From Deltaproteobacteria bacterium (GTDB lineage Bacteria > Myxococcota_A > UBA796 > JAFGLY01): DNA of 48,018 nt. A model generated the notes under the pieces. It ran no database searches. It saw only the letters and a program-made list of their open reading frames with translations, and was not told the DNA's origin. How positions within the stretch are numbered: position 1 is the first letter of the stretch; the number at the start of each line of letters is the position of its first letter. The stretch covers positions 1 through 48,018 of the forward strand of contig JAFGLY010000215.1 of NCBI GenBank assembly GCA_016927815.1, given 5' to 3'. This document shows positions 1-48,018 of the stretch, one piece after another. The position numbers and the translations under genes were made by a program.

Positions 1-1
1 G

Positions 2-91
2 GTGGATCGGGTGGCCGGACGCACCGACAGCCTGGTGATCATGGGCGATGCCGGCGTAGGGGCGGGGAGACGGGGGGGATGGAGGCTGTAG
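2..91 (+). CDS. possible 3' end of an unidentified CDS (partial)
   Basis: An open frame enters from the left edge and ends at the TAG at 89-91. Its first part (residues VDRVAGRTDSLVIMGDAGVG) reads like ordinary protein; the last residues are encoded by a G-rich run and the start of the GGCTGTAG repeat. The stop codon therefore lies inside the repeat, which suggests the original 3' end was replaced when the repeat/S23 cassette arrived. I do not recognise the protein, and 30 codons are too few to be sure it is coding. Confidence 0.25.
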   Translation: MDRVAGRTDSLVIMGDAGVGAGRRGGWRL

Positions 92-112
92 GCTGTAGGC
101 TGTAGACTGTAG
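81..112. repeat. left inverted repeat, GGCTGTAG tandem units
   Basis: The stretch consists of tandem 7-base GGCTGTA units ending in GACTGTAG. The last 22 bases (91-112) match the reverse complement of 352-373 at 21 of 22 positions, so the two form an inverted repeat around the S23 remnant. A shorter related copy lies just after lon (about 31971-31990). Confidence 0.8.
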
Positions 113-345
113 TTTCGATTCCCTCGAACATCGCCGAGGGGTGCGCCCGCAGTTCCGAAGCCGATTACCCCCACCTCCTCGACGTCGCCTTCGCCTCGGC
201 CCGCGAGGTCGAGTACCCGCTCCCCTTGGCCGCCAGGCTCGGCCACCTCGAAGCCGGGCTGGAGCTGCCCGCACTCTGCACCGAGACGGGGAAGGCCATC
301 GCCGGCCTCCTGCGTGCCCTGCCAGAGTCGCTCCTCGTCCCCCCC
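106..345 (+). pseudogene. S23/four-helix-bundle protein remnant, N-terminus missing
   Basis: Translation from 115 gives the family signature SIPSNIAEGCARSSEADY, then a helix resembling the usual 'fl.iA.gSa.Ele..l.la..lg' segment (here LLDVAFASAREVEYPLPLAA) and a last helix ending ALPES. This is the C-terminal two thirds of the 23S rRNA intervening-sequence protein / four-helix-bundle family (normally about 115-125 residues). The first helix, about 40-50 residues, is absent: the frame is closed by TAG at 103-105 inside the left repeat and there is no start codon before the signature. The family binds nucleic acid and is found in 23S intervening sequences and near retroelement-like genes. This copy looks dead. 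There is no stop right after the homology; the frame runs on antisense to the neighbouring gene. Confidence 0.7.
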
Positions 346-351
346 TCGCCC

Positions 352-375
352 CTGCAGTCTACAGCCTACAGCCTC
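352..375. repeat. right inverted repeat, GGCTGTAG units
   Basis: Reverse complement of the left repeat at 91-112 (21 of 22 bases, then GG/AG extending outward). The stop codon of the leftward site-2 protease gene (366-368, TAG on the minus strand) is inside it. The repeats and the sequence between them form a cassette of about 295 bp. Confidence 0.8.
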
Positions 376-995
376 CCAGGCTTCAGGTGCCGGGCCGCCG
401 CGAACCCCACCACCACGAGCAGGAACCACCAGCCCGAGAGGACGGCCCAGAGGCCCACGATCGCGGCGGAGGCCAGCGAGACCCAGCGCACGACGGAGGC
501 CGTCCGGAGGGGCGCGACCCCAGCGGCCAGGAGTCCATGGGCGAGGAGCATCCCCCCATCCAGGGGGTGGAGCGGGACGAGGTTGAACAGACTCCAGAAG
601 AGGTTGATCCCCAAGAGCTGCCCGAGGATTCCGCGCAGGTCACTCCCGGGCAGGAGGACCAGGCCCACCGCGGAGGCCGCCGCCAGGAGGAGGCCGGCCC
701 CCGGGCCGGCCGCTGTCAGGAGCAGCCCCTGTCGGGGCGTGGGGGGGCGGGAGGAGGCCGTGAGGCCACCAAAACCGTGGATCATGATGCCCACGGGCCC
801 GAGCCCCAGCCTTCGGGCCGCCAGCGCGTGCCCCAGTTCGTGGACGAGGATGCTGACCAGGAGCACCCCTGCGAGCACGATACCATCTTTCAGGCCCGCC
901 GGGCCCAGGCCGGCTCGGGAGAGGAGGACGAACCCGAAGACCAGCCAGGCGCTGGTGTCGACCCGCACCGGGAAGCCAAGCACACGGGCCTTCAT
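366..995 (-). CDS. site-2 protease family (M50) membrane metalloprotease
   Basis: 209 residues, strongly hydrophobic, about five membrane segments. The zinc-binding HELGH motif is at residues 52-56, in a helix after VLLVSILV. The second signature NLVPLHPLDGG (about 138-148) supplies the third ligand, as in S2P/SpoIVFB-type intramembrane proteases. The ATG at 995 was chosen because it begins the conserved MKARVLGFPVRVD start; the open frame extends upstream but that part is low-complexity and arginine/proline-rich. The protein lacks PDZ and CBS domains, so it belongs to the short SpoIVFB/Rip3-like class. The substrate is unknown. Its stop codon is inside the right S23-cassette repeat, so its last residues may have been altered by that insertion. 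It diverges from the small basic-protein gene at 1153. Confidence 0.85.
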   Translation of the reverse strand: MKARVLGFPVRVDTSAWLVFGFVLLSRAGLGPAGLKDGIVLAGVLLVSILVHELGHALAARRLGLGPVGIMIHGFGGLTASSRPPTPRQGLLLTAAGPGAGLLLAAASAVGLVLLPGSDLRGILGQLLGINLFWSLFNLVPLHPLDGGMLLAHGLLAAGVAPLRTASVVRWVSLASAAIVGLWAVLSGWWFLLVVVGFAAARHLKPGRL

Positions 996-1079
996 GGGCC
1001 GTCTCCGCCGGAGGGGATGCCGCACGGGCCGCGCTCGAGGGCTTGGGGGTGTCGAACTTCCCCATCCGGCGGGGTTCCG

Positions 1080-1108
1080 TTGACACGTCCGGCCCCTCCG
1101 GGTAGGTA
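1080..1108 (+). promoter_or_regulatory. candidate sigma-70 promoter for the small basic protein
   Basis: A perfect TTGACA (1080-1085) is followed after 17 bases by TAGGTA (1103-1108), about 45 bases before the ATG at 1153. The -35 and the spacing are good, but the -10 is weak. Between it and the start is a GGCCGGCCGGCCGGCC run (about 1119-1136) that could fold back on itself. Confidence 0.35.
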
Positions 1109-1152
1109 CCGCCGCCTTCCGGCCGGCCGGCCGGCCTTGCGAGGACGCCCCC

Positions 1153-1317
1153 ATGACCTCCGATGCTCAGGTGACCAAGAAGCGCCGTGCCTCCCGCCAG
1201 AAGAACGCGGGGAAGAAGGCGAAGCGGCAGCGCGAGAATCGCGGCTCAACGCCGTCTTTCGATATTCATACCCCCGAAGCGGATGCCAACGCCGAGGCCA
1301 AGGCGAAGAAGGACTGA
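1153..1317 (+). CDS. small basic protein, unknown function
   Basis: 54 residues from ATG at 1153 to TGA at 1315-1317. The N-terminal half is dense in lysine and arginine (KKRRASRQKNAGKKAKRQR). A less basic middle reads STPSFDIHTPEAD, and the end is lysine-rich (AKAKKD). The start is supported by a good -35 box upstream and by coding-like third-position GC. Short Lys/Arg-rich proteins of this kind can be nucleic-acid-binding, but nothing here shows a defined fold. It sits alone between the divergent protease gene and the convergent tatD gene. The existence of the gene is likely; its role is unknown. Confidence 0.6.
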   Translation: MTSDAQVTKKRRASRQKNAGKKAKRQRENRGSTPSFDIHTPEADANAEAKAKKD

Positions 1318-1362
1318 CCCCCGAGGCCGGTCCCCCCCTCGGGCCGACGCCATGGACTTCGG

Positions 1363-2232
1363 TCATGCCCCGCTCTCCGGAGCCGTCCACGGCTCCTGCC
1401 CCGCCAGGCCGGGGCTGTCGAAGAAACGCACCGCGTTGAGGGTCGTGGTCCGGGCCACGACCTCGGCCGGCTCCGCGCGGATCCGTGCGACGGCCGCCAC
1501 CGTGTAGAGCACCCAGGCCGGCTCGTTCCGGTGCCCGCGCCAGGGCTCGGGGGCCAGGTACGGAGCGTCGGTCTCCACGAGGTACCGGTCCGTCGGCACC
1601 CTGGCCGCCACCTCCCGCATCCGATCCGCTTTCGCGTACGTGACGATGCCCGGGATGGACAGGTACCCCCCGTGCTCCAGGAGCCGATCCGCCTCCCGGG
1701 GTGTGCCCGAGAAGCAGTGGAACAGCACGCCTGCACCGCCGAACGCGCCCTCCCCGGCGAGGATGGCGAAGGTCTCCCCGCCACTCTCCCGGTCGTGGAT
1801 CACGAGCGGCTTCTGGAGGCGTCGCGCCAGCGCCACCTGGGCGGTGAGCGCGGCCCGTTGGTCGTCCGGCGGGGAGAAATCGTAGTGGAAGTCCAGGCCC
1901 ACCTCTCCGACCGCCACCACCTCGGGCCGACGGGCCAGCGCCTCCACCTGGGCCAACGCGGCCGGGGAGGCGTACCGTGCCTCGTGCGGGTGGATGCCGA
2001 CCACGGCTCGGACGCGGGGTCCGTGGCGGGCGGCCAGCAACACCGCGTGATCCATGACCGAAACCCCCGCACCCACGACGACGAGGCCCGACAGGCCGGC
2101 GGCGAAGGCCCGATCCACCACCGCGTCCACCCCGTCGTCTCCTCCCCACTCCTCGGGGTCGAGGTGGCAGTGGCTGTCCACCACCGGCGCGCGCACCACC
2201 GGTGGAGGGGGACGGAGAGGCTGGGCGGACAA
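1363..2232 (-). CDS. tatD: TatD family metal-dependent deoxyribonuclease
   Basis: 289 residues from a TTG start at 2232. That start is preferred because GGAG from the end of holB lies 7 bases upstream and it begins shortly before the conserved core. The TIM-barrel metallohydrolase motifs are all visible: DSHCHLD near residue 20 (HxH), GEVGLDFHYD (glutamate ligand), LVIHDRE, LFHCFSGT and ETDAPYLAP near the C-terminus. TatD enzymes are 3'-5' exonucleases/DNases that process damaged DNA; length is normal for the family (about 260-280 plus a short tail). It begins 4 bases after the holB stop, so the two are surely cotranscribed, a common tmk-holB-tatD type arrangement in bacteria. Confidence 0.93.
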   Translation of the reverse strand: MSAQPLRPPPPVVRAPVVDSHCHLDPEEWGGDDGVDAVVDRAFAAGLSGLVVVGAGVSVMDHAVLLAARHGPRVRAVVGIHPHEARYASPAALAQVEALARRPEVVAVGEVGLDFHYDFSPPDDQRAALTAQVALARRLQKPLVIHDRESGGETFAILAGEGAFGGAGVLFHCFSGTPREADRLLEHGGYLSIPGIVTYAKADRMREVAARVPTDRYLVETDAPYLAPEPWRGHRNEPAWVLYTVAAVARIRAEPAEVVARTTTLNAVRFFDSPGLAGQEPWTAPESGA

Positions 2233-2236
2233 GGGG

Positions 2237-3277
2237 TCACTCCAACTCGGCGGCGAGGGTGGCCAGGAGCGCCTCCAGCACCAGTCGGTTCGAGACATGG
2301 AGGTCCAGCCGCTCCCGGGCTTGGGTGAGCGCGTCGTCGAGGCGGCGGATCCCCCCCGGCCAGAGGCGACGCCCCCAGGCCGCGGCCACGCCGTCCGGGT
2401 CGGGATCGGTCGCCCGCTTCGGACGCCCCGCGCCGTGACACGCAGCGTCCCTCAGCATCCCGGCCAGGACCGCGAGCAGCACCTCGACGCGCCGGTCCGC
2501 AGCCTCCTTGGGGGGAGCGACCGTCTTCTCCACCCAGGAGACGAGAACGCCCACGCCGCCACCCAAAGCCTCCAGGAGCGCCGCGCGCATCTGGTCCCAC
2601 TCGTCCGCCCGACCGCCCGCGATCTGAAGGGCCACCCCCGGGCTGCCCAGCGATAGGCGGGCCAGGCGTTCGGCGTCGGTCACACCGCGGCGGGCGAGCC
2701 ATGTGCGCAGTTCCTCCTCCGGAACGGCCCGGAAGCGTACCCGCTGCGAGCGCGACCTCACGGTGGGCAGCAGGCTCGGCGCCTTGGAGGTGATCAGGAT
2801 GAACCCGGTCCCCTCCGGTGGCTCCTCGAGCGTCTTGAGCAGGGCGTGCGCCGCCTCGGACCGGACGCGATCCGCTGGATCCACGAGGACGAAGCGTCGC
2901 CTCGCACTGTGGCGATGGAGGGAGAGCTGGCGGGTCACCTCCCGGACCTGGTCCACGGTGATGACGTCCGAGGCCTTGGACGGATCCGGACCGATCTCGA
3001 GGACGTCCGGATGGTGACCCTCGGCGATCTTCCGGCAGGTCGGACAGGTCGCGCACGGCAGATCGGCCGGAGGGAGGACCCCCCATTGCTCGCAGTTGGC
3101 AGCCATGGCCAGTCTGAGCGCCACGGTGGCCTTGCCCACGCCCCGAGGCCCCTCGAAGAGGTAGCAGTGGTGCACGCGTCCGGAGGCCAGGGCTGCCCAG
3201 AGGCGAACCACTACCCGGGACTGGCCGACGAGGTCGGACGTACCCGGAGCCACGCCCGGCCGATCGTCCGGGTTCAC
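2237..3277 (-). CDS. holB: DNA polymerase III subunit delta' (clamp-loader AAA+)
   Basis: 346 residues. The GTG start at 3277 overlaps the TGA of the upstream regulator gene (GTGA), with a GGAGGGGG ribosome site just before it. Residues 15-60 carry 'LVGQ...HCYLFEGPRGVGKATVAL', the clamp-loader box and Walker A (43-51). Four cysteines (62, 75, 78, 81) form the small zinc module typical of DnaX/HolB proteins. A Walker-B-like RFVLVDPAD, the EAAHALLKTLEEPP helix and the SRSQ arginine-finger-type motif follow. The C-terminal 130 residues are the helical collar domain. It is part of the clamp loader that places the beta clamp on primed DNA. It is translationally coupled to the upstream regulator and followed after 4 bases by tatD. 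Confidence 0.93.
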   Translation of the reverse strand: MNPDDRPGVAPGTSDLVGQSRVVVRLWAALASGRVHHCYLFEGPRGVGKATVALRLAMAANCEQWGVLPPADLPCATCPTCRKIAEGHHPDVLEIGPDPSKASDVITVDQVREVTRQLSLHRHSARRRFVLVDPADRVRSEAAHALLKTLEEPPEGTGFILITSKAPSLLPTVRSRSQRVRFRAVPEEELRTWLARRGVTDAERLARLSLGSPGVALQIAGGRADEWDQMRAALLEALGGGVGVLVSWVEKTVAPPKEAADRRVEVLLAVLAGMLRDAACHGAGRPKRATDPDPDGVAAAWGRRLWPGGIRRLDDALTQARERLDLHVSNRLVLEALLATLAAELE

Positions 3278-4518
3278 CGTCCCCCTCCGCCTGAAGGCCC
3301 CAGCGCCCCGAGGTGGGCCGCGAGCGTGTTTCGGGAGATGCCGAGAAACTCGGCCGCGGCTTTCCGGTTTCCTCCCGTCCTGGCCAGCACGAGCCGAAGC
3401 AGCGGCCGCTCGGCACCTGCCAGCACGAGACTGTGGAGGCCGGCGGTGCCTCCCGGTTCGTAGAGGTCCACCACCCGCCTCAGGTGGCGCTCGACCACGG
3501 CCTCGAACGCCCTGGTCTCGCTCGCCAGCGGATCCTCCCGGCGGGGTACCACGAGGGCGCGTACGCGCTCGGGGAGATCCTCGGCCCGGATGAGGGGTCG
3601 ATCCACGGCCGAGAGCACCGCCACCACGAAGGTCTCCAGCTCGCGCGCGTTGTCGGGCCAGCCGTGGGCGTGGACGAGCGCCCAGAGGCTCCGCCCGAAG
3701 CGTCGTCGTGGCAGGCCGAGGAGGTGCCCGTGGAGGTCGAGGTAGTGGAGGGCGAGGGCGTGCAGGTCGCTGGGTCGTTCCCTCAGCGGAGGAAGCAGCA
3801 GGAGGGCCCACTGGCCGGCTCCCGGCGGAGGCGGCTCGCGAGACGTCACGACCAGGCGGGCGCCCAGCCCCTCGGCCCGATCCCGGAGATGCGCCAGGGG
3901 CTCGGTCGGCCAGGCCCCCGGCAGCGCCACGCAGATGGACTCCGGGACCTGGGTCGGTCCCTCCGGATCCTCCGGCAAGGCGATCGCCTCCGGATTGACC
4001 ACCGAGAGGAGCCGGCCTCCGCCTCCCAGCGCGTGCAGGGCACGCGCCACGTGCTTCTTACCCGTCCCCCGCTCGCCCACGATGCAGACCGGGAGAGGGC
4101 TGCGCGCCAGGTTGGCCAGGACCGGCAGCGGACGGGGGCCCACGCCGAGGTGTCCCAGGAGACGCAGGAGGTCCCGCCCCAGGGCCGGTCCCACGCGACC
4201 CGCCACGAGACGGCGCAGGGTTCCGGTCTGGATGGACGTCGGCGGGAGGGGTGGGCACGAGGCCCCGAAGGCGAAGACCGCAGGCTGGTGCTCGAGCGAG
4301 GCCGCGATCTCCCGCACGAGCCGAGCCCGCTCGGGACCGTCCAGGACCGAGAGGGGACCGCCGTCCACCAGGACGAGACGCGTGCCGGGACGCGCCATGT
4401 CCTCCAGCAAACTCGACCATGAGCACGCGGATCGGACGGCGTACCCGCCTCCGAGGAGGACGTCGCAGACCCGGGCTCTCTGGGCATCGTCCCGGGTGGC
4501 CACCACGATGTCGGACAC
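3274..4518 (-). CDS. degenerate NtrC-like regulator with Fis-type HTH
   Basis: 414 residues from GTG at 4518, preceded by GAGGAGG. Domain order looks like a response-regulator-like N-terminus (about 1-120, with a possible acceptor Asp near 52 in LVLVDGG), an AAA+ region with Walker A GERGTGKK (148-155), and a C-terminal Fis-type helix-turn-helix (GGNRKAAAEFLGISRNTLAAH). The AAA+ part resembles sigma-54 activators (WPDNARELETFV matches the usual 'WPGNVRELEN' motif), but the GAFTGA loop that contacts sigma-54 is missing and Walker B is unrecognisable. I infer it binds DNA but probably cannot remodel sigma-54 polymerase. It is the first gene of the holB-tatD operon. It could instead be a structural or ATP-sensing relic. 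Confidence 0.75.
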   Translation of the reverse strand: MSDIVVATRDDAQRARVCDVLLGGGYAVRSACSWSSLLEDMARPGTRLVLVDGGPLSVLDGPERARLVREIAASLEHQPAVFAFGASCPPLPPTSIQTGTLRRLVAGRVGPALGRDLLRLLGHLGVGPRPLPVLANLARSPLPVCIVGERGTGKKHVARALHALGGGGRLLSVVNPEAIALPEDPEGPTQVPESICVALPGAWPTEPLAHLRDRAEGLGARLVVTSREPPPPGAGQWALLLLPPLRERPSDLHALALHYLDLHGHLLGLPRRRFGRSLWALVHAHGWPDNARELETFVVAVLSAVDRPLIRAEDLPERVRALVVPRREDPLASETRAFEAVVERHLRRVVDLYEPGGTAGLHSLVLAGAERPLLRLVLARTGGNRKAAAEFLGISRNTLAAHLGALGPSGGGGR

Positions 4519-4582
4519 TATGCCCTCCTCGGCCGTGGCCCGGGCCCCGCAGGACGGCGCCTCGCTGCACACAGACGGGAAT

Positions 4583-4590
4583 GCTATCTT
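4583..4590 (+). promoter_or_regulatory. candidate extended -10 promoter of mltD
   Basis: TGCTATCTT (TG-N-TATCTT, hexamer at 4585-4590) lies 27 bases before the GTG start of the transglycosylase gene, without a convincing -35. Similar TGNTAnnnT boxes precede other genes in the window (21165, 38654, 39100). Confidence 0.35.
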
Positions 4591-4617
4591 CGCGGTGCCC
4601 TCGCGTCAGGGGGTTCC

Positions 4618-6477
4618 GTGCTCCGCCCCGCCGCCGCCGCGTCCCTTCTGCTGCTCGCCTCCAGTGCGGCGCACGCGGGGCCCACGAGCACTCCCCTCCG
4701 ACCGAGTTGGGAGGAGCCGGCGACCGAGCCCGGGGAGGGGTCCCTGTGGGACTTCATCGAGGATGCCCTGGGTGGCCAGCCGCCCACGGATGCCGTAATG
4801 GCCGCGTCCGGAGAGCTGGCCGAGGAGCGCAATGCCGAGGAGTACTTCCTCGACACCGAGGAGGGACGGGGCCTGCTCGACGCCTTGGCCTGGTATCGCG
4901 ATCCGGTCGCGTTCCTCACCGCGGATCCCTTGAGGCTGTCCGACCTGGACGTTCGCCAGTTCGACCTGCCGATCGTGGTGAACGAGGATGTCGAACGGTG
5001 GATGCGCTACTTCACGGGCAGGGGTCGCAAGTACTACGCGCGCTGGCTCGGCCGCAGCACGCGGTACCGCCCCCTCATCACCGAGCGGCTGGCCGCCCGG
5101 AACATGCCGCAGGACCTGTTCTACCTGTCCATGATCGAGAGCGGGTTCAGCCCCAATGCCTACAGCAGCGCCGCGGCCGTGGGCCTCTGGCAGTTCATCG
5201 CCTCCACGGGCATGGCCTACGGACTCCGCGTGGACTGGTGGGTGGACGAACGCCGGGATCCCGAGCGATCCACCGATGCCGCGCTGGAGCACCTGGCCGA
5301 TCTGTACGAGATGTTCGGAGACTGGTACCTGGCCGCGGCCGCCTACAACGCGGGTGCCGGGCGCGTGCGCAAGGCCACGAGCCGCACCGGGTCCCACGAC
5401 TTCTGGGTGCTGGCGAAGCCCGGCATCCTGGCAGCCGAGACCCGCAACTACGTCCCCAAGCTGATCGCTGCGACCATCATCGGTCACCACCCGGAGCGCT
5501 ACGGGTTCACGAACGTGGAGTACCTGAAGCCTCTCGCCTTCGAGACCGTTCCGGTCCCGGACTCGCTCTCCGTGGAGTCCCTGGCGCGGTGCGCCTCGAT
5601 TTCCGAGGAGGCCTTCCTCGAGCTGAACCCCGCCTTGAGACGATGGGCCGTACCGCCCGAGCCCGAAGCCTGGCCCGTGCGCGTGCCGCCGGGCCTCTCG
5701 AAGACGTTCCAGGCCTGCGTGGAGACCATCCCCCCGTCGGAGCGCGTGGCCTTCCGACGCCACCGGGTGCGCAAGGGTGAATCCCTCGGGGGCATCGCCC
5801 GAAAATACGGGGTCACGGTGCAGGAGATCGCCCGGATGAACAAGATCCGGAACGTGAACCGCATCTCGGTGGGGACCGAGATCGTGATCCCCGTGGACGG
5901 CCGCTCGGGGACCCCGGCCACCGCGGAGGCGGCAAGCAAGGGGGACGCCGAGGCCCCCGTCACCTGGCACACCGTCCGTCCCGGCGAGACGATCGCGGGC
6001 ATCGCCGAGAAATACGGTGTCACGCGGGACCAGATCGTGGCCTGGAACCACGTCGGGGATCCCGACCGGATCCAGGCGGGGAGCCGCCTGAAGGTCCGGG
6101 CATCGCCGCGGGCGTCCAAGGCCGCGCCACAGGCCGTGCGGTCCTCCGGCGCCACGGCGACCACCTACAAGGTGCGACGGGGGGACACCCTGTCCGGCAT
6201 CGCCGAGAAGTACAAGGTCGCGGTGTCGGATCTCCAGGCCTGGAACAAGATCTCCGACCCCACGCGGATTCGCTCGGGCCAGACGTTGGTGGTGAGCCGG
6301 CCCTCCGGATCCCCTTCCACGACGAACCAAGAGTGGACCACCTACACCGTGCAGAGTGGGGACACGCTGGGCGCCATCGCGCGCTCGCACGGCTGCACGG
6401 TCGAGGATCTGAAGGCCTGGAACTCCCTTGCCTCGAACCGAATCCTGCCCGGCCAGGTCCTCAAGATCCGCCGGTGA
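4618..6477 (+). CDS. mltD: membrane-bound lytic murein transglycosylase D, four LysM domains
   Basis: 619 residues, GTG start at 4618 after CAGGGGG. A signal peptide (about 1-20, ending AAHA) directs export to the periplasm. Residues 160-285 are the SLT domain: catalytic Glu174 in YLSMIESGFSPNAYS, then GLWQFIASTG and AAAYNAGAGRVRKA, the motif set of family 1D lytic transglycosylases, which cleave the MurNAc-GlcNAc bond to give 1,6-anhydro ends. Four LysM peptidoglycan-binding modules follow (about 382-426, 451-494, 514-558, 575-619), each beginning like YxVxxGDTLxxIA and separated by Ser/Ala/Pro-rich linkers. E. coli MltD has fewer LysM units, so four is generous. There is no lipobox, so it is probably soluble or wall-attached. 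A role in wall turnover or separation is inferred from the family. Confidence 0.93.
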   Translation: MLRPAAAASLLLLASSAAHAGPTSTPLRPSWEEPATEPGEGSLWDFIEDALGGQPPTDAVMAASGELAEERNAEEYFLDTEEGRGLLDALAWYRDPVAFLTADPLRLSDLDVRQFDLPIVVNEDVERWMRYFTGRGRKYYARWLGRSTRYRPLITERLAARNMPQDLFYLSMIESGFSPNAYSSAAAVGLWQFIASTGMAYGLRVDWWVDERRDPERSTDAALEHLADLYEMFGDWYLAAAAYNAGAGRVRKATSRTGSHDFWVLAKPGILAAETRNYVPKLIAATIIGHHPERYGFTNVEYLKPLAFETVPVPDSLSVESLARCASISEEAFLELNPALRRWAVPPEPEAWPVRVPPGLSKTFQACVETIPPSERVAFRRHRVRKGESLGGIARKYGVTVQEIARMNKIRNVNRISVGTEIVIPVDGRSGTPATAEAASKGDAEAPVTWHTVRPGETIAGIAEKYGVTRDQIVAWNHVGDPDRIQAGSRLKVRASPRASKAAPQAVRSSGATATTYKVRRGDTLSGIAEKYKVAVSDLQAWNKISDPTRIRSGQTLVVSRPSGSPSTTNQEWTTYTVQSGDTLGAIARSHGCTVEDLKAWNSLASNRILPGQVLKIRR

Positions 6478-6626
6478 GGCGGCCGGGTCGCACCCGAGGG
6501 GCCGACCCGATCGTCTCTAGCGGAAGGGAGGGGCGAACCCCGATCGCCGCATCCTGACGGCAGACCCTTGCAATCGGCCTGCGGCCGGGCGATGTTGGCG
6601 AAGACATCTCCCTCCACGGAGTCAGG

Positions 6627-8030
6627 ATGGGCGCACCCGATCCGAACACCCAGGTCAGCTCCCGTCCGGTATCGGTGCACATCCTGGTCGTCTCGTCGAG
6701 TCGATCCGTAGAGACGGACCTCGCGGGGCCGGTGATGGAGGACCGCATCCTGGTCGCAGGCCATCGCGTCCTCGGGCGGGACTTCGTGGGGGACGAGGAG
6801 TCGCTCGTCCGCAGCCGGGTGCGAGACCTCGTCACCCGCCCCGGACTGGACGTCCTCATCGTGACCGGAGGCACCGGCTGCAGCCTCAAGGATCGCACGC
6901 CCGAGGCGGTGCGCCCGCTGTTCGACCTCGAGGTGCCCGGGTTCGGGGAGATGTTCCGGATCCTGTCCATGGGGGAGATGGGCCCAGCGGTCATGCTCTC
7001 CCGGGCCGCCGCGGGGTTCGTGGGGTCCACGTTCGTGGTGCTCCTGCCCGGTTCGCCCTCGGCCTGCGCCCTCGCCCTCGACCGGCTGATTCTCCCCGAG
7101 ATCCGCCACCTGGCCTGGGAGCGTCGACGCGATCGGGCAACGCTGCTCGAGGGCGTGACCAGCACGCTTCCCCCGTGGCCGACCCCGCATGGGCCGCCTT
7201 TCTCCGAACCGCTCGCGTCGAGTTCGTTTCCGCCGTCTGCCAGCCAGAGCGATCCCGGCATCGGGACGCCGGCGTCGGCCACCGAGCCCGGTTTCCCCTC
7301 GCCGCCCGCCACCACCTCCCACCCGGGTCTGGGGGGCGCCCCGACGTCCCGGACAGCCCAGCCCCCCGGGAGTCCACCGACTCGCGCGGGCACCACGCTG
7401 CCTCCCGCACCCATGCGCTCCCCTTTGTCGGACCGCCCTCACGTCGATTTCCTGCCCATGTCCGCCTCGGCGTCCCTCCCGCCCTCCTCGCTCGTGACCG
7501 GCGGGGCATCCCCCGCCGCGCCCGGCTGGAAGGACGCACTCCTGGCGCTCGGCGCCGAGGTCCGCCAGGGGGAGCCGCCCTTGAGGGACCTGCTGCGGAC
7601 CAACACGTCGCTCACCGACGTGCTCCACTCCGCGGGCCAGCGCGCGGTGCTGAGCCTCCCGGACGGGTTCATCCTGGGCCTGTACGGCTTTCCGGACCTG
7701 ATCCGGCCATCGTCCAAGGTCCTCGCGGTGGGTCCCGGTTCCCCGTGGGGGGTGCTCGTGGCCCTCCACCGCTACCCACGGGTCGCGGGCCTGGCGGCCC
7801 GGCCGTCTTTGCTGGGCCTCCCGGATCCAGACATGGACGTGCGCGCCTGGACGCGGGAGACCACCGGGTTCGTGTGCCCCGGCGGAGGGCGGGCCTTCGC
7901 CATCGAGGGCGCCACCACCTTCATTCTGCGGCAGGATCGCGTCTGGTCCTGGGACGGCCGTCGCCAGCGCGAAGAGGGAGCCCCGCTGGCGGTGATCGGA
8001 TCGCTCGCCTTGAGGTGGAGTGCCCGATAG
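6627..8030 (+). CDS. MoaB/Mog-domain protein with long linker and unknown C-terminal domain
   Basis: 467 residues. Residues about 15-165 are a MoaB/MogA-type molybdopterin-binding domain: HILVVSSSR start, LIVTGGTGCSLKDRTPEAV, the VPGFGEMFRILSM stretch, AAGFVGSTFVVLLPGSPSA and a final LPEIRHL. This fold adenylates molybdopterin in molybdenum-cofactor synthesis. Residues about 165-300 are a low-complexity Pro/Ser/Thr linker (SQSDPGIGTPASATEP and similar). Residues about 300-467 form a compact, coding-like domain I do not recognise (LPDGFILGLYGFPDLIRPSS, FVCPGGGRAFAIEGAT). Typical MoaB proteins are about 170 residues, so this is an unusual fusion. No other molybdenum-cofactor gene is in the window. 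It converges on the export gene wza. Confidence 0.8.
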   Translation: MGAPDPNTQVSSRPVSVHILVVSSSRSVETDLAGPVMEDRILVAGHRVLGRDFVGDEESLVRSRVRDLVTRPGLDVLIVTGGTGCSLKDRTPEAVRPLFDLEVPGFGEMFRILSMGEMGPAVMLSRAAAGFVGSTFVVLLPGSPSACALALDRLILPEIRHLAWERRRDRATLLEGVTSTLPPWPTPHGPPFSEPLASSSFPPSASQSDPGIGTPASATEPGFPSPPATTSHPGLGGAPTSRTAQPPGSPPTRAGTTLPPAPMRSPLSDRPHVDFLPMSASASLPPSSLVTGGASPAAPGWKDALLALGAEVRQGEPPLRDLLRTNTSLTDVLHSAGQRAVLSLPDGFILGLYGFPDLIRPSSKVLAVGPGSPWGVLVALHRYPRVAGLAARPSLLGLPDPDMDVRAWTRETTGFVCPGGGRAFAIEGATTFILRQDRVWSWDGRRQREEGAPLAVIGSLALRWSAR

Positions 8031-8045
8031 CCCGCGGCCGGCGCG

Positions 8046-8849
8046 TCAGAAGACCCGCTGCTCGACGACCACCTGGTCCCCGGGCTGGAGGAGCACGTCC
8101 TCGGCCCGTCCCGCGAGGATCCGCTTCAGGTTCACCTTCAAGCGTTCGCCTCCGCGCAGGATGTAGGTCTCCCTCAGGTTGGCGTACGTCTTGGGACCGC
8201 CGGCCTCGGCCACCGCGCGGCTCACGGTGAGGCCCTCGCGGAAGGGCACGGTGCCGGTCTTCTCGACCTGCCCGCTCACGTAGACCAGGAGCCCCTCGGC
8301 GACGTTGACCACGTCCCCCGCCCGGATTTCGATGTTGCCCTCCCCACCGGCCAGCACCTCGTCCATCTTGAGGACGATCGATTGGCTGGCTCCGTCCACC
8401 GTCCTCTGGACGTGGATCTCCCGCGCGGCCTTCTCGGCGTTCAGGCCCCCAGCGAGCGCGAGGAGTTCCAGCATGCGCGTGGGGCGCTGCAGGTAGACCA
8501 CTCCGGGCTTGCCCACCGCGCCCAGCACCTGCACCGCACGGCTGCCGTACTCGGTGACCTGGATCGTGACGTCCGGGCGCACCAGGTACCGCTCCCCGTA
8601 GAGGCGCGTGAGCGTGTCGTCCAGGGACGAGACGGTCAGGCCCGCCACCCCGACCTCCCCGAGCAGGGGCAGCGCCAGGACGTCGCCGTCGTGCACCCGG
8701 AACGTGCCGCTCAGGTCGGGCTCGTTGAAGACACGGATGTCGAGCAGATCCCCGGTGCCCACCACGTAGGCGGAGGCATCGACCTCCTGGGCGCGGGCGA
8801 GGCCCGCGGGCCACGCAAGGCAGAGCAGGATCGACACGGCCGGATGCAT
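8046..8849 (-). CDS. polysaccharide export protein (Wza/outer-membrane auxiliary type)
   Basis: 267 residues from the ATG at 8849 (GAGGTG 8 bases upstream; the open frame extends a little further but the signal peptide starts here). Residues 1-22 are a signal peptide ending LARAQ. The Poly_export domain follows (YVVGTGDLLDIRVFNEPDLSG, about 28-48, through IQVTEYGSRAVQVLGAV). Two SLBB-like beta-grasp repeats (VLGAVGKPGVVYL and VYVSGQVEKTGTVPF) complete it, ending with the LQPGDQVVVEQ motif. There is no lipobox cysteine, unlike E. coli Wza. It should form the periplasmic/outer-membrane export channel of the polysaccharide. It is the last gene of the leftward wzc-wecA-wza operon, 76 bases after the transferase gene. 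Confidence 0.88.
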   Translation of the reverse strand: MHPAVSILLCLAWPAGLARAQEVDASAYVVGTGDLLDIRVFNEPDLSGTFRVHDGDVLALPLLGEVGVAGLTVSSLDDTLTRLYGERYLVRPDVTIQVTEYGSRAVQVLGAVGKPGVVYLQRPTRMLELLALAGGLNAEKAAREIHVQRTVDGASQSIVLKMDEVLAGGEGNIEIRAGDVVNVAEGLLVYVSGQVEKTGTVPFREGLTVSRAVAEAGGPKTYANLRETYILRGGERLKVNLKRILAGRAEDVLLQPGDQVVVEQRVF

Positions 8850-8925
8850 CGGGCGCACCTCGACAAAGGAACACGCGGAGCCGGATAACCGATCCGCCAC
8901 GGTGCGGGTCCGTTTCGGGAGTCCT

Positions 8926-10425
8926 TCAGGATCCGTGCTTGGCAGGCATCGACCCGTCGGATGGCGGACCAGCGCGTGTGCCCGCCAGGGCCTCTGCCAC
9001 CACGCTCACGAGCAGCTCCTGGTGCGGCCCGAAGACCTTCTCCTGGCGGTACCAGCAAGCCTGGAACCAACCTGCACCGCTCCCTTTCGGACCCTGGATC
9101 GGCACCTGGGTGCACTGGAGATCCTGGAAATGCACGCCCGGGTTCCGGGTGAGCGCCTCCCCCTGCCAGACCCGCTCCGGAGCGTCCGGCCCCCCATTCC
9201 ACGCGATCCGCTCCCATCCCAGGTCCGGCGCGGCCTCCCGCAGCAGGTTCCAGGCGGCTTCCTCTCCAGCCGCGGTCCGGATCCGGTCCCGAAGGGACAG
9301 GACCAGGGCCGAGCGGGCCGCCGCGGCCTCCTCGAACGTCCCGAGGGCACGGTCCCTGCGTCCGGCGCGGATGATCCGGTCGTACCCGAGGTACCGGACA
9401 GCTGCGAACAGGGCCGCGGCGGTGACCACGAGGGTCACGGCCGAGAGCACGTCGCTCGCCGAGACGAACACCAGCGCGATGCCTCCCATCGCGGCGCTCA
9501 CGCCGTAGAGGAACGCCACCGATCGCCGCTGGGACAGGCCCCGACGGAGCAGGAGGTGGTGCACGTGAAGCTGGTCGGGCGAGAAGATCCGCTTCCCGGT
9601 GAGGGTGCGACGGACCACGGCCATGGCCAGGTCGAAGAGGGGCAGCCCCAGGGCCAGGAACGCGGCCATCAACGAGAACACCGCGTAGGACTTCTGGGAG
9701 GAGTGCGCGGCCACGAGCGCGAGGACGAACCCCAGGAAGAGGCTGCCGGTGTCGCCGAGGATCACGCTGGCCGGGTTGACGTTGAACACCAGGAATGCGG
9801 CCGCCGCGCCGAGCAGGCCGGCCAGGATCAGCGCCACCGGAGCGGTCTCCGGGGTGTCCCGCGTGGCCAGGGACATCACCAGGAGCGCGCTGCCGGCCAG
9901 GATGGCGACACCCCCCGCGAGCCCGTCCATGCCGTCGATGAGGTTGAGCGCGTTGGTGACCAGCACGAACCAGAGCACGGTGACCACGACGGCGAACCAC
10001 CCGAAGTGGATCGGACCCACGAACGGGATGCTGATGAACTCGATTCGGACCCCCACCCCCCACACGACGAGCGCGGCCGCCACCTGTCCTGCCAGCTTGA
10101 TCCAGGCCCGCATGCCCTTGAGATCGTCCCACAGGCCCACGGCCACGATGACCGCCCCCCCACCGGTCAGGGCCGCCACCAGGGCGCGCTGCTGGAGGAT
10201 GGCCCTCGTGAGGTCGTTCTCGTACACGGCGACCAGGAGCGCAAGGGGCAGGGCGAACGAGATCACCAACGCCAGGCCGCCCAGGCGGGGGATGGGCCGC
10301 GTGTGGATGTGGCGGTCGCCGCCGACGTCCACCAGGCCTCGCCTCGTGGCCAGATCGCGGACCTTGCGCGTCAGCAGGATCCCCAGGAGGAACGAGAGGC
10401 CGAAGGCGACGAGGAGGGTCCGCAT
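8926..10425 (-). CDS. WecA-like undecaprenyl-phosphate sugar-phosphate transferase with C-terminal extension
   Basis: 499 residues, about eleven membrane helices in residues 1-345. The MraY/WecA (GT4-like PNPT) motifs are clear: RPIPRLGGLA (about 43-52), GLWDDLKGMRAW with the Asp pair at 100-101, NALNLIDGMDGLAGG (158-172), NPASVILGDTGSLFLG and the histidine motif SPDQLHVHHLLLRRG. These enzymes transfer a HexNAc-1-phosphate from UDP-sugar to undecaprenyl phosphate and start polysaccharide repeat synthesis. The last 150 residues (RRDRALGTFEEAAAARSAL onward) are an extra cytoplasmic domain absent from E. coli WecA, with no motif I recognise. It starts 9 bases after the wzc stop and is clearly cotranscribed. 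Confidence 0.9.
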   Translation of the reverse strand: MRTLLVAFGLSFLLGILLTRKVRDLATRRGLVDVGGDRHIHTRPIPRLGGLALVISFALPLALLVAVYENDLTRAILQQRALVAALTGGGAVIVAVGLWDDLKGMRAWIKLAGQVAAALVVWGVGVRIEFISIPFVGPIHFGWFAVVVTVLWFVLVTNALNLIDGMDGLAGGVAILAGSALLVMSLATRDTPETAPVALILAGLLGAAAAFLVFNVNPASVILGDTGSLFLGFVLALVAAHSSQKSYAVFSLMAAFLALGLPLFDLAMAVVRRTLTGKRIFSPDQLHVHHLLLRRGLSQRRSVAFLYGVSAAMGGIALVFVSASDVLSAVTLVVTAAALFAAVRYLGYDRIIRAGRRDRALGTFEEAAAARSALVLSLRDRIRTAAGEEAAWNLLREAAPDLGWERIAWNGGPDAPERVWQGEALTRNPGVHFQDLQCTQVPIQGPKGSGAGWFQACWYRQEKVFGPHQELLVSVVAEALAGTRAGPPSDGSMPAKHGS

Positions 10426-10434
10426 GGGCGCCCC

Positions 10435-12699
10435 TCAGGCCTTCCTCCGGCCGGATCGGCCGTCGCCTTCGCCGTAGTAGTACACGGTATGGTAGTCGTA
10501 GTAGTAGTAGTAGCCGTAGCCGGCCTTGCGGACGTCGAGCTTGTTGACGATCGCGCCGAGGATCTCGGCCCCCATCTCGGCCAGTCGCGCCCGCGACTGC
10601 AGCACCAGCTCCCGCGCGGTGTGGTTGGACTCGATCACCAGCACCACGCCGTGGACCAGTCGGGACAGGATGAGGGGGTCGGCCACCGCGGTGACCGGCG
10701 AGGAGTCCACGAGGACGACGTCGTACTCCTTGAGATCGTCCAGGAGTTGCACCATCCGTTCGGAGCTCAGGATCTCGGCGGGGTTGGGGGGTCGCGACCC
10801 CGCCGCCATCAAGTGGAGATCCCGGACGTGGGTCTCCTGGATGCACTCGTTCAGCGGGGCCTCGCCCTGCAGGGCTGTCGAAAGCCCGCGATCGTTGGGC
10901 AGGCGGAAGAGCTTGTGCTGCGTGGGCCGCCTCAAGTCCGCGTCCACCAGCAGTACCCGGCTGCCGGTCATGGCGATGATCGCCGCGAGGTTCGAGGTCA
11001 CGAAGGACTTGCCCTCGCGGGGTGCCGCGCTCGTGACGAGCAGCCGCCGGTGCCTGCGTCGGCCTGCCGCGCCGGTCGCCTCCGACGCCCCCTGCGCCCC
11101 CATGGCGTCTCCCTCGAGGTGAAAGAGGATGTTCGTCCGGATGCTGCGCAGCGCCTCGGCCACCGGGGACCGGGGCCGTGCGTTCACGAAGATGGTCTGG
11201 TCACGCTCGTCCTGCAGCGCGGTCAGCTCCTGGGGCGGGAGGACCGGCACGGCCCCGAGGAACGGGACCCCGACGATCTCCTCGACGTCCTCCCGGCTCT
11301 TCACGGTGTTGTCCACGTACTCCATGAAAAAGGCCAGTGCGATCCCGCCAAGCAGGCCCACGATGAGGGACCAGGGGAGGTTCACGCGCAGCAGGGGGCG
11401 CACGATCCGGCCCGTGGGCTTGGCCGCGTCGACCATCCAGATGTTGTTGCTCTCGATGAACTGCTGGAGCCCGGCATCCGAGAGCAGCGCGACCTCCGCG
11501 GCCCGCTGGTCGAGCGTCTTGTAGAACGCCGTGTTCTGCTCGGCCTCGTCCTTCATGTCGTTGAGGTTCAGGAACCGTCGATCCAGGTCGCCCAGCTCGC
11601 TCTTGACCTGTTCGAGTTCGAAGGCCAGCGCCTTCTCCTGGGTGACCAGCAGGTCCAACCTGGCCCGCTGGCCCGCCAGGATCTGGTCGGCCTGATCCTT
11701 GATCTGTGCCTCGACCTCCACGAGTTGGCGTCCGATCTCCCCCATGCTGGGATGATCCGGGAGGTACCTGGAAGCGAGGGCGGATTGCTCCTTCTCGAGG
11801 TCCTGCCAGGACTGGATCAAGTTCTGGAGTACCGGATCCTCCGCGGCCAGGAGCCGGGCCAGGCCGACCCATGCCCCGGAACCCAGGAGCGAGCGGGCCT
11901 TGAGGTAGCCGCTCTCGACCTCCACCCGTCGTGCATGGGCCTCGCTCCAGGCCGCCTGCAGTCGCTCGAGGCTCATGCGGACCGCGGCGGACTGCTCCTC
12001 GAGACCGAGGAGCCCTTCCTCCGGGTACTTGTAGGCGTGGACCTTCTGGTTGGAGGCCTCCTTCTCGCTCCGAGCCTTCTGCTGGCGCTCACGGAGCCAG
12101 GAGAGCGCCCCCTCGGCGGCCTGCAGGGAGCGCGCCCGGTTGGCATCGATGTAGGCCTGGGCGATGGTGTTGGCGAAGAGCGCCGCGTCCTCTGGATCCG
12201 TGTGCCTCACGACCACGTTGACGAGACGCGTGTCCAACTCCGGATCGATCGTGAGCAGGCGGCGGAGGGTATCGATCCGCCTGTCTTTGTCGATCTCGTA
12301 GACGAACTGGTTTCCCTGATCCTCCAGTGCGTCCAGCGCCGACTGCAGCACGCGCTCGCTCTGCATGATGCGGTACTGGGTGTTGTAGAACATCCGCCGC
12401 TCCTCGGCGGTGGTCACGGTGAGTGCGTCCGTCACCTCCTCGACGTTGATGGCCGAGGTGGACTCCGGCGTGATCTCCAGGACCGCCCGACCCTCGTAGA
12501 CCTTCGGAGCCAGCAGGGTGTAGAGGGTGACCACGAGGACGACGATGCCCGTGAAGAGCAGGACGGTCTCCCGGCGCTTGCGGAGGATGAGCCAGTAGCG
12601 CAGGAGGCTGGCCTCCCGCCCCTCGGGGGCGTTCGAGCTTTCGGCGGTGGCAGGGGGCGCGGGCAGGCGGGCTCCGAGGTCCGGGGACGCGCGGGCCAT
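10435..12699 (-). CDS. Wzc-like polysaccharide co-polymerase / BY-type tyrosine autokinase
   Basis: 754 residues from the ATG at 12699 (GGGGAGGC just upstream). Residues about 30-70 hold the Wzz domain start and first membrane helix (VLLFTGIVVLVVTLYTLLAP). A long periplasmic coiled-coil region follows, and the second helix is near LPWSLIVGLLGGIALAFFME. The cytoplasmic kinase has Walker A SAAPREGKS (557-565), Walker A' VLLVDADLRRP (582-592) and Walker B VVLVDSSP (661-668). The C-terminal tail carries ten tyrosines in about 15 residues (728-742), the autophosphorylation cluster typical of BY-kinases. It controls chain length and, through phosphorylation cycles, assembly of the exopolysaccharide. 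It heads the leftward operon, divergent from the polymerase operon. Confidence 0.93.
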   Translation of the reverse strand: MARASPDLGARLPAPPATAESSNAPEGREASLLRYWLILRKRRETVLLFTGIVVLVVTLYTLLAPKVYEGRAVLEITPESTSAINVEEVTDALTVTTAEERRMFYNTQYRIMQSERVLQSALDALEDQGNQFVYEIDKDRRIDTLRRLLTIDPELDTRLVNVVVRHTDPEDAALFANTIAQAYIDANRARSLQAAEGALSWLRERQQKARSEKEASNQKVHAYKYPEEGLLGLEEQSAAVRMSLERLQAAWSEAHARRVEVESGYLKARSLLGSGAWVGLARLLAAEDPVLQNLIQSWQDLEKEQSALASRYLPDHPSMGEIGRQLVEVEAQIKDQADQILAGQRARLDLLVTQEKALAFELEQVKSELGDLDRRFLNLNDMKDEAEQNTAFYKTLDQRAAEVALLSDAGLQQFIESNNIWMVDAAKPTGRIVRPLLRVNLPWSLIVGLLGGIALAFFMEYVDNTVKSREDVEEIVGVPFLGAVPVLPPQELTALQDERDQTIFVNARPRSPVAEALRSIRTNILFHLEGDAMGAQGASEATGAAGRRRHRRLLVTSAAPREGKSFVTSNLAAIIAMTGSRVLLVDADLRRPTQHKLFRLPNDRGLSTALQGEAPLNECIQETHVRDLHLMAAGSRPPNPAEILSSERMVQLLDDLKEYDVVLVDSSPVTAVADPLILSRLVHGVVLVIESNHTARELVLQSRARLAEMGAEILGAIVNKLDVRKAGYGYYYYYDYHTVYYYGEGDGRSGRRKA
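10474..10518 (-). repeat. trinucleotide repeat encoding the Wzc tyrosine tail
   Basis: Plus strand carries five uninterrupted GTA units followed by further GTA-containing codons; on the coding strand these are TAC codons for the tyrosine cluster. Slippage would change the number of phosphorylatable tyrosines without breaking the frame. Confidence 0.75.
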
Positions 12700-12724
12700 G
12701 CCTCCCCGTATCTCCGGCCCGAAC

Positions 12725-12755
12725 CCCGGGTCAACGCGGCGCCGTGCGACCCGGG
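12725..12755. promoter_or_regulatory. inverted repeat between divergent polysaccharide operons
   Basis: CCCGGGTC (12725-12732) and GACCCGGG (12748-12755) are perfect 8-base arms around 15 bases. A weaker outer pair (GTATCtCCGG at 12709-12718 and CCGGgATAC at 12781-12789) flanks it. The 127-bp gap between wzc and the rightward operon must hold both promoters, so this may be an operator. No clear -35/-10 pair was seen. In such GC-rich DNA, chance palindromes are common. Confidence 0.35.
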
Positions 12756-12826
12756 TGCACGGCTGTCCCGGCCCGCAGTGCCGGGATACGGGCGGGCAAA
12801 GGACGTCCGGCCCCCCAGGAGCGCGC

Positions 12827-15304
12827 ATGGACGAAGGACCCGTGGTGGCCGATCGCGAACGCCTTCGCCGCAGGGACCGACGCCTCGCCATCCTCCTCTC
12901 GCTCCTGTTCTTCCTCTCGATCCTCCCCTTCGCGACGGTCCACGCCCCCTGGAGGCTCGTCCTGGCTTCGGCCGCGGGGGTCGGTGGGTTCCTCGCCCTG
13001 GCCGCCACCACCCACCTGCCCACTCCGTCGCGTGCCCGCCTGTGGGTGGGGGCCGGCGCGCTGGCCGCCCTGCTGGTCATGGCGCTGCCGCTCCTCCCGG
13101 TACCCGCAGCGCTCGGCGCCCTGCTTCAGCCGGGGTTCGGTCCCACGGTGGACCGCGTCCTGTCCGTGGTCGGCCCCGGCCTTCGGCCGCTCGCCCTGGA
13201 CCCCTGGGAGGGCGTGCTGGAGTGGGCCGTGGCCTGCGGGCTCGTGCTGCTCGCCCTCGGCTTCTCCCGCATGTTCCGCTCCTACCGACGCGCGCGGCGT
13301 ACCGCGGCGATCCTGGTGTCGAGCGGCGTAGTCCTGGTGGCCATCTTCCTCGTCCACCAGCGCACGGGCGCCACGCACATCTGGTGGGGGACCGGCGTGC
13401 CCGCTTCGGCTCGGGAGGCGTTCTTCGCCCCCTTCGTGAACCCCAACCACGGAGGCATCGCCTGCGCCGCCCTGCTTCCCCTGGCTCTGGCGCTCGTGGT
13501 CGCCCGTCGTTCCGACGTCGGGATCGTGGGTTGGATCCTGGCCTCGATCGTGCTGGTGGCCGGGGTGGTCTGCTCCGGCAGCCGGGGGGCGGTGCTGGCG
13601 CTCGCGACCGGCTCCGTCGTGCTGGCCCTGCTCTCCGGCCGCCGAATCTGGCGCTGGGTCCTCGCGATCGTCGCGGTGATCCTGGCACTGGTGATCGGGT
13701 ACCTGGGGCCCCGGACGCTCGCGCTGGCCCTCACCGCGGCGGTCTCTCCCGATACCCTGACGATCGTCGAGGGGGGCTACTCGGACCTCCTGACCGGTCG
13801 CGCGGCGCTCTGGCAGGAGGCTGGGTCCGTGGTCCGCGGTGCCCCGCTCCTGGGCGTGGGGCCAGGCGGGTTCGACGACGCGGACCAGATGGCCCGGACC
13901 CTGCCCGCCTACGCCGTCGCAGTCCATGCCCACTCGGATCCTCTGCAGATCGCGGCCGAACACGGCCTGCCGGTGCTCCTCCTCTGGGTCGCGGTCCTCG
14001 TCGGCCTCGCCATGCGTGCCCTCGGGGTGGCCAGGCGGCATGCCCAGGCCGAGGTGCGCCTGTTCGCCTCGGCCTTCCTGGCGTCCGCGGCAGCCCTGTT
14101 CGCAGCTTCCCTCGTGGACTTTCCGCTTCGCATCGGGGCGTTGTCCGTCCTGGCCGCGCTCCAGGCCGGCACGCTCCTGGGTCTCGGCGCCGACGCGGAC
14201 GACCCCGGACCCGAGCGCGCGCGGTGCGCGCTGGTGCGCCTGCCCGCGGTCGCGTTCGGGCTCCTGGGGGTGGCCGTCGGCTGGCGGCTCCTGTCCGCGC
14301 CGCTCGAGCACACCGCCTGGGGGTCCTCTTCGGCGGCCCTCACCCGAGCCGCCCTCGCCCTCGAGGAAGCCCGCCGCGACCCCGAGGCCGCCGCGACCTT
14401 CCTGGATCGCGCGGAGCGCGGATACCGGGAGGCCGCACGGCGCCGCCCCGCGGAGCGCGCGGCCCTCCAGGCGCTCGGCCGTTTCCTGGAGGCACGAGGA
14501 GACGACGCTGCTGCGCTCGATGCCTGGATGGCCGCGAGTGCCGTCCATCCCTCCCTTCCCTGGCCCTGGCGGGACCTGGCCAGGTTCTACCGGCGCCAAG
14601 GCGAGCACGACCTGGCGGAGATCGCCTGGGCGCGCATGCTCGACTGCGGGTTCCCTCCGGATCGCGAGATCCACGACGCCTTGGTGCTCGAGGTGCTGCT
14701 CGGTCCAGGCGATCCCGTGGTGACCGCCCGCCGCGTGCTTCCGGATCGTCCCGAGGGCCTGCGGGCCGGCGCCCGCGTCCTGTCGGACATGGGCTACGAG
14801 GACGAGGCCGAACGTCTCCTGCGCCAGGCCGCCGTGGGCGACGACTGGAGCCGCTTCCATCTGGCGAGCTTTCTCGTGGACCGGGGGCGCCCCGCCGAGG
14901 CTCTGCCCCTCGCCGAGGATCCCCGAGCCCGTTGCTGGCCCACCGTGATCACGGCCGATGCGCTGCTGGCCCTGGGGCGCTGGAACGAGGCGGTGGTCGC
15001 CTACGACCTGGCCATTGGTCGCTGCCCCCCGAACGACCTGCGTTCGAGGATCGGCCTCGCTCGGGCCCGGGTGGGTCTGGGCGACGTGCGGGGGGCGCGT
15101 TCCCTGGACGCCCTGGTCGACGAACAGCCGGAAAACGCGCGGATTCGCCGCCTGGCCATCCAGGCGTGGCGGAGCCAGGGACGTCTCGATCGCGTCCGGA
15201 TTCACCTCGAGGCCTTGGTGAACGCGGGCCTCGCCACCCCGGCCGAGCGCCGAGCGCTCGCAGAGCCCACGGACGGGAGATCCCTCCCCGCTCCGGGGAA
15301 CTAG
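12827..15304 (+). CDS. O-antigen ligase/polymerase (Wzy-like) membrane protein with TPR domain
   Basis: 825 residues, ATG at 12827 with AGGAG 6 bases upstream. The first 460 residues contain about ten to twelve membrane helices. A larger periplasmic loop carries the Wzy_C/O-antigen-ligase features: NPNHGGIACAALL, CSGSRGAVLAL, LTGRAALWQEAGSVV and HAHSDPLQIAAEHG, whose His/Asp are typical of the family. The C-terminal half (about 490-825) is soluble and alpha-helical with TPR-like pairs (AERAALQALGRFLEARGDDAAALDAW, GRWNEAVVAYDLAIGRCP). This architecture is common in exopolysaccharide polymerases or protein glycosyl-ligases. It opens the rightward operon; the next gene follows after 3 bases. Polymerase versus ligase cannot be decided from sequence. 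Confidence 0.85.
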   Translation: MDEGPVVADRERLRRRDRRLAILLSLLFFLSILPFATVHAPWRLVLASAAGVGGFLALAATTHLPTPSRARLWVGAGALAALLVMALPLLPVPAALGALLQPGFGPTVDRVLSVVGPGLRPLALDPWEGVLEWAVACGLVLLALGFSRMFRSYRRARRTAAILVSSGVVLVAIFLVHQRTGATHIWWGTGVPASAREAFFAPFVNPNHGGIACAALLPLALALVVARRSDVGIVGWILASIVLVAGVVCSGSRGAVLALATGSVVLALLSGRRIWRWVLAIVAVILALVIGYLGPRTLALALTAAVSPDTLTIVEGGYSDLLTGRAALWQEAGSVVRGAPLLGVGPGGFDDADQMARTLPAYAVAVHAHSDPLQIAAEHGLPVLLLWVAVLVGLAMRALGVARRHAQAEVRLFASAFLASAAALFAASLVDFPLRIGALSVLAALQAGTLLGLGADADDPGPERARCALVRLPAVAFGLLGVAVGWRLLSAPLEHTAWGSSSAALTRAALALEEARRDPEAAATFLDRAERGYREAARRRPAERAALQALGRFLEARGDDAAALDAWMAASAVHPSLPWPWRDLARFYRRQGEHDLAEIAWARMLDCGFPPDREIHDALVLEVLLGPGDPVVTARRVLPDRPEGLRAGARVLSDMGYEDEAERLLRQAAVGDDWSRFHLASFLVDRGRPAEALPLAEDPRARCWPTVITADALLALGRWNEAVVAYDLAIGRCPPNDLRSRIGLARARVGLGDVRGARSLDALVDEQPENARIRRLAIQAWRSQGRLDRVRIHLEALVNAGLATPAERRALAEPTDGRSLPAPGN

Positions 15305-15307
15305 TCC

Positions 15308-16813
15308 GTGCCACGCGTCCCCACACGTCAGATCCTGTTCTCGCGCCTCTCGGCGACCCGAGACGGACTCACGCGCTGGATCGTCTTCCTGGGGGCCGTG
15401 GGCGGTCTGGCCTTGCTGGTGGGGGGCGTCCAGGACAAGGTCCACCTGGTGGTGATCCTGCTCTCGATGATCGTCGGCTTCTTCGCCCTCATCCAACCGG
15501 TCGTCGCCCTGTTCACCGTGTTCGTGGCCCGAGGCGTGCTCGACCTGCTCTGGTGGATCCCCGGGTCCGTGTTCGGCTTGAACATGCTCCAACTGTTCTC
15601 GGGAGCCGTGGCCGGGCTCACAGCGACCTTCTTCCTGATCGAACTGAAGCGGTTCGAGAGGCACCCCTGCTTTCGTCCCTTCCTCGTGTTCGCGGGGCTC
15701 ATGGCGCTCGCCTTCCTGAGGACCCTCTGGGCCGGTTCCGACCGTCGTCTGGGGACCACGGATCTCCTGGTCCAGTACACGAGCCCCTTCCTCCTCCTGT
15801 TCCTGTCGTCCAACCTGTTCCGCGACCGCAGGCTGCGGCAGGGCCTGCTCCTGGCCGTCACGGTCGTGGGGATCTTCCCGATCGCCACCTCGATCTACCA
15901 CTACCTCCATGGGCAGATGGGCTCCTACCACCTGCACGGCTACTTCCGCCTGCTCGGAGGCTACAAGAACCTCCACAACCACGCGATCATGATGCTCATC
16001 TTCGCGTCCCTCCTGCTCTTCTGGGGCTCGTTCCCCCGTGTCCCCCAGGCGCTCAGGATCGGTGCGCTTGGGCTGATGGGGGGGGCGGTCTTCGCGCTCT
16101 ACCAGACCTTCATCCGCACGGGGATGCTGGGTCTCGCGGTGTTCGCGGTCGTCTTCCTGGTCTCCCTCCGGCGCTGGCCCTGGCTCGGGCTGGTCCTGAC
16201 GGGTGGGGCCCTGTTCGTCCTCCTGGATCCTGTCCTGCAAGAGCGTTTCCTGGACTTCAAGCTGGTCTTCGACTTTAGAAACCCGCTTCTGAACCGGTCC
16301 GGCCTGGGCAGCGGGCGCTGGGGCATCTGGACCACGTCCCTGGAGGCCTACCTGGACCAACCCCTCCAGAACATCGTCCTCGGGCTCGGTCTCGGCGGCC
16401 ACTGGACCGTGGTGGATCGGTGGGTCAAGGGCCACCAGATGTTCGTACCGACGCTCGACCCCCACAACGATTTCCTGCTGCTGCTCTACCAGGTCGGTCC
16501 TGCCGGCCTGATCGCGTACGTCGTCCTGCTCTGGAGGGTGATGCAGGAGTCGAGGGCGGTGATCCGGGAGGCGGACGGCCCCTGGGCGCGCCTCCTGGGA
16601 GCGTTCGTGCTGGCCTTCGCGGCGGTGGTGCTCGTCACGAACGGGGTCAGCAACTCCTTCGTCCACCGCACCTCCCCGGCCTGGTACTTCTGGGGGTTCG
16701 CCGGCCTGATCTTCGCCGAAAGAGCCGACCTCGCCCGGCGCCGGGCTTCCGCGACCGCCCGGGAGGCGGAGCCTCCCGAGCAGGGGCTGGCCCGCTCCTC
16801 CGGACGGATGTAG
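15308..16813 (+). CDS. second O-antigen ligase/polymerase family membrane protein
   Basis: 501 residues, GTG start 3 bases after the previous stop. About eleven hydrophobic segments span residues 25-465. The loop between late helices carries GSGRWGIWTTSLEAYLDQP, LGLGLGGHWTVVD and PTLDPHNDFLLLLYQVG, where the histidine/aspartate and RxG-type residues match Wzy_C/WaaL proteins. A Wzy polymerase joins lipid-linked repeat units; a ligase transfers the finished chain to an acceptor. Having two such proteins in tandem suggests a division of labour, but which is which is unknown. The cytoplasmic C-terminus is short and Arg/Ala/Glu-rich. It is followed 18 bases later by the glycosyltransferase. Confidence 0.83.
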   Translation: MPRVPTRQILFSRLSATRDGLTRWIVFLGAVGGLALLVGGVQDKVHLVVILLSMIVGFFALIQPVVALFTVFVARGVLDLLWWIPGSVFGLNMLQLFSGAVAGLTATFFLIELKRFERHPCFRPFLVFAGLMALAFLRTLWAGSDRRLGTTDLLVQYTSPFLLLFLSSNLFRDRRLRQGLLLAVTVVGIFPIATSIYHYLHGQMGSYHLHGYFRLLGGYKNLHNHAIMMLIFASLLLFWGSFPRVPQALRIGALGLMGGAVFALYQTFIRTGMLGLAVFAVVFLVSLRRWPWLGLVLTGGALFVLLDPVLQERFLDFKLVFDFRNPLLNRSGLGSGRWGIWTTSLEAYLDQPLQNIVLGLGLGGHWTVVDRWVKGHQMFVPTLDPHNDFLLLLYQVGPAGLIAYVVLLWRVMQESRAVIREADGPWARLLGAFVLAFAAVVLVTNGVSNSFVHRTSPAWYFWGFAGLIFAERADLARRRASATAREAEPPEQGLARSSGRM

Positions 16814-16831
16814 GAGCAGAAAGGAGGTCGC

Positions 16832-17914
16832 GTGCGCGTCTGCATGATCGGTCCCGGCCTCGACGTGACGGGGGGCATGACCGCGGTGCACCGCACCTGG
16901 CTCAAAGCCCGCGCCATGGAGGGTGTCGAGATCGACTACTTCGAGACGATGGGCCCGGGCAGCCGCCTGCGGAAGATCCGGCGCATGGCCGCCGGAGAGG
17001 CCCGGTTCCTGGCACACCTCGCACGGGGCTACCGGCCCGATCTGTTCCACATCCACGTGGCGGACCGGCGGTCCTTCCTCCGCAAGACGGCCTGGTACGA
17101 GCAGGCCCGACGGGTGGGCCGACCGGTGGTGGTGCACCTGCACGGCGCCGAGATCGAGCCCTTTCACGACGCCTCCCGCCGGAACGCCGCCCTGGTGTCC
17201 TGGCTCTTCGAACGGGCCACCCTGGTCCTGGTCCTGAGCCACCGCTCGGAGGCGCTGGCCCGGGAGTGGACGGGCGGCCGGGCCCGGGTCCGCGTGCTCT
17301 ACAACCCGGTCGTCGTCGAGATGTTCGACCCACCCGCCGAGCGGCCGGTGGATCGGCCGGCCACGGTCCTGTTCATGGGCGCCATCGGCGATCGGAAGGG
17401 GGCCTTCGACCTCCTGTCGTGCGTGCCCGCCCTCCTCGACCGCCACCCGGGCACGCGCTTCGTATTCGGGGGAGACGGCGAGGTGGATCGCCTCAAGGCC
17501 GAGGCGGATCGCCTCGGCGTCTCCCGTGCGCTGGAGGTGCCCGGCTGGCTCCGGGGCGAGAGGAAGATCGCAGCCTTCCTCGAAGCCGACGTCTTCTGCC
17601 TTCCGAGCCACCACGAGAATCTCCCCGTGGCGATCCTGGAGGCCATGGCGGCCCGCCTCCCGGTGATCTCCACCCAGGTGGCCGGCATCCCGGAGGAGGT
17701 GGTGGAGGGCGAGACGGGCCTCCTCGTGCCCCCGGGCGACCGGGCCGGGCTCGAGGCCGCCCTGGATCGCCTGCTCGGCGACCCGCTCTCGAGGCATCGC
17801 ATGGGGGCGGCGGGCCGCGCCCGTGCCGAGGCGGTGTTCGACAACGAGGTCGTGGTGGAGCGCCTCAAGACGCTGTGGGGAGAGGCCCTGGACCCCGGAG
17901 GGACCCGATCATGA
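16832..17914 (+). CDS. GT4-family glycosyltransferase
   Basis: 360 residues, GTG at 16832 with a near-perfect AAAGGAGG 4 bases upstream. It is a GT-B fold enzyme. The N-terminal domain has MIGPGLDVTGGMTAVHRTWL and a nucleotide-proximal VHLHGAEI. The C-terminal domain has FMGAIGDRKGAFDLL, VFGGDGE, and the retaining GT4 motif with Glu262 and Glu270 in PSHHENLPVAILEAMA, followed by VAGIPEEVVEGETGLLVPPGD. It should add one sugar from a nucleotide-sugar to the lipid-linked repeat at the inner membrane; sugar specificity cannot be read. It is the only glycosyltransferase of the locus in the window, so others must lie elsewhere or the repeat unit is very short. The stop overlaps the next start (ATGA). 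Confidence 0.92.
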   Translation: MRVCMIGPGLDVTGGMTAVHRTWLKARAMEGVEIDYFETMGPGSRLRKIRRMAAGEARFLAHLARGYRPDLFHIHVADRRSFLRKTAWYEQARRVGRPVVVHLHGAEIEPFHDASRRNAALVSWLFERATLVLVLSHRSEALAREWTGGRARVRVLYNPVVVEMFDPPAERPVDRPATVLFMGAIGDRKGAFDLLSCVPALLDRHPGTRFVFGGDGEVDRLKAEADRLGVSRALEVPGWLRGERKIAAFLEADVFCLPSHHENLPVAILEAMAARLPVISTQVAGIPEEVVEGETGLLVPPGDRAGLEAALDRLLGDPLSRHRMGAAGRARAEAVFDNEVVVERLKTLWGEALDPGGTRS

Positions 17915-18336
17915 CCGACCCCGGCGACGAGGCGGACCTGAAGGAACTCGAGGCCCGCATGCGGGCGGAGCTGGAGCAGGAGCACGCCCGCCGCATCGAG
18001 GAGTTCCAGAGGCGCCGGGAGGACGCCCACGAGCGGGGCGCGGATCACCGGGAGCAGAAGCGCACAGAGAAGCTGACCCTGATGAAAGCGGAGGTCCGGA
18101 GGCGGTTCTACGAGGAGAAGGGGTACCAGCGCTACACGGACTCCCGGGGCCAGGAGACGTGGTTGCCCCCCGAGGAGTACGCGTGGCGCATGCGGGTCCG
18201 CAGATCCCGGTCGGCGCACCACCGCGAGTACCGACCTCCGGGGTTCCTGACCGGCCGCAAGCGCACCGTCCTCCTCTACGTCATCCTCGTGGCAAGCGCG
18301 GTACTGGTCGGCCTGCTGGTGGCCCTCCGGGGATGA
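17911..18336 (+). CDS. small coiled-coil protein with C-terminal membrane anchor
   Basis: 141 residues; ATG overlaps the glycosyltransferase stop (ATGA), so translation is coupled. Residues 1-70 are highly charged and heptad-like (LKELEARMRAELEQEHARRI), predicting a coiled coil. The middle contains RRRFYEEKGYQRYTDSRGQ and a basic segment, and residues about 118-138 (TVLLYVILVASAVLVGLLVAL) form one membrane helix. The orientation is probably a cytoplasmic coiled coil with a tail anchor. I do not recognise the family. Its position inside the polysaccharide operon, coupled at both ends, suggests a scaffolding or regulatory role in the assembly machine; this is inference only. Confidence 0.75.
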   Translation: MTDPGDEADLKELEARMRAELEQEHARRIEEFQRRREDAHERGADHREQKRTEKLTLMKAEVRRRFYEEKGYQRYTDSRGQETWLPPEEYAWRMRVRRSRSAHHREYRPPGFLTGRKRTVLLYVILVASAVLVGLLVALRG

Positions 18337-21137
18337 TGCACCCGTTCGGTCTCCCATGCCTCGCGATCGTCCTGTGGTGGGCGGTCGGGGCGGCCACCGC
18401 GGGCCCGATCGCCGTCGTGCCGGGCCGAGCGGTGACGGCGCCGCCCTGTGCGCCCGACCCTCGGGCCGCCTGCTGGGACGTGGCCCCCCGACTCGTTCGT
18501 TTCGCACCTTCGGGGGGAGAGATCCGGCCTGCCGAGACCGCCGACGTCCGGGTGGCCTGGAGCCCGGCAGGACTGCTCGTCCGGGCCGAGCGGCTGCCTT
18601 CCGGCGCGGGGATCGAGGTCGTGGTCTCGACAGGGCGGGGCTCGCTGCTCTCGCACGCCGCCCACGCCCACGCGGCCGAGGGCCTCACCACGGTCCCGCT
18701 CGCTCCGCCGGCCGCGGCCGGCCAGGTCCGAGATATTCAGGTTTCTCTGGTGCTGCTCGATCCTCGAGGCGGCCCGGCCACGGTCCTGCCGTGGGCCCCC
18801 ACGGGCGACGGCGACCCCGCACGTCCGGCGCGTCTCGTGCTCGCCAGCGCGCCCGCTCCAGGTCGTACGGTGGGGGTGGACCTCGACCCGGACGGACGGA
18901 TCCGGATCTCCGCCGCCGGCGCCGAGCGCGTGGAGACGTGGCACGAGCGCATCCTCCTCCCCGGCGGCGACAGCGGCATCCCGCCTCCCTGGTCGGCCGC
19001 GGGCCCGACACCGCTCGCGGTGATCCCGCCGGACGCGAGTGGCTGGTTCACGGTCCTGGCCACCTGGGACGACCCTGAGGGGCGGCCGGCCGAGGTCGCA
19101 GCCGTCCGGTTCCACCTCACGGCCGCAGGGGCGCCGGCCGCGTCGAGCCTGGACATCCATCCCTCGCCACGGCGGCTGCTCCTCTTGCCGGAGGCCCCGT
19201 TCGTCCCCTCGGAGGGCGCCCGCATCCACCTGGGCGATCCCGCCTTCCTCCCCGCGGCCCGCCTCCTGGCCGAGGAGATCCGGCGCTTCACCGGCCGCGC
19301 GTTGGCCCTGGCGGATCGGGGCCGGCCCCGGGTGGGAGACGTCTGGATCGGGCCGTCCACCCGATCCGTGCCCCGACACCTCGAGACCCAGGGCTCGCTC
19401 TCGGACGCCCTCCGGCCCGGGGGCTTCACCGTGTCTGCGTCGAGAGCCGGTGCGGTCATCCGCGCGGACGCCCTCGCCGCGGCCGTGCACGGGTCCCTCG
19501 CCCTGGCCGACGCCGTGGGCCCCGACGGGCGCTCGCCGGCCTTCTCCGCCTGGGACGCCCCGGACCTCCCCTGGCGCTTCCTCTACCACCGGTGGGGAGG
19601 TCCGCTCGACCGGGAGCGCTTCCGGACCTTCCTCCGTCGGGTCGTGGCTCGCGGTCGCTACAACGGCCTCGTGCTCGATCTCCGTTCCGGCTACCGCTGG
19701 GCCTGTCACCCCGAACTCGCGGACGCACACGCGCTCACCGGGGCCGAACTCGAGGCGTTCCTCGGCGAGGCCCGGGACCTCGGCCTCGTCCCCATCCCGG
19801 GGTCGGACGCGCCCGCCCATGCGGAGTGGATCCTCAAGGCCCATCCCGAGTGGGCCGAGGACGGTCAGTCGGATCTCCTGTGCATGCGCCATCCGGACGC
19901 CCGGGCGCTCCTGGCGGACGTGTACGACGAGCTCATCGATCGGTTCCATCACCCGCCCTTCCTCCACGTCGGCCACGACGAGGTGTTCTGGCGGACGGGA
20001 CAGGTGCCGGAGGACCGGCGATGCCCCCGGTGCCAGTCCACGCCCCGCTGGGTCCTCTTCGGGGACGATCTCGCCTGGACCCTCGAGCACCTGCACGCCC
20101 GGGGCGTGCGGCCCGTCGTCTGGGCCGACATGCTGGTGGAGGAGTGGAACGGCCGGTACGGAGATCTCCACCGCGCGCTGGAACGCGTTCTGCCGGAGCG
20201 CCTCGCGGACCTCGTGGTCATGACCTGGGCCCGGGTCGGCGACCCGGTCGCCGCACTCGCGGGCGGACCCTGGGCCTTGGTCCGGGGCCACACCGGCTAC
20301 GACGACTGGAAGCGCACCGGTCTCATGGCCGAACGGACCCACCTGGTGGGGGAGGCCCTCGCGCTCTTCACACCCCACCCGTGGTCGTCCCTCGGGCGCG
20401 AGCCCGGATCCTGGGACTTGAGGTTCCACTGGACGAACGTCCTCCTGGCCGGGACCACCGGCTGGCGGGCCGACCTCGCGGACCAGGGGAGCATCGACCC
20501 CACCCTCGGAGACCTCGTCCAGGTCCCCGCCTTTCTCCCGGGGTACGTCCACCCCGACGCCTGGAGCGGCGCGTCCCGACCCCTGGACCTGCCCCTCTCG
20601 GCGGCCCCGGAGGGCGCACCCCGCCTCGCGTTGCCGGACGAGATCCGTGTCGTGGACGTCCCGTTCCGAACCGGCACGCCGTGCGCGGTGGGTCCCGGGG
20701 CTCCGCTGGTCCTCCCGGTCGGGAGGACCATCGCCGGCGTCTCGGTGCTCCAGGCGGCGGTCGTACCGCCGGGCCCCGGGCTCGTCCTCGCGTCCGCCCG
20801 CAAGCGGGATCCCGGCGGAGCGGGCCCGGTGGTGGCCGAGGTGCGCTTCCGCTACGCCTCGGACCGCGAGGCCACGCGACCGATGGTGCTGGGCCTGCAC
20901 ACGGGTCCGGTCGAGGTCCCGGCCCGAGGTGCGGCCCTCTTCGAGGCCGCGGGTGCCGCCCTGGTCCCTTCCGAGGAGGCCGCCCGGGTGGATCCGGAGG
21001 CGCGGGACCGGGTGCTCGTTCGGTTCGACGCCTGGAACCCTGATCCCAGCCAGGTCGTGGCGCACGTGGAGATCCGGGTTCTCGAGCCCGGACTGCTCCT
21101 GCTCGTGGCGGGCGCAGCCACGCTCGAGGCCCGGTAG
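18333..21137 (+). CDS. GH20-like glycoside hydrolase, secreted
   Basis: 934 residues; start ATG at 18333 or the adjacent ATG at 18336, overlapping the previous stop. A signal peptide occupies about residues 1-23 (ending ATAG). The first 270 residues look like beta-sandwich material. Residues about 285-400 resemble the GH20b domain (IHPSPRRLLLLPEAPF, AARLLAEEIRRFTGRALAL). A TIM-barrel-like catalytic region follows (WRFLYHRWGGPLDRERFRTF, YNGLVLDLRSGY). The acid/base pair is seen as HVGHDE at 545-550, a variant of the HxGGDE signature of beta-N-acetylhexosaminidases. The C-terminal part is again beta-rich. It probably cleaves HexNAc-containing glycans, perhaps the polymer made by this operon, either trimming it or releasing it. 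Substrate is unproven. Confidence 0.72.
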   Translation: MMHPFGLPCLAIVLWWAVGAATAGPIAVVPGRAVTAPPCAPDPRAACWDVAPRLVRFAPSGGEIRPAETADVRVAWSPAGLLVRAERLPSGAGIEVVVSTGRGSLLSHAAHAHAAEGLTTVPLAPPAAAGQVRDIQVSLVLLDPRGGPATVLPWAPTGDGDPARPARLVLASAPAPGRTVGVDLDPDGRIRISAAGAERVETWHERILLPGGDSGIPPPWSAAGPTPLAVIPPDASGWFTVLATWDDPEGRPAEVAAVRFHLTAAGAPAASSLDIHPSPRRLLLLPEAPFVPSEGARIHLGDPAFLPAARLLAEEIRRFTGRALALADRGRPRVGDVWIGPSTRSVPRHLETQGSLSDALRPGGFTVSASRAGAVIRADALAAAVHGSLALADAVGPDGRSPAFSAWDAPDLPWRFLYHRWGGPLDRERFRTFLRRVVARGRYNGLVLDLRSGYRWACHPELADAHALTGAELEAFLGEARDLGLVPIPGSDAPAHAEWILKAHPEWAEDGQSDLLCMRHPDARALLADVYDELIDRFHHPPFLHVGHDEVFWRTGQVPEDRRCPRCQSTPRWVLFGDDLAWTLEHLHARGVRPVVWADMLVEEWNGRYGDLHRALERVLPERLADLVVMTWARVGDPVAALAGGPWALVRGHTGYDDWKRTGLMAERTHLVGEALALFTPHPWSSLGREPGSWDLRFHWTNVLLAGTTGWRADLADQGSIDPTLGDLVQVPAFLPGYVHPDAWSGASRPLDLPLSAAPEGAPRLALPDEIRVVDVPFRTGTPCAVGPGAPLVLPVGRTIAGVSVLQAAVVPPGPGLVLASARKRDPGGAGPVVAEVRFRYASDREATRPMVLGLHTGPVEVPARGAALFEAAGAALVPSEEAARVDPEARDRVLVRFDAWNPDPSQVVAHVEIRVLEPGLLLLVAGAATLEAR

Positions 21138-21163
21138 AGGATCCCGGGGCGTCCTTCGACCCG

Positions 21164-21172
21164 TGTTATCCT
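21164..21172 (+). promoter_or_regulatory. candidate extended -10 promoter
   Basis: TGTTATCCT (TG-N-TATCCT) lies about 43 bases upstream of the lipoprotein ATG at 21215, just after the GH20-like gene ends. It fits the extended -10 pattern seen before other genes here. It suggests the lipoprotein-sigma factor group is transcribed separately from the polysaccharide operon. Confidence 0.35.
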
Positions 21173-21214
21173 CCGAGCGGCCGCGCTCGCCCGGGAAGCG
21201 GCCGGGAGGTCGCC

Positions 21215-21871
21215 ATGCGCCGTTCCCTTCCCTTCGTCCTGCTCTCTCTCGTCACGCTCCTGGCGGGCTGCTTCTGCCAGGAGATGGTCACGCACGTGAC
21301 TTGGCTTCCGGACACGAGCCAGTTCCAGGTGGAACGCCAGATCCTCAACATCCAGAAGGACGGGCTCGACTGCGCGGACGTGGAGAGCTGCGTCGAGAAG
21401 GTCAAGGCCTTCGTGGCCGACCCCTCCGAGTTCGACGACGTGATCGGCGCGATGGCCGAGGACGTGCAGGTGTCCCTCTCCCGCCAGGGTGCCCGCCTCG
21501 ACGCCATGGTGCGCTGGACCACGCCCGCCGGGAGCCAGGTCGTTCCCGGGACGGGCGTGTTCGTCGAGGAGGAGGGCAGGAAGGGAAAGGAGAAACCGCA
21601 CCTCCTGGTGTTCCTCGGGGGCGACTCCGAGGACGTCGCCACGCGCACCACGGTGGTGGAGGTCGATGGAAAGGTCCGCCGCCGCCTCATCTGGTTCGCC
21701 GACCGGGAGGACACCCCGGCCAGGCGCTACGAGGTGTGGTCGCTGCCCCGGAAGGTCCACACCGTCACGCTCCGCTCCACCTACGCCCCCGAAGCGCGAC
21801 CGCTCTTCCAGGATCTTCCGGGTCTCGCCGAGGCCCTGGTGGGGGCGGGCCTCCTGCCCGCCGAGCCTTGA
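21215..21871 (+). CDS. hypothetical lipoprotein
   Basis: 218 residues; ATG at 21215 with GGGAGG upstream. The N-terminus is a lipoprotein signal peptide with lipobox LLAGC (Cys19), so the mature protein should be lipid-anchored, probably to the outer membrane. The rest is soluble with no repeats: QVERQILNIQKDGLDCADVESC contains a Cys pair that could form a disulfide, and the middle is a charged EEEGRKGKEKPH segment. No known domain recognised. It sits 19 bases upstream of the ECF sigma factor gene and may be cotranscribed, so it could be a sensed or regulated envelope component; that is inference. Confidence 0.75.
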   Translation: MRRSLPFVLLSLVTLLAGCFCQEMVTHVTWLPDTSQFQVERQILNIQKDGLDCADVESCVEKVKAFVADPSEFDDVIGAMAEDVQVSLSRQGARLDAMVRWTTPAGSQVVPGTGVFVEEEGRKGKEKPHLLVFLGGDSEDVATRTTVVEVDGKVRRRLIWFADREDTPARRYEVWSLPRKVHTVTLRSTYAPEARPLFQDLPGLAEALVGAGLLPAEP

Positions 21872-21890
21872 TCGGCTGTAAGGTCCGGCC

Positions 21891-22514
21891 GTGGCAGGCC
21901 GTTCCCCGGTGGGTGAAGCAGGAGGCACCCTGACGGCACTCGAGGCCCCGACGGCGCCCTCCCTCGCCGAGGAAGCCGAGGTCGTCCAGCGGCTCCGGTC
22001 CGGCGATCGAGGGGCTCTGGCCACCCTCTACGGGTGGTACGGGGATCGGCTCTACCGCCAGGTGATCCTGCCCCGCCTGCCCCGGATCGACCTCGCCGAG
22101 GACGTGCTCCGGGACACCTTCCGCCTCGCCGTCGAGCACATCACCCGGTACGAGCCTCAGAATGTCTCCATCTACGTCTGGCTTCGCCGCATCGCCATCA
22201 ACCGCGCCATGGACGTGCACCGTGCCGACGGCCGGGACCGCCGCCTGCGCGAGGCCGCGGCCAGGGAGCCGGAACGCACGTACGGTACCCCCCCTCCCCC
22301 GCCCGATCGGGCGGTGGATACCGCCGAGCTGTGCGATCGCGTTCGGGCTTCGCTCGGCACCCTCCACGATCGCTACGCGCAGGCCCTCCGGCTGCGCCTC
22401 CTCGAGGACCGCGACCGCGAGGAGTGCGCCGCAGTCATGGGCGTGACCGTGGGCAATTTCGACGTGATCCTCCACCGCGCCTGCAAGGCCTTTCGACAGG
22501 TCTGGGACCCGTGA
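21891..22514 (+). CDS. ECF-type RNA polymerase sigma factor
   Basis: 207 residues, GTG at 21891 with AAGGT 6 bases upstream. Region 2 spans about residues 28-100 (RSGDRGALATLYGWYGDRLYR, AEDVLRDTFRLAV, IYVWLRRIAINRAMDVHR), matching the -10 recognition helix and core-binding part. Region 4 spans about 145-205 (ASLGTLHDRYAQALRLRLLED, ECAAVMGVTVGNFDVILHRACKAFRQVW), a helix-turn-helix for the -35. No region 1 or 3 is present, as in ECF/group 4 factors. Its stop overlaps the start of the downstream membrane protein (GTGA), the classic sigma/anti-sigma coupling. The regulon is unknown. Confidence 0.9.
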   Translation: MAGRSPVGEAGGTLTALEAPTAPSLAEEAEVVQRLRSGDRGALATLYGWYGDRLYRQVILPRLPRIDLAEDVLRDTFRLAVEHITRYEPQNVSIYVWLRRIAINRAMDVHRADGRDRRLREAAAREPERTYGTPPPPPDRAVDTAELCDRVRASLGTLHDRYAQALRLRLLEDRDREECAAVMGVTVGNFDVILHRACKAFRQVWDP

Positions 22515-23608
22515 CCCGCCGCCTTTCCATCGAAGCACAGGCCTCGCGCCTCGCGCGGTACCTGGAGGAGCGACCGGGCGCAGCGCTCCCCGATGGGGTG
22601 GACCCCGAGGTCTTGGAGGCGCTCTGGGTGATCCGGCCGGACCTCGCGCCCGCTCCTCGGGTCACGGTGGAGGAGATCCTCTCCGGTGTGACCGCGGGCC
22701 CGTTCGCCTCCGAGGGGGTGCCCCTCACACTCCGGCCCCGCACCGAGGCTCCGAGGGCTCGCGTCCGCCCGCGGTTCGTGGCGTGGGGGTCCGGTATCGG
22801 CGCCCTGGCCGTGGCCGCGCTGGCGCTCGTGGTGGTCCGGCCTCACCTCCCGCGGGACATCCCCGAATCCGCGCTCCCTCCCCCCCCGTCCCCGGTCGCC
22901 GAGGCGCCCGCCCCCCCCGCCGACGAGGCCCTCGAGGCGCCCGCTGCCCCCCAGACGGTCCCGGCATCCACACAGGCGCCTCCCCTACGCCCCGCCGAGC
23001 GGACCATCCCCGAGGTCCTCCCGGCGGCGCCTGCTCCGATCGGCGAGGCGCCTCGCGCCCTCCCGATCCCGGAGGTGCCTGCCCCAGGGGACGAGTCGAT
23101 CGAGGCCCGAGGAGGTCTGTCCGCGGGGTTCGCCGAATCGATCGAAAAAGGCGAAGGCCTCGGCCGGTCCGCCCAGGCCTCGGCGCCGTCGGCGGCGCCG
23201 GTTGAATCGGCGCTCCGGGTCCCCGCGGCGTCGGACGAGGGCGTGTACGGCTGGCCCCACGACGCCGCCTCCCCTGCCCCGGCCGAGCGACTGCGGGCCA
23301 ACGCCGCCGAAATGCCTCCAGACGCCGACGACGCGGTCGAGGGCCTCGCCCCCCTCCTGGCGCGGCTGGAGGATCCCGACCCCACCGTCGCCCAGGACGC
23401 CGCCCTTCGCGCCGCGCGCCTCCAGTTGGAGGCCGGGCTCCCCACCGCCGCCCTCGTCACCGTGGATCGCGGGCTCGCACGAGACGTCCGGGCGACCGCG
23501 CTCCGAGCCCGCCTGCTCGCGCTCCGAGGCGCCATCCTCGCGGCCCTGGGGCGCCACGACGAGGCCGCGGAGGCCTACCGGGCCGCCGAGGCCGTCGAAC
23601 CGCCCTGA
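22511..23608 (+). CDS. putative anti-sigma factor / membrane protein with TPR-like tail
   Basis: 365 residues from the GTG at 22511, overlapping the sigma-factor stop. Residues 1-85 are the cytoplasmic part (RLSIEAQASRLARYLEER..., EALWVIRPDLAPAPRVTVEEIL). They do not contain the HxxxCxxC zinc motif of ZAS anti-sigma domains. One membrane helix lies about 94-114 (GSGIGALAVAALALVVVRPH). A long Pro/Ala/Glu-rich periplasmic linker follows (about 115-270). The last 90 residues look like TPR helices (LARLEDPDPTVAQDAALRAARL, LAALGRHDEAAEAYRAAEAV). The position and topology suggest an anti-sigma factor with a periplasmic sensing tail, but the anti-sigma assignment rests on context only. Confidence 0.65.
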   Translation: MTRRLSIEAQASRLARYLEERPGAALPDGVDPEVLEALWVIRPDLAPAPRVTVEEILSGVTAGPFASEGVPLTLRPRTEAPRARVRPRFVAWGSGIGALAVAALALVVVRPHLPRDIPESALPPPPSPVAEAPAPPADEALEAPAAPQTVPASTQAPPLRPAERTIPEVLPAAPAPIGEAPRALPIPEVPAPGDESIEARGGLSAGFAESIEKGEGLGRSAQASAPSAAPVESALRVPAASDEGVYGWPHDAASPAPAERLRANAAEMPPDADDAVEGLAPLLARLEDPDPTVAQDAALRAARLQLEAGLPTAALVTVDRGLARDVRATALRARLLALRGAILAALGRHDEAAEAYRAAEAVEPP

Positions 23609-23672
23609 AACCGGGCCCTGGATCGGCTATCCTGGACGTGCCGGACGCTCGGCGCCTCCGGGGAGACGCGAC

Positions 23673-24179
23673 ATGCTCAAGTCTCTCGCCACGACCCTGT
23701 GCCTGCTCGCTGCCCCGGCGCACCCCTCGGACGCCGCGCCCTCGGTGGCCCGTGCGGGGGACGGCTACCAGGCCACCGCCATCGTGGCCGCCGCGCCCGA
23801 GGTGGTACGGGCGACCCTCGCGGACGCCGGCGATCTCTCCCTGCGCACCTCCGATGTCCTTTCCGTCGAGGTCGTCCCCCGGGACGCCTGCGTGGAGGTC
23901 CGGGCCCGGACCCGCGGCCTGACGCGCCCCCTCACCTACCGAGCCTTGAGATGCCCCACCGACACGGGCTACCGGGAGTCCCTCCTCGAGACCGGGGACT
24001 TCAAGCGGTACGAGTCGGAGTGGCGCATCGACGCCGTCGAAGGCGGTTCCCGCGTTTCCTTCCGCGTCGTGGTGGATCCCGACGTGCCGGCGCCGCGTGC
24101 GCTGGTCCTCCAGAACGTGAAGCGTTCCACCCTCGCCGCGGTCACCGCGCTCCAGGAACGGCTGGCCGGCCCGCGGTAG
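23673..24179 (+). CDS. secreted SRPBCC-fold protein
   Basis: 168 residues; ATG at 23673 with GGGGAG 8 bases upstream and a TATCCT box about 45 bases before the start. A signal peptide (about 1-22, ending SDAAPS) is followed by a START/SRPBCC-like pattern: YQATAIVAAAPEVVRATLADAGDLSL, EVVPRDACVEVRART, then VEGGSRVSFRVVVDPDVPAP and a C-terminal helix (VLQNVKRSTLAAVTALQERL). This fold has a deep pocket for hydrophobic ligands such as lipids, sterols or polyketides. An exported version suggests envelope lipid handling, but the ligand is unknown. It is followed by the NfuA-like gene with a 63-base gap. Confidence 0.75.
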   Translation: MLKSLATTLCLLAAPAHPSDAAPSVARAGDGYQATAIVAAAPEVVRATLADAGDLSLRTSDVLSVEVVPRDACVEVRARTRGLTRPLTYRALRCPTDTGYRESLLETGDFKRYESEWRIDAVEGGSRVSFRVVVDPDVPAPRALVLQNVKRSTLAAVTALQERLAGPR

Positions 24180-24242
24180 CTACCCCCGTCACGTCCCGCG
24201 GTGCTGGCGGATCCGATCGTCGACTCCCACCCGAGAAGCCCC

Positions 24243-24626
24243 ATGATCCGCTCTACGTTGAAGGCCGGGCTCGTCCGGCTCCGCCGCGTCGCCTCGGACG
24301 TCCGGAGGCGGCAGGATCCTGCCCCCGTGCATCGGCCCGCACCCGAACCCCCCAGGGCACGCGCCGATCCGGCGCCGCCCGCTCCGGCCTCGTCGCCCCC
24401 CACGGAGGAGGCCGTGCGGCAGGTCCTGGAGGAGACGATCCGGCCGGCGCTGCAGTCGGACGGGGGAGACATCGAGCTGGTCGGCCTGGAGGGTGGGGAG
24501 GTGCGGGTGCGGCTCCGAGGGGCCTGCCAGGGCTGCCCCAGCGCCGAGATCACGCTCCGGATGGGGGTGGAGGCGTTCCTCAAGGAGGAGTTCCCGGGCG
24601 TCACCCGCGTGGTGGCCGTGCCCTGA
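24243..24626 (+). CDS. NifU C-terminal domain (NfuA-like) Fe-S scaffold protein
   Basis: 127 residues from the ATG at 24243; a GTG at 24201 would add 14 residues but has no better ribosome site. Residues about 53-127 are the NifU-C/Nfu domain: VRQVLEETIRPALQSDGGDIELV, then the cluster-binding CxxC (Cys95, Cys98) in RGACQGCPSAEITL and MGVEAFLKEEFPGV. These proteins carry 4Fe-4S clusters as dimers and pass them to apo-enzymes. The first 50 residues are a basic, Pro-rich extension unlike the A-type N-domain of E. coli NfuA. No other Fe-S assembly genes are nearby. Confidence 0.87.
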   Translation: MIRSTLKAGLVRLRRVASDVRRRQDPAPVHRPAPEPPRARADPAPPAPASSPPTEEAVRQVLEETIRPALQSDGGDIELVGLEGGEVRVRLRGACQGCPSAEITLRMGVEAFLKEEFPGVTRVVAVP

Positions 24627-24637
24627 CGCCACGCGCG

Positions 24638-24666
24638 TTGATCCGCGGAGAGGGGCGGCATAGGAG
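24638..24666 (+). promoter_or_regulatory. candidate promoter of the repeat lipoprotein
   Basis: TTGATC (24638-24643), a 17-base spacer, and TAGGAG (24661-24666), 64 bases before the ATG at 24731. The match is fair in the -35 and weak in the -10. Confidence 0.25.
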
Positions 24667-24730
24667 CGCATCGGCCGGTCGCCGGTCCGTCCCGCCCACC
24701 TGTTGCCCACGTGCGCACATGGAGTCTCCC

Positions 24731-25108
24731 ATGCGTCTCCGCCTCCTGGCGTCCCTCCTCCTGCTCCTCGCCTTCGCACTCGCCTGCGGGGGGGGCGACA
24801 AGAAGGCCGAGGTCGCGCCCCCTCCCCCCGAAACCCCGATGACCTACCCCATCGCGCCCGTGGCCCCGGTGACCGAGCCCCCGGCCGCGCCCGCCGAGGC
24901 GGCACCGGCCGAGGCAGCACCGGTCGAGGCAGCACCGGCCGAGGCAGCACCGGCCACCCCGACGTCCTCGTCCAAGACCTCCTCCTCGACCCCCACGTCC
25001 ACCAAGCCCGTCATGCGCACCTCCTCGTCCAAGACCTCGAGCAAGACGGGCGGGACCACGACCAAGAGCACCACCACGAAGAAGTCCGGGACCCGGCGGA
25101 CGAAGTAG
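24731..25108 (+). CDS. low-complexity lipoprotein with EAAPA repeats
   Basis: 125 residues; ATG at 24731 chosen because GGAG lies 7 bases upstream (another in-frame ATG is at 24719). The signal peptide ends in lipobox ALAC (Cys19). The mature part is entirely low complexity: Pro-rich, then four EAAPA/V units (about residues 56-75), then Ser/Thr/Lys-rich segments (SSSKTSSSTPTSTKP, TTTKSTTTKKSGTRRTK). Such chains are extended and unfolded, and the basic tail could bind peptidoglycan, LPS or other anionic polymers. I recognise no domain. It resembles small surface lipoproteins common in myxobacterial-type genomes. Confidence 0.7.
   Translation: MRLRLLASLLLLLAFALACGGGDKKAEVAPPPPETPMTYPIAPVAPVTEPPAAPAEAAPAEAAPVEAAPAEAAPATPTSSSKTSSSTPTSTKPVMRTSSSKTSSKTGGTTTKSTTTKKSGTRRTK
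24896..24955 (+). repeat. four tandem 15-bp units in a lipoprotein gene
   Basis: Units of GAGGCAGCACCGGCC (first with GCG for GCA, second ending GTC) at 24896, 24911, 24926 and 24941, encoding EAAPA/EAAPV. The near identity at DNA level suggests recent duplication and possible copy-number variation without frameshift. Confidence 0.8.
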
Positions 25109-25132
25109 GGACCGCGTCCTGACCGTACGTCC

Positions 25133-25792
25133 ATGTCCCGCCCCGTCCTGGTCACCGCAGGCGCCACCCGGAATCCCATCGACCGGATGCGGTACCTCTC
25201 GGCGTATTCCAGCGGCTGGACCGGTGTGACGCTGGCGCAGGCGCTCTCCCAGGGCCACGCGGTCCACCTGCTCGGAAGCCCCGAGGCGATCCTGCGCGGC
25301 CCGGATCTCCCGTCCGTGGAGACGTTCTCCTCCACGCGCGACCTCATGGCCCGCATGGAGGCCTGGGTACGGGCCCACCCGGGCGGGGTCGTGGTCCATG
25401 CGGCGGCCGTGGGCGACTACGAGACCGAGCCGCTCGACGGCAAGGTCGAGAGCGGTCGGAACGAGTGGGTCGTCCGCTTGAGGCCCACGCCCAAGATCGC
25501 GGATCACCTGAGGGATTGGGGCCCGGGCCTTGTCATCGTCACCTTCAAGGCGGCACCTCCCGGGACCGGCCGAGACGATCTCGTGGCCGTCGCCCGGCGG
25601 CAGCTCGAACGCACGCGCTCGGACCTGGTCTTCGCCAACGTGCTCGATCACCTCGACGGCGACGTGGCCCTCGTGGAGGCCACCACCCACCGCTTCTTCC
25701 AGCGTCGGGACCAGGCCGTTTCGGCCCTGGCGGCGCATCCCGTGTTCCACGACCCCCCAGGATCCACCCCATCCACGGAGACCCGCCCATGA
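25133..25792 (+). CDS. phosphopantothenoylcysteine synthetase-domain (CoaB-like) protein
   Basis: 219 residues. It begins VLVTAGATRNPIDRMRYLS, the nucleotide-binding start of the DFP/CoaB domain, followed by SSGWTGVTLAQAL and VVVHAAAVGDYETEPLDGK (the AAVADY-type substrate loop). The later parts VRLRPTPKIADHL and VIVTFKAA (compare 'LVGFAAET') and FANVLDH (compare 'vaN') match CoaB. CoaB ligates cysteine to 4'-phosphopantothenate in CoA synthesis. The flavin decarboxylase half (CoaC) is absent, so this is a stand-alone synthetase or a paralogue with another substrate. Its stop overlaps the start of the GuaA-like gene (ATGA), indicating coupled translation. Confidence 0.8.
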   Translation: MSRPVLVTAGATRNPIDRMRYLSAYSSGWTGVTLAQALSQGHAVHLLGSPEAILRGPDLPSVETFSSTRDLMARMEAWVRAHPGGVVVHAAAVGDYETEPLDGKVESGRNEWVVRLRPTPKIADHLRDWGPGLVIVTFKAAPPGTGRDDLVAVARRQLERTRSDLVFANVLDHLDGDVALVEATTHRFFQRRDQAVSALAAHPVFHDPPGSTPSTETRP

Positions 25793-26751
25793 TCCAGGAG
25801 ATCACGAACCAGCAGCTCGTCCCGGAGACGTTCATCCAGGAACGGATCGAGGAGATCCGGGCGGCGGTCGGCGACGGCCGCGCCATCAACGCACTCTCGG
25901 GCGGGGTGGACTCGTCCGTGGTCACGATGCTCGGGCACCGGGCTCTGGGGCCGCGCCTGAGAACCGTATTCATCGAGAACGGGCTCATGCGGGAGGGCGA
26001 GCCCGAGCGGGTTCGGGACATGTTCGGCCGCCTGGGCGTGGAGGTGGAGGTGGTGGACGCCCGCGAGGCGTTCTTCACGGCGCTTTCCGGGGTCGCGGAT
26101 CCCGAGGAGAAACGCGAGGCCATCACCCAGACGTTCTACCGCGAGGTGTTCGGGCGGCTCGTGAGGGAGAGCGGAGCCAGGCACCTGCTGCAGGGCACGA
26201 TCCTGACCGACGTGGACGAGACCGTGGCGGGGATCAAGCGGCAGCACAACGTGTTCGAGCAGCTCGGCATCGATCCGCAGGAGGCGTTCGGCTACCGCAT
26301 CGTCGAGCCGCTCCTCAGAATCCGCAAGGACGGCGTACGGCGGGTCGGCCGGGCCCTCGGGCTGCCGCCCGAGCTGTTCGAGCGCATCCCGTTCCCCGGA
26401 CCGGCGCTCGCGGCCCGGGTGATCGGGGAGGTCACGCCCGAGCGCATCGAGACGGTTCGGAGGGCCACCGCCGTGGTGGAGCGCCGGCTCCAGGGTACCG
26501 GGGCGTTCCAGTACCTCGCGATCCTCCACGCGGATCGCGTCACCGGGATGCGGGACGGCAAGCGCGACTTCGGCCGGCAGATCGAGGTCCGGTGCTGGGA
26601 CAGCGTGGACGCACGGACCGCCTCCCCGACGAAGCTCCCGTTCGAGACGCTCGAGGCCCTCGCCCGCGATCTGCTCGCCGAGGTGCCGGGCGTGGTGAGC
26701 GTCACCTACAACATCGCGACCAAGCCGCCATCCACGATCGAAGCGGTGTGA
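25789..26751 (+). CDS. GMP synthase ATP-pyrophosphatase subunit without amidotransferase domain
   Basis: 320 residues from the ATG at 25789. The P-loop SGGVDSS is at residues 37-43, the PP-loop signature of N-type ATP pyrophosphatases. Then FIENGLMREGE, LLQGTILTDVDE, KRQHNV and the RIPFPGPALAARVIGEVTPERI stretch, and the dimerisation domain ending ATKPPSTIEAV, close to the C-terminus of GuaA. The enzyme aminates XMP to GMP. The N-terminal glutamine amidotransferase half of normal bacterial GuaA is missing; archaea have it as a separate subunit. No partner is in the window, so this copy may use free ammonia, an unlinked partner, or have another role. Its 3' end overlaps the convergent ImuA-like gene by 46 bases. 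Confidence 0.88.
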   Translation: MIQEITNQQLVPETFIQERIEEIRAAVGDGRAINALSGGVDSSVVTMLGHRALGPRLRTVFIENGLMREGEPERVRDMFGRLGVEVEVVDAREAFFTALSGVADPEEKREAITQTFYREVFGRLVRESGARHLLQGTILTDVDETVAGIKRQHNVFEQLGIDPQEAFGYRIVEPLLRIRKDGVRRVGRALGLPPELFERIPFPGPALAARVIGEVTPERIETVRRATAVVERRLQGTGAFQYLAILHADRVTGMRDGKRDFGRQIEVRCWDSVDARTASPTKLPFETLEALARDLLAEVPGVVSVTYNIATKPPSTIEAV

Positions 26752-27380
26752 TCCCGCCGGCCGTCGAACCTCGCTGGAGGCCGAACGCCCACCTCGATCA
26801 CGCGGCCCTCGCGTACGCAGCGGCCCCCGGAGAGGCGCACCGCCAGGGTGCCGCGACCCGGCTGGAACCTGGTCGCGAGGCGCAGGGCGGCGGGCAGGCC
26901 CGGATCCGGGGCCTCGGCCACCACGGCCAGCACGGCGTCTCCCTCCTCGGCCGCCCTGAGAAGGCGCCAGCCCGACCGCCCGAAGGGAGCCGGGTCCAGG
27001 AGCACCACGAGGGGCACCGCTCCCGAGCGCAGCACCTGTTCTGCCGCCCAGGGCGCCCGATCGGGCCCTGGTCGCAGCAGGAGGAGGCAGGACCAGGCCA
27101 CCCCGGTCAGGCCCGGGGGGTGGAGGCGGCCCAGGGCGTCCACCACGGCCACGACGCGGCCTGCACGGGTCTCCCGGGCCAGGCTCGGGAGCAGCACTCC
27201 CAGGCGGCCCGATCCCGGCAGCCCCGCCACCTCCACCACCCCGGGCCGGGGCCACCCCCCCACAGCGGCGTCCAGGGCGGGGTGGCCGCTCGGGATGCGG
27301 CGAGGTTCGACGATACCGAGCAGCCCCCGGGCCGACAGGTCGGCCTTGAGGGCCTCGAGAGCGGCGGATCGGGCCGTCAC
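26706..27380 (-). CDS. ImuA/RecA-like SOS-associated protein
   Basis: 224 residues from GTG at 27380. The pattern matches ImuA/SulA-type RecA paralogues: IPSGHPALDAAVGGWPRPGVVEVAGLPGSGRLGVL (like RecA 'lsTGs..LD.alGgGg.prG.i.Ei.G'), an ALGRLHPPGL motif and a C-terminal beta-rich part (LATRFQPGRGTLAVRLSGGRC). The Walker A is degenerate (GLPGSGRL, Arg in place of Lys), so ATP hydrolysis is doubtful, as in ImuA proteins. ImuA works with ImuB and DnaE2 in error-prone repair in many bacteria, but neither is next to it here. A LexA-type box overlaps its likely promoter. It is a short, possibly orphaned member. Confidence 0.75.
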   Translation of the reverse strand: MTARSAALEALKADLSARGLLGIVEPRRIPSGHPALDAAVGGWPRPGVVEVAGLPGSGRLGVLLPSLARETRAGRVVAVVDALGRLHPPGLTGVAWSCLLLLRPGPDRAPWAAEQVLRSGAVPLVVLLDPAPFGRSGWRLLRAAEEGDAVLAVVAEAPDPGLPAALRLATRFQPGRGTLAVRLSGGRCVREGRVIEVGVRPPARFDGRRDHTASIVDGGLVAML

Positions 27381-27405
27381 GGGTGCGGTCTCCAGGGTCC
27401 GGTTG

Positions 27406-27417
27406 GAACATATGTTC
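27406..27417. promoter_or_regulatory. LexA-type SOS box overlapping the imuA-like promoter
   Basis: A perfect palindrome GAACATATGTTC, the GAAC-N4-GTTC form of Gram-positive LexA/DinR boxes, 26 bases upstream of the GTG of the ImuA-like gene. On the minus strand TATGTT inside it has -10 character with TTGCGT 17 bases upstream as -35. Read on the plus strand, GTTCAG and most of the preceding bases also fit the motif I recall for Myxococcus xanthus LexA. It also lies 50 bases upstream of the rightward membrane protein gene. Confidence 0.75.
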
Positions 27418-27466
27418 AGTTTCGGTCCGACGCAAGGGCGGGCGATGGTGGGATAGGGTGGGCCGC

Positions 27467-29422
27467 ATGTCGGCCGCTCCCACCGTCCCCCGTCCCGTCG
27501 AGCTCGGGTTCTACGCTCTCGTGGCCCTGGGCGGCGTGCTGCCCGCCCTGCTCGCGGGCAGCGCCGTCGTGGGCGACGGGGTGGACCTGTACGGTACCCT
27601 CTGGTTCTTCTGGTGGATCCGCGACTCGGTGGAGCACCTCCGGGACCCGTCCTTCACCCAGCTCTTCTTCTTCCCGCTCGGCAAGGACATCTTCGCCCAT
27701 ACGGGCAACAACTTCCTCGACGCCGTCCTGTCCCTGCCCTTCCAGTGGATCCTGGGTTTCCCCCGGTATCAGCCCGTCTTCGTGGCTGGGGTCCTGTTCG
27801 TCAACGCCCTCGCCTTCCGCCCGCTGGCCGCTCGCGCGGCCGGGGCACCCGGCTCCTGGCATCGGCTGGTCCTGGGCAGGGACCGGCTCACGACGGGGGC
27901 CTTCCTCGGTACGGCCCTGTGGCAGGCCTGCTCGTTCACCCTCTTCGAGGTGACCTGCGGCCGGATCACCCAGGCCTTCCTGTGGTTCCTGCCGCTCGCC
28001 GTGGACCGCCTCCTGGCCCTGTGCACCCCCGAAGGCCGCCCCCGAGACGCACTCCTGGCCGGGCTCTGGGTGGGGCTCCAGGCGATGACCTACTGGTTCA
28101 TGGGGTACTTCGCGGCGCTCCTGGGCGCGTGGCTCCTGTTCCTGGGGCTCGTCCCCGGGACCACGGCCCGGGGGCCGGGCCGCCTGCGTCTCCTGGGCCG
28201 CCATGCCCTTGCCGCGGTCTTCGCACTCGTGGTGGTCTCTCCCTTCGTGCTGGCCATGTTCCTCCACGCCGAGGGCGGTCAGGTCCCGGGCTTGTCCCCG
28301 GACAACGATCCGCTGATGGCCCTCCCGCGAGCCCTGGGGAACAACGTCGCCGCCCAGTTGCACGGGTACCTCCTGATGGAGCGCTGGGGCGCGCCCATGC
28401 TGGGGTACGTGACCTGGATCGGGGTGATGATCCTCGTGACGCTGATCGGCCCGAACCGGGTCCGGTGGATCGGCGGCACGGCCGTCGTCCTCCTCTTCGC
28501 GATCGGCCCCGTCCTTTCCTTCTCGGACGGCCGGCAGGTCCCCATGCCCCACTACCTGGTGGCCTACCACCTGGTTCCGTTCCTGGACCGTTTCTGGTTT
28601 CCCTATCGCCTCGTGGTCCTGGCGTTCCTCCTCCTCTCCGCCGGCGCCGCGGGTGCGTTCGACCGGATCTTCGCCGCCTGGGCCGCCCGGCCGGGCAGGA
28701 TCGGGCGCACGGCCCTCCGGGGGGGGGCGACGACCGTCGCCCTGGTCCTGGCCGGGCTCCACCTCGCGGAGCAGCACTGGAACCTCGAGTGGCCGTTCGT
28801 GACCCGGGACGTGGCACCCCCCCAGATGGTGCGCTGGATCGGCCAAGAGACCGGCGCCGTCATCGACCTGCCCCTCGGCATCAACAAGCACACCATCATC
28901 TGGCAGACCGTCCACGAACAGCCCACGTTCGGGGGGATGGGCGAGAACGCCACGGTGTTCTGGCCCGAGGGGTATTCACAGCGGCTGTCCATCGACTTCG
29001 TCCGCTTCCTGCGCGATGCGGTCCGTCAGCCCGAGGAGGCACAGGCGCCCGCGACCGACGCTGGCCGAGCCCGGCTGGTACGCGAGGGGTTCCGCTGGGT
29101 CCTCCTGCACCGCGACTTCCTCCCGGCGGTCCGACCGGGGAACGCCCGCGACGAGGACCCCACCCTCCCCTTCCGCGTCCAGGCCCGCATCGCCGAGGTG
29201 CTGGGACCGCCCGTCGCGGTGGACGGCCCGATCGTGGCCTGGGACCTGGTCGGCGGAGCCGAGCCGCCCGAAGGGATCCGCCCCACCCCGGAGCGCCTCG
29301 AGGCCCGCGGTTGGGCCGACCCGGATGCGCCTGCCTACGAGAAGATGCTCAAGGCACGAGGGAGGCTGCCGGAGGGCGGCGTTCCGCGGGATCGCGACCA
29401 CCGCCCGGGCGGCCGTCCCTGA
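27467..29422 (+). CDS. multipass membrane protein of unknown function (GT-C-like)
   Basis: 651 residues from the ATG at 27467; the frame extends 28 codons further up, across the LexA box, but that part is not protein-like. About eleven membrane helices occupy residues 15-445. The soluble C-terminal part begins RDVAPPQMVRWIGQETGAVIDLPLG. The first loop motif DLYGTLWFFWWIRDSVEHLRDPSF, with an Asp near the first helix end, resembles GT-C integral-membrane glycosyltransferases/YfhO-type proteins. The PYRLVVLAFLLLSAGAAGAF segment is also typical of that group. The function may be transfer of a lipid-linked sugar. It is placed upstream of lon, with a separate lon promoter between. Confidence 0.7.
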   Translation: MSAAPTVPRPVELGFYALVALGGVLPALLAGSAVVGDGVDLYGTLWFFWWIRDSVEHLRDPSFTQLFFFPLGKDIFAHTGNNFLDAVLSLPFQWILGFPRYQPVFVAGVLFVNALAFRPLAARAAGAPGSWHRLVLGRDRLTTGAFLGTALWQACSFTLFEVTCGRITQAFLWFLPLAVDRLLALCTPEGRPRDALLAGLWVGLQAMTYWFMGYFAALLGAWLLFLGLVPGTTARGPGRLRLLGRHALAAVFALVVVSPFVLAMFLHAEGGQVPGLSPDNDPLMALPRALGNNVAAQLHGYLLMERWGAPMLGYVTWIGVMILVTLIGPNRVRWIGGTAVVLLFAIGPVLSFSDGRQVPMPHYLVAYHLVPFLDRFWFPYRLVVLAFLLLSAGAAGAFDRIFAAWAARPGRIGRTALRGGATTVALVLAGLHLAEQHWNLEWPFVTRDVAPPQMVRWIGQETGAVIDLPLGINKHTIIWQTVHEQPTFGGMGENATVFWPEGYSQRLSIDFVRFLRDAVRQPEEAQAPATDAGRARLVREGFRWVLLHRDFLPAVRPGNARDEDPTLPFRVQARIAEVLGPPVAVDGPIVAWDLVGGAEPPEGIRPTPERLEARGWADPDAPAYEKMLKARGRLPEGGVPRDRDHRPGGRP

Positions 29423-29445
29423 CCCCGATCGGTCCGCGGTGCGGC

Positions 29446-29473
29446 TTGACCCCCTCAGGACCGGGGATACAGG
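29446..29473 (+). promoter_or_regulatory. candidate lon promoter
   Basis: TTGACC (29446-29451), a 16-base spacer and TACAGG (29468-29473), 50 bases before the lon ATG. The -35 is good and the -10 acceptable; it could be housekeeping or heat-shock. The 100-bp gap after the upstream gene supports an independent promoter. Confidence 0.4.
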
Positions 29474-29522
29474 TACACCGTACGTCGCGCCGTTCGCGCG
29501 CTTCTCTCGCGCTGGAGCCTCC

Positions 29523-31967
29523 ATGGCCCCCGACCCCACCGACATCGAGCACTCCGGCGCGAACCTCCCGGGGGAGTTGAACATCCCGGTGCTCGCCATT
29601 CGGAACACCGTCATCTACCCGGTCCTGGCCTTCCCCATCAACGTCGGCCGGGAGAAGTCGCTGAAGGCCGTGGAGAAAGCCCTCGAGAAGGACCGCCTGC
29701 TGGGCATCCTCTCCCAACGGGAGGCCGAGAGCGAGAATCCCCCGCCCGATGGGCTCTACCAGACCGGCACCGTGGTCAAGATCCTCAAGTCGGTCAAGAT
29801 GCCGGGCAACAAGCTCAACGTGATCATCCAGGGCCTGGCGCGCATCCGGGTCCGCCAGTGGGTGCACACCGATCCGTACCTCAGAGTCGAGGCCGACGTC
29901 TTCGAGGAGTCCCAGGAGCGCGACCCCAGCATGGACGCCCTCCTGTCCACGCTTCGGGATCTCGCCCAGAAGATCATCGACCTCTCCCCCCAGATCCCCT
30001 CCGAAGCCGGGTTCCTGGTCCGTTCCATCGACAACCCCGGCATCCTGGCCGACATCGTCTCCTCCAACCTGACCATCCCCGTGGAGGAGAAGCAGGCCCT
30101 CCTGGAGACCTTCGACACGCGCGAGCGAATCCAGAAGGTGATCGCCCTGCTCACCAAGGAGATCCAGGTCCTGGAGCTGTCCAACAAGATCCAGACCGAG
30201 GTCAAGGGGGAGATGGACAAGGCCCAGCGGGAGTACTACCTGCGGGAGCAGCTCAAGGCCATCCAGAAGGAACTCGGGGAGGTGGACGAACGCCAGGAGG
30301 AGTACGAGGAACTGGAGAAGGCCATCAAGAAGGCCCAGATGCCCCCGGACACCCAGAAGGTGGCCTTCAAGGAGCTCAAGCGGATGGCCCGCATGAGCCC
30401 CGGCGCGGCCGAGTACACGGTGAGCCGCACCTACCTCGACTGGCTCATCGAGCTGCCCTGGTCCCGTTCCACCAAGGATCTGCACGACATCGCCCAGGCC
30501 GAACGGATTCTCGACGAGGACCACTACGACCTCGCCAAGGTCAAGCAGCGGATCGTGGAGTACCTCGCGGTCCTCAAGCTCAAGCCCGACATGAAGGGCC
30601 CCATCCTCTGCCTCGTGGGCCCGCCGGGTGTCGGGAAGACCTCGCTCGCCACCTCCGTGGCCCGGGCGCTCAAGCGCAAGATGGTGCGCGTGAGCCTCGG
30701 CGGCGTGCGCGACGAGGCCGAGGTCCGGGGGCACCGGCGCACGTACATCGGCTCCCTGCCCGGAAAGATCATCAAGGGCATCAAGAAGGCCGGTTCGAAC
30801 AACCCTGTCTTCGTTCTGGACGAAATCGACAAGCTGGGCATGGACTACCGGGGCGACCCCTCGTCCGCGCTGCTCGAGGTCCTGGATCCCGAGCAGAACC
30901 ATGCCTTCAACGACCACTACCTCGACGTCCCCTTCGACCTCTCCAAGGTGCTCTTCATCGCCACGGCCAATCTCGCGGAGCCCATCCCACCGCCGCTGCG
31001 CGACCGCATGGAGGTGATCGAGATCCCCGGCTACACCCAGGAGGAGAAGCTCAAGATCGCCTTCAACTTCATCATTCCGGAAGTCACGCGCGACCATGGG
31101 CTCACGGGAGACCACATCGAGTTCTCCGAGGAGGCCATCCACTTCATCATCTCGTCCTACACGCGCGAGGCGGGGGTTCGGAACCTCAAGCGGGAGATCG
31201 CCTCGTGCGCCCGGGCCGTGGCCCGGGACGTGGCTGCGGGAGAGGCCGAGGGCCGGATCGTGCTGACTCCGGAAAAGGTGGAGCAGATTCGGGGCCCGAT
31301 CAAGTTCTTCCAGGAGATCGCCGAGCGCACGGCGGTCCCGGGCGTGGCCACGGGCCTCGCCTGGACGGCGTCCGGCGGGGACATCCTCTTCATCGAGGCC
31401 ACCAAGTTCAAGGGCAAGGGCAACCTGCACCTGTCCGGCCACCTGGGCGACGTCATGAAGGAGTCGGTCTCGGTGGCGCGTTCCTTCATCCGGGCCAGTT
31501 CGGAGACGCTCGGGGTCGACGAGGATCTCTTCGACGAGATCGACATGCACGTCCACGTCCCCTCGGGCGCCATCCCCAAGGACGGCCCCTCGGCCGGCGT
31601 GACGATGATGACCGCCATCACCAGCCTCCTCACCGGGATCTCCGTGGACCCCACCCTCGCCATGACCGGTGAGGTCACGCTCCGCGGCGCCGTGCTCCCG
31701 GTGGGGGGCGTCAAGGAGAAGGTCCTGGCTGCCCACCGCGCGGGGATCCGCACGCTCGTGCTGCCCGACAAGAACCGCAAGGATCTCCACGAGGTGCCCC
31801 AGGAGATCCAGGACGAGATGACCTTCCACTTCGTCGCCCGGATGGAGGAGGTCCTGGACCTGGCTCTCGGCCAGGACAACCTGGCCCGCGTCCGGTCCGA
31901 TCTCGCCCAGCGGAAGGCCCTGGCCGCGGCCACGCGTTCGGCCCCGGATCCGCAGGTCACTGCGTGA
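29523..31967 (+). CDS. lon: ATP-dependent Lon protease
   Basis: 814 residues from the ATG at 29523 with GGAG 5 bases upstream. The N-terminal LAN domain (LNIPVLAIRNTVIYPVLAFPI, about 18-205) selects substrates. A coiled-coil helical region (AQREYYLREQLKAIQKELGE) precedes the AAA+ module with Walker A GPPGVGKTS (366-374) and Walker B VFVLDEIDK. The C-terminal S16 protease domain has the dyad Ser690 (KDGPSAGVTMM) and Lys733 in GGVKEKVLAAHRAG, 43 residues apart as in E. coli Lon. It degrades misfolded and regulatory proteins in the cytoplasm and is full length. A short GGCTGTAGG remnant follows the stop. It is convergent with the TatB-TatC fusion gene. Confidence 0.98.
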   Translation: MAPDPTDIEHSGANLPGELNIPVLAIRNTVIYPVLAFPINVGREKSLKAVEKALEKDRLLGILSQREAESENPPPDGLYQTGTVVKILKSVKMPGNKLNVIIQGLARIRVRQWVHTDPYLRVEADVFEESQERDPSMDALLSTLRDLAQKIIDLSPQIPSEAGFLVRSIDNPGILADIVSSNLTIPVEEKQALLETFDTRERIQKVIALLTKEIQVLELSNKIQTEVKGEMDKAQREYYLREQLKAIQKELGEVDERQEEYEELEKAIKKAQMPPDTQKVAFKELKRMARMSPGAAEYTVSRTYLDWLIELPWSRSTKDLHDIAQAERILDEDHYDLAKVKQRIVEYLAVLKLKPDMKGPILCLVGPPGVGKTSLATSVARALKRKMVRVSLGGVRDEAEVRGHRRTYIGSLPGKIIKGIKKAGSNNPVFVLDEIDKLGMDYRGDPSSALLEVLDPEQNHAFNDHYLDVPFDLSKVLFIATANLAEPIPPPLRDRMEVIEIPGYTQEEKLKIAFNFIIPEVTRDHGLTGDHIEFSEEAIHFIISSYTREAGVRNLKREIASCARAVARDVAAGEAEGRIVLTPEKVEQIRGPIKFFQEIAERTAVPGVATGLAWTASGGDILFIEATKFKGKGNLHLSGHLGDVMKESVSVARSFIRASSETLGVDEDLFDEIDMHVHVPSGAIPKDGPSAGVTMMTAITSLLTGISVDPTLAMTGEVTLRGAVLPVGGVKEKVLAAHRAGIRTLVLPDKNRKDLHEVPQEIQDEMTFHFVARMEEVLDLALGQDNLARVRSDLAQRKALAAATRSAPDPQVTA

Positions 31968-31970
31968 GAT

Positions 31971-31990
31971 AGGCTGTAGGCCGGAGGCTT
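31971..31990. repeat. solo remnant of the GGCTGTAG repeat
   Basis: TAGGCTGTAGGC followed by GGAGGCT directly after the lon stop matches the repeat arms at 81-112 and 352-375 in its core. There is no second arm or S23 frame here, so it looks like a solo or decayed copy placed in a convergent intergenic gap. Confidence 0.5.
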
Positions 31991-32046
31991 CTCGGGGAGC
32001 GGTGCGCCCCGGTGGCTCCTGGGCAGCTCCTGCGCCCGACAGGCGC

Positions 32047-33030
32047 CTACCCGGCGAGACCCTTCGGAGGGGCCGGGCGCGCCAGGGCCGACACGCCGAT
32101 GCTCACACCGTAGAGGACGAGCAGGGGCAGGGCCATCACCGCCTGGGACACCACGTCGGGCGGCGTCACGACGGCCGCCACCACGAAGATGCCCACCACG
32201 GCGTAGCGAAACCCCCGGACCATCCTCCGCGGGGTGACCCATCCCAGGCGCGCGAGCACCCACACGACCACCGGAAGCTCGAAGCACAAGCCGAACAGCA
32301 GCAGCATCCAGGCCGCGGTGTCGAGGTAGGCGGCCATGGAGATCACCGGCCGTGCGGCCTGGTGCGTGATGGCGATGAGGAAGGGGAAGACCTGCCGGAA
32401 CATCACGAGGTACCCGAAGGCCGCTCCCGCGAGGAACAGCACGGTGGACACGAGCCCGAGGCCCAGGACGGCCCGGCGCAGCCCGCCCAGCCGGGGGGCC
32501 GCGAAGCCCCAGGCCTGCAGGAAGAGGACCGGCGAAGCCACCACCAGTCCCGCATACAGGGAAAGCCCCATCCAGGTGGTCACGCCCTCGGTGGGACGGG
32601 TCACCGCGATGGTCCCGTCCGCGCCCACGGCGTCCCAGAGAGGCGCCGCGAGGAAGGCCCAGATCCGGGGAGCGGCCACGAAGCAGACCCCCACGCCGAT
32701 CCCCACTGCGGCCGCGGAAACCAGGAGCCTGCGCCTCAATTCGGCCAGGCGCCCGAGCAGGGCATGCCCCTGTTCCGAGGCCCGCGAAGGCCTTCGAGGG
32801 CCCACTTCGGCCTCCCCGGGCGCGGATCCGTCGTCACCCGTGGCGTAGTCGGCCCACCTCCGCGTCGCTTCTCCCTCCAGGATTGCGTCCTGCAACGCTT
32901 CCATCGCCCCCCGGATCGCCCGCGCCTGGCGGCCGGCCCACCTCAAGGTGGCGGGAAGGCGCTCCGGCCCCCCGAGCACGAGGATCAGGACCAGGAGGAG
33001 GAAGGCCTCGCTGGTCCCGATTCCGAACAC
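32047..33030 (-). CDS. TatB-TatC fusion protein, twin-arginine translocase
   Basis: 327 residues, ATG at 33030. Residues 1-50 are a complete TatA/B N-terminus: MFGIGTSEAFLLLVLILVLG with the conserved Glu at position 8, Gly-Pro at 21-22, and an amphipathic helix (RWAGRQARAIRGAMEALQDAI). After a 40-residue polar linker comes full TatC (about 90-327): LAELRRRLLVSAAAV, six membrane helices, LFLQAWGFAAPRL (the conserved first-loop QxWxFxxPGL motif) and FELPVVVWVLARLG. TatBC binds the twin-arginine signal peptide and moves folded proteins across the inner membrane. Fusion enforces a 1:1 ratio. No separate tatA is nearby. A 21-base gap precedes it from the small hypothetical gene on the same strand. 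Confidence 0.9.
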   Translation of the reverse strand: MFGIGTSEAFLLLVLILVLGGPERLPATLRWAGRQARAIRGAMEALQDAILEGEATRRWADYATGDDGSAPGEAEVGPRRPSRASEQGHALLGRLAELRRRLLVSAAAVGIGVGVCFVAAPRIWAFLAAPLWDAVGADGTIAVTRPTEGVTTWMGLSLYAGLVVASPVLFLQAWGFAAPRLGGLRRAVLGLGLVSTVLFLAGAAFGYLVMFRQVFPFLIAITHQAARPVISMAAYLDTAAWMLLLFGLCFELPVVVWVLARLGWVTPRRMVRGFRYAVVGIFVVAAVVTPPDVVSQAVMALPLLVLYGVSIGVSALARPAPPKGLAG

Positions 33031-33051
33031 GGACGCCTGGCTCCCGGGGGC

Positions 33052-33417
33052 CTAGACCAGGGGCCCCACCGGCTCCACCCCGATCGGAGCGCTCCGGCAG
33101 GCCGCGGAAGCGGCGCACACGGCCTCGGCGACCGTGCGGGCCGCGACGAAGATCACGGCATCCTCGAACACGACCCGGAAGCAGGAGGCCCCCTCGGATC
33201 GGGCCCGGCGCCAGGCCTCCAGTTGGGCCGGTGTGGCGCTCCCGGTCCGGGTGGCACGGCGGCCGCGTGCGGACCAGGGGCGGATGGCGCGAGCCTCTCG
33301 AAGCGCGCGCACGTCCTCCTCGTCGACGCCCGCCAGCCGGGCCAGCTCGGCGTCGTCCACCTCGCCGAGGCAGTCGTGAAGGTCGCCGAGGGCAGCCTCG
33401 ATGGACGGCAGGTCCAC
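33052..33417 (-). CDS. hypothetical protein, 121 residues
   Basis: Starts at GTG 33417 with GGAGG 5-6 bases upstream. The N-terminal half is helical and acidic, with DDAELARLAGVDEEDVRALREARAI, which looks like a small helix-turn-helix or helical-bundle segment; a basic linker (SARGRRATRTG) follows. The C-terminal half has alternating hydrophobic beta-type residues (ASCFRVVFEDAVIFVAARTV) and two cysteines near SAACRS. I recognise no family. It ends 21 bases before the TatB-TatC fusion and is probably cotranscribed with it; a 96-bp divergent gap separates it from the next rightward gene. Confidence 0.6.
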   Translation of the reverse strand: MDLPSIEAALGDLHDCLGEVDDAELARLAGVDEEDVRALREARAIRPWSARGRRATRTGSATPAQLEAWRRARSEGASCFRVVFEDAVIFVAARTVAEAVCAASAACRSAPIGVEPVGPLV

Positions 33418-33513
33418 TACATCCTCCTGCAGCCGAGCCTCCGGCCGTGACGGCCCCGTAACGTGGCCTGGGACGATTGACCCGGACGGGCGGGAGCGCT
33501 ACCCCTACGCCCC

Positions 33514-34293
33514 ATGGTGGGCTTCCTCTTCGCCGTCGTCTGCGGTTCGGGCGCATGGGGCGCCCAGGGCGTGCCTCCCGAGTCGCCCTCGGCCGAGGTC
33601 CCCGTGTCCCCGTCCCCCAGGACGCGGCTCGAAGATGCCCTCAGGCACCACCTCGCAGGGGACCACGAGCAGGCCCGCGTGGCCCTGGTGGACCTCCTCA
33701 ACGACGACCGCGTCACGGACCGAGAGATCCGCATCCGGGCCAGGGTGTACCTCGGAGAGGTCCTGTTCGTGGAGGGCAATCGGGATGCGTCCTGGGACGC
33801 GTTCGCCGCGCTCCTCGAGGACGACCCGAGGTACCGCCTCGATCCCTACGAGCATCCTCCCGACGTGATGGCGTTCTTCGAAACCGTGCGAGCGGCACGG
33901 GCCGAGGGTCGGGCGACCCTGCCGGCCGCCGGGGTTCCGGCCCGCGTGCCGCTCCTCGCGTACGCCCCTTTCGGCGCCTGGCAGATCGCCAACCAGGAGC
34001 CCTGGACGGGATGGACGCTGGCCACGGTGCAGGTGGCCAGCGGGGTGGCCAGCCTGTGGTTGCTGGCCGACCTCACCGAGAGCCACGAGACGCGCGATCC
34101 CGAGGTGTACGACACCATGCGGCTCAAGCGACGCCTCTCGTGGACGGCCACCGCGGTGTTCTACGGGGCGTGGCTGGTCGGCGGCATCGACGCCTGGAGC
34201 GCGGCCCGCGGCACGCAGCCGTCCCGCGCGGCGGTCCAGGTCGTCCCGCTCCCGGACGGCCTGTCTGTCGCGCTCGCCGTCCGCACGCCCTGA
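33514..34293 (+). CDS. exported TPR-like protein of unknown function
   Basis: 259 residues, ATG at 33514. A short hydrophobic N-terminus (MVGFLFAVVCGSGAWGAQG) should act as signal peptide. Residues about 35-120 contain TPR-like helices (LEDALRHHLAGDHEQARVALVDLL, ARVYLGEVLFVEGNRDASWDAFAALL) and end in a RLDPYEHPPDVMAFFETVR motif. Two hydrophobic stretches follow (about 168-190 and 213-230), then a beta-type C-terminus. The layout resembles myxobacterial proteins that pair a short TPR with DUF5683-like membrane segments; I am not sure of the family. It lies 47 bases upstream of the FHA-type activator. Confidence 0.65.
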   Translation: MVGFLFAVVCGSGAWGAQGVPPESPSAEVPVSPSPRTRLEDALRHHLAGDHEQARVALVDLLNDDRVTDREIRIRARVYLGEVLFVEGNRDASWDAFAALLEDDPRYRLDPYEHPPDVMAFFETVRAARAEGRATLPAAGVPARVPLLAYAPFGAWQIANQEPWTGWTLATVQVASGVASLWLLADLTESHETRDPEVYDTMRLKRRLSWTATAVFYGAWLVGGIDAWSAARGTQPSRAAVQVVPLPDGLSVALAVRTP

Positions 34294-34315
34294 CGCCCCA
34301 CCGGTGCCGGGGGGA

Positions 34316-34321
34316 TATACT
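34316..34321 (+). promoter_or_regulatory. candidate -10 box of the FHA activator gene
   Basis: TATACT, five of six consensus bases, 20 bases before the ATG at 34341. No clear -35 was seen; upstream GC is very high. Confidence 0.35.
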
Positions 34322-34340
34322 TCGGGCCTCCGAGGAACCC

Positions 34341-36116
34341 ATGGCCTACCTGCACATCGTGGACACCGTGCGGCGGAGCACCCAGGACGTCGCGCTCCGC
34401 AAGCCGATCCTGACCCTCGGCCGCAAGCAGGGTGCGGACGTGGTCCTCGACGACGCCTCCCTGGCGCCGGTGCACGCGAACCTCGTCCAGAAGGGCGGGG
34501 GCCTCACGGTTTCCGTGGTGGAACACTCCCTGGAGCTCTACGTCAACGGGCACCGCGTCCGCACCGCCGATCTCTCCCCGGGCGACACGCTGCTCCTGGG
34601 CCGCTTCGAGATCCGGCTCGAGGGTGGCTTCCCCCCGGAAAAGACGCTTCCCCAGGAAGGTGCGGGCTTCGACACCCTCCAGCAGCTGGTGGACTTCTCC
34701 CGCGAACTGATGCGCGACACCACGCCCGAGGCGCTCTTCCACAAGCTCCTGCGCTCGGTGGTGGGCTTGACGCGGGCCGAGAAGGGGTTCGTCATCGTGT
34801 TCCAGGACGGCGAACGCCATCTCGCGGCGAGCCACAACGTCGGGGACGAGCACCTCGACCTGTCCCGCATCAGCGACAGCATCGTGGACCACGTGGTTCG
34901 CAACCGGCTGCCGCTGGTCGTGTCCGATGCCCTGCACGACCGGGCCTTCTCCACCTCCAAGAGCGTCGTGGACCTCCGGCTGTCGTCCGTGCTCTGCGTG
35001 CCGCTCATCTACCGGGAGGACCTGCTCGGGGTGATCTACCTGGGCAACGACAACGTGGCGGATCTGTTCACCGAGCGCGATCTCTCCCTCCTCGAGGTGT
35101 TCGCGAGCCAGGCGGCCATCCTGGTCCACACCGCGCTGATGCTCAACCAGCTCCAGACCTCCAACCGCAACCTGAGAGACCAGCTGCGCCGCTCGTCGCA
35201 GGGAGAGATGGTGGGGTCCTGCCCGTCCGTCCAGCAGGTCTTCCGCATGGTGCGGAGGGTTGCGCCCACCGACCTGTCCGTGCTCATCCTCGGGGAAACC
35301 GGGACCGGCAAGGAGTTGGTGGCCCGCGAGATTCACCGACTCTCGGATCGCAGCGGCAAGGCCTTCGTGTCCATCAACTGCGGAGCCATTCCGGAGAACC
35401 TGCTCGAAAGCGAGCTCTTCGGTCACAAGAAGGGCTCCTTCACCGGCGCGATGGCCGACAAGATGGGCAAGTTCGAACTGGCGGCGGGCGGCACGATCTT
35501 CCTGGACGAGATCTGCGAGATGCCGATGCACCTGCAGGTCAAGCTCCTGCGCGTCCTGCAGGAACGGCGCATCGAGCGGATCGGCGAGCTGCAGCCCCGG
35601 GCCATCGATTTCCGCCTGGTGGCCGCCACCAACAAGCCGCTCGACGAGGAGATCAAGGCCGGCCGGTTCCGCGAGGATCTGTTCTACCGGCTGAACGAGG
35701 TCGTGGTGCAGTTGCCCCCCTTGAGGGAACGCGGAGAGGACATTCTGCTGCTTGCACGCTACTTTTTGAACAAGTACGCCGAACAGGCCGGATCTCGCGT
35801 CCGGGGCTTCACCAACGAGTGCATCGAGGCCATGAACGCCAGCTTCTGGCCCGGCAACGTCCGCCAGCTCGAGAGCCGGGTGAAGCGGGCGGTCATCATG
35901 AGCGACCGGCCCCTGCTCAACCCGGCGGATCTCGGGCTGTCCCAGGGGGAGCGGATCCGGGTCGTCCCGCTTGCCGAGGCCGAGGAGGAATTCAAGCGCA
36001 CCTACGTGCGCGAGGTGCTGGAGCGGAACAACTGGAACAAGGCCCAGACCGCACGGGATCTCGACGTGGATCCACGGACCATCTTCCGGTACGTCGAAAA
36101 GCTCGAGGCCGAGTAG
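34341..36116 (+). CDS. FHA-GAF-AAA+-Fis sigma-54-dependent transcription activator
   Basis: 591 residues, ATG at 34341 with GAGGA upstream. FHA domain about 20-95: ILTLGRKQGADVVLDD, then H in APVHANLV, the phosphothreonine-binding pattern. GAF domain about 125-265: TPEALFHKLLRSV, SSVLCVPLIYREDLLGVIYLG. AAA+ module about 288-515: Walker A GETGTGKE (318-325), the sigma-54 loop written GSFTGA (365-370) instead of GAFTGA, Walker B GGTIFLDE (383-390), and the WPGNVRQLES motif. The Fis-type HTH ends the protein (NNWNKAQTARDLDVDPRTIF). Myxobacterial activators of this class respond to Ser/Thr kinases through the FHA domain. Ligand and regulon are unknown. The next gene follows after 3 bases. Confidence 0.95.
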   Translation: MAYLHIVDTVRRSTQDVALRKPILTLGRKQGADVVLDDASLAPVHANLVQKGGGLTVSVVEHSLELYVNGHRVRTADLSPGDTLLLGRFEIRLEGGFPPEKTLPQEGAGFDTLQQLVDFSRELMRDTTPEALFHKLLRSVVGLTRAEKGFVIVFQDGERHLAASHNVGDEHLDLSRISDSIVDHVVRNRLPLVVSDALHDRAFSTSKSVVDLRLSSVLCVPLIYREDLLGVIYLGNDNVADLFTERDLSLLEVFASQAAILVHTALMLNQLQTSNRNLRDQLRRSSQGEMVGSCPSVQQVFRMVRRVAPTDLSVLILGETGTGKELVAREIHRLSDRSGKAFVSINCGAIPENLLESELFGHKKGSFTGAMADKMGKFELAAGGTIFLDEICEMPMHLQVKLLRVLQERRIERIGELQPRAIDFRLVAATNKPLDEEIKAGRFREDLFYRLNEVVVQLPPLRERGEDILLLARYFLNKYAEQAGSRVRGFTNECIEAMNASFWPGNVRQLESRVKRAVIMSDRPLLNPADLGLSQGERIRVVPLAEAEEEFKRTYVREVLERNNWNKAQTARDLDVDPRTIFRYVEKLEAE

Positions 36117-36119
36117 GTC

Positions 36120-36596
36120 GTGCCCCGATCGCTGCTGTGCGTGCTCCTGCCTCTGCTCCTGGGCGCCGGGGCCACCCAGGTGCCCTACCCGATGCCCCCC
36201 GACGACTCGACCGAGCGGTGGGTATCGGCCCTTCTGGGCGACGACCGTAGCGAACGCACCTACGCAGCCCGCCTCCTGCGATCACGGGTCCGGCTGGCGG
36301 TCCGCAAGGCCGAGCGATCCGACCCCGGGTCGCTCACCTACGGGGAAGCCCTGGCTGCCCTGGATGGGTTCGATGCCCTGGTCGCCCCGGCCTGTCTCCA
36401 GGCCCTCGGGGCGCCCGGAGCCACCGGTCCGTGCGCGGACGTCCTGGGCCTGCTCACCACGCCCGAGGCCGTCGCTCCGCTCGAGGCCCTGCTGGCAAAG
36501 GAGGGTCGCGGCGCTCCACGGTGCCGCACGCGACGGCGCATCGAGCGGGCGCTCGAGCGCATCGAGGGCGCGTCTCCCGCAAGGACCGACCCGTGA
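36120..36596 (+). CDS. small secreted HEAT-like protein
   Basis: 158 residues from GTG at 36120, 3 bases after the FHA activator stop. Residues 1-19 are a signal peptide (LLCVLLPLLLGAGA). The body is helical with repeat-like units (ERWVSALLGDDRSERTYAARLL, LVAPACLQALGAPGATGPC, VAPLEALLAKEGRGAPRC) as in HEAT/PBS-lyase type proteins. Three cysteines are in the mature part. No enzymatic motif. The stop overlaps the coaE start (GTGA), so it is cotranscribed with both neighbours. Function is unknown. Confidence 0.65.
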   Translation: MPRSLLCVLLPLLLGAGATQVPYPMPPDDSTERWVSALLGDDRSERTYAARLLRSRVRLAVRKAERSDPGSLTYGEALAALDGFDALVAPACLQALGAPGATGPCADVLGLLTTPEAVAPLEALLAKEGRGAPRCRTRRRIERALERIEGASPARTDP

Positions 36597-37201
36597 GGAT
36601 CGTGGGGATCACGGGAGGCATCGCGTCGGGGAAGTCCCTGGTGGCCGGCTGGATGCGCGACACCTGGGGCGTCCCCGTGCTGGATGCGGATCTCGTGGCC
36701 CGGCAGGTGGTGGCCCCCGGGTCGCCCGTGCTCGAGGCCGTGGTCGCTGCGTTCGGGCCGTCGGTACTGGGTCTGGACGGCGACCTGGATCGCGCGGCGC
36801 TCGGCGCCCGGGTCTCACGGGACCCCGCGGCCCGGAGGCGGCTCGAGGCCCTCACCCACCCGGCCATCTGGGCCGAAATCGAGGCCTGGCTCCGGGAACG
36901 GGCCGCCGAGGGGCACGCCCTGGCGGCCGTGGAAGCGGCCCTCATCGTGGAAACCGGCCAGGCCGGCCGTTTCGACGCCCTCGTGGTCGTCACCGCGCCG
37001 AGGGCGCTCCGGGTGCAGCGCCTCGTGGAGCGCCGGGGCCTCACCGAAGCCCAGGCTCGGGCCTGGGTGGACTCCCAGGCACCGGAGGACGAGAAGGTCC
37101 GCTTGGGCGACGTGGTCCTGGCCAACGACGGATCGCCGGCCGACCTCCGGGTCGCCCTGGCGGCCGCTTGGCGGCGGATCCGGGGGGATGGAGTTCAGTA
37201 G
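36593..37201 (+). CDS. coaE: dephospho-CoA kinase
   Basis: 202 residues from the GTG at 36593, overlapping the previous stop (GTGA). P-loop GITGGIASGKS at about residues 5-15, then VPVLDADLVARQVVAPG (substrate-binding DAD motif), LTHPAIW, a lid region, and VVVTAPRALRVQRLVERRGL, all typical of CoaE. The usual length is about 200. It phosphorylates dephospho-CoA at the 3'-OH, the last step of CoA synthesis. The 'LIVETG' segment replaces the common 'PLLFE(T/A)G'. It converges on apt; the two stop codons are interleaved within 7 bases. Confidence 0.92.
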   Translation: MRIVGITGGIASGKSLVAGWMRDTWGVPVLDADLVARQVVAPGSPVLEAVVAAFGPSVLGLDGDLDRAALGARVSRDPAARRRLEALTHPAIWAEIEAWLRERAAEGHALAAVEAALIVETGQAGRFDALVVVTAPRALRVQRLVERRGLTEAQARAWVDSQAPEDEKVRLGDVVLANDGSPADLRVALAAAWRRIRGDGVQ

Positions 37202-37722
37202 CGGATCAGGCTCTCGACAAGGGTGCCCTCGAGCAGCTTCCGTCCGCCCAGGAACCCGAGCTCCACCACGAAGCAGCAGGCCAGCACCTCGGCCCCCAGT
37301 TCCCGAACGAGCGCGCACGTGGCCCGGGCCGTGCCGCCCGTGGCCAGGAGATCGTCCACGACGAGCGCCCGCTGCCCGGGCCGAAGTGCGTCCACGTGCA
37401 ACTCCAGCCGGTTGGTCCCGTACTCCAGGGCGTACTCGTGCCCGATGGTCTTCCAGGGGAGCTTTCCGGGCTTGCGGGCGGGCACGAAGGCGCAGCGCAG
37501 GGCCAGCGCGAGGGGCGCTCCGAAGAGGAAGCCGCGGCTCTCCATGCCCACCACCGCGTCCACGCCGGCATCGCGGAACCGAACGGCGAAGGCCTGCACC
37601 ACGTCCTCCATCAACTCGGGATCCGCGAGGACGGGCGTGATGTCCTTGAATACGACGCCGGGCTGGGGGAAGTCCGGTACGTCGCGGATCGTCCGCTCGA
37701 GCCGGTCGGCGAGGTCGTTCAT
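37195..37722 (-). CDS. apt: adenine phosphoribosyltransferase
   Basis: 175 residues from the ATG at 37722 (GGAG 7 bases upstream; the open frame begins a little earlier). It starts LADRLERTIRDVPDFPQPGVVFKDITPVL, the APRT N-terminal signature. Then GMESRGFLFGAPLALAL, ARKPGKLPWKTIGHEYALEYG, and the PRPP-binding motif ALVVDDLLATGGTARA. The enzyme makes AMP from adenine and PRPP in purine salvage. Length and motifs are normal. It is on the minus strand after surE, whose 3' end lies 13 bases upstream of this start, so the two are likely cotranscribed. Confidence 0.96.
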   Translation of the reverse strand: MNDLADRLERTIRDVPDFPQPGVVFKDITPVLADPELMEDVVQAFAVRFRDAGVDAVVGMESRGFLFGAPLALALRCAFVPARKPGKLPWKTIGHEYALEYGTNRLELHVDALRPGQRALVVDDLLATGGTARATCALVRELGAEVLACCFVVELGFLGGRKLLEGTLVESLIRY

Positions 37723-37735
37723 GGAGGCACTCCGT

Positions 37736-38554
37736 TCAGGGGGTCCCGCATCGGGACCGAAGCACATCGGGACGGTTCCGGACTCCCGGAGGGGTCAGGA
37801 TCGGCAGGGCCGAGACGGCGTCCATCCAGGCCTCGGCCGTGGCATCCAGGACCAGGGGCGTGACCGTGGCCCACCCGGCGTGGATCAACGGTCCGTCGGT
37901 GTCGGGCAGGTCCGCGAAGGACCGATGGTTGCCTCCGATCCAGTAGTAGGGTCGATCCCTGAGATCGCGACGCTCGTCCACGTTCACGTGCCAGCGCCGC
38001 CGGCCGAGACGCGCCAGGCGCACACCTTGCTGCTCGGCGGCGGGTCGATCCGGGACGTTCAAGTTCACCAGCACGTCCGGGGGCAGGGGGTGGGCGAGGA
38101 GATCCTCCACCAGCCTGCGCGTGAGGGTCTGCGCGACGTCCCAGTGGTGGGCTGCGGGGTCTTGGTCCCAGTCGAACACGAACAGGCTGGAGGCCACGGC
38201 ACGCACGCCCGCCATGGCCGCTTCTCGGGCCGCAGCCACCGTGCCCGAGTAGTAGACGTCCAGCGAGACGTTGCCGCCCCGGTTGATGCCGCACACCACG
38301 AGATCGGGCCGCTCGGGGCAGAAGTGGTGAAGACCCATGTACACGCAGTCGGCGGGTTTCCCGTCCACCGCCCACCACCGTTCCCTCACCTGGCGGGCCC
38401 TCAAGGGGCGATGGAGCGTGAGCGCGTGACCCGTGGCCGACCGCTCGGTCTCGGGGGCCACCACCCAGCAGGTGCCGAGCGGCGCGAGCGCCTCCACCAG
38501 GGCCTGGAGCCCTGGGGCGTCGAATCCGTCGTCGTTGGAGAGGAGGAAGTGCAT
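37736..38554 (-). CDS. surE: 5'/3'-nucleotidase SurE
   Basis: 272 residues. It begins MHFLLSNDDGFDAPGLQAL; the SNDDG at residues 6-10 binds the catalytic metal. Then VVAPETERSATGHALTL (the conserved 'vaP...SG.s..iT' loop), GKPADCVYMGL, PDLVVCGINRGGNVSLDVYYSGTVAAAREA, which completes the metal site, and VLVNLNVPD. SurE removes phosphate from nucleoside monophosphates and short polyphosphates in stationary phase. Length is normal (about 250-270). It heads a short leftward operon with apt and diverges from the HEAT-repeat gene. Confidence 0.95.
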   Translation of the reverse strand: MHFLLSNDDGFDAPGLQALVEALAPLGTCWVVAPETERSATGHALTLHRPLRARQVRERWWAVDGKPADCVYMGLHHFCPERPDLVVCGINRGGNVSLDVYYSGTVAAAREAAMAGVRAVASSLFVFDWDQDPAAHHWDVAQTLTRRLVEDLLAHPLPPDVLVNLNVPDRPAAEQQGVRLARLGRRRWHVNVDERRDLRDRPYYWIGGNHRSFADLPDTDGPLIHAGWATVTPLVLDATAEAWMDAVSALPILTPPGVRNRPDVLRSRCGTP

Positions 38555-38653
38555 CTCGGACGCCGCCCGCCCTATCCCGAACGCCCGGACGGGGCCTCAG
38601 GCGGACACGCGCTGCCCGGCCGCAGGCGGTCCTCCCAGGGTGGGGGGCCGGCA

Positions 38654-38662
38654 TGCTATCCT
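38654..38662 (+). promoter_or_regulatory. candidate extended -10 promoter
   Basis: TGCTATCCT (TG-N-TATCCT) about 28 bases before the ATG at 38690, in the divergent gap from surE. It has the same extended -10 form as the boxes before mltD and before the lipoprotein at 21215. Confidence 0.35.
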
Positions 38663-38689
38663 GCCCTTCCCCCTCCGGCCCGGCCCCCC

Positions 38690-39085
38690 ATGCCTGCCAC
38701 CGTCCGGCCCCGCTATGCCGATCTCGTCCGGCGCCTCCAGGACCTCGATCCGTGCGCGGCCGACAAGGCGTTCGATGCGCTCCTGTTCGACCGGGGGGAA
38801 GCCGTACCCGACATCGCCGCTGCCTACGGCTCCTGGGAGCTGCCGCCGCTGGTCCGCCGGGACCTGATCCAGCTCCTCGGCTTCTCGGAGTGTCCGGACG
38901 CGGTCGCCACCGTGGAGGTGGCCCTCGAGGACCCCGCGCCCACGGTCCGCGCCGAGGCCTGCCGCTCCCTGGTGGACCTGAGGTCCCGGGTGAGCCTCCC
39001 ACTGATCCGCCGGCGCCTGAAGGACCTGGACGCCGAGGTCCGGGGGGCCGCGCTCGACGCCGTCCGCGCCCTCGGACGCAAGTAG
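38690..39085 (+). CDS. HEAT-repeat protein, 131 residues
   Basis: ATG at 38690. No signal peptide, so cytoplasmic. Helical repeats are recognisable: LVRRDLIQLLGFSECPDAVATVEVAL, EDPAPTVRAEACRSLVDL, and LIRRRLKDLDAEVRGAALDAVRAL, the PBS-lyase/HEAT pattern. These form protein-binding solenoids; the partner is unknown. It lies 29 bases upstream of the Nma111-like gene, which appears to have its own leaderless promoter, and diverges from surE. Confidence 0.72.
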   Translation: MPATVRPRYADLVRRLQDLDPCAADKAFDALLFDRGEAVPDIAAAYGSWELPPLVRRDLIQLLGFSECPDAVATVEVALEDPAPTVRAEACRSLVDLRSRVSLPLIRRRLKDLDAEVRGAALDAVRALGRK

Positions 39086-39099
39086 CCGCGTGCGCTCGG

Positions 39100-39108
39100 T
39101 GCTACGTT
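39100..39108 (+). promoter_or_regulatory. candidate extended -10 box, possibly leaderless transcript
   Basis: TGCTACGTT (TG-N-TACGTT, hexamer 39103-39108) ends 6 bases before the ATG at 39115. Normal spacing would put the transcription start at or next to the A of ATG, giving a leaderless mRNA. No Shine-Dalgarno sequence is visible before this ATG, which agrees. Confidence 0.35.
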
Positions 39109-39114
39109 GACGGG

Positions 39115-41976
39115 ATGAAACCACGCCTCGTTCGTCTTCCGCGGGCCGCGGCATGGGCTGTGCTCGCGATCCTCCTGCTCCTGCCGGCGCCCCGGGCCGG
39201 GGCTCGGCCGGATCCCTGGGAGACCACGCTCGCACGCGTCGCCCGGGCCGTGCTCACCATCGAGGTGTCGGCCACCCGCCCCCTCGACACGGAGGGCGCC
39301 ACGGCCACGGAGGGCACCGGCTTCATCGTGGACCTCGCCCGTGGCCTGGTCCTCACGAACCGGCACATGGTCCACGTGGGCCCGGTGCGGGCCCGGGGCA
39401 TCACGCTCGACAAGGAGGAGGTCGAACTCGAGCCCATCTATCGCGACCCCGTCCACGACTTCGGGTTCTACCGATTCGATCCCTCCGAGGTCCGGTTCAT
39501 GGGTCTGGCCGAGCTCTCCCTCCAGCCGGAGCGGGCGCGCGTGGGCACCGCGATCCGCGTGGTGGGCAACGATGCGGGGGAAAAGCTCTCCATCCTCGAC
39601 GGTACCCTGGCACGCCTCGATCGACCGGCGCCCCACTACGGCACCGACTCCTACAACGACTTCAACACCTTCTACTACCAGGCCGCCACCTCCACCTCCG
39701 GTGGATCCTCGGGCTCCCCGGTGGTGGACGTCACGGGAGCCGTCCTGGCGCTCAACGCGGGCGGTGCCACGTCGGCCGCCTCCTCCTTCTACCTCCCGGT
39801 GCACCGGGCACGGCGCGCGCTCGACCTGCTCCGGCGGGGGGAACCCGTGCCTCGAGGGGACATCCAGGCCACCCTCCTCTACCAGCCCTTCGAGGTCTTG
39901 AGCCGCCTGGGGCTCGCACCGGGCACCGAGGCCGCGGTGCGCAAGGCTCTGCCCCGTGCCGAGGGAATGCTGGTGGTGGACAGCGTCGTACCGGGTGGGC
40001 CCTGCGACGGCCTCGTGCAGCCCGGGGACATCCTGGTCCGCGTGGCCGGCCGGCTCGCCGAGGACTTCGACGTCCTCGAGGACGCGCTCGATGCCCGCGT
40101 GGGCCAGCAGGTCCGGCTCGCGCTCGATCGGGCCGGGAGGTCCGTAGAGGTGGACGTGCGGGTGGACGACCTCCATCGTCTCACACCCTCCCGCTTCATC
40201 GAGTTCTCCCAGGCGATCCTCCAGGAGACCTCCCTCCAGATCGCCCGGAACCGCCACGTCCCGGCCCGGGGCGTGGTCCTGATCGAGCCGGGATACGCCT
40301 TCCGCAACGCCCGGATCGGATCCGGAACCCTCGTCCTGGCCGTCGACGACCAGCCGGTGGAGGATCTCGACGCCCTCGCGTCCCTTCTCGCCGGGCTGCC
40401 CGATGGCCGCAAGGTGCGGGTCCGGTACCGGGGCCTGTCCAGCTTCCACCAGGACAAGGTGGCGGTGCTCACCGTGGACCGCCACTGGTCGCCCGCCCGG
40501 GACTGCCGGCGCAACGACGCGAGCGGTCTCTGGGACTGCCACGACCTTCCCGAGCCTCCCACGGCGCCCGCCCTGCAAGCCCCCGGAGCCTCGGCCTCCT
40601 TCGAGGCGGTCCGCGATCCGGTGGCCGCGCGCCTCGCACCGTCGCTGTGCCACATACGGTTCACGATCCCCTTCCGGACCGAGGGGGTCGAGGGATGGTC
40701 CTACATCGGCACCGGCCTGGTGGTGGACACCCAAGAGGGCCTGGTGGTCACGGACCGGGGCACGGTGCCCATCTCGCTGGGCGACGCTGAACTCACCTTC
40801 GCCGGATCCGTGCGGGTGCCCGCCGAGGTGCTGTTTCTGCACCCGGTCCACAACGTGGCCGTGCTCAGGTACGATCCCGCACGGCTCGGGTCCGTGCCGG
40901 TGGTGGCCGCCCGCCTCGCACCCGGTGCCGACCTCGACGCCGGCGACGCGGTGCACCAGGTGGGGCTCACCTCCTCCTCCCGCGTGGTGTCCCAGTCCAC
41001 GCGCATCACGCGGGTGGACCTCGCCGCGGGCGCCTCGCCCCGTCCCCCCTGCTTCCAGGAGGCCAACGCCGAGGTCTGGCAGATCGCCGAGGCGGCTTCG
41101 TCCATCGGAGGCGTACTGGCCGACCGAGAGGCCCGCGTGGTGGGCCTGTGGGCCTTCCAACTCGAAGACTCCGGCTCGGGACACTTCTACGGCCTGCCCG
41201 TGGACAGCGTGGTGGACGTGGTGGAGCCTTTCCGGCGGGGCCAGGAGCCCGTCCTGCGCGACCTGGGCCTCGAGGTGGACACCGAGAGCCTGGCCGGGGT
41301 TCGCGACCAGGGGTTGCCCGCCGCGCTGGTGACCCGCCTCGAACAGGCCGACCCGGAGCGGCGCCAGGCCCTCGTGGTGCTCCGGATCCACCCCGACGCG
41401 CCCGCGGCCTCGGTCCTCGCAGGCGGCGACGTGCTCCTGGCACTCGACGGCGTCCCCGTCACGCGGCCCCGGCAGATCGAGTCGCTCCTCGCCGACGCCG
41501 GCCCCACGGTACGCGTCACGCGCCTGGTGGACGGGCGCGTCGAGGACGTCGAGGTGGAACCGGTGGTCCTGGACGGCCGGGGGATCCGGCGGGCCGTGGC
41601 CTTTGCCGGGGCCCTGCTCCACGCGCCGCACCGGGCCCTGGGCATGATGTACGGCCTGCCGGCCGACGGCCTGTACCTGTCCTGGTACTGGTACGGAGGC
41701 CCTGCGGCCCAGTACGGCCTCCACGCCAGTACGCTCGTCCGTGCCGTGAACGACGTGCCGGTCCACGACCTCGACAGCTTTCTCGCGGTGGTCCGAACCC
41801 TCGGGGATCGCGCGCCGGTCCGCGTGAGGGTCTGCGGGCTGAACGGCGCCGAGTCGGTCCACACGCTGCTCACCGACCAGGTCTACTGGCCCACCTCGCT
41901 CCTGGAACGCGGTTCCGGCGGCTGGCACCACGCGCCCCTCCACTCCGAGGATGCCAAGGGCGCGAGCCTGAGGTAG
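39115..41976 (+). CDS. Nma111-like double HtrA serine protease
   Basis: 953 residues, ATG at 39115, signal peptide about 1-30 (ending RAGA), so periplasmic. The first trypsin-like domain (about 35-240) has triad His84 (LVLTNRHMV), Asp115 (YRDPVHDFGFYRFDP) and Ser199 (GGSSGSPVVD), with the stretch IRVVGNDAGEKLSILDGTLA and YNDFNTFYYQAA. These match, almost word for word, the eukaryotic Nma111/Ynm3 family as I know it. PDZ-like segments follow (LVQPGDILVRVAGRL, GTLVLAVDDQPVEDLDALASL). A second protease-like domain (about 505-730) is degenerate: His replaced (TDRGTVP), Asp changed to Asn (HPVHNVAVLRYDP), Ser site IGGVL. More PDZ-like units end the protein. Nma111 is also a double, half-inactive HtrA. 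The role here is probably envelope protein quality control; substrates are unknown. Confidence 0.88.
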   Translation: MKPRLVRLPRAAAWAVLAILLLLPAPRAGARPDPWETTLARVARAVLTIEVSATRPLDTEGATATEGTGFIVDLARGLVLTNRHMVHVGPVRARGITLDKEEVELEPIYRDPVHDFGFYRFDPSEVRFMGLAELSLQPERARVGTAIRVVGNDAGEKLSILDGTLARLDRPAPHYGTDSYNDFNTFYYQAATSTSGGSSGSPVVDVTGAVLALNAGGATSAASSFYLPVHRARRALDLLRRGEPVPRGDIQATLLYQPFEVLSRLGLAPGTEAAVRKALPRAEGMLVVDSVVPGGPCDGLVQPGDILVRVAGRLAEDFDVLEDALDARVGQQVRLALDRAGRSVEVDVRVDDLHRLTPSRFIEFSQAILQETSLQIARNRHVPARGVVLIEPGYAFRNARIGSGTLVLAVDDQPVEDLDALASLLAGLPDGRKVRVRYRGLSSFHQDKVAVLTVDRHWSPARDCRRNDASGLWDCHDLPEPPTAPALQAPGASASFEAVRDPVAARLAPSLCHIRFTIPFRTEGVEGWSYIGTGLVVDTQEGLVVTDRGTVPISLGDAELTFAGSVRVPAEVLFLHPVHNVAVLRYDPARLGSVPVVAARLAPGADLDAGDAVHQVGLTSSSRVVSQSTRITRVDLAAGASPRPPCFQEANAEVWQIAEAASSIGGVLADREARVVGLWAFQLEDSGSGHFYGLPVDSVVDVVEPFRRGQEPVLRDLGLEVDTESLAGVRDQGLPAALVTRLEQADPERRQALVVLRIHPDAPAASVLAGGDVLLALDGVPVTRPRQIESLLADAGPTVRVTRLVDGRVEDVEVEPVVLDGRGIRRAVAFAGALLHAPHRALGMMYGLPADGLYLSWYWYGGPAAQYGLHASTLVRAVNDVPVHDLDSFLAVVRTLGDRAPVRVRVCGLNGAESVHTLLTDQVYWPTSLLERGSGGWHHAPLHSEDAKGASLR

Positions 41977-42012
41977 GTTCGGAGAGGCAACCGGTCCACG
42001 CGGAGGTGACTC

Positions 42013-43137
42013 GTGCGTGCCTTCTTCCTCTTCCTGGCCCTCCAGGCCTGCGACTCCTCGAACGATCTCGTGGTTCCGCCTCCCTACGACACGGCCGAGA
42101 ACGCCGATCGAGACGACGACGGGTGGACCGTGGGCGAGGGCGACTGCAACGACGACGATCCGGCCGTGAACCCGGGGGCCGACGAGATCCCCTGCGACTT
42201 CATCGACAACGACTGTCACAGCGGGGATCTCACCGACGCGGACAACGACGGCCACAACTGCGAGGAGGTCGGCGGAACCGACTGCGACGACAACGATCCG
42301 GCCATCCATCCGGGGGCCACGGACGAGTGCGGCGACCGGATCGATCGCGACTGCGACGGCGACGACGAGTGCGACTGCGACGACGACGGGTGGGACTCCG
42401 AGGCGACCTGCAAGGGGCAGGACTGCGACGACACCAACGCCGAGATCCATCCCAATGCCGCCGACGACGTCCCGAACGGCGTGGACGACAACTGCGACGG
42501 CGTGCCCGACGACGCTGCCCACTGCAACGCCTACGCGCCGGTCAGCAACGGTCCCGAGGCCCTCCTCACCTACGCCACGTTCTACGAGGACACCGACTAC
42601 ACCGAGACGTTCACCATCCCCAACTGGGACACCGAGGTACATCGCGGCACGGTGACCCGCCTCCTGACCGACGGACACGGGCACACACGGCAGTCGGACG
42701 CGTACTGGCGGTGCCAGGAGGGCGTGATGACGGTCTCGGGCTTCTCCTACCTGGAGGACGGCAAGTCCGTGGCCTGGATCACCTACAGCAAGCCGCACCC
42801 CTTCCTCGCCAGCCCGGCCTCCCTCGGCCCGGGCGAGGAGTGGAGCTACGCGTATACCGCCTGGGAAGGCTCCCTCGGAGCGCTCTGGGCGAGGAGCGGC
42901 ACGTACACGAGCCTGGGCGTCGGGAGCATCACGGTGGCAGCCGGCGCCTTCGAGGCTCTCGAGATCATGGAGGAATACGAGCAGGTAGATCTGCAACTCG
43001 GCATCTACGACGCCCGGGGCACGGTCCACCTGTGGTACGTCTGGGGCCTGGGCCTGGTGCTCTACGAGGATCGTGACGAAAAGGGCGAGATCCAGGAGTG
43101 CCGCGAGCTGGAGTCCTACACGGGATTCTACCCCTGA
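42013..43137 (+). CDS. MopE-type metal-binding-motif lipoprotein
   Basis: 374 residues, GTG at 42013 with GGAGGTGACTC just upstream. A short signal peptide ends LQAC (Cys13), a plausible lipobox. Residues about 30-165 hold three copies of the MopE motif: DCNDDDPAVNPGADEIPCDF, DCDDNDPAIHPGATDECGDR and DCDDTNAEIHPNAADDVPNG, each ending with (D/R)DNC- or DRDCDG-type cysteines. These short Asp/Cys-rich units are expected to bind Ca2+ or Cu and are abundant in myxobacterial surface proteins. The C-terminal 200 residues form a beta-rich domain I do not recognise. The 3' end overlaps the next gene by 40 bases. Confidence 0.82.
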   Translation: MRAFFLFLALQACDSSNDLVVPPPYDTAENADRDDDGWTVGEGDCNDDDPAVNPGADEIPCDFIDNDCHSGDLTDADNDGHNCEEVGGTDCDDNDPAIHPGATDECGDRIDRDCDGDDECDCDDDGWDSEATCKGQDCDDTNAEIHPNAADDVPNGVDDNCDGVPDDAAHCNAYAPVSNGPEALLTYATFYEDTDYTETFTIPNWDTEVHRGTVTRLLTDGHGHTRQSDAYWRCQEGVMTVSGFSYLEDGKSVAWITYSKPHPFLASPASLGPGEEWSYAYTAWEGSLGALWARSGTYTSLGVGSITVAAGAFEALEIMEEYEQVDLQLGIYDARGTVHLWYVWGLGLVLYEDRDEKGEIQECRELESYTGFYP

Positions 43138-44684
43138 CGCTCGCGCTCCTTGCTCTGGCGTCCTGCTCCGCGCCGGCCCCAGAGGCGGTGGCCTTCGTGC
43201 GTGGCGGCGTGGTGTTGCAGGAGAATGCGACCGGAGGAGAACCCCTGCCCGGAGGCCGGTCCTTCGTCCCCCTCGCCTGGACGCCCGGCGAGACGGTGGA
43301 GATCGGGGGCGATCGGTTCGTCGCCCCGCTGCAGGCCTCCTGCGTGCCCCTCCTCCGCCACAGGTTGGGCAACGTCTCCCGCGCCATTGCCCTGGGGGCC
43401 GAGGCACCGGACACCGCGCTCGCGTGGTCTCCGGACGGCAGCCGCCTCGCGGTGGGCACCCGCCTCGGCACGCTCCTCCTCATCGACCCCTCCACGGGCG
43501 AGGTCACGGCCGAGCGCGACTTCCCGGAGGCCGTCGTCAAGCGGGTGGCCTGGTCGGCCCGAGGCGACGTGCTGTACGCCGGCGAGCAGTCTCCGGACGC
43601 CTTTCTCCACGCGCTGGACCCCCGGACCCTGGACACCCGGTGGTCCCTCCGCCTGGCCGACGAGGTCGGCACGTCGCCCGCTCCGCCCGGCGACGACCTG
43701 TACGGGATCTACACCCTGCCGGGGGTCTACGGCCTCGAGGTCCTCCCCGACGGGGCGCTGCTGGTCTCCGCGGTCCACGGTTGGAACGACACGCACGGGG
43801 CCCGCTGCAACCGCTCGCGCCTCCTGGTCCTGGACCCCTCTGGCAACGTCCTCGCGGCCTGGCCTCGGGAGAACGCGGCCGACGCCACCCTCATGCATCC
43901 TCGCGTGGACGCTTCAGGGCGCCTGGCGGCGGTGCCCGTGGGTCGCTCGGCCGAGGGTCCGCCTCCGGCGGACCTGCCCGTCCACGGCGTCCAGATTCTC
44001 ACCCTGCCCGACCTCGAGCCGGCCGCTGCGTTCGTGCCGCCACCGTTGGAGCCCTGGTTTGACTCAGTGTTCGCCTGGGAGGCGGTAGACGTCTCGGCCC
44101 GCCTGGACCGGGTTCTCCTCGGCCTGGGCGACGGTCGGCTCTTCGTCGTGCCCATCGCCCAAGACGCCGCGCCCCTCCGCCTGGACCTGGGTACGCCCGT
44201 GGTCTCGGGGGGCGTGCCGCTCGCAGCCTCCGTGGGGTTCGGGTTCTTCCACCAGGACACCCTCGTCAGCCAGACCGCACGTTCCAACATTCCTTACGGC
44301 AACCCCATTCCGGACGTCCGCCCGGCCTGGGCCCATCCCGCGGAGAACGCCATCCGGGTGCACGACCTGGAGGGTCGCCTCCAGTGGGAGTGGCGGGGGC
44401 CTCACGCGTTGGCCGGCCTCTCCCTCGGCCCCGGAGACCTGCTCGTGGCCGGGGCCGGTCCCCGTGTGGCCGATGATCGGCGCGACCTGTTCGGGGCCCT
44501 GCTCTTCCGCCTGGACGGCGAGGGCACCGGCTACGAGCGCCTGGTCACGGCCTGCCCGACCTCCGGACCGGTGTTCATCCACCACGCGCTGTCTGCCCAG
44601 GGACTGCTCGCCGTGGCGGCATTTCCCTTCCTGGGAGGCGACGGGGCGCTCGAGGGCGACTACGAGGTGGTCGTGTTTCGGTAA
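43098..44684 (+). CDS. lipoprotein with beta-propeller-like repeats
   Basis: 528 residues from GTG at 43098, inside the end of the previous gene (40-base overlap in another frame). The signal peptide ends LALASC (Cys23), a strong lipobox, which supports this start. The body shows WD40/PQQ-like blades: ALAWSPDGSRLAVGTRLGTLLLIDPSTGEV, VAWSARGDVLYAGEQSPDAFLHALDPRTLD, RLLVLDPSGNVLAAWPREN, VHDLEGRLQWEWRGPHALAG. The last resembles the arylsulfotransferase/PQQ type. No active-site motif was recognised. It could be a surface-anchored binding scaffold. It is cotranscribed with the MopE-motif gene and converges on the small lipoprotein gene. Confidence 0.75.
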   Translation: MPRAGVLHGILPLTLALLALASCSAPAPEAVAFVRGGVVLQENATGGEPLPGGRSFVPLAWTPGETVEIGGDRFVAPLQASCVPLLRHRLGNVSRAIALGAEAPDTALAWSPDGSRLAVGTRLGTLLLIDPSTGEVTAERDFPEAVVKRVAWSARGDVLYAGEQSPDAFLHALDPRTLDTRWSLRLADEVGTSPAPPGDDLYGIYTLPGVYGLEVLPDGALLVSAVHGWNDTHGARCNRSRLLVLDPSGNVLAAWPRENAADATLMHPRVDASGRLAAVPVGRSAEGPPPADLPVHGVQILTLPDLEPAAAFVPPPLEPWFDSVFAWEAVDVSARLDRVLLGLGDGRLFVVPIAQDAAPLRLDLGTPVVSGGVPLAASVGFGFFHQDTLVSQTARSNIPYGNPIPDVRPAWAHPAENAIRVHDLEGRLQWEWRGPHALAGLSLGPGDLLVAGAGPRVADDRRDLFGALLFRLDGEGTGYERLVTACPTSGPVFIHHALSAQGLLAVAAFPFLGGDGALEGDYEVVVFR

Positions 44685-44733
44685 ATGGGACGCCCATAAT
44701 CGTCGGCCGGAGCCGCGTGGGGAGCGTCGGACG

Positions 44734-45153
44734 TCAGGGGACGACGATCTCGATTCCCTCGAACGTCTCCTCGTGGTAGTCCACCGCGATCGTGTAGGTA
44801 CCGGCGTCGTTCCCCTCGATCTCCACCAGGAAGTCCATGTAGCAGATGCAATCGCAGCCGTACTCGCCCTCGACGAGGTCGTCGAACGCCACCTCGAGGG
44901 CGAAGCCGTCCCGGGTCACGTCCGCCTCGGGCTCGGGGCAGCAGTTGGCGACGAGGTCGTCCAGGTGGAGCTGGATGGTGGGGCCGTCGGCCTCGGCCCA
45001 GACCACCGGTTCCTTCTCCCCGGTGTCGAGGTCCAGCGCGCGGTCGTAGGGGCTGCCCTCGCACTCGCCAGCGGTGACGTCGGCGCTGCCACCGATGATC
45101 TCGGAGGAGCAGGCAGCGGCGAGCGGGAGGAGGAACAGTCGGAAGCGGGTCAT
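44734..45153 (-). CDS. small hypothetical lipoprotein
   Basis: 139 residues from the ATG at 45153, with GGAG 7 bases upstream. The N-terminus ends in lipobox LAAAC (Cys15), so the mature protein is about 125 residues and acidic. It contains a cysteine cluster (ANCCPEPEADV, YGCDCICYMDF) that could form disulfides or bind metal, and a beta-type C-terminus (TYTIAVDYHEETFEGIEIVVP). I recognise no family. It is followed by a short convergent gap to the beta-propeller lipoprotein, and a 225-bp non-coding gap separates it from the MscS gene upstream; nothing recognisable is in that gap. Confidence 0.65.
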   Translation of the reverse strand: MTRFRLFLLPLAAACSSEIIGGSADVTAGECEGSPYDRALDLDTGEKEPVVWAEADGPTIQLHLDDLVANCCPEPEADVTRDGFALEVAFDDLVEGEYGCDCICYMDFLVEIEGNDAGTYTIAVDYHEETFEGIEIVVP

Positions 45154-45378
45154 GGGAGGACTCCATGGGGTCAGGGTCGCACGCCAGCGATGCATATCCC
45201 GTGCCTGAACGGGCGGGTGCGTCGGACCGGGCCTGGAGCGAGGGATCTCTCGATCCACCCCGGCTCTGCGGCACGGGTGGGCGCGACCGGACCGGGATCC
45301 GCATGTCCAATCGGGAGCGCCTCGCCCGAGCCATCCGGCCGTGGACACCGTGGCCGGACTTCCCTCCGCCTCGGCGCG

Positions 45379-46488
45379 TCAGCCCGCATGCTGGACCTCG
45401 AGGTGCGCAGGCGGATCCGTCTCGAGGTGCACCGTCTGGGTCGGGAACGCGAACGCGAGCCCCCTGGCTTCGATGCGCCGCATGATCTCCAAGAACAGGT
45501 CCTGCTTCACCTCGAGGTACTCTGCCCAGTTCGTGGTGACCGTGAAGCAATAGAGGAAGATGTCGAGGCTGGAAGGACCGAAGTTGTCGAAGTTCACCAG
45601 GAAGAAGTCGCTCCTCAGCCGCTCGTCGTCCAGGATGAGCTGGCGGATCTCCTGGACGAGCTGCTCCACCTGGTCGGGACGGGTCGAGTAGGTAACGCCG
45701 ATCGTCGTCTTGATCCGACGCTTTCGCATCTGGGACCAGTTGTTCGTCGCGATCGTCGTGAAGTTGGCGTTGGGAACGGTGATCAGGCTGTCCGAGAACG
45801 TGCGGACCCGGGTGGTGCGCAGCCCGACCTCCTCCACGGTCCCCTCGATCGACCCGGTCTCGATCCAGTCGCCGATCTGGAACGGCTTGTCGAGGAAGAT
45901 CACGAACGAACCGAAGAGGTTGGCCACGGTATCCTTGGAGGCCATGGCGAGGGCCACACCGCCGATGCCGAGCCCGGCGAGCAGACTGGCGACCGAGTAG
46001 CCGAGGTTCTGCAGCACCAGGACGACGCCGATGACCAGGAGGAACACCCGCGCGCTTCGCCGCACGATCGGCACGAGCTGGTCGTCGAGCCGGGTGTCGG
46101 TACTCTGCGCCCGCTTCTGCCAGAGTCCGGTGAGCCCGTCCGAGAGGCGGATGGAGAACCAGACCCCCAGCACCACGCTGGTCGCGGTGGCGATCGCCCT
46201 GGCGTAGTGGTCGATGTCCACCGGCTCCTTCGGGAGCGGCAGGATCAGCACCGCCAGGAACACGCCGGCGACCATGGCGGCCCACTCCAAAGGCCGGACC
46301 AGCGCGTCGAGCACCACTTCGTCCAGCGGCAGGGTGGTCCGCTCGCTGGCCCGGAGCAGGCGCCGAAAGACCGTCGTGACGATCCGCTTTCCGACGAAGC
46401 CGCCGAGCACGGCGAGGAACGAGGCCCCATAGACCCACAGATCGATGCCGAGGAGCGGGTAGGTGACGATGCGGGTCCAGAGGTCCAT
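45379..46488 (-). CDS. MscS-family mechanosensitive ion channel
   Basis: 369 residues, ATG at 46488. Four membrane helices: about 15-38, 65-85, 98-118 and the pore region. The pore helix has the glycine/alanine pattern LLAGLGIGGVALAMASKDTVANLFGS, the MscS signature, followed by FVIFLDKPFQIGDWIE and the beta domain (GTVEEVGLRTTRVRTFSDSLITVPNANF). The C-terminal alpha/beta domain ends with a short tail. It opens on membrane tension to release solutes in hypo-osmotic shock. It is a medium-size member without the long periplasmic extension of MscK. The 255-bp gap upstream holds two perfect hairpins (46577-46618) and no gene. Confidence 0.95.
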   Translation of the reverse strand: MDLWTRIVTYPLLGIDLWVYGASFLAVLGGFVGKRIVTTVFRRLLRASERTTLPLDEVVLDALVRPLEWAAMVAGVFLAVLILPLPKEPVDIDHYARAIATATSVVLGVWFSIRLSDGLTGLWQKRAQSTDTRLDDQLVPIVRRSARVFLLVIGVVLVLQNLGYSVASLLAGLGIGGVALAMASKDTVANLFGSFVIFLDKPFQIGDWIETGSIEGTVEEVGLRTTRVRTFSDSLITVPNANFTTIATNNWSQMRKRRIKTTIGVTYSTRPDQVEQLVQEIRQLILDDERLRSDFFLVNFDNFGPSSLDIFLYCFTVTTNWAEYLEVKQDLFLEIMRRIEARGLAFAFPTQTVHLETDPPAHLEVQHAG

Positions 46489-46576
46489 CGGGTGTCCTCC
46501 TCCTGGGCCGACCCCTACGGACGGTGCCTGTCAAGGCACGAGGGCGGCCATCGCGCCGCGGCGCGAGGGGTGTGTG

Positions 46577-46618
46577 GTTCGATCGGCATCGAACAGGCCT
46601 TAGGGAGCGTGCTCCCTA
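46577..46618. other. two adjacent perfect hairpins in an intergenic gap
   Basis: GTTCGAT-CGGC-ATCGAAC (46577-46594; 7-bp stem, 4-base loop) and TAGGGAGC-GT-GCTCCCTA (46601-46618; 8-bp stem, 2-base loop) lie between gspC's stop (46744) and mscS's start (46488). The second could end the gspC transcript in either direction, but no U-tract follows. The rest of 46489-46743 shows no coding pattern. Confidence 0.4.
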
Positions 46619-46743
46619 CCCATGGTCGGTTGGCGGGGCAACCGCAGAGGAACGTCCTACGGGCGTCTTCCTGCGTGCGAAAGCCGGTTCGGGTCAACAG
46701 GCCGCGTGCCGGGACGAGCGTGCGAACGAAGCGGGCCCGCGCG

Positions 46744-47622
46744 TCAGCGGACATCGATCCGGATCGTCCGCTGGCGGCGGCGCCGGGTCAGCCGAATCTC
46801 CACCGAGGAGGCGCCCGAGGAGGCGCGGAAGGCCTCCAGGACCTGGTCCTGGCTGAGGAGCGTCCTCCCGTTGACGGAGTGCAGCACGTCTCGGTTGCGC
46901 AGGCCGACCTTGTAGCCCAGGGAGCTCCGACGGATTCCCGTAAGCCGGACTCCGTCCCCCTCTCCGGCAGAACTCCGGTGGGGGGTGGCCCGCCCCAGTT
47001 CGGCCAACGCGCCGGGTTCCTCTGCCAGGGCGTCCAGCACCTCACGAGCAACCGCGAAGTGGTTGCTCGACAGCCTCTCGACGCCATCGTCCACGTTCAC
47101 GACGGACGTCGGGTCGATAGGCGCTGCGCCCTGTTCCTCGGGCGACCAGAGGAGCAGCACTTCTTGCTGCCCGTCGGATCGCTCCAGGGTGACCTGGCCC
47201 GGTTCGATGGCAACGATGGTGGCATCGTCCGCCAGTGCGTCGCCCACCCCGTAGCCCGTGGCATCCTCCACGATGGTGGTCCGTACCGTGCGGCGGCGCT
47301 TGCCGAGGTTCAACCGGACGCTCCTGGACTGGGGCGTGCCGATGAGGGCCGAACTGTACTCGGGCGGATCGGTGACCGCCGTGCCCACCAGGACCAGGTC
47401 CAACGTCGTCCGGCGTATACCCTCCGAATCTACGCCTCCACCGCCCACCTTGCTGGAGTCGAAGAGGCTGCGCTCCAGGATGGGCCCCGCGTACTCGGCC
47501 AGCGGCCTCGGGGGAGGCGGCGGCGGATCCCCTGTGTGCGCCTCCGCGCATGCGGTGCCGTCCGGGTCGGACGGATCGAGGATCGCCTCGAGGACGGTCC
47601 CCACGCTCCAGGACGCGAGCAC
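46744..47622 (-). CDS. gspC: GspC-like type II secretion protein, 5' end probably frameshifted
   Basis: Read from the GTG at 47622 the protein has 292 residues, but the membrane helix is already cut. Upstream in frame, with only non-canonical starts, comes RYTRTLLRKVFPALAWVTPLA, which completes a natural helix into LAVLASWSVGTVLEAIL. In the other frame an ATG at 47731 starts MNDSDRNHLLLRRQE, a plausible cytoplasmic N-terminus, so a one-base shift near 47683-47687 would join them. Downstream are the GspC HR domain (YAGPILERSLFDSSKV, LVLVGTAVTD) and a PDZ domain (LTGIRRSSLGYKVGLRNRDVLHSVNG). GspC links the inner-membrane platform to the GspD secretin. No gspD follows, so it is isolated. Its promoter side abuts the 32-bp arrays. 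Confidence 0.7.
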   Translation of the reverse strand: MLASWSVGTVLEAILDPSDPDGTACAEAHTGDPPPPPPRPLAEYAGPILERSLFDSSKVGGGGVDSEGIRRTTLDLVLVGTAVTDPPEYSSALIGTPQSRSVRLNLGKRRRTVRTTIVEDATGYGVGDALADDATIVAIEPGQVTLERSDGQQEVLLLWSPEEQGAAPIDPTSVVNVDDGVERLSSNHFAVAREVLDALAEEPGALAELGRATPHRSSAGEGDGVRLTGIRRSSLGYKVGLRNRDVLHSVNGRTLLSQDQVLEAFRASSGASSVEIRLTRRRRQRTIRIDVR

Positions 47623-47772
47623 AGCGAGCGGCGTGACCCACGCGAGGGCGGGGAAGACCTTCCGCAGCAGCGTTCGGGTGTATCGATTCCTGGCGGCGGA
47701 GAAGCAGATGGTTCCTGTCCGAATCGTTCATTCTCGAAACTACCTTCCTGGGTCGTCGTCCGCAAGGGGCAC

Positions 47773-47922
47773 CAGGTCCCCCCGAGTTGAGCCAGCCGGG
47801 GCAGCAGGTCCCCCCGAGTTGAGCCAGCTGGGGTGGCAGGTCCCCCCGAGTTGAGCCAGCTGGGGTGGCAGGTCCCCCCGAGTTGAGCCACCAGGGGCAC
47901 CAGGTCCCCCCGAGTTGAGCCA
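47773..47922 (+). repeat. array of five 22-bp sites with exact 32-bp period
   Basis: Five near-identical units starting CAGGTCCCC and ending TTGAGCCA occur at 47773, 47805, 47837, 47869 and 47901. Each is 22 bp with a 10-bp variable spacer (for example GCCGGGGCAG, GCTGGGGTGG). The 32-bp period is about three helical turns, so all sites face the same side of the DNA. No coding frame explains them. Confidence 0.9.
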
Positions 47923-47936
47923 GTTCGAACGGATTC

Positions 47937-48018
47937 TGGCTCAACAGAGGGGGACCTGGTCGGTCGCCTGGCTCAACAGAGGGGGACCTGGTCGGTCGCC
48001 TGGCTCAACAGAGGGGGA
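47937..48018 (-). repeat. inverted array of related 22-bp sites, running off the window
   Basis: Units at 47937, 47969 and 48001 (the last cut by the edge) start TGGCTCAACAG and end GGGACCTG. They are the reverse complement of the first array's sites, with a few changes (CAG for CTCG in the middle). The period is again 32 bp, with the constant spacer GTCGGTCGCC. The arrays are separated by 14 bp containing the palindrome GTTCGAAC (47923-47930). Confidence 0.9.

What the first reader, a model, noticed from the sequence alone, without database searches (positions are those of the whole stretch)
39115..41976. Bacterial homologue of eukaryotic Nma111 double HtrA protease
The first domain shares long, distinctive stretches with Nma111/Ynm3 (TNRHMV, YRDPVHDFGF, VVGNDAGEKLSI, YNDFNT, GGSSGSPVVD), with an intact triad, then PDZ units and a second protease-like domain that lost all three catalytic residues. 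This is the eukaryotic architecture, here with a signal peptide. It bears on the origin of Nma111 in eukaryotes and suggests a periplasmic quality-control protease with a pseudo-protease half.
Basis: partly seen in the sequence, partly recalled or inferred. Interest (0 to 1): 0.72.

Follow-up and report, generated by a model that had tools for sequence, protein, structure and literature searches.

The report
Bacterial double HtrA protease, Nma111/Deg7-like
This gene encodes a secreted protein-quality-control protease with one working and one dead protease half, the same unusual layout as Nma111 in yeast and Deg7 in plants, and it belongs to a wide but apparently undescribed bacterial family from which those eukaryotic enzymes may have come.

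Summary
Window 39115-41976 (+) encodes 953 aa: signal peptide, active HtrA protease (H84/D115/S199), PDZ, PDZ_1 (PF12812), linker, a second HtrA-fold domain with all three catalytic residues lost, PDZ, PDZ_1. The two halves align end to end (E 1e-42, 25% identity) and match each other better than any ordinary HtrA tested, so the whole module was duplicated.

It is not a one-off. Full-length relatives occur in about a third of sampled Myxococcota and about 6% of sampled Gammaproteobacteria. The D1 triad is invariant and D2 is always degenerate (HPxHN). All form a clade apart from DegP/DegQ/DegS/HtrA2, which refutes convergent duplication of a DegP.

New details: (1) a Cys pair (C464/C475), invariant in 114 members, placed as a cross-strand pair in a predicted hairpin; (2) one Myxococcota family whose members lack both the signal peptide and the Cys pair, as the eukaryotic proteins do.

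The origin of Nma111/Deg7 becomes testable but is not resolved here. Bacterial kinship of the yeast protease was already noted in 2018.

The parts
39115..41976 (+). Whole gene: double HtrA protease, 953 aa plus stop
   Evidence: Open frame; a single full-length hit in its own genome
39115..39204 (+). Predicted Sec signal peptide, residues 1-30 (MKPRLVRLPRAAAWAVLAILLLLPAPRAGA)
   Evidence: Sequence; hydrophobic N-terminal segment in 110 of 113 Cys-pair members with readable N-termini
39220..39843 (+). Protease domain 1 (active), residues 36-243; catalytic H84 (39364-39366), D115 (39457-39459), S199 (39709-39711)
   Evidence: Pfam PF13365; triad invariant in the family
39952..40170 (+). PDZ domain 1, about residues 280-352
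   Evidence: Pfam PDZ_6 match at 287-339; AlphaFold secondary structure
40180..40404 (+). PDZ_1 (PF12812), first copy, residues 356-430
   Evidence: 53.8 bits, cut-off 28
40498..40545 (+). Linker hairpin with conserved Cys pair C464 (40504-40506) and C475 (40537-40539), motif RxCxRxDxxGxWxC
   Evidence: 91/91, 114/114; predicted strands 432-437 and 442-447 in mature numbering
40642..41280 (+). Protease-fold domain 2 (pseudo-protease), residues 510-722; G549, N580, I664 stand at the His, Asp and Ser sites
41353..41556 (+). PDZ domain of second half, residues 747-814
   Evidence: Pfam PDZ_2
41590..41811 (+). PDZ_1 (PF12812), second copy
   Evidence: 35.4 bits, cut-off 28

Best explanation
A bacterial, exported, full-length member of the Nma111/Deg7 type of HtrA protease. 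One PD-PDZ-PDZ_1 module was duplicated in tandem (shown by the half-to-half match). The first half kept a complete catalytic triad and is the ATP-independent endoprotease (inferred from residues and fold). The second half lost all three residues early, before the sampled bacterial lineages diverged, and is kept as a scaffold: by analogy with the published trimerisation of Arabidopsis DEG7 through its degenerate protease domain, it probably holds the oligomer together, leaving the active half free to take substrates presented by the four PDZ-type domains (inferred). The protein is exported to the periplasm by its signal peptide (predicted), where the conserved C464-C475 pair probably forms a disulfide bracing the linker between the halves (inferred from invariance and predicted hairpin register). 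Its job is most likely general degradation or holding of misfolded envelope proteins beside the ordinary DegP/DegQ-type HtrAs also present in the genome.
For: Domain order and intact/degenerate triads. Half1 against half2: probability 100, E 1.2e-42, 425 columns, 25% identity; the half2 profile scores half1 sequences 129-154 bits but the best ordinary HtrA 57 bits. D1 clade 98/97 against DegP/DegQ/DegS/HtrA2 and other HtrAs, D2 group 94/76. Confident model and HtrA fold of the second half. Recalled AtDEG7 and yeast Nma111 second halves score 385 and 306 bits with the bacterial half2 profile, against 129-154 for first halves; yeast aligns to the window over 919 columns at 34.5%. Cys pair 114/114 in exported members, absent from the members without a signal peptide. 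Other HtrA genes in the genome. Published domain order and DEG7 trimerisation through the inactive domain are described in PMC3473262.
Against: No activity, localisation or oligomer data exist for any bacterial member found here. DEG7-type trimerisation may not carry over to bacteria. Gene neighbours differ between lineages and point to no substrate.
Confidence: 0.72

Rival explanations
1. An ordinary DegP/DegQ-type HtrA that duplicated independently in this lineage, resembling Nma111 only by convergence.
For: Same fold and general domain kinds; DegP and DegQ are among the nearest solved structures.
Against: D1 of the family is apart from DegP/Q/S with 98/97 support. TIGR02037 scores 106 bits against a cut-off of 416. 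PF12812 occurs in both halves, over cut-off in 0 of 14 control genomes. Half2 is far closer to half1 of the same family than to any DegP. The same degenerate D2 motifs recur across two phyla.
Confidence: 0.03
2. Eukaryotic genes moved into bacteria (eukaryote-to-bacterium transfer) rather than the reverse.
For: Unrooted full-length trees do not fix direction.
Against: Bacterial members are numerous and diverse (494 confirmed relatives in one scan, two phyla) and show phylum-specific conserved gene neighbourhoods. In the D1 tree the recalled Arabidopsis row falls inside a group of Myxococcota (98/91). All but one bacterial family carry the Cys pair and the export signal, which would have to be gained.
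Confidence: 0.08
3. The second half is not a scaffold but a substrate-binding or chaperone half, or an allosteric regulator of the first, with oligomerisation still carried by D1 as in other HtrAs.
For: The fold is intact with high confidence, it has its own PDZ pair, and yeast Ynm3 is reported to have chaperone activity (stated in PMC4877387).
Against: The only experimental precedent known to me for this architecture, DEG7, trimerises through the degenerate domain (cited in PMC3473262).
Confidence: 0.17

Closest known systems
Yeast Nma111/Ynm3 (fungal HtrA-like protease)
   Same: PD-PDZ-PDZ_1-pseudoPD-PDZ-PDZ_1 order, intact triad in PD1, PF12812 in both halves, collinear over 919 columns at 34.5% identity (recalled sequence)
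   Different: Nuclear and without an export signal (literature); no Cys pair in the linker; D2 more diverged
Plant DEG7 (clade III Deg/HtrA)
   Same: Published order PD-PDZ-PDZ-PDia-PDZ-PDZ (PMC3473262); D2 motifs DKNTV, HPVHN and F at the Ser site match the bacterial consensus; 44% identity in the first half and 31% in the second (recalled sequence)
   Different: Chloroplast stroma; about 1097 aa with a longer linker; no Cys pair
DegP/DegQ/DegS (Do-family HtrA)
   Same: HtrA protease fold plus PDZ, signal peptide, periplasmic quality control
   Different: One protease domain; TIGR02037 score far under cut-off; separate clade
Bacterial relatives of yeast HTRA/OMI noted by Klim et al. 2018 (PMC5982838)
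   Same: They report bacterial proteins nearer to the yeast protease than to human HTRA, and Pfam PDZ1 in the fungal type
   Different: In the passages read, no double-protease bacterial family, phylum, export signal or Cys pair is described

Membership tests
Nma111/Deg7-type double HtrA | Two HtrA protease domains and four PDZ-type domains in the order PD-PDZ-PDZ-PDia-PDZ-PDZ | tested here: met
Nma111/Deg7-type double HtrA | Complete catalytic triad in the first protease domain | tested here: met
   H84, D115, S199; invariant in 91 relatives
Nma111/Deg7-type double HtrA | Degenerate triad in the second protease domain | tested here: met
   G549, N580, I664
Nma111/Deg7-type double HtrA | Pfam PDZ_1 (PF12812), reported for the fungal type and absent from the mammalian branch | tested here: met
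   Two matches over cut-off; literature statement in PMC5982838
Nma111/Deg7-type double HtrA | Each half groups with the corresponding eukaryotic half | tested here: inconclusive
Checks: AtDEG7 length 1097 equals the published value; PF12812 191.9 bits for yeast
Nma111/Deg7-type double HtrA | Oligomerisation through the degenerate protease domain (shown for DEG7) | not testable with these tools
   Only monomers were modelled
Nma111/Deg7-type double HtrA | Serine protease and chaperone activity | not testable with these tools
   Needs biochemistry
DegP/DegQ (Do family, TIGR02037) | Score above the curated family cut-off | tested here: not met
   106.2 bits against 416.2
DegP/DegQ (Do family, TIGR02037) | Groups with DegP/DegQ in a tree of protease domains | tested here: not met
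   Separate clades, 98/97

The most novel reading that the evidence does not exclude
Eukaryotic Nma111/Deg7 did not come with the alphaproteobacterial mitochondrion but from a myxobacterium-like lineage that already had the complete double protease. Loss of the export signal and of the disulfide pair, as seen in one extant Myxococcota family (group f32), marks the route to a cytosolic/nuclear enzyme.
Probability: 0.25. Interest if true: 0.75.

Novelty: new variant of a known kind. Interest (0 to 1): 0.5.

Why it matters
The double HtrA has been discussed for fungi (as an apoptosis protease) and plants (photosystem II repair), and eukaryotic HtrA is often assigned to the mitochondrial ancestor (repeated in PMC6411480). 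A diverse bacterial family with the same two-half design, the same dead second half and, in most members, an export signal gives an outgroup for the eukaryotic proteins, makes the donor question directly testable, and offers bacterial material for asking what a pseudo-protease half does. The Cys pair that goes with export is a simple handle for experiments.

Tried and rejected
Convergent duplication of a DegP: rejected. Artefact of one assembly: rejected, because the gene recurs in 51 of 58 sampled relatives and across two phyla. Plasmid- or virus-borne gene: no close relative. Solved structure of the whole architecture: none found in the PDB by sequence or fold. Conserved operon partner: none shared across lineages; Gammaproteobacteria have glycine-cleavage genes upstream, some Myxococcota a homoserine dehydrogenase and a lumazine-binding (riboflavin synthase-like) gene, and only the nearest relative L012 shares the window's neighbours. 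Sister relation of eukaryotes to the export-less family f32: not supported by the best tree and not rejected (p-AU 0.105). Eukaryotes as one clade: 87/87 in one taxon set but 53/23 in another and not recovered when long bacterial branches are kept. A single-class test of Alphaproteobacteria failed: the genomes chosen as centres turned out to lie in the same class as the gammaproteobacterial centre. No authentic eukaryotic sequence could be fetched with the tools, and text search for the motifs found nothing.

Full report
What is there. Window 39115-41976 (+) is one open frame of 953 codons and stop. An ATG at 39115 starts a typical signal peptide (MKPRLVRLPRAAAWAVLAILLLLPAPRAGA). Pfam gives Trypsin_2 at 67-213 (E 1.4e-27), PDZ_1 PF12812 (E 2.3e-22, two stretches) and further PDZ matches in both halves. 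Trypsin_2 also rises above its cut-off in the second half (28.3 against 27.6 bits).

Triads. D1 has H84, D115 and S199, invariant in the aligned relatives (90/90, 90/90, 91/91). In D2 the equivalent positions are G549, N580 and I664 in the window. Family-wide the His site is N/D/E/G, the Asp site N in 87 of 91 (D in 2), and the Ser site mostly F, Y, V, L or I. The second half is therefore catalytically dead throughout the family, and its degenerate residues are themselves conserved (HPxHN), which argues for selection on the dead domain.

Internal duplication. Profiles of the two halves align over 425 columns with probability 100 and E 1.2e-42 at 25% identity. A profile of second halves scores first halves of the same family at 129-154 bits, but the best ordinary HtrA at only 57 (DegP 50, DegQ 30, human HtrA2 24). 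The unit duplicated was the whole PD-PDZ-PDZ_1 module.

Structure. AlphaFold on an alignment of 48 relatives gives pLDDT 91.2 and pTM 0.88 for the mature protein, and 94.8 and 0.92 for the second half alone. Foldseek places the second half on DegP, DegQ and Deg9 (E 1e-20 to 1e-22). No solved structure covers the double architecture.

Spread. A single scan of species genomes confirmed 494 relatives; the 80 best are mostly from Myxococcota (or records labelled Deltaproteobacteria) and Gammaproteobacteria, matched over nearly the full length at 43-62% identity. PF12812 is over cut-off in 51 of 58 sampled relatives of the window's genome, nearly all of the same order, and in 101 of 333 Myxococcota genomes. 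In Gammaproteobacteria 23 of 370 sampled genomes have a PF12812 match in a frame of more than 900 aa, plus one fragment at a contig end; other matches there are frames of about 400-600 aa near the cut-off, the length of ordinary DegP-like proteins, so PF12812 alone overcounts. The only control genome with any match was Bacteroides ihuae, under the cut-off. The window's genome has one copy plus other HtrA-type genes.

Relation to Nma111/Deg7. No tool here holds eukaryotic sequences. Checks on the recollection: DEG7 came out at 1097 aa, the published length (PMC3473262); both give two PF12812 stretches, yeast with 191.9 bits; the yeast text places the triad at H121/D152/S236, which agrees with the numbering I remember. 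Its length, 999, is two more than the 997 I believe is right. With these, yeast aligns to the window over 919 columns at 34.5% identity, and DEG7 at 44% in the first half and 31% in the second; against other bacterial members DEG7 reaches 48-55% in its first half. In a tree of protease domains all D1 (bacterial and eukaryotic) are one clade against nine ordinary HtrAs (98/97), and all D2 form one group (94/76). Bacterial second-half profiles score the eukaryotic second halves at 385 and 306 bits. The simplest reading is one duplication, with D2 already dead, before the bacterial and eukaryotic proteins parted. Independently of memory, PMC5982838 reports that the fungal HTRA carries PDZ1, groups with plant proteases, and has bacterial proteins closer to it than human HTRA is.

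Where the eukaryotes attach is open. In full-length trees the nearest rows to the recalled Arabidopsis protein are Myxococcota-type; yeast is a long branch. The two are one clade at 87/87 in one taxon set, at 53/23 in another, and apart when long bacterial branches are kept.

A Cys pair and an export-less clade. C464 and C475 in the linker before D2 are present in 91 of 91 members at first count and in all 114 Cys-scorable members outside one Myxococcota family, coded f32. All ten f32 members that could be scored (genomes mostly 8-13 Mb) lack the pair and show no signal peptide, as do the recalled yeast and Arabidopsis proteins. A hydrophobic N-terminal segment is found in 110 of 113 Cys-pair members and in 2 of 12 others; for one of those two (L114) the segment lies upstream of the likely start codon. 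The Fisher p-value of 1e-10 overstates the case: the 12 are one bacterial clade plus two eukaryotes, so the independent events are only two or three. The pattern is what an exported, disulfide-braced protein and a cytosolic version without it would give. Best trees put f32 next to the Gammaproteobacteria (94/90); a clade of f32 with the eukaryotes is not rejected (p-AU 0.105). The shared loss could be convergence.

How it most likely works. Exported through Sec (predicted). D1 cleaves misfolded envelope proteins without ATP, as HtrA proteases do. The four PDZ-type domains select and hold substrates. D2 serves as oligomer scaffold by analogy with DEG7, whose degenerate domain mediates trimerisation (PMC3473262, citing Schuhmann 2011). 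Shown here: domain anatomy, triads, fold, duplication, spread, Cys pair. Inferred: activity, oligomer, disulfide, location, substrate class. Gene neighbourhoods are stable within but not between lineages, consistent with a general housekeeping role and giving no specific partner.

Novelty. The architecture is known from plants and fungi, and bacterial kin of the yeast protease were noted in 2018, so this is not a new kind of system. I found no description of the bacterial double-protease family, its export, its Cys pair or the export-less clade in the open-access literature searched; subscription papers were not searchable, including the DEG7 and Ynm3 originals.

Noticed in passing
window 42013-43137 (+): Downstream gene with MopE-like metal-binding repeats (PF11617, E 3.8e-17) and a lipoprotein-like start; its neighbour relation is conserved in L012.
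   Followed up: partly
window 37195-38554 (-): A phosphoribosyltransferase-like frame (37195-37767) and surE (PF01975, 37736-38554) overlap by 32 bases; both frames have counterparts beside the homologous gene in L012.
   Followed up: partly
window, frame ending 36116 (+): The frame 33477-36116 contains, near its 3' part, what reads like an FHA-GAF sigma-54-dependent activator with a C-terminal DNA-binding helix (by eye, not scanned).
   Followed up: no
L114, L121, L133, L136-L138, L140, L141, L143: One Myxococcota family (f32, genomes mostly 8-13 Mb) has a double HtrA without signal peptide and without the Cys pair; 11 of 29 sampled genomes carry the gene.
   Followed up: yes
L109 and L112: Very divergent subgroup (about 30-34% identity) with only one detected PDZ_1, D2 motif HPxLN and a shorter D2; L109 lies in Gammaproteobacteria.
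   Followed up: partly
L046: Contig labelled Actinobacteria, but its protein and neighbours are like the soil Gammaproteobacteria loci: probably a binning error.
   Followed up: no
L034, L038, L049: The matched stretch holds one in-frame stop codon each; unresolved whether sequencing error or true break.
   Followed up: no
Gammaproteobacteria loci such as L021: Glycine cleavage genes (gcvH, gcvP) lie upstream of the gene in about 45 loci, with DUF72 and a PLP-dependent decarboxylase often downstream; the meaning of this stable neighbourhood is unclear.
   Followed up: partly
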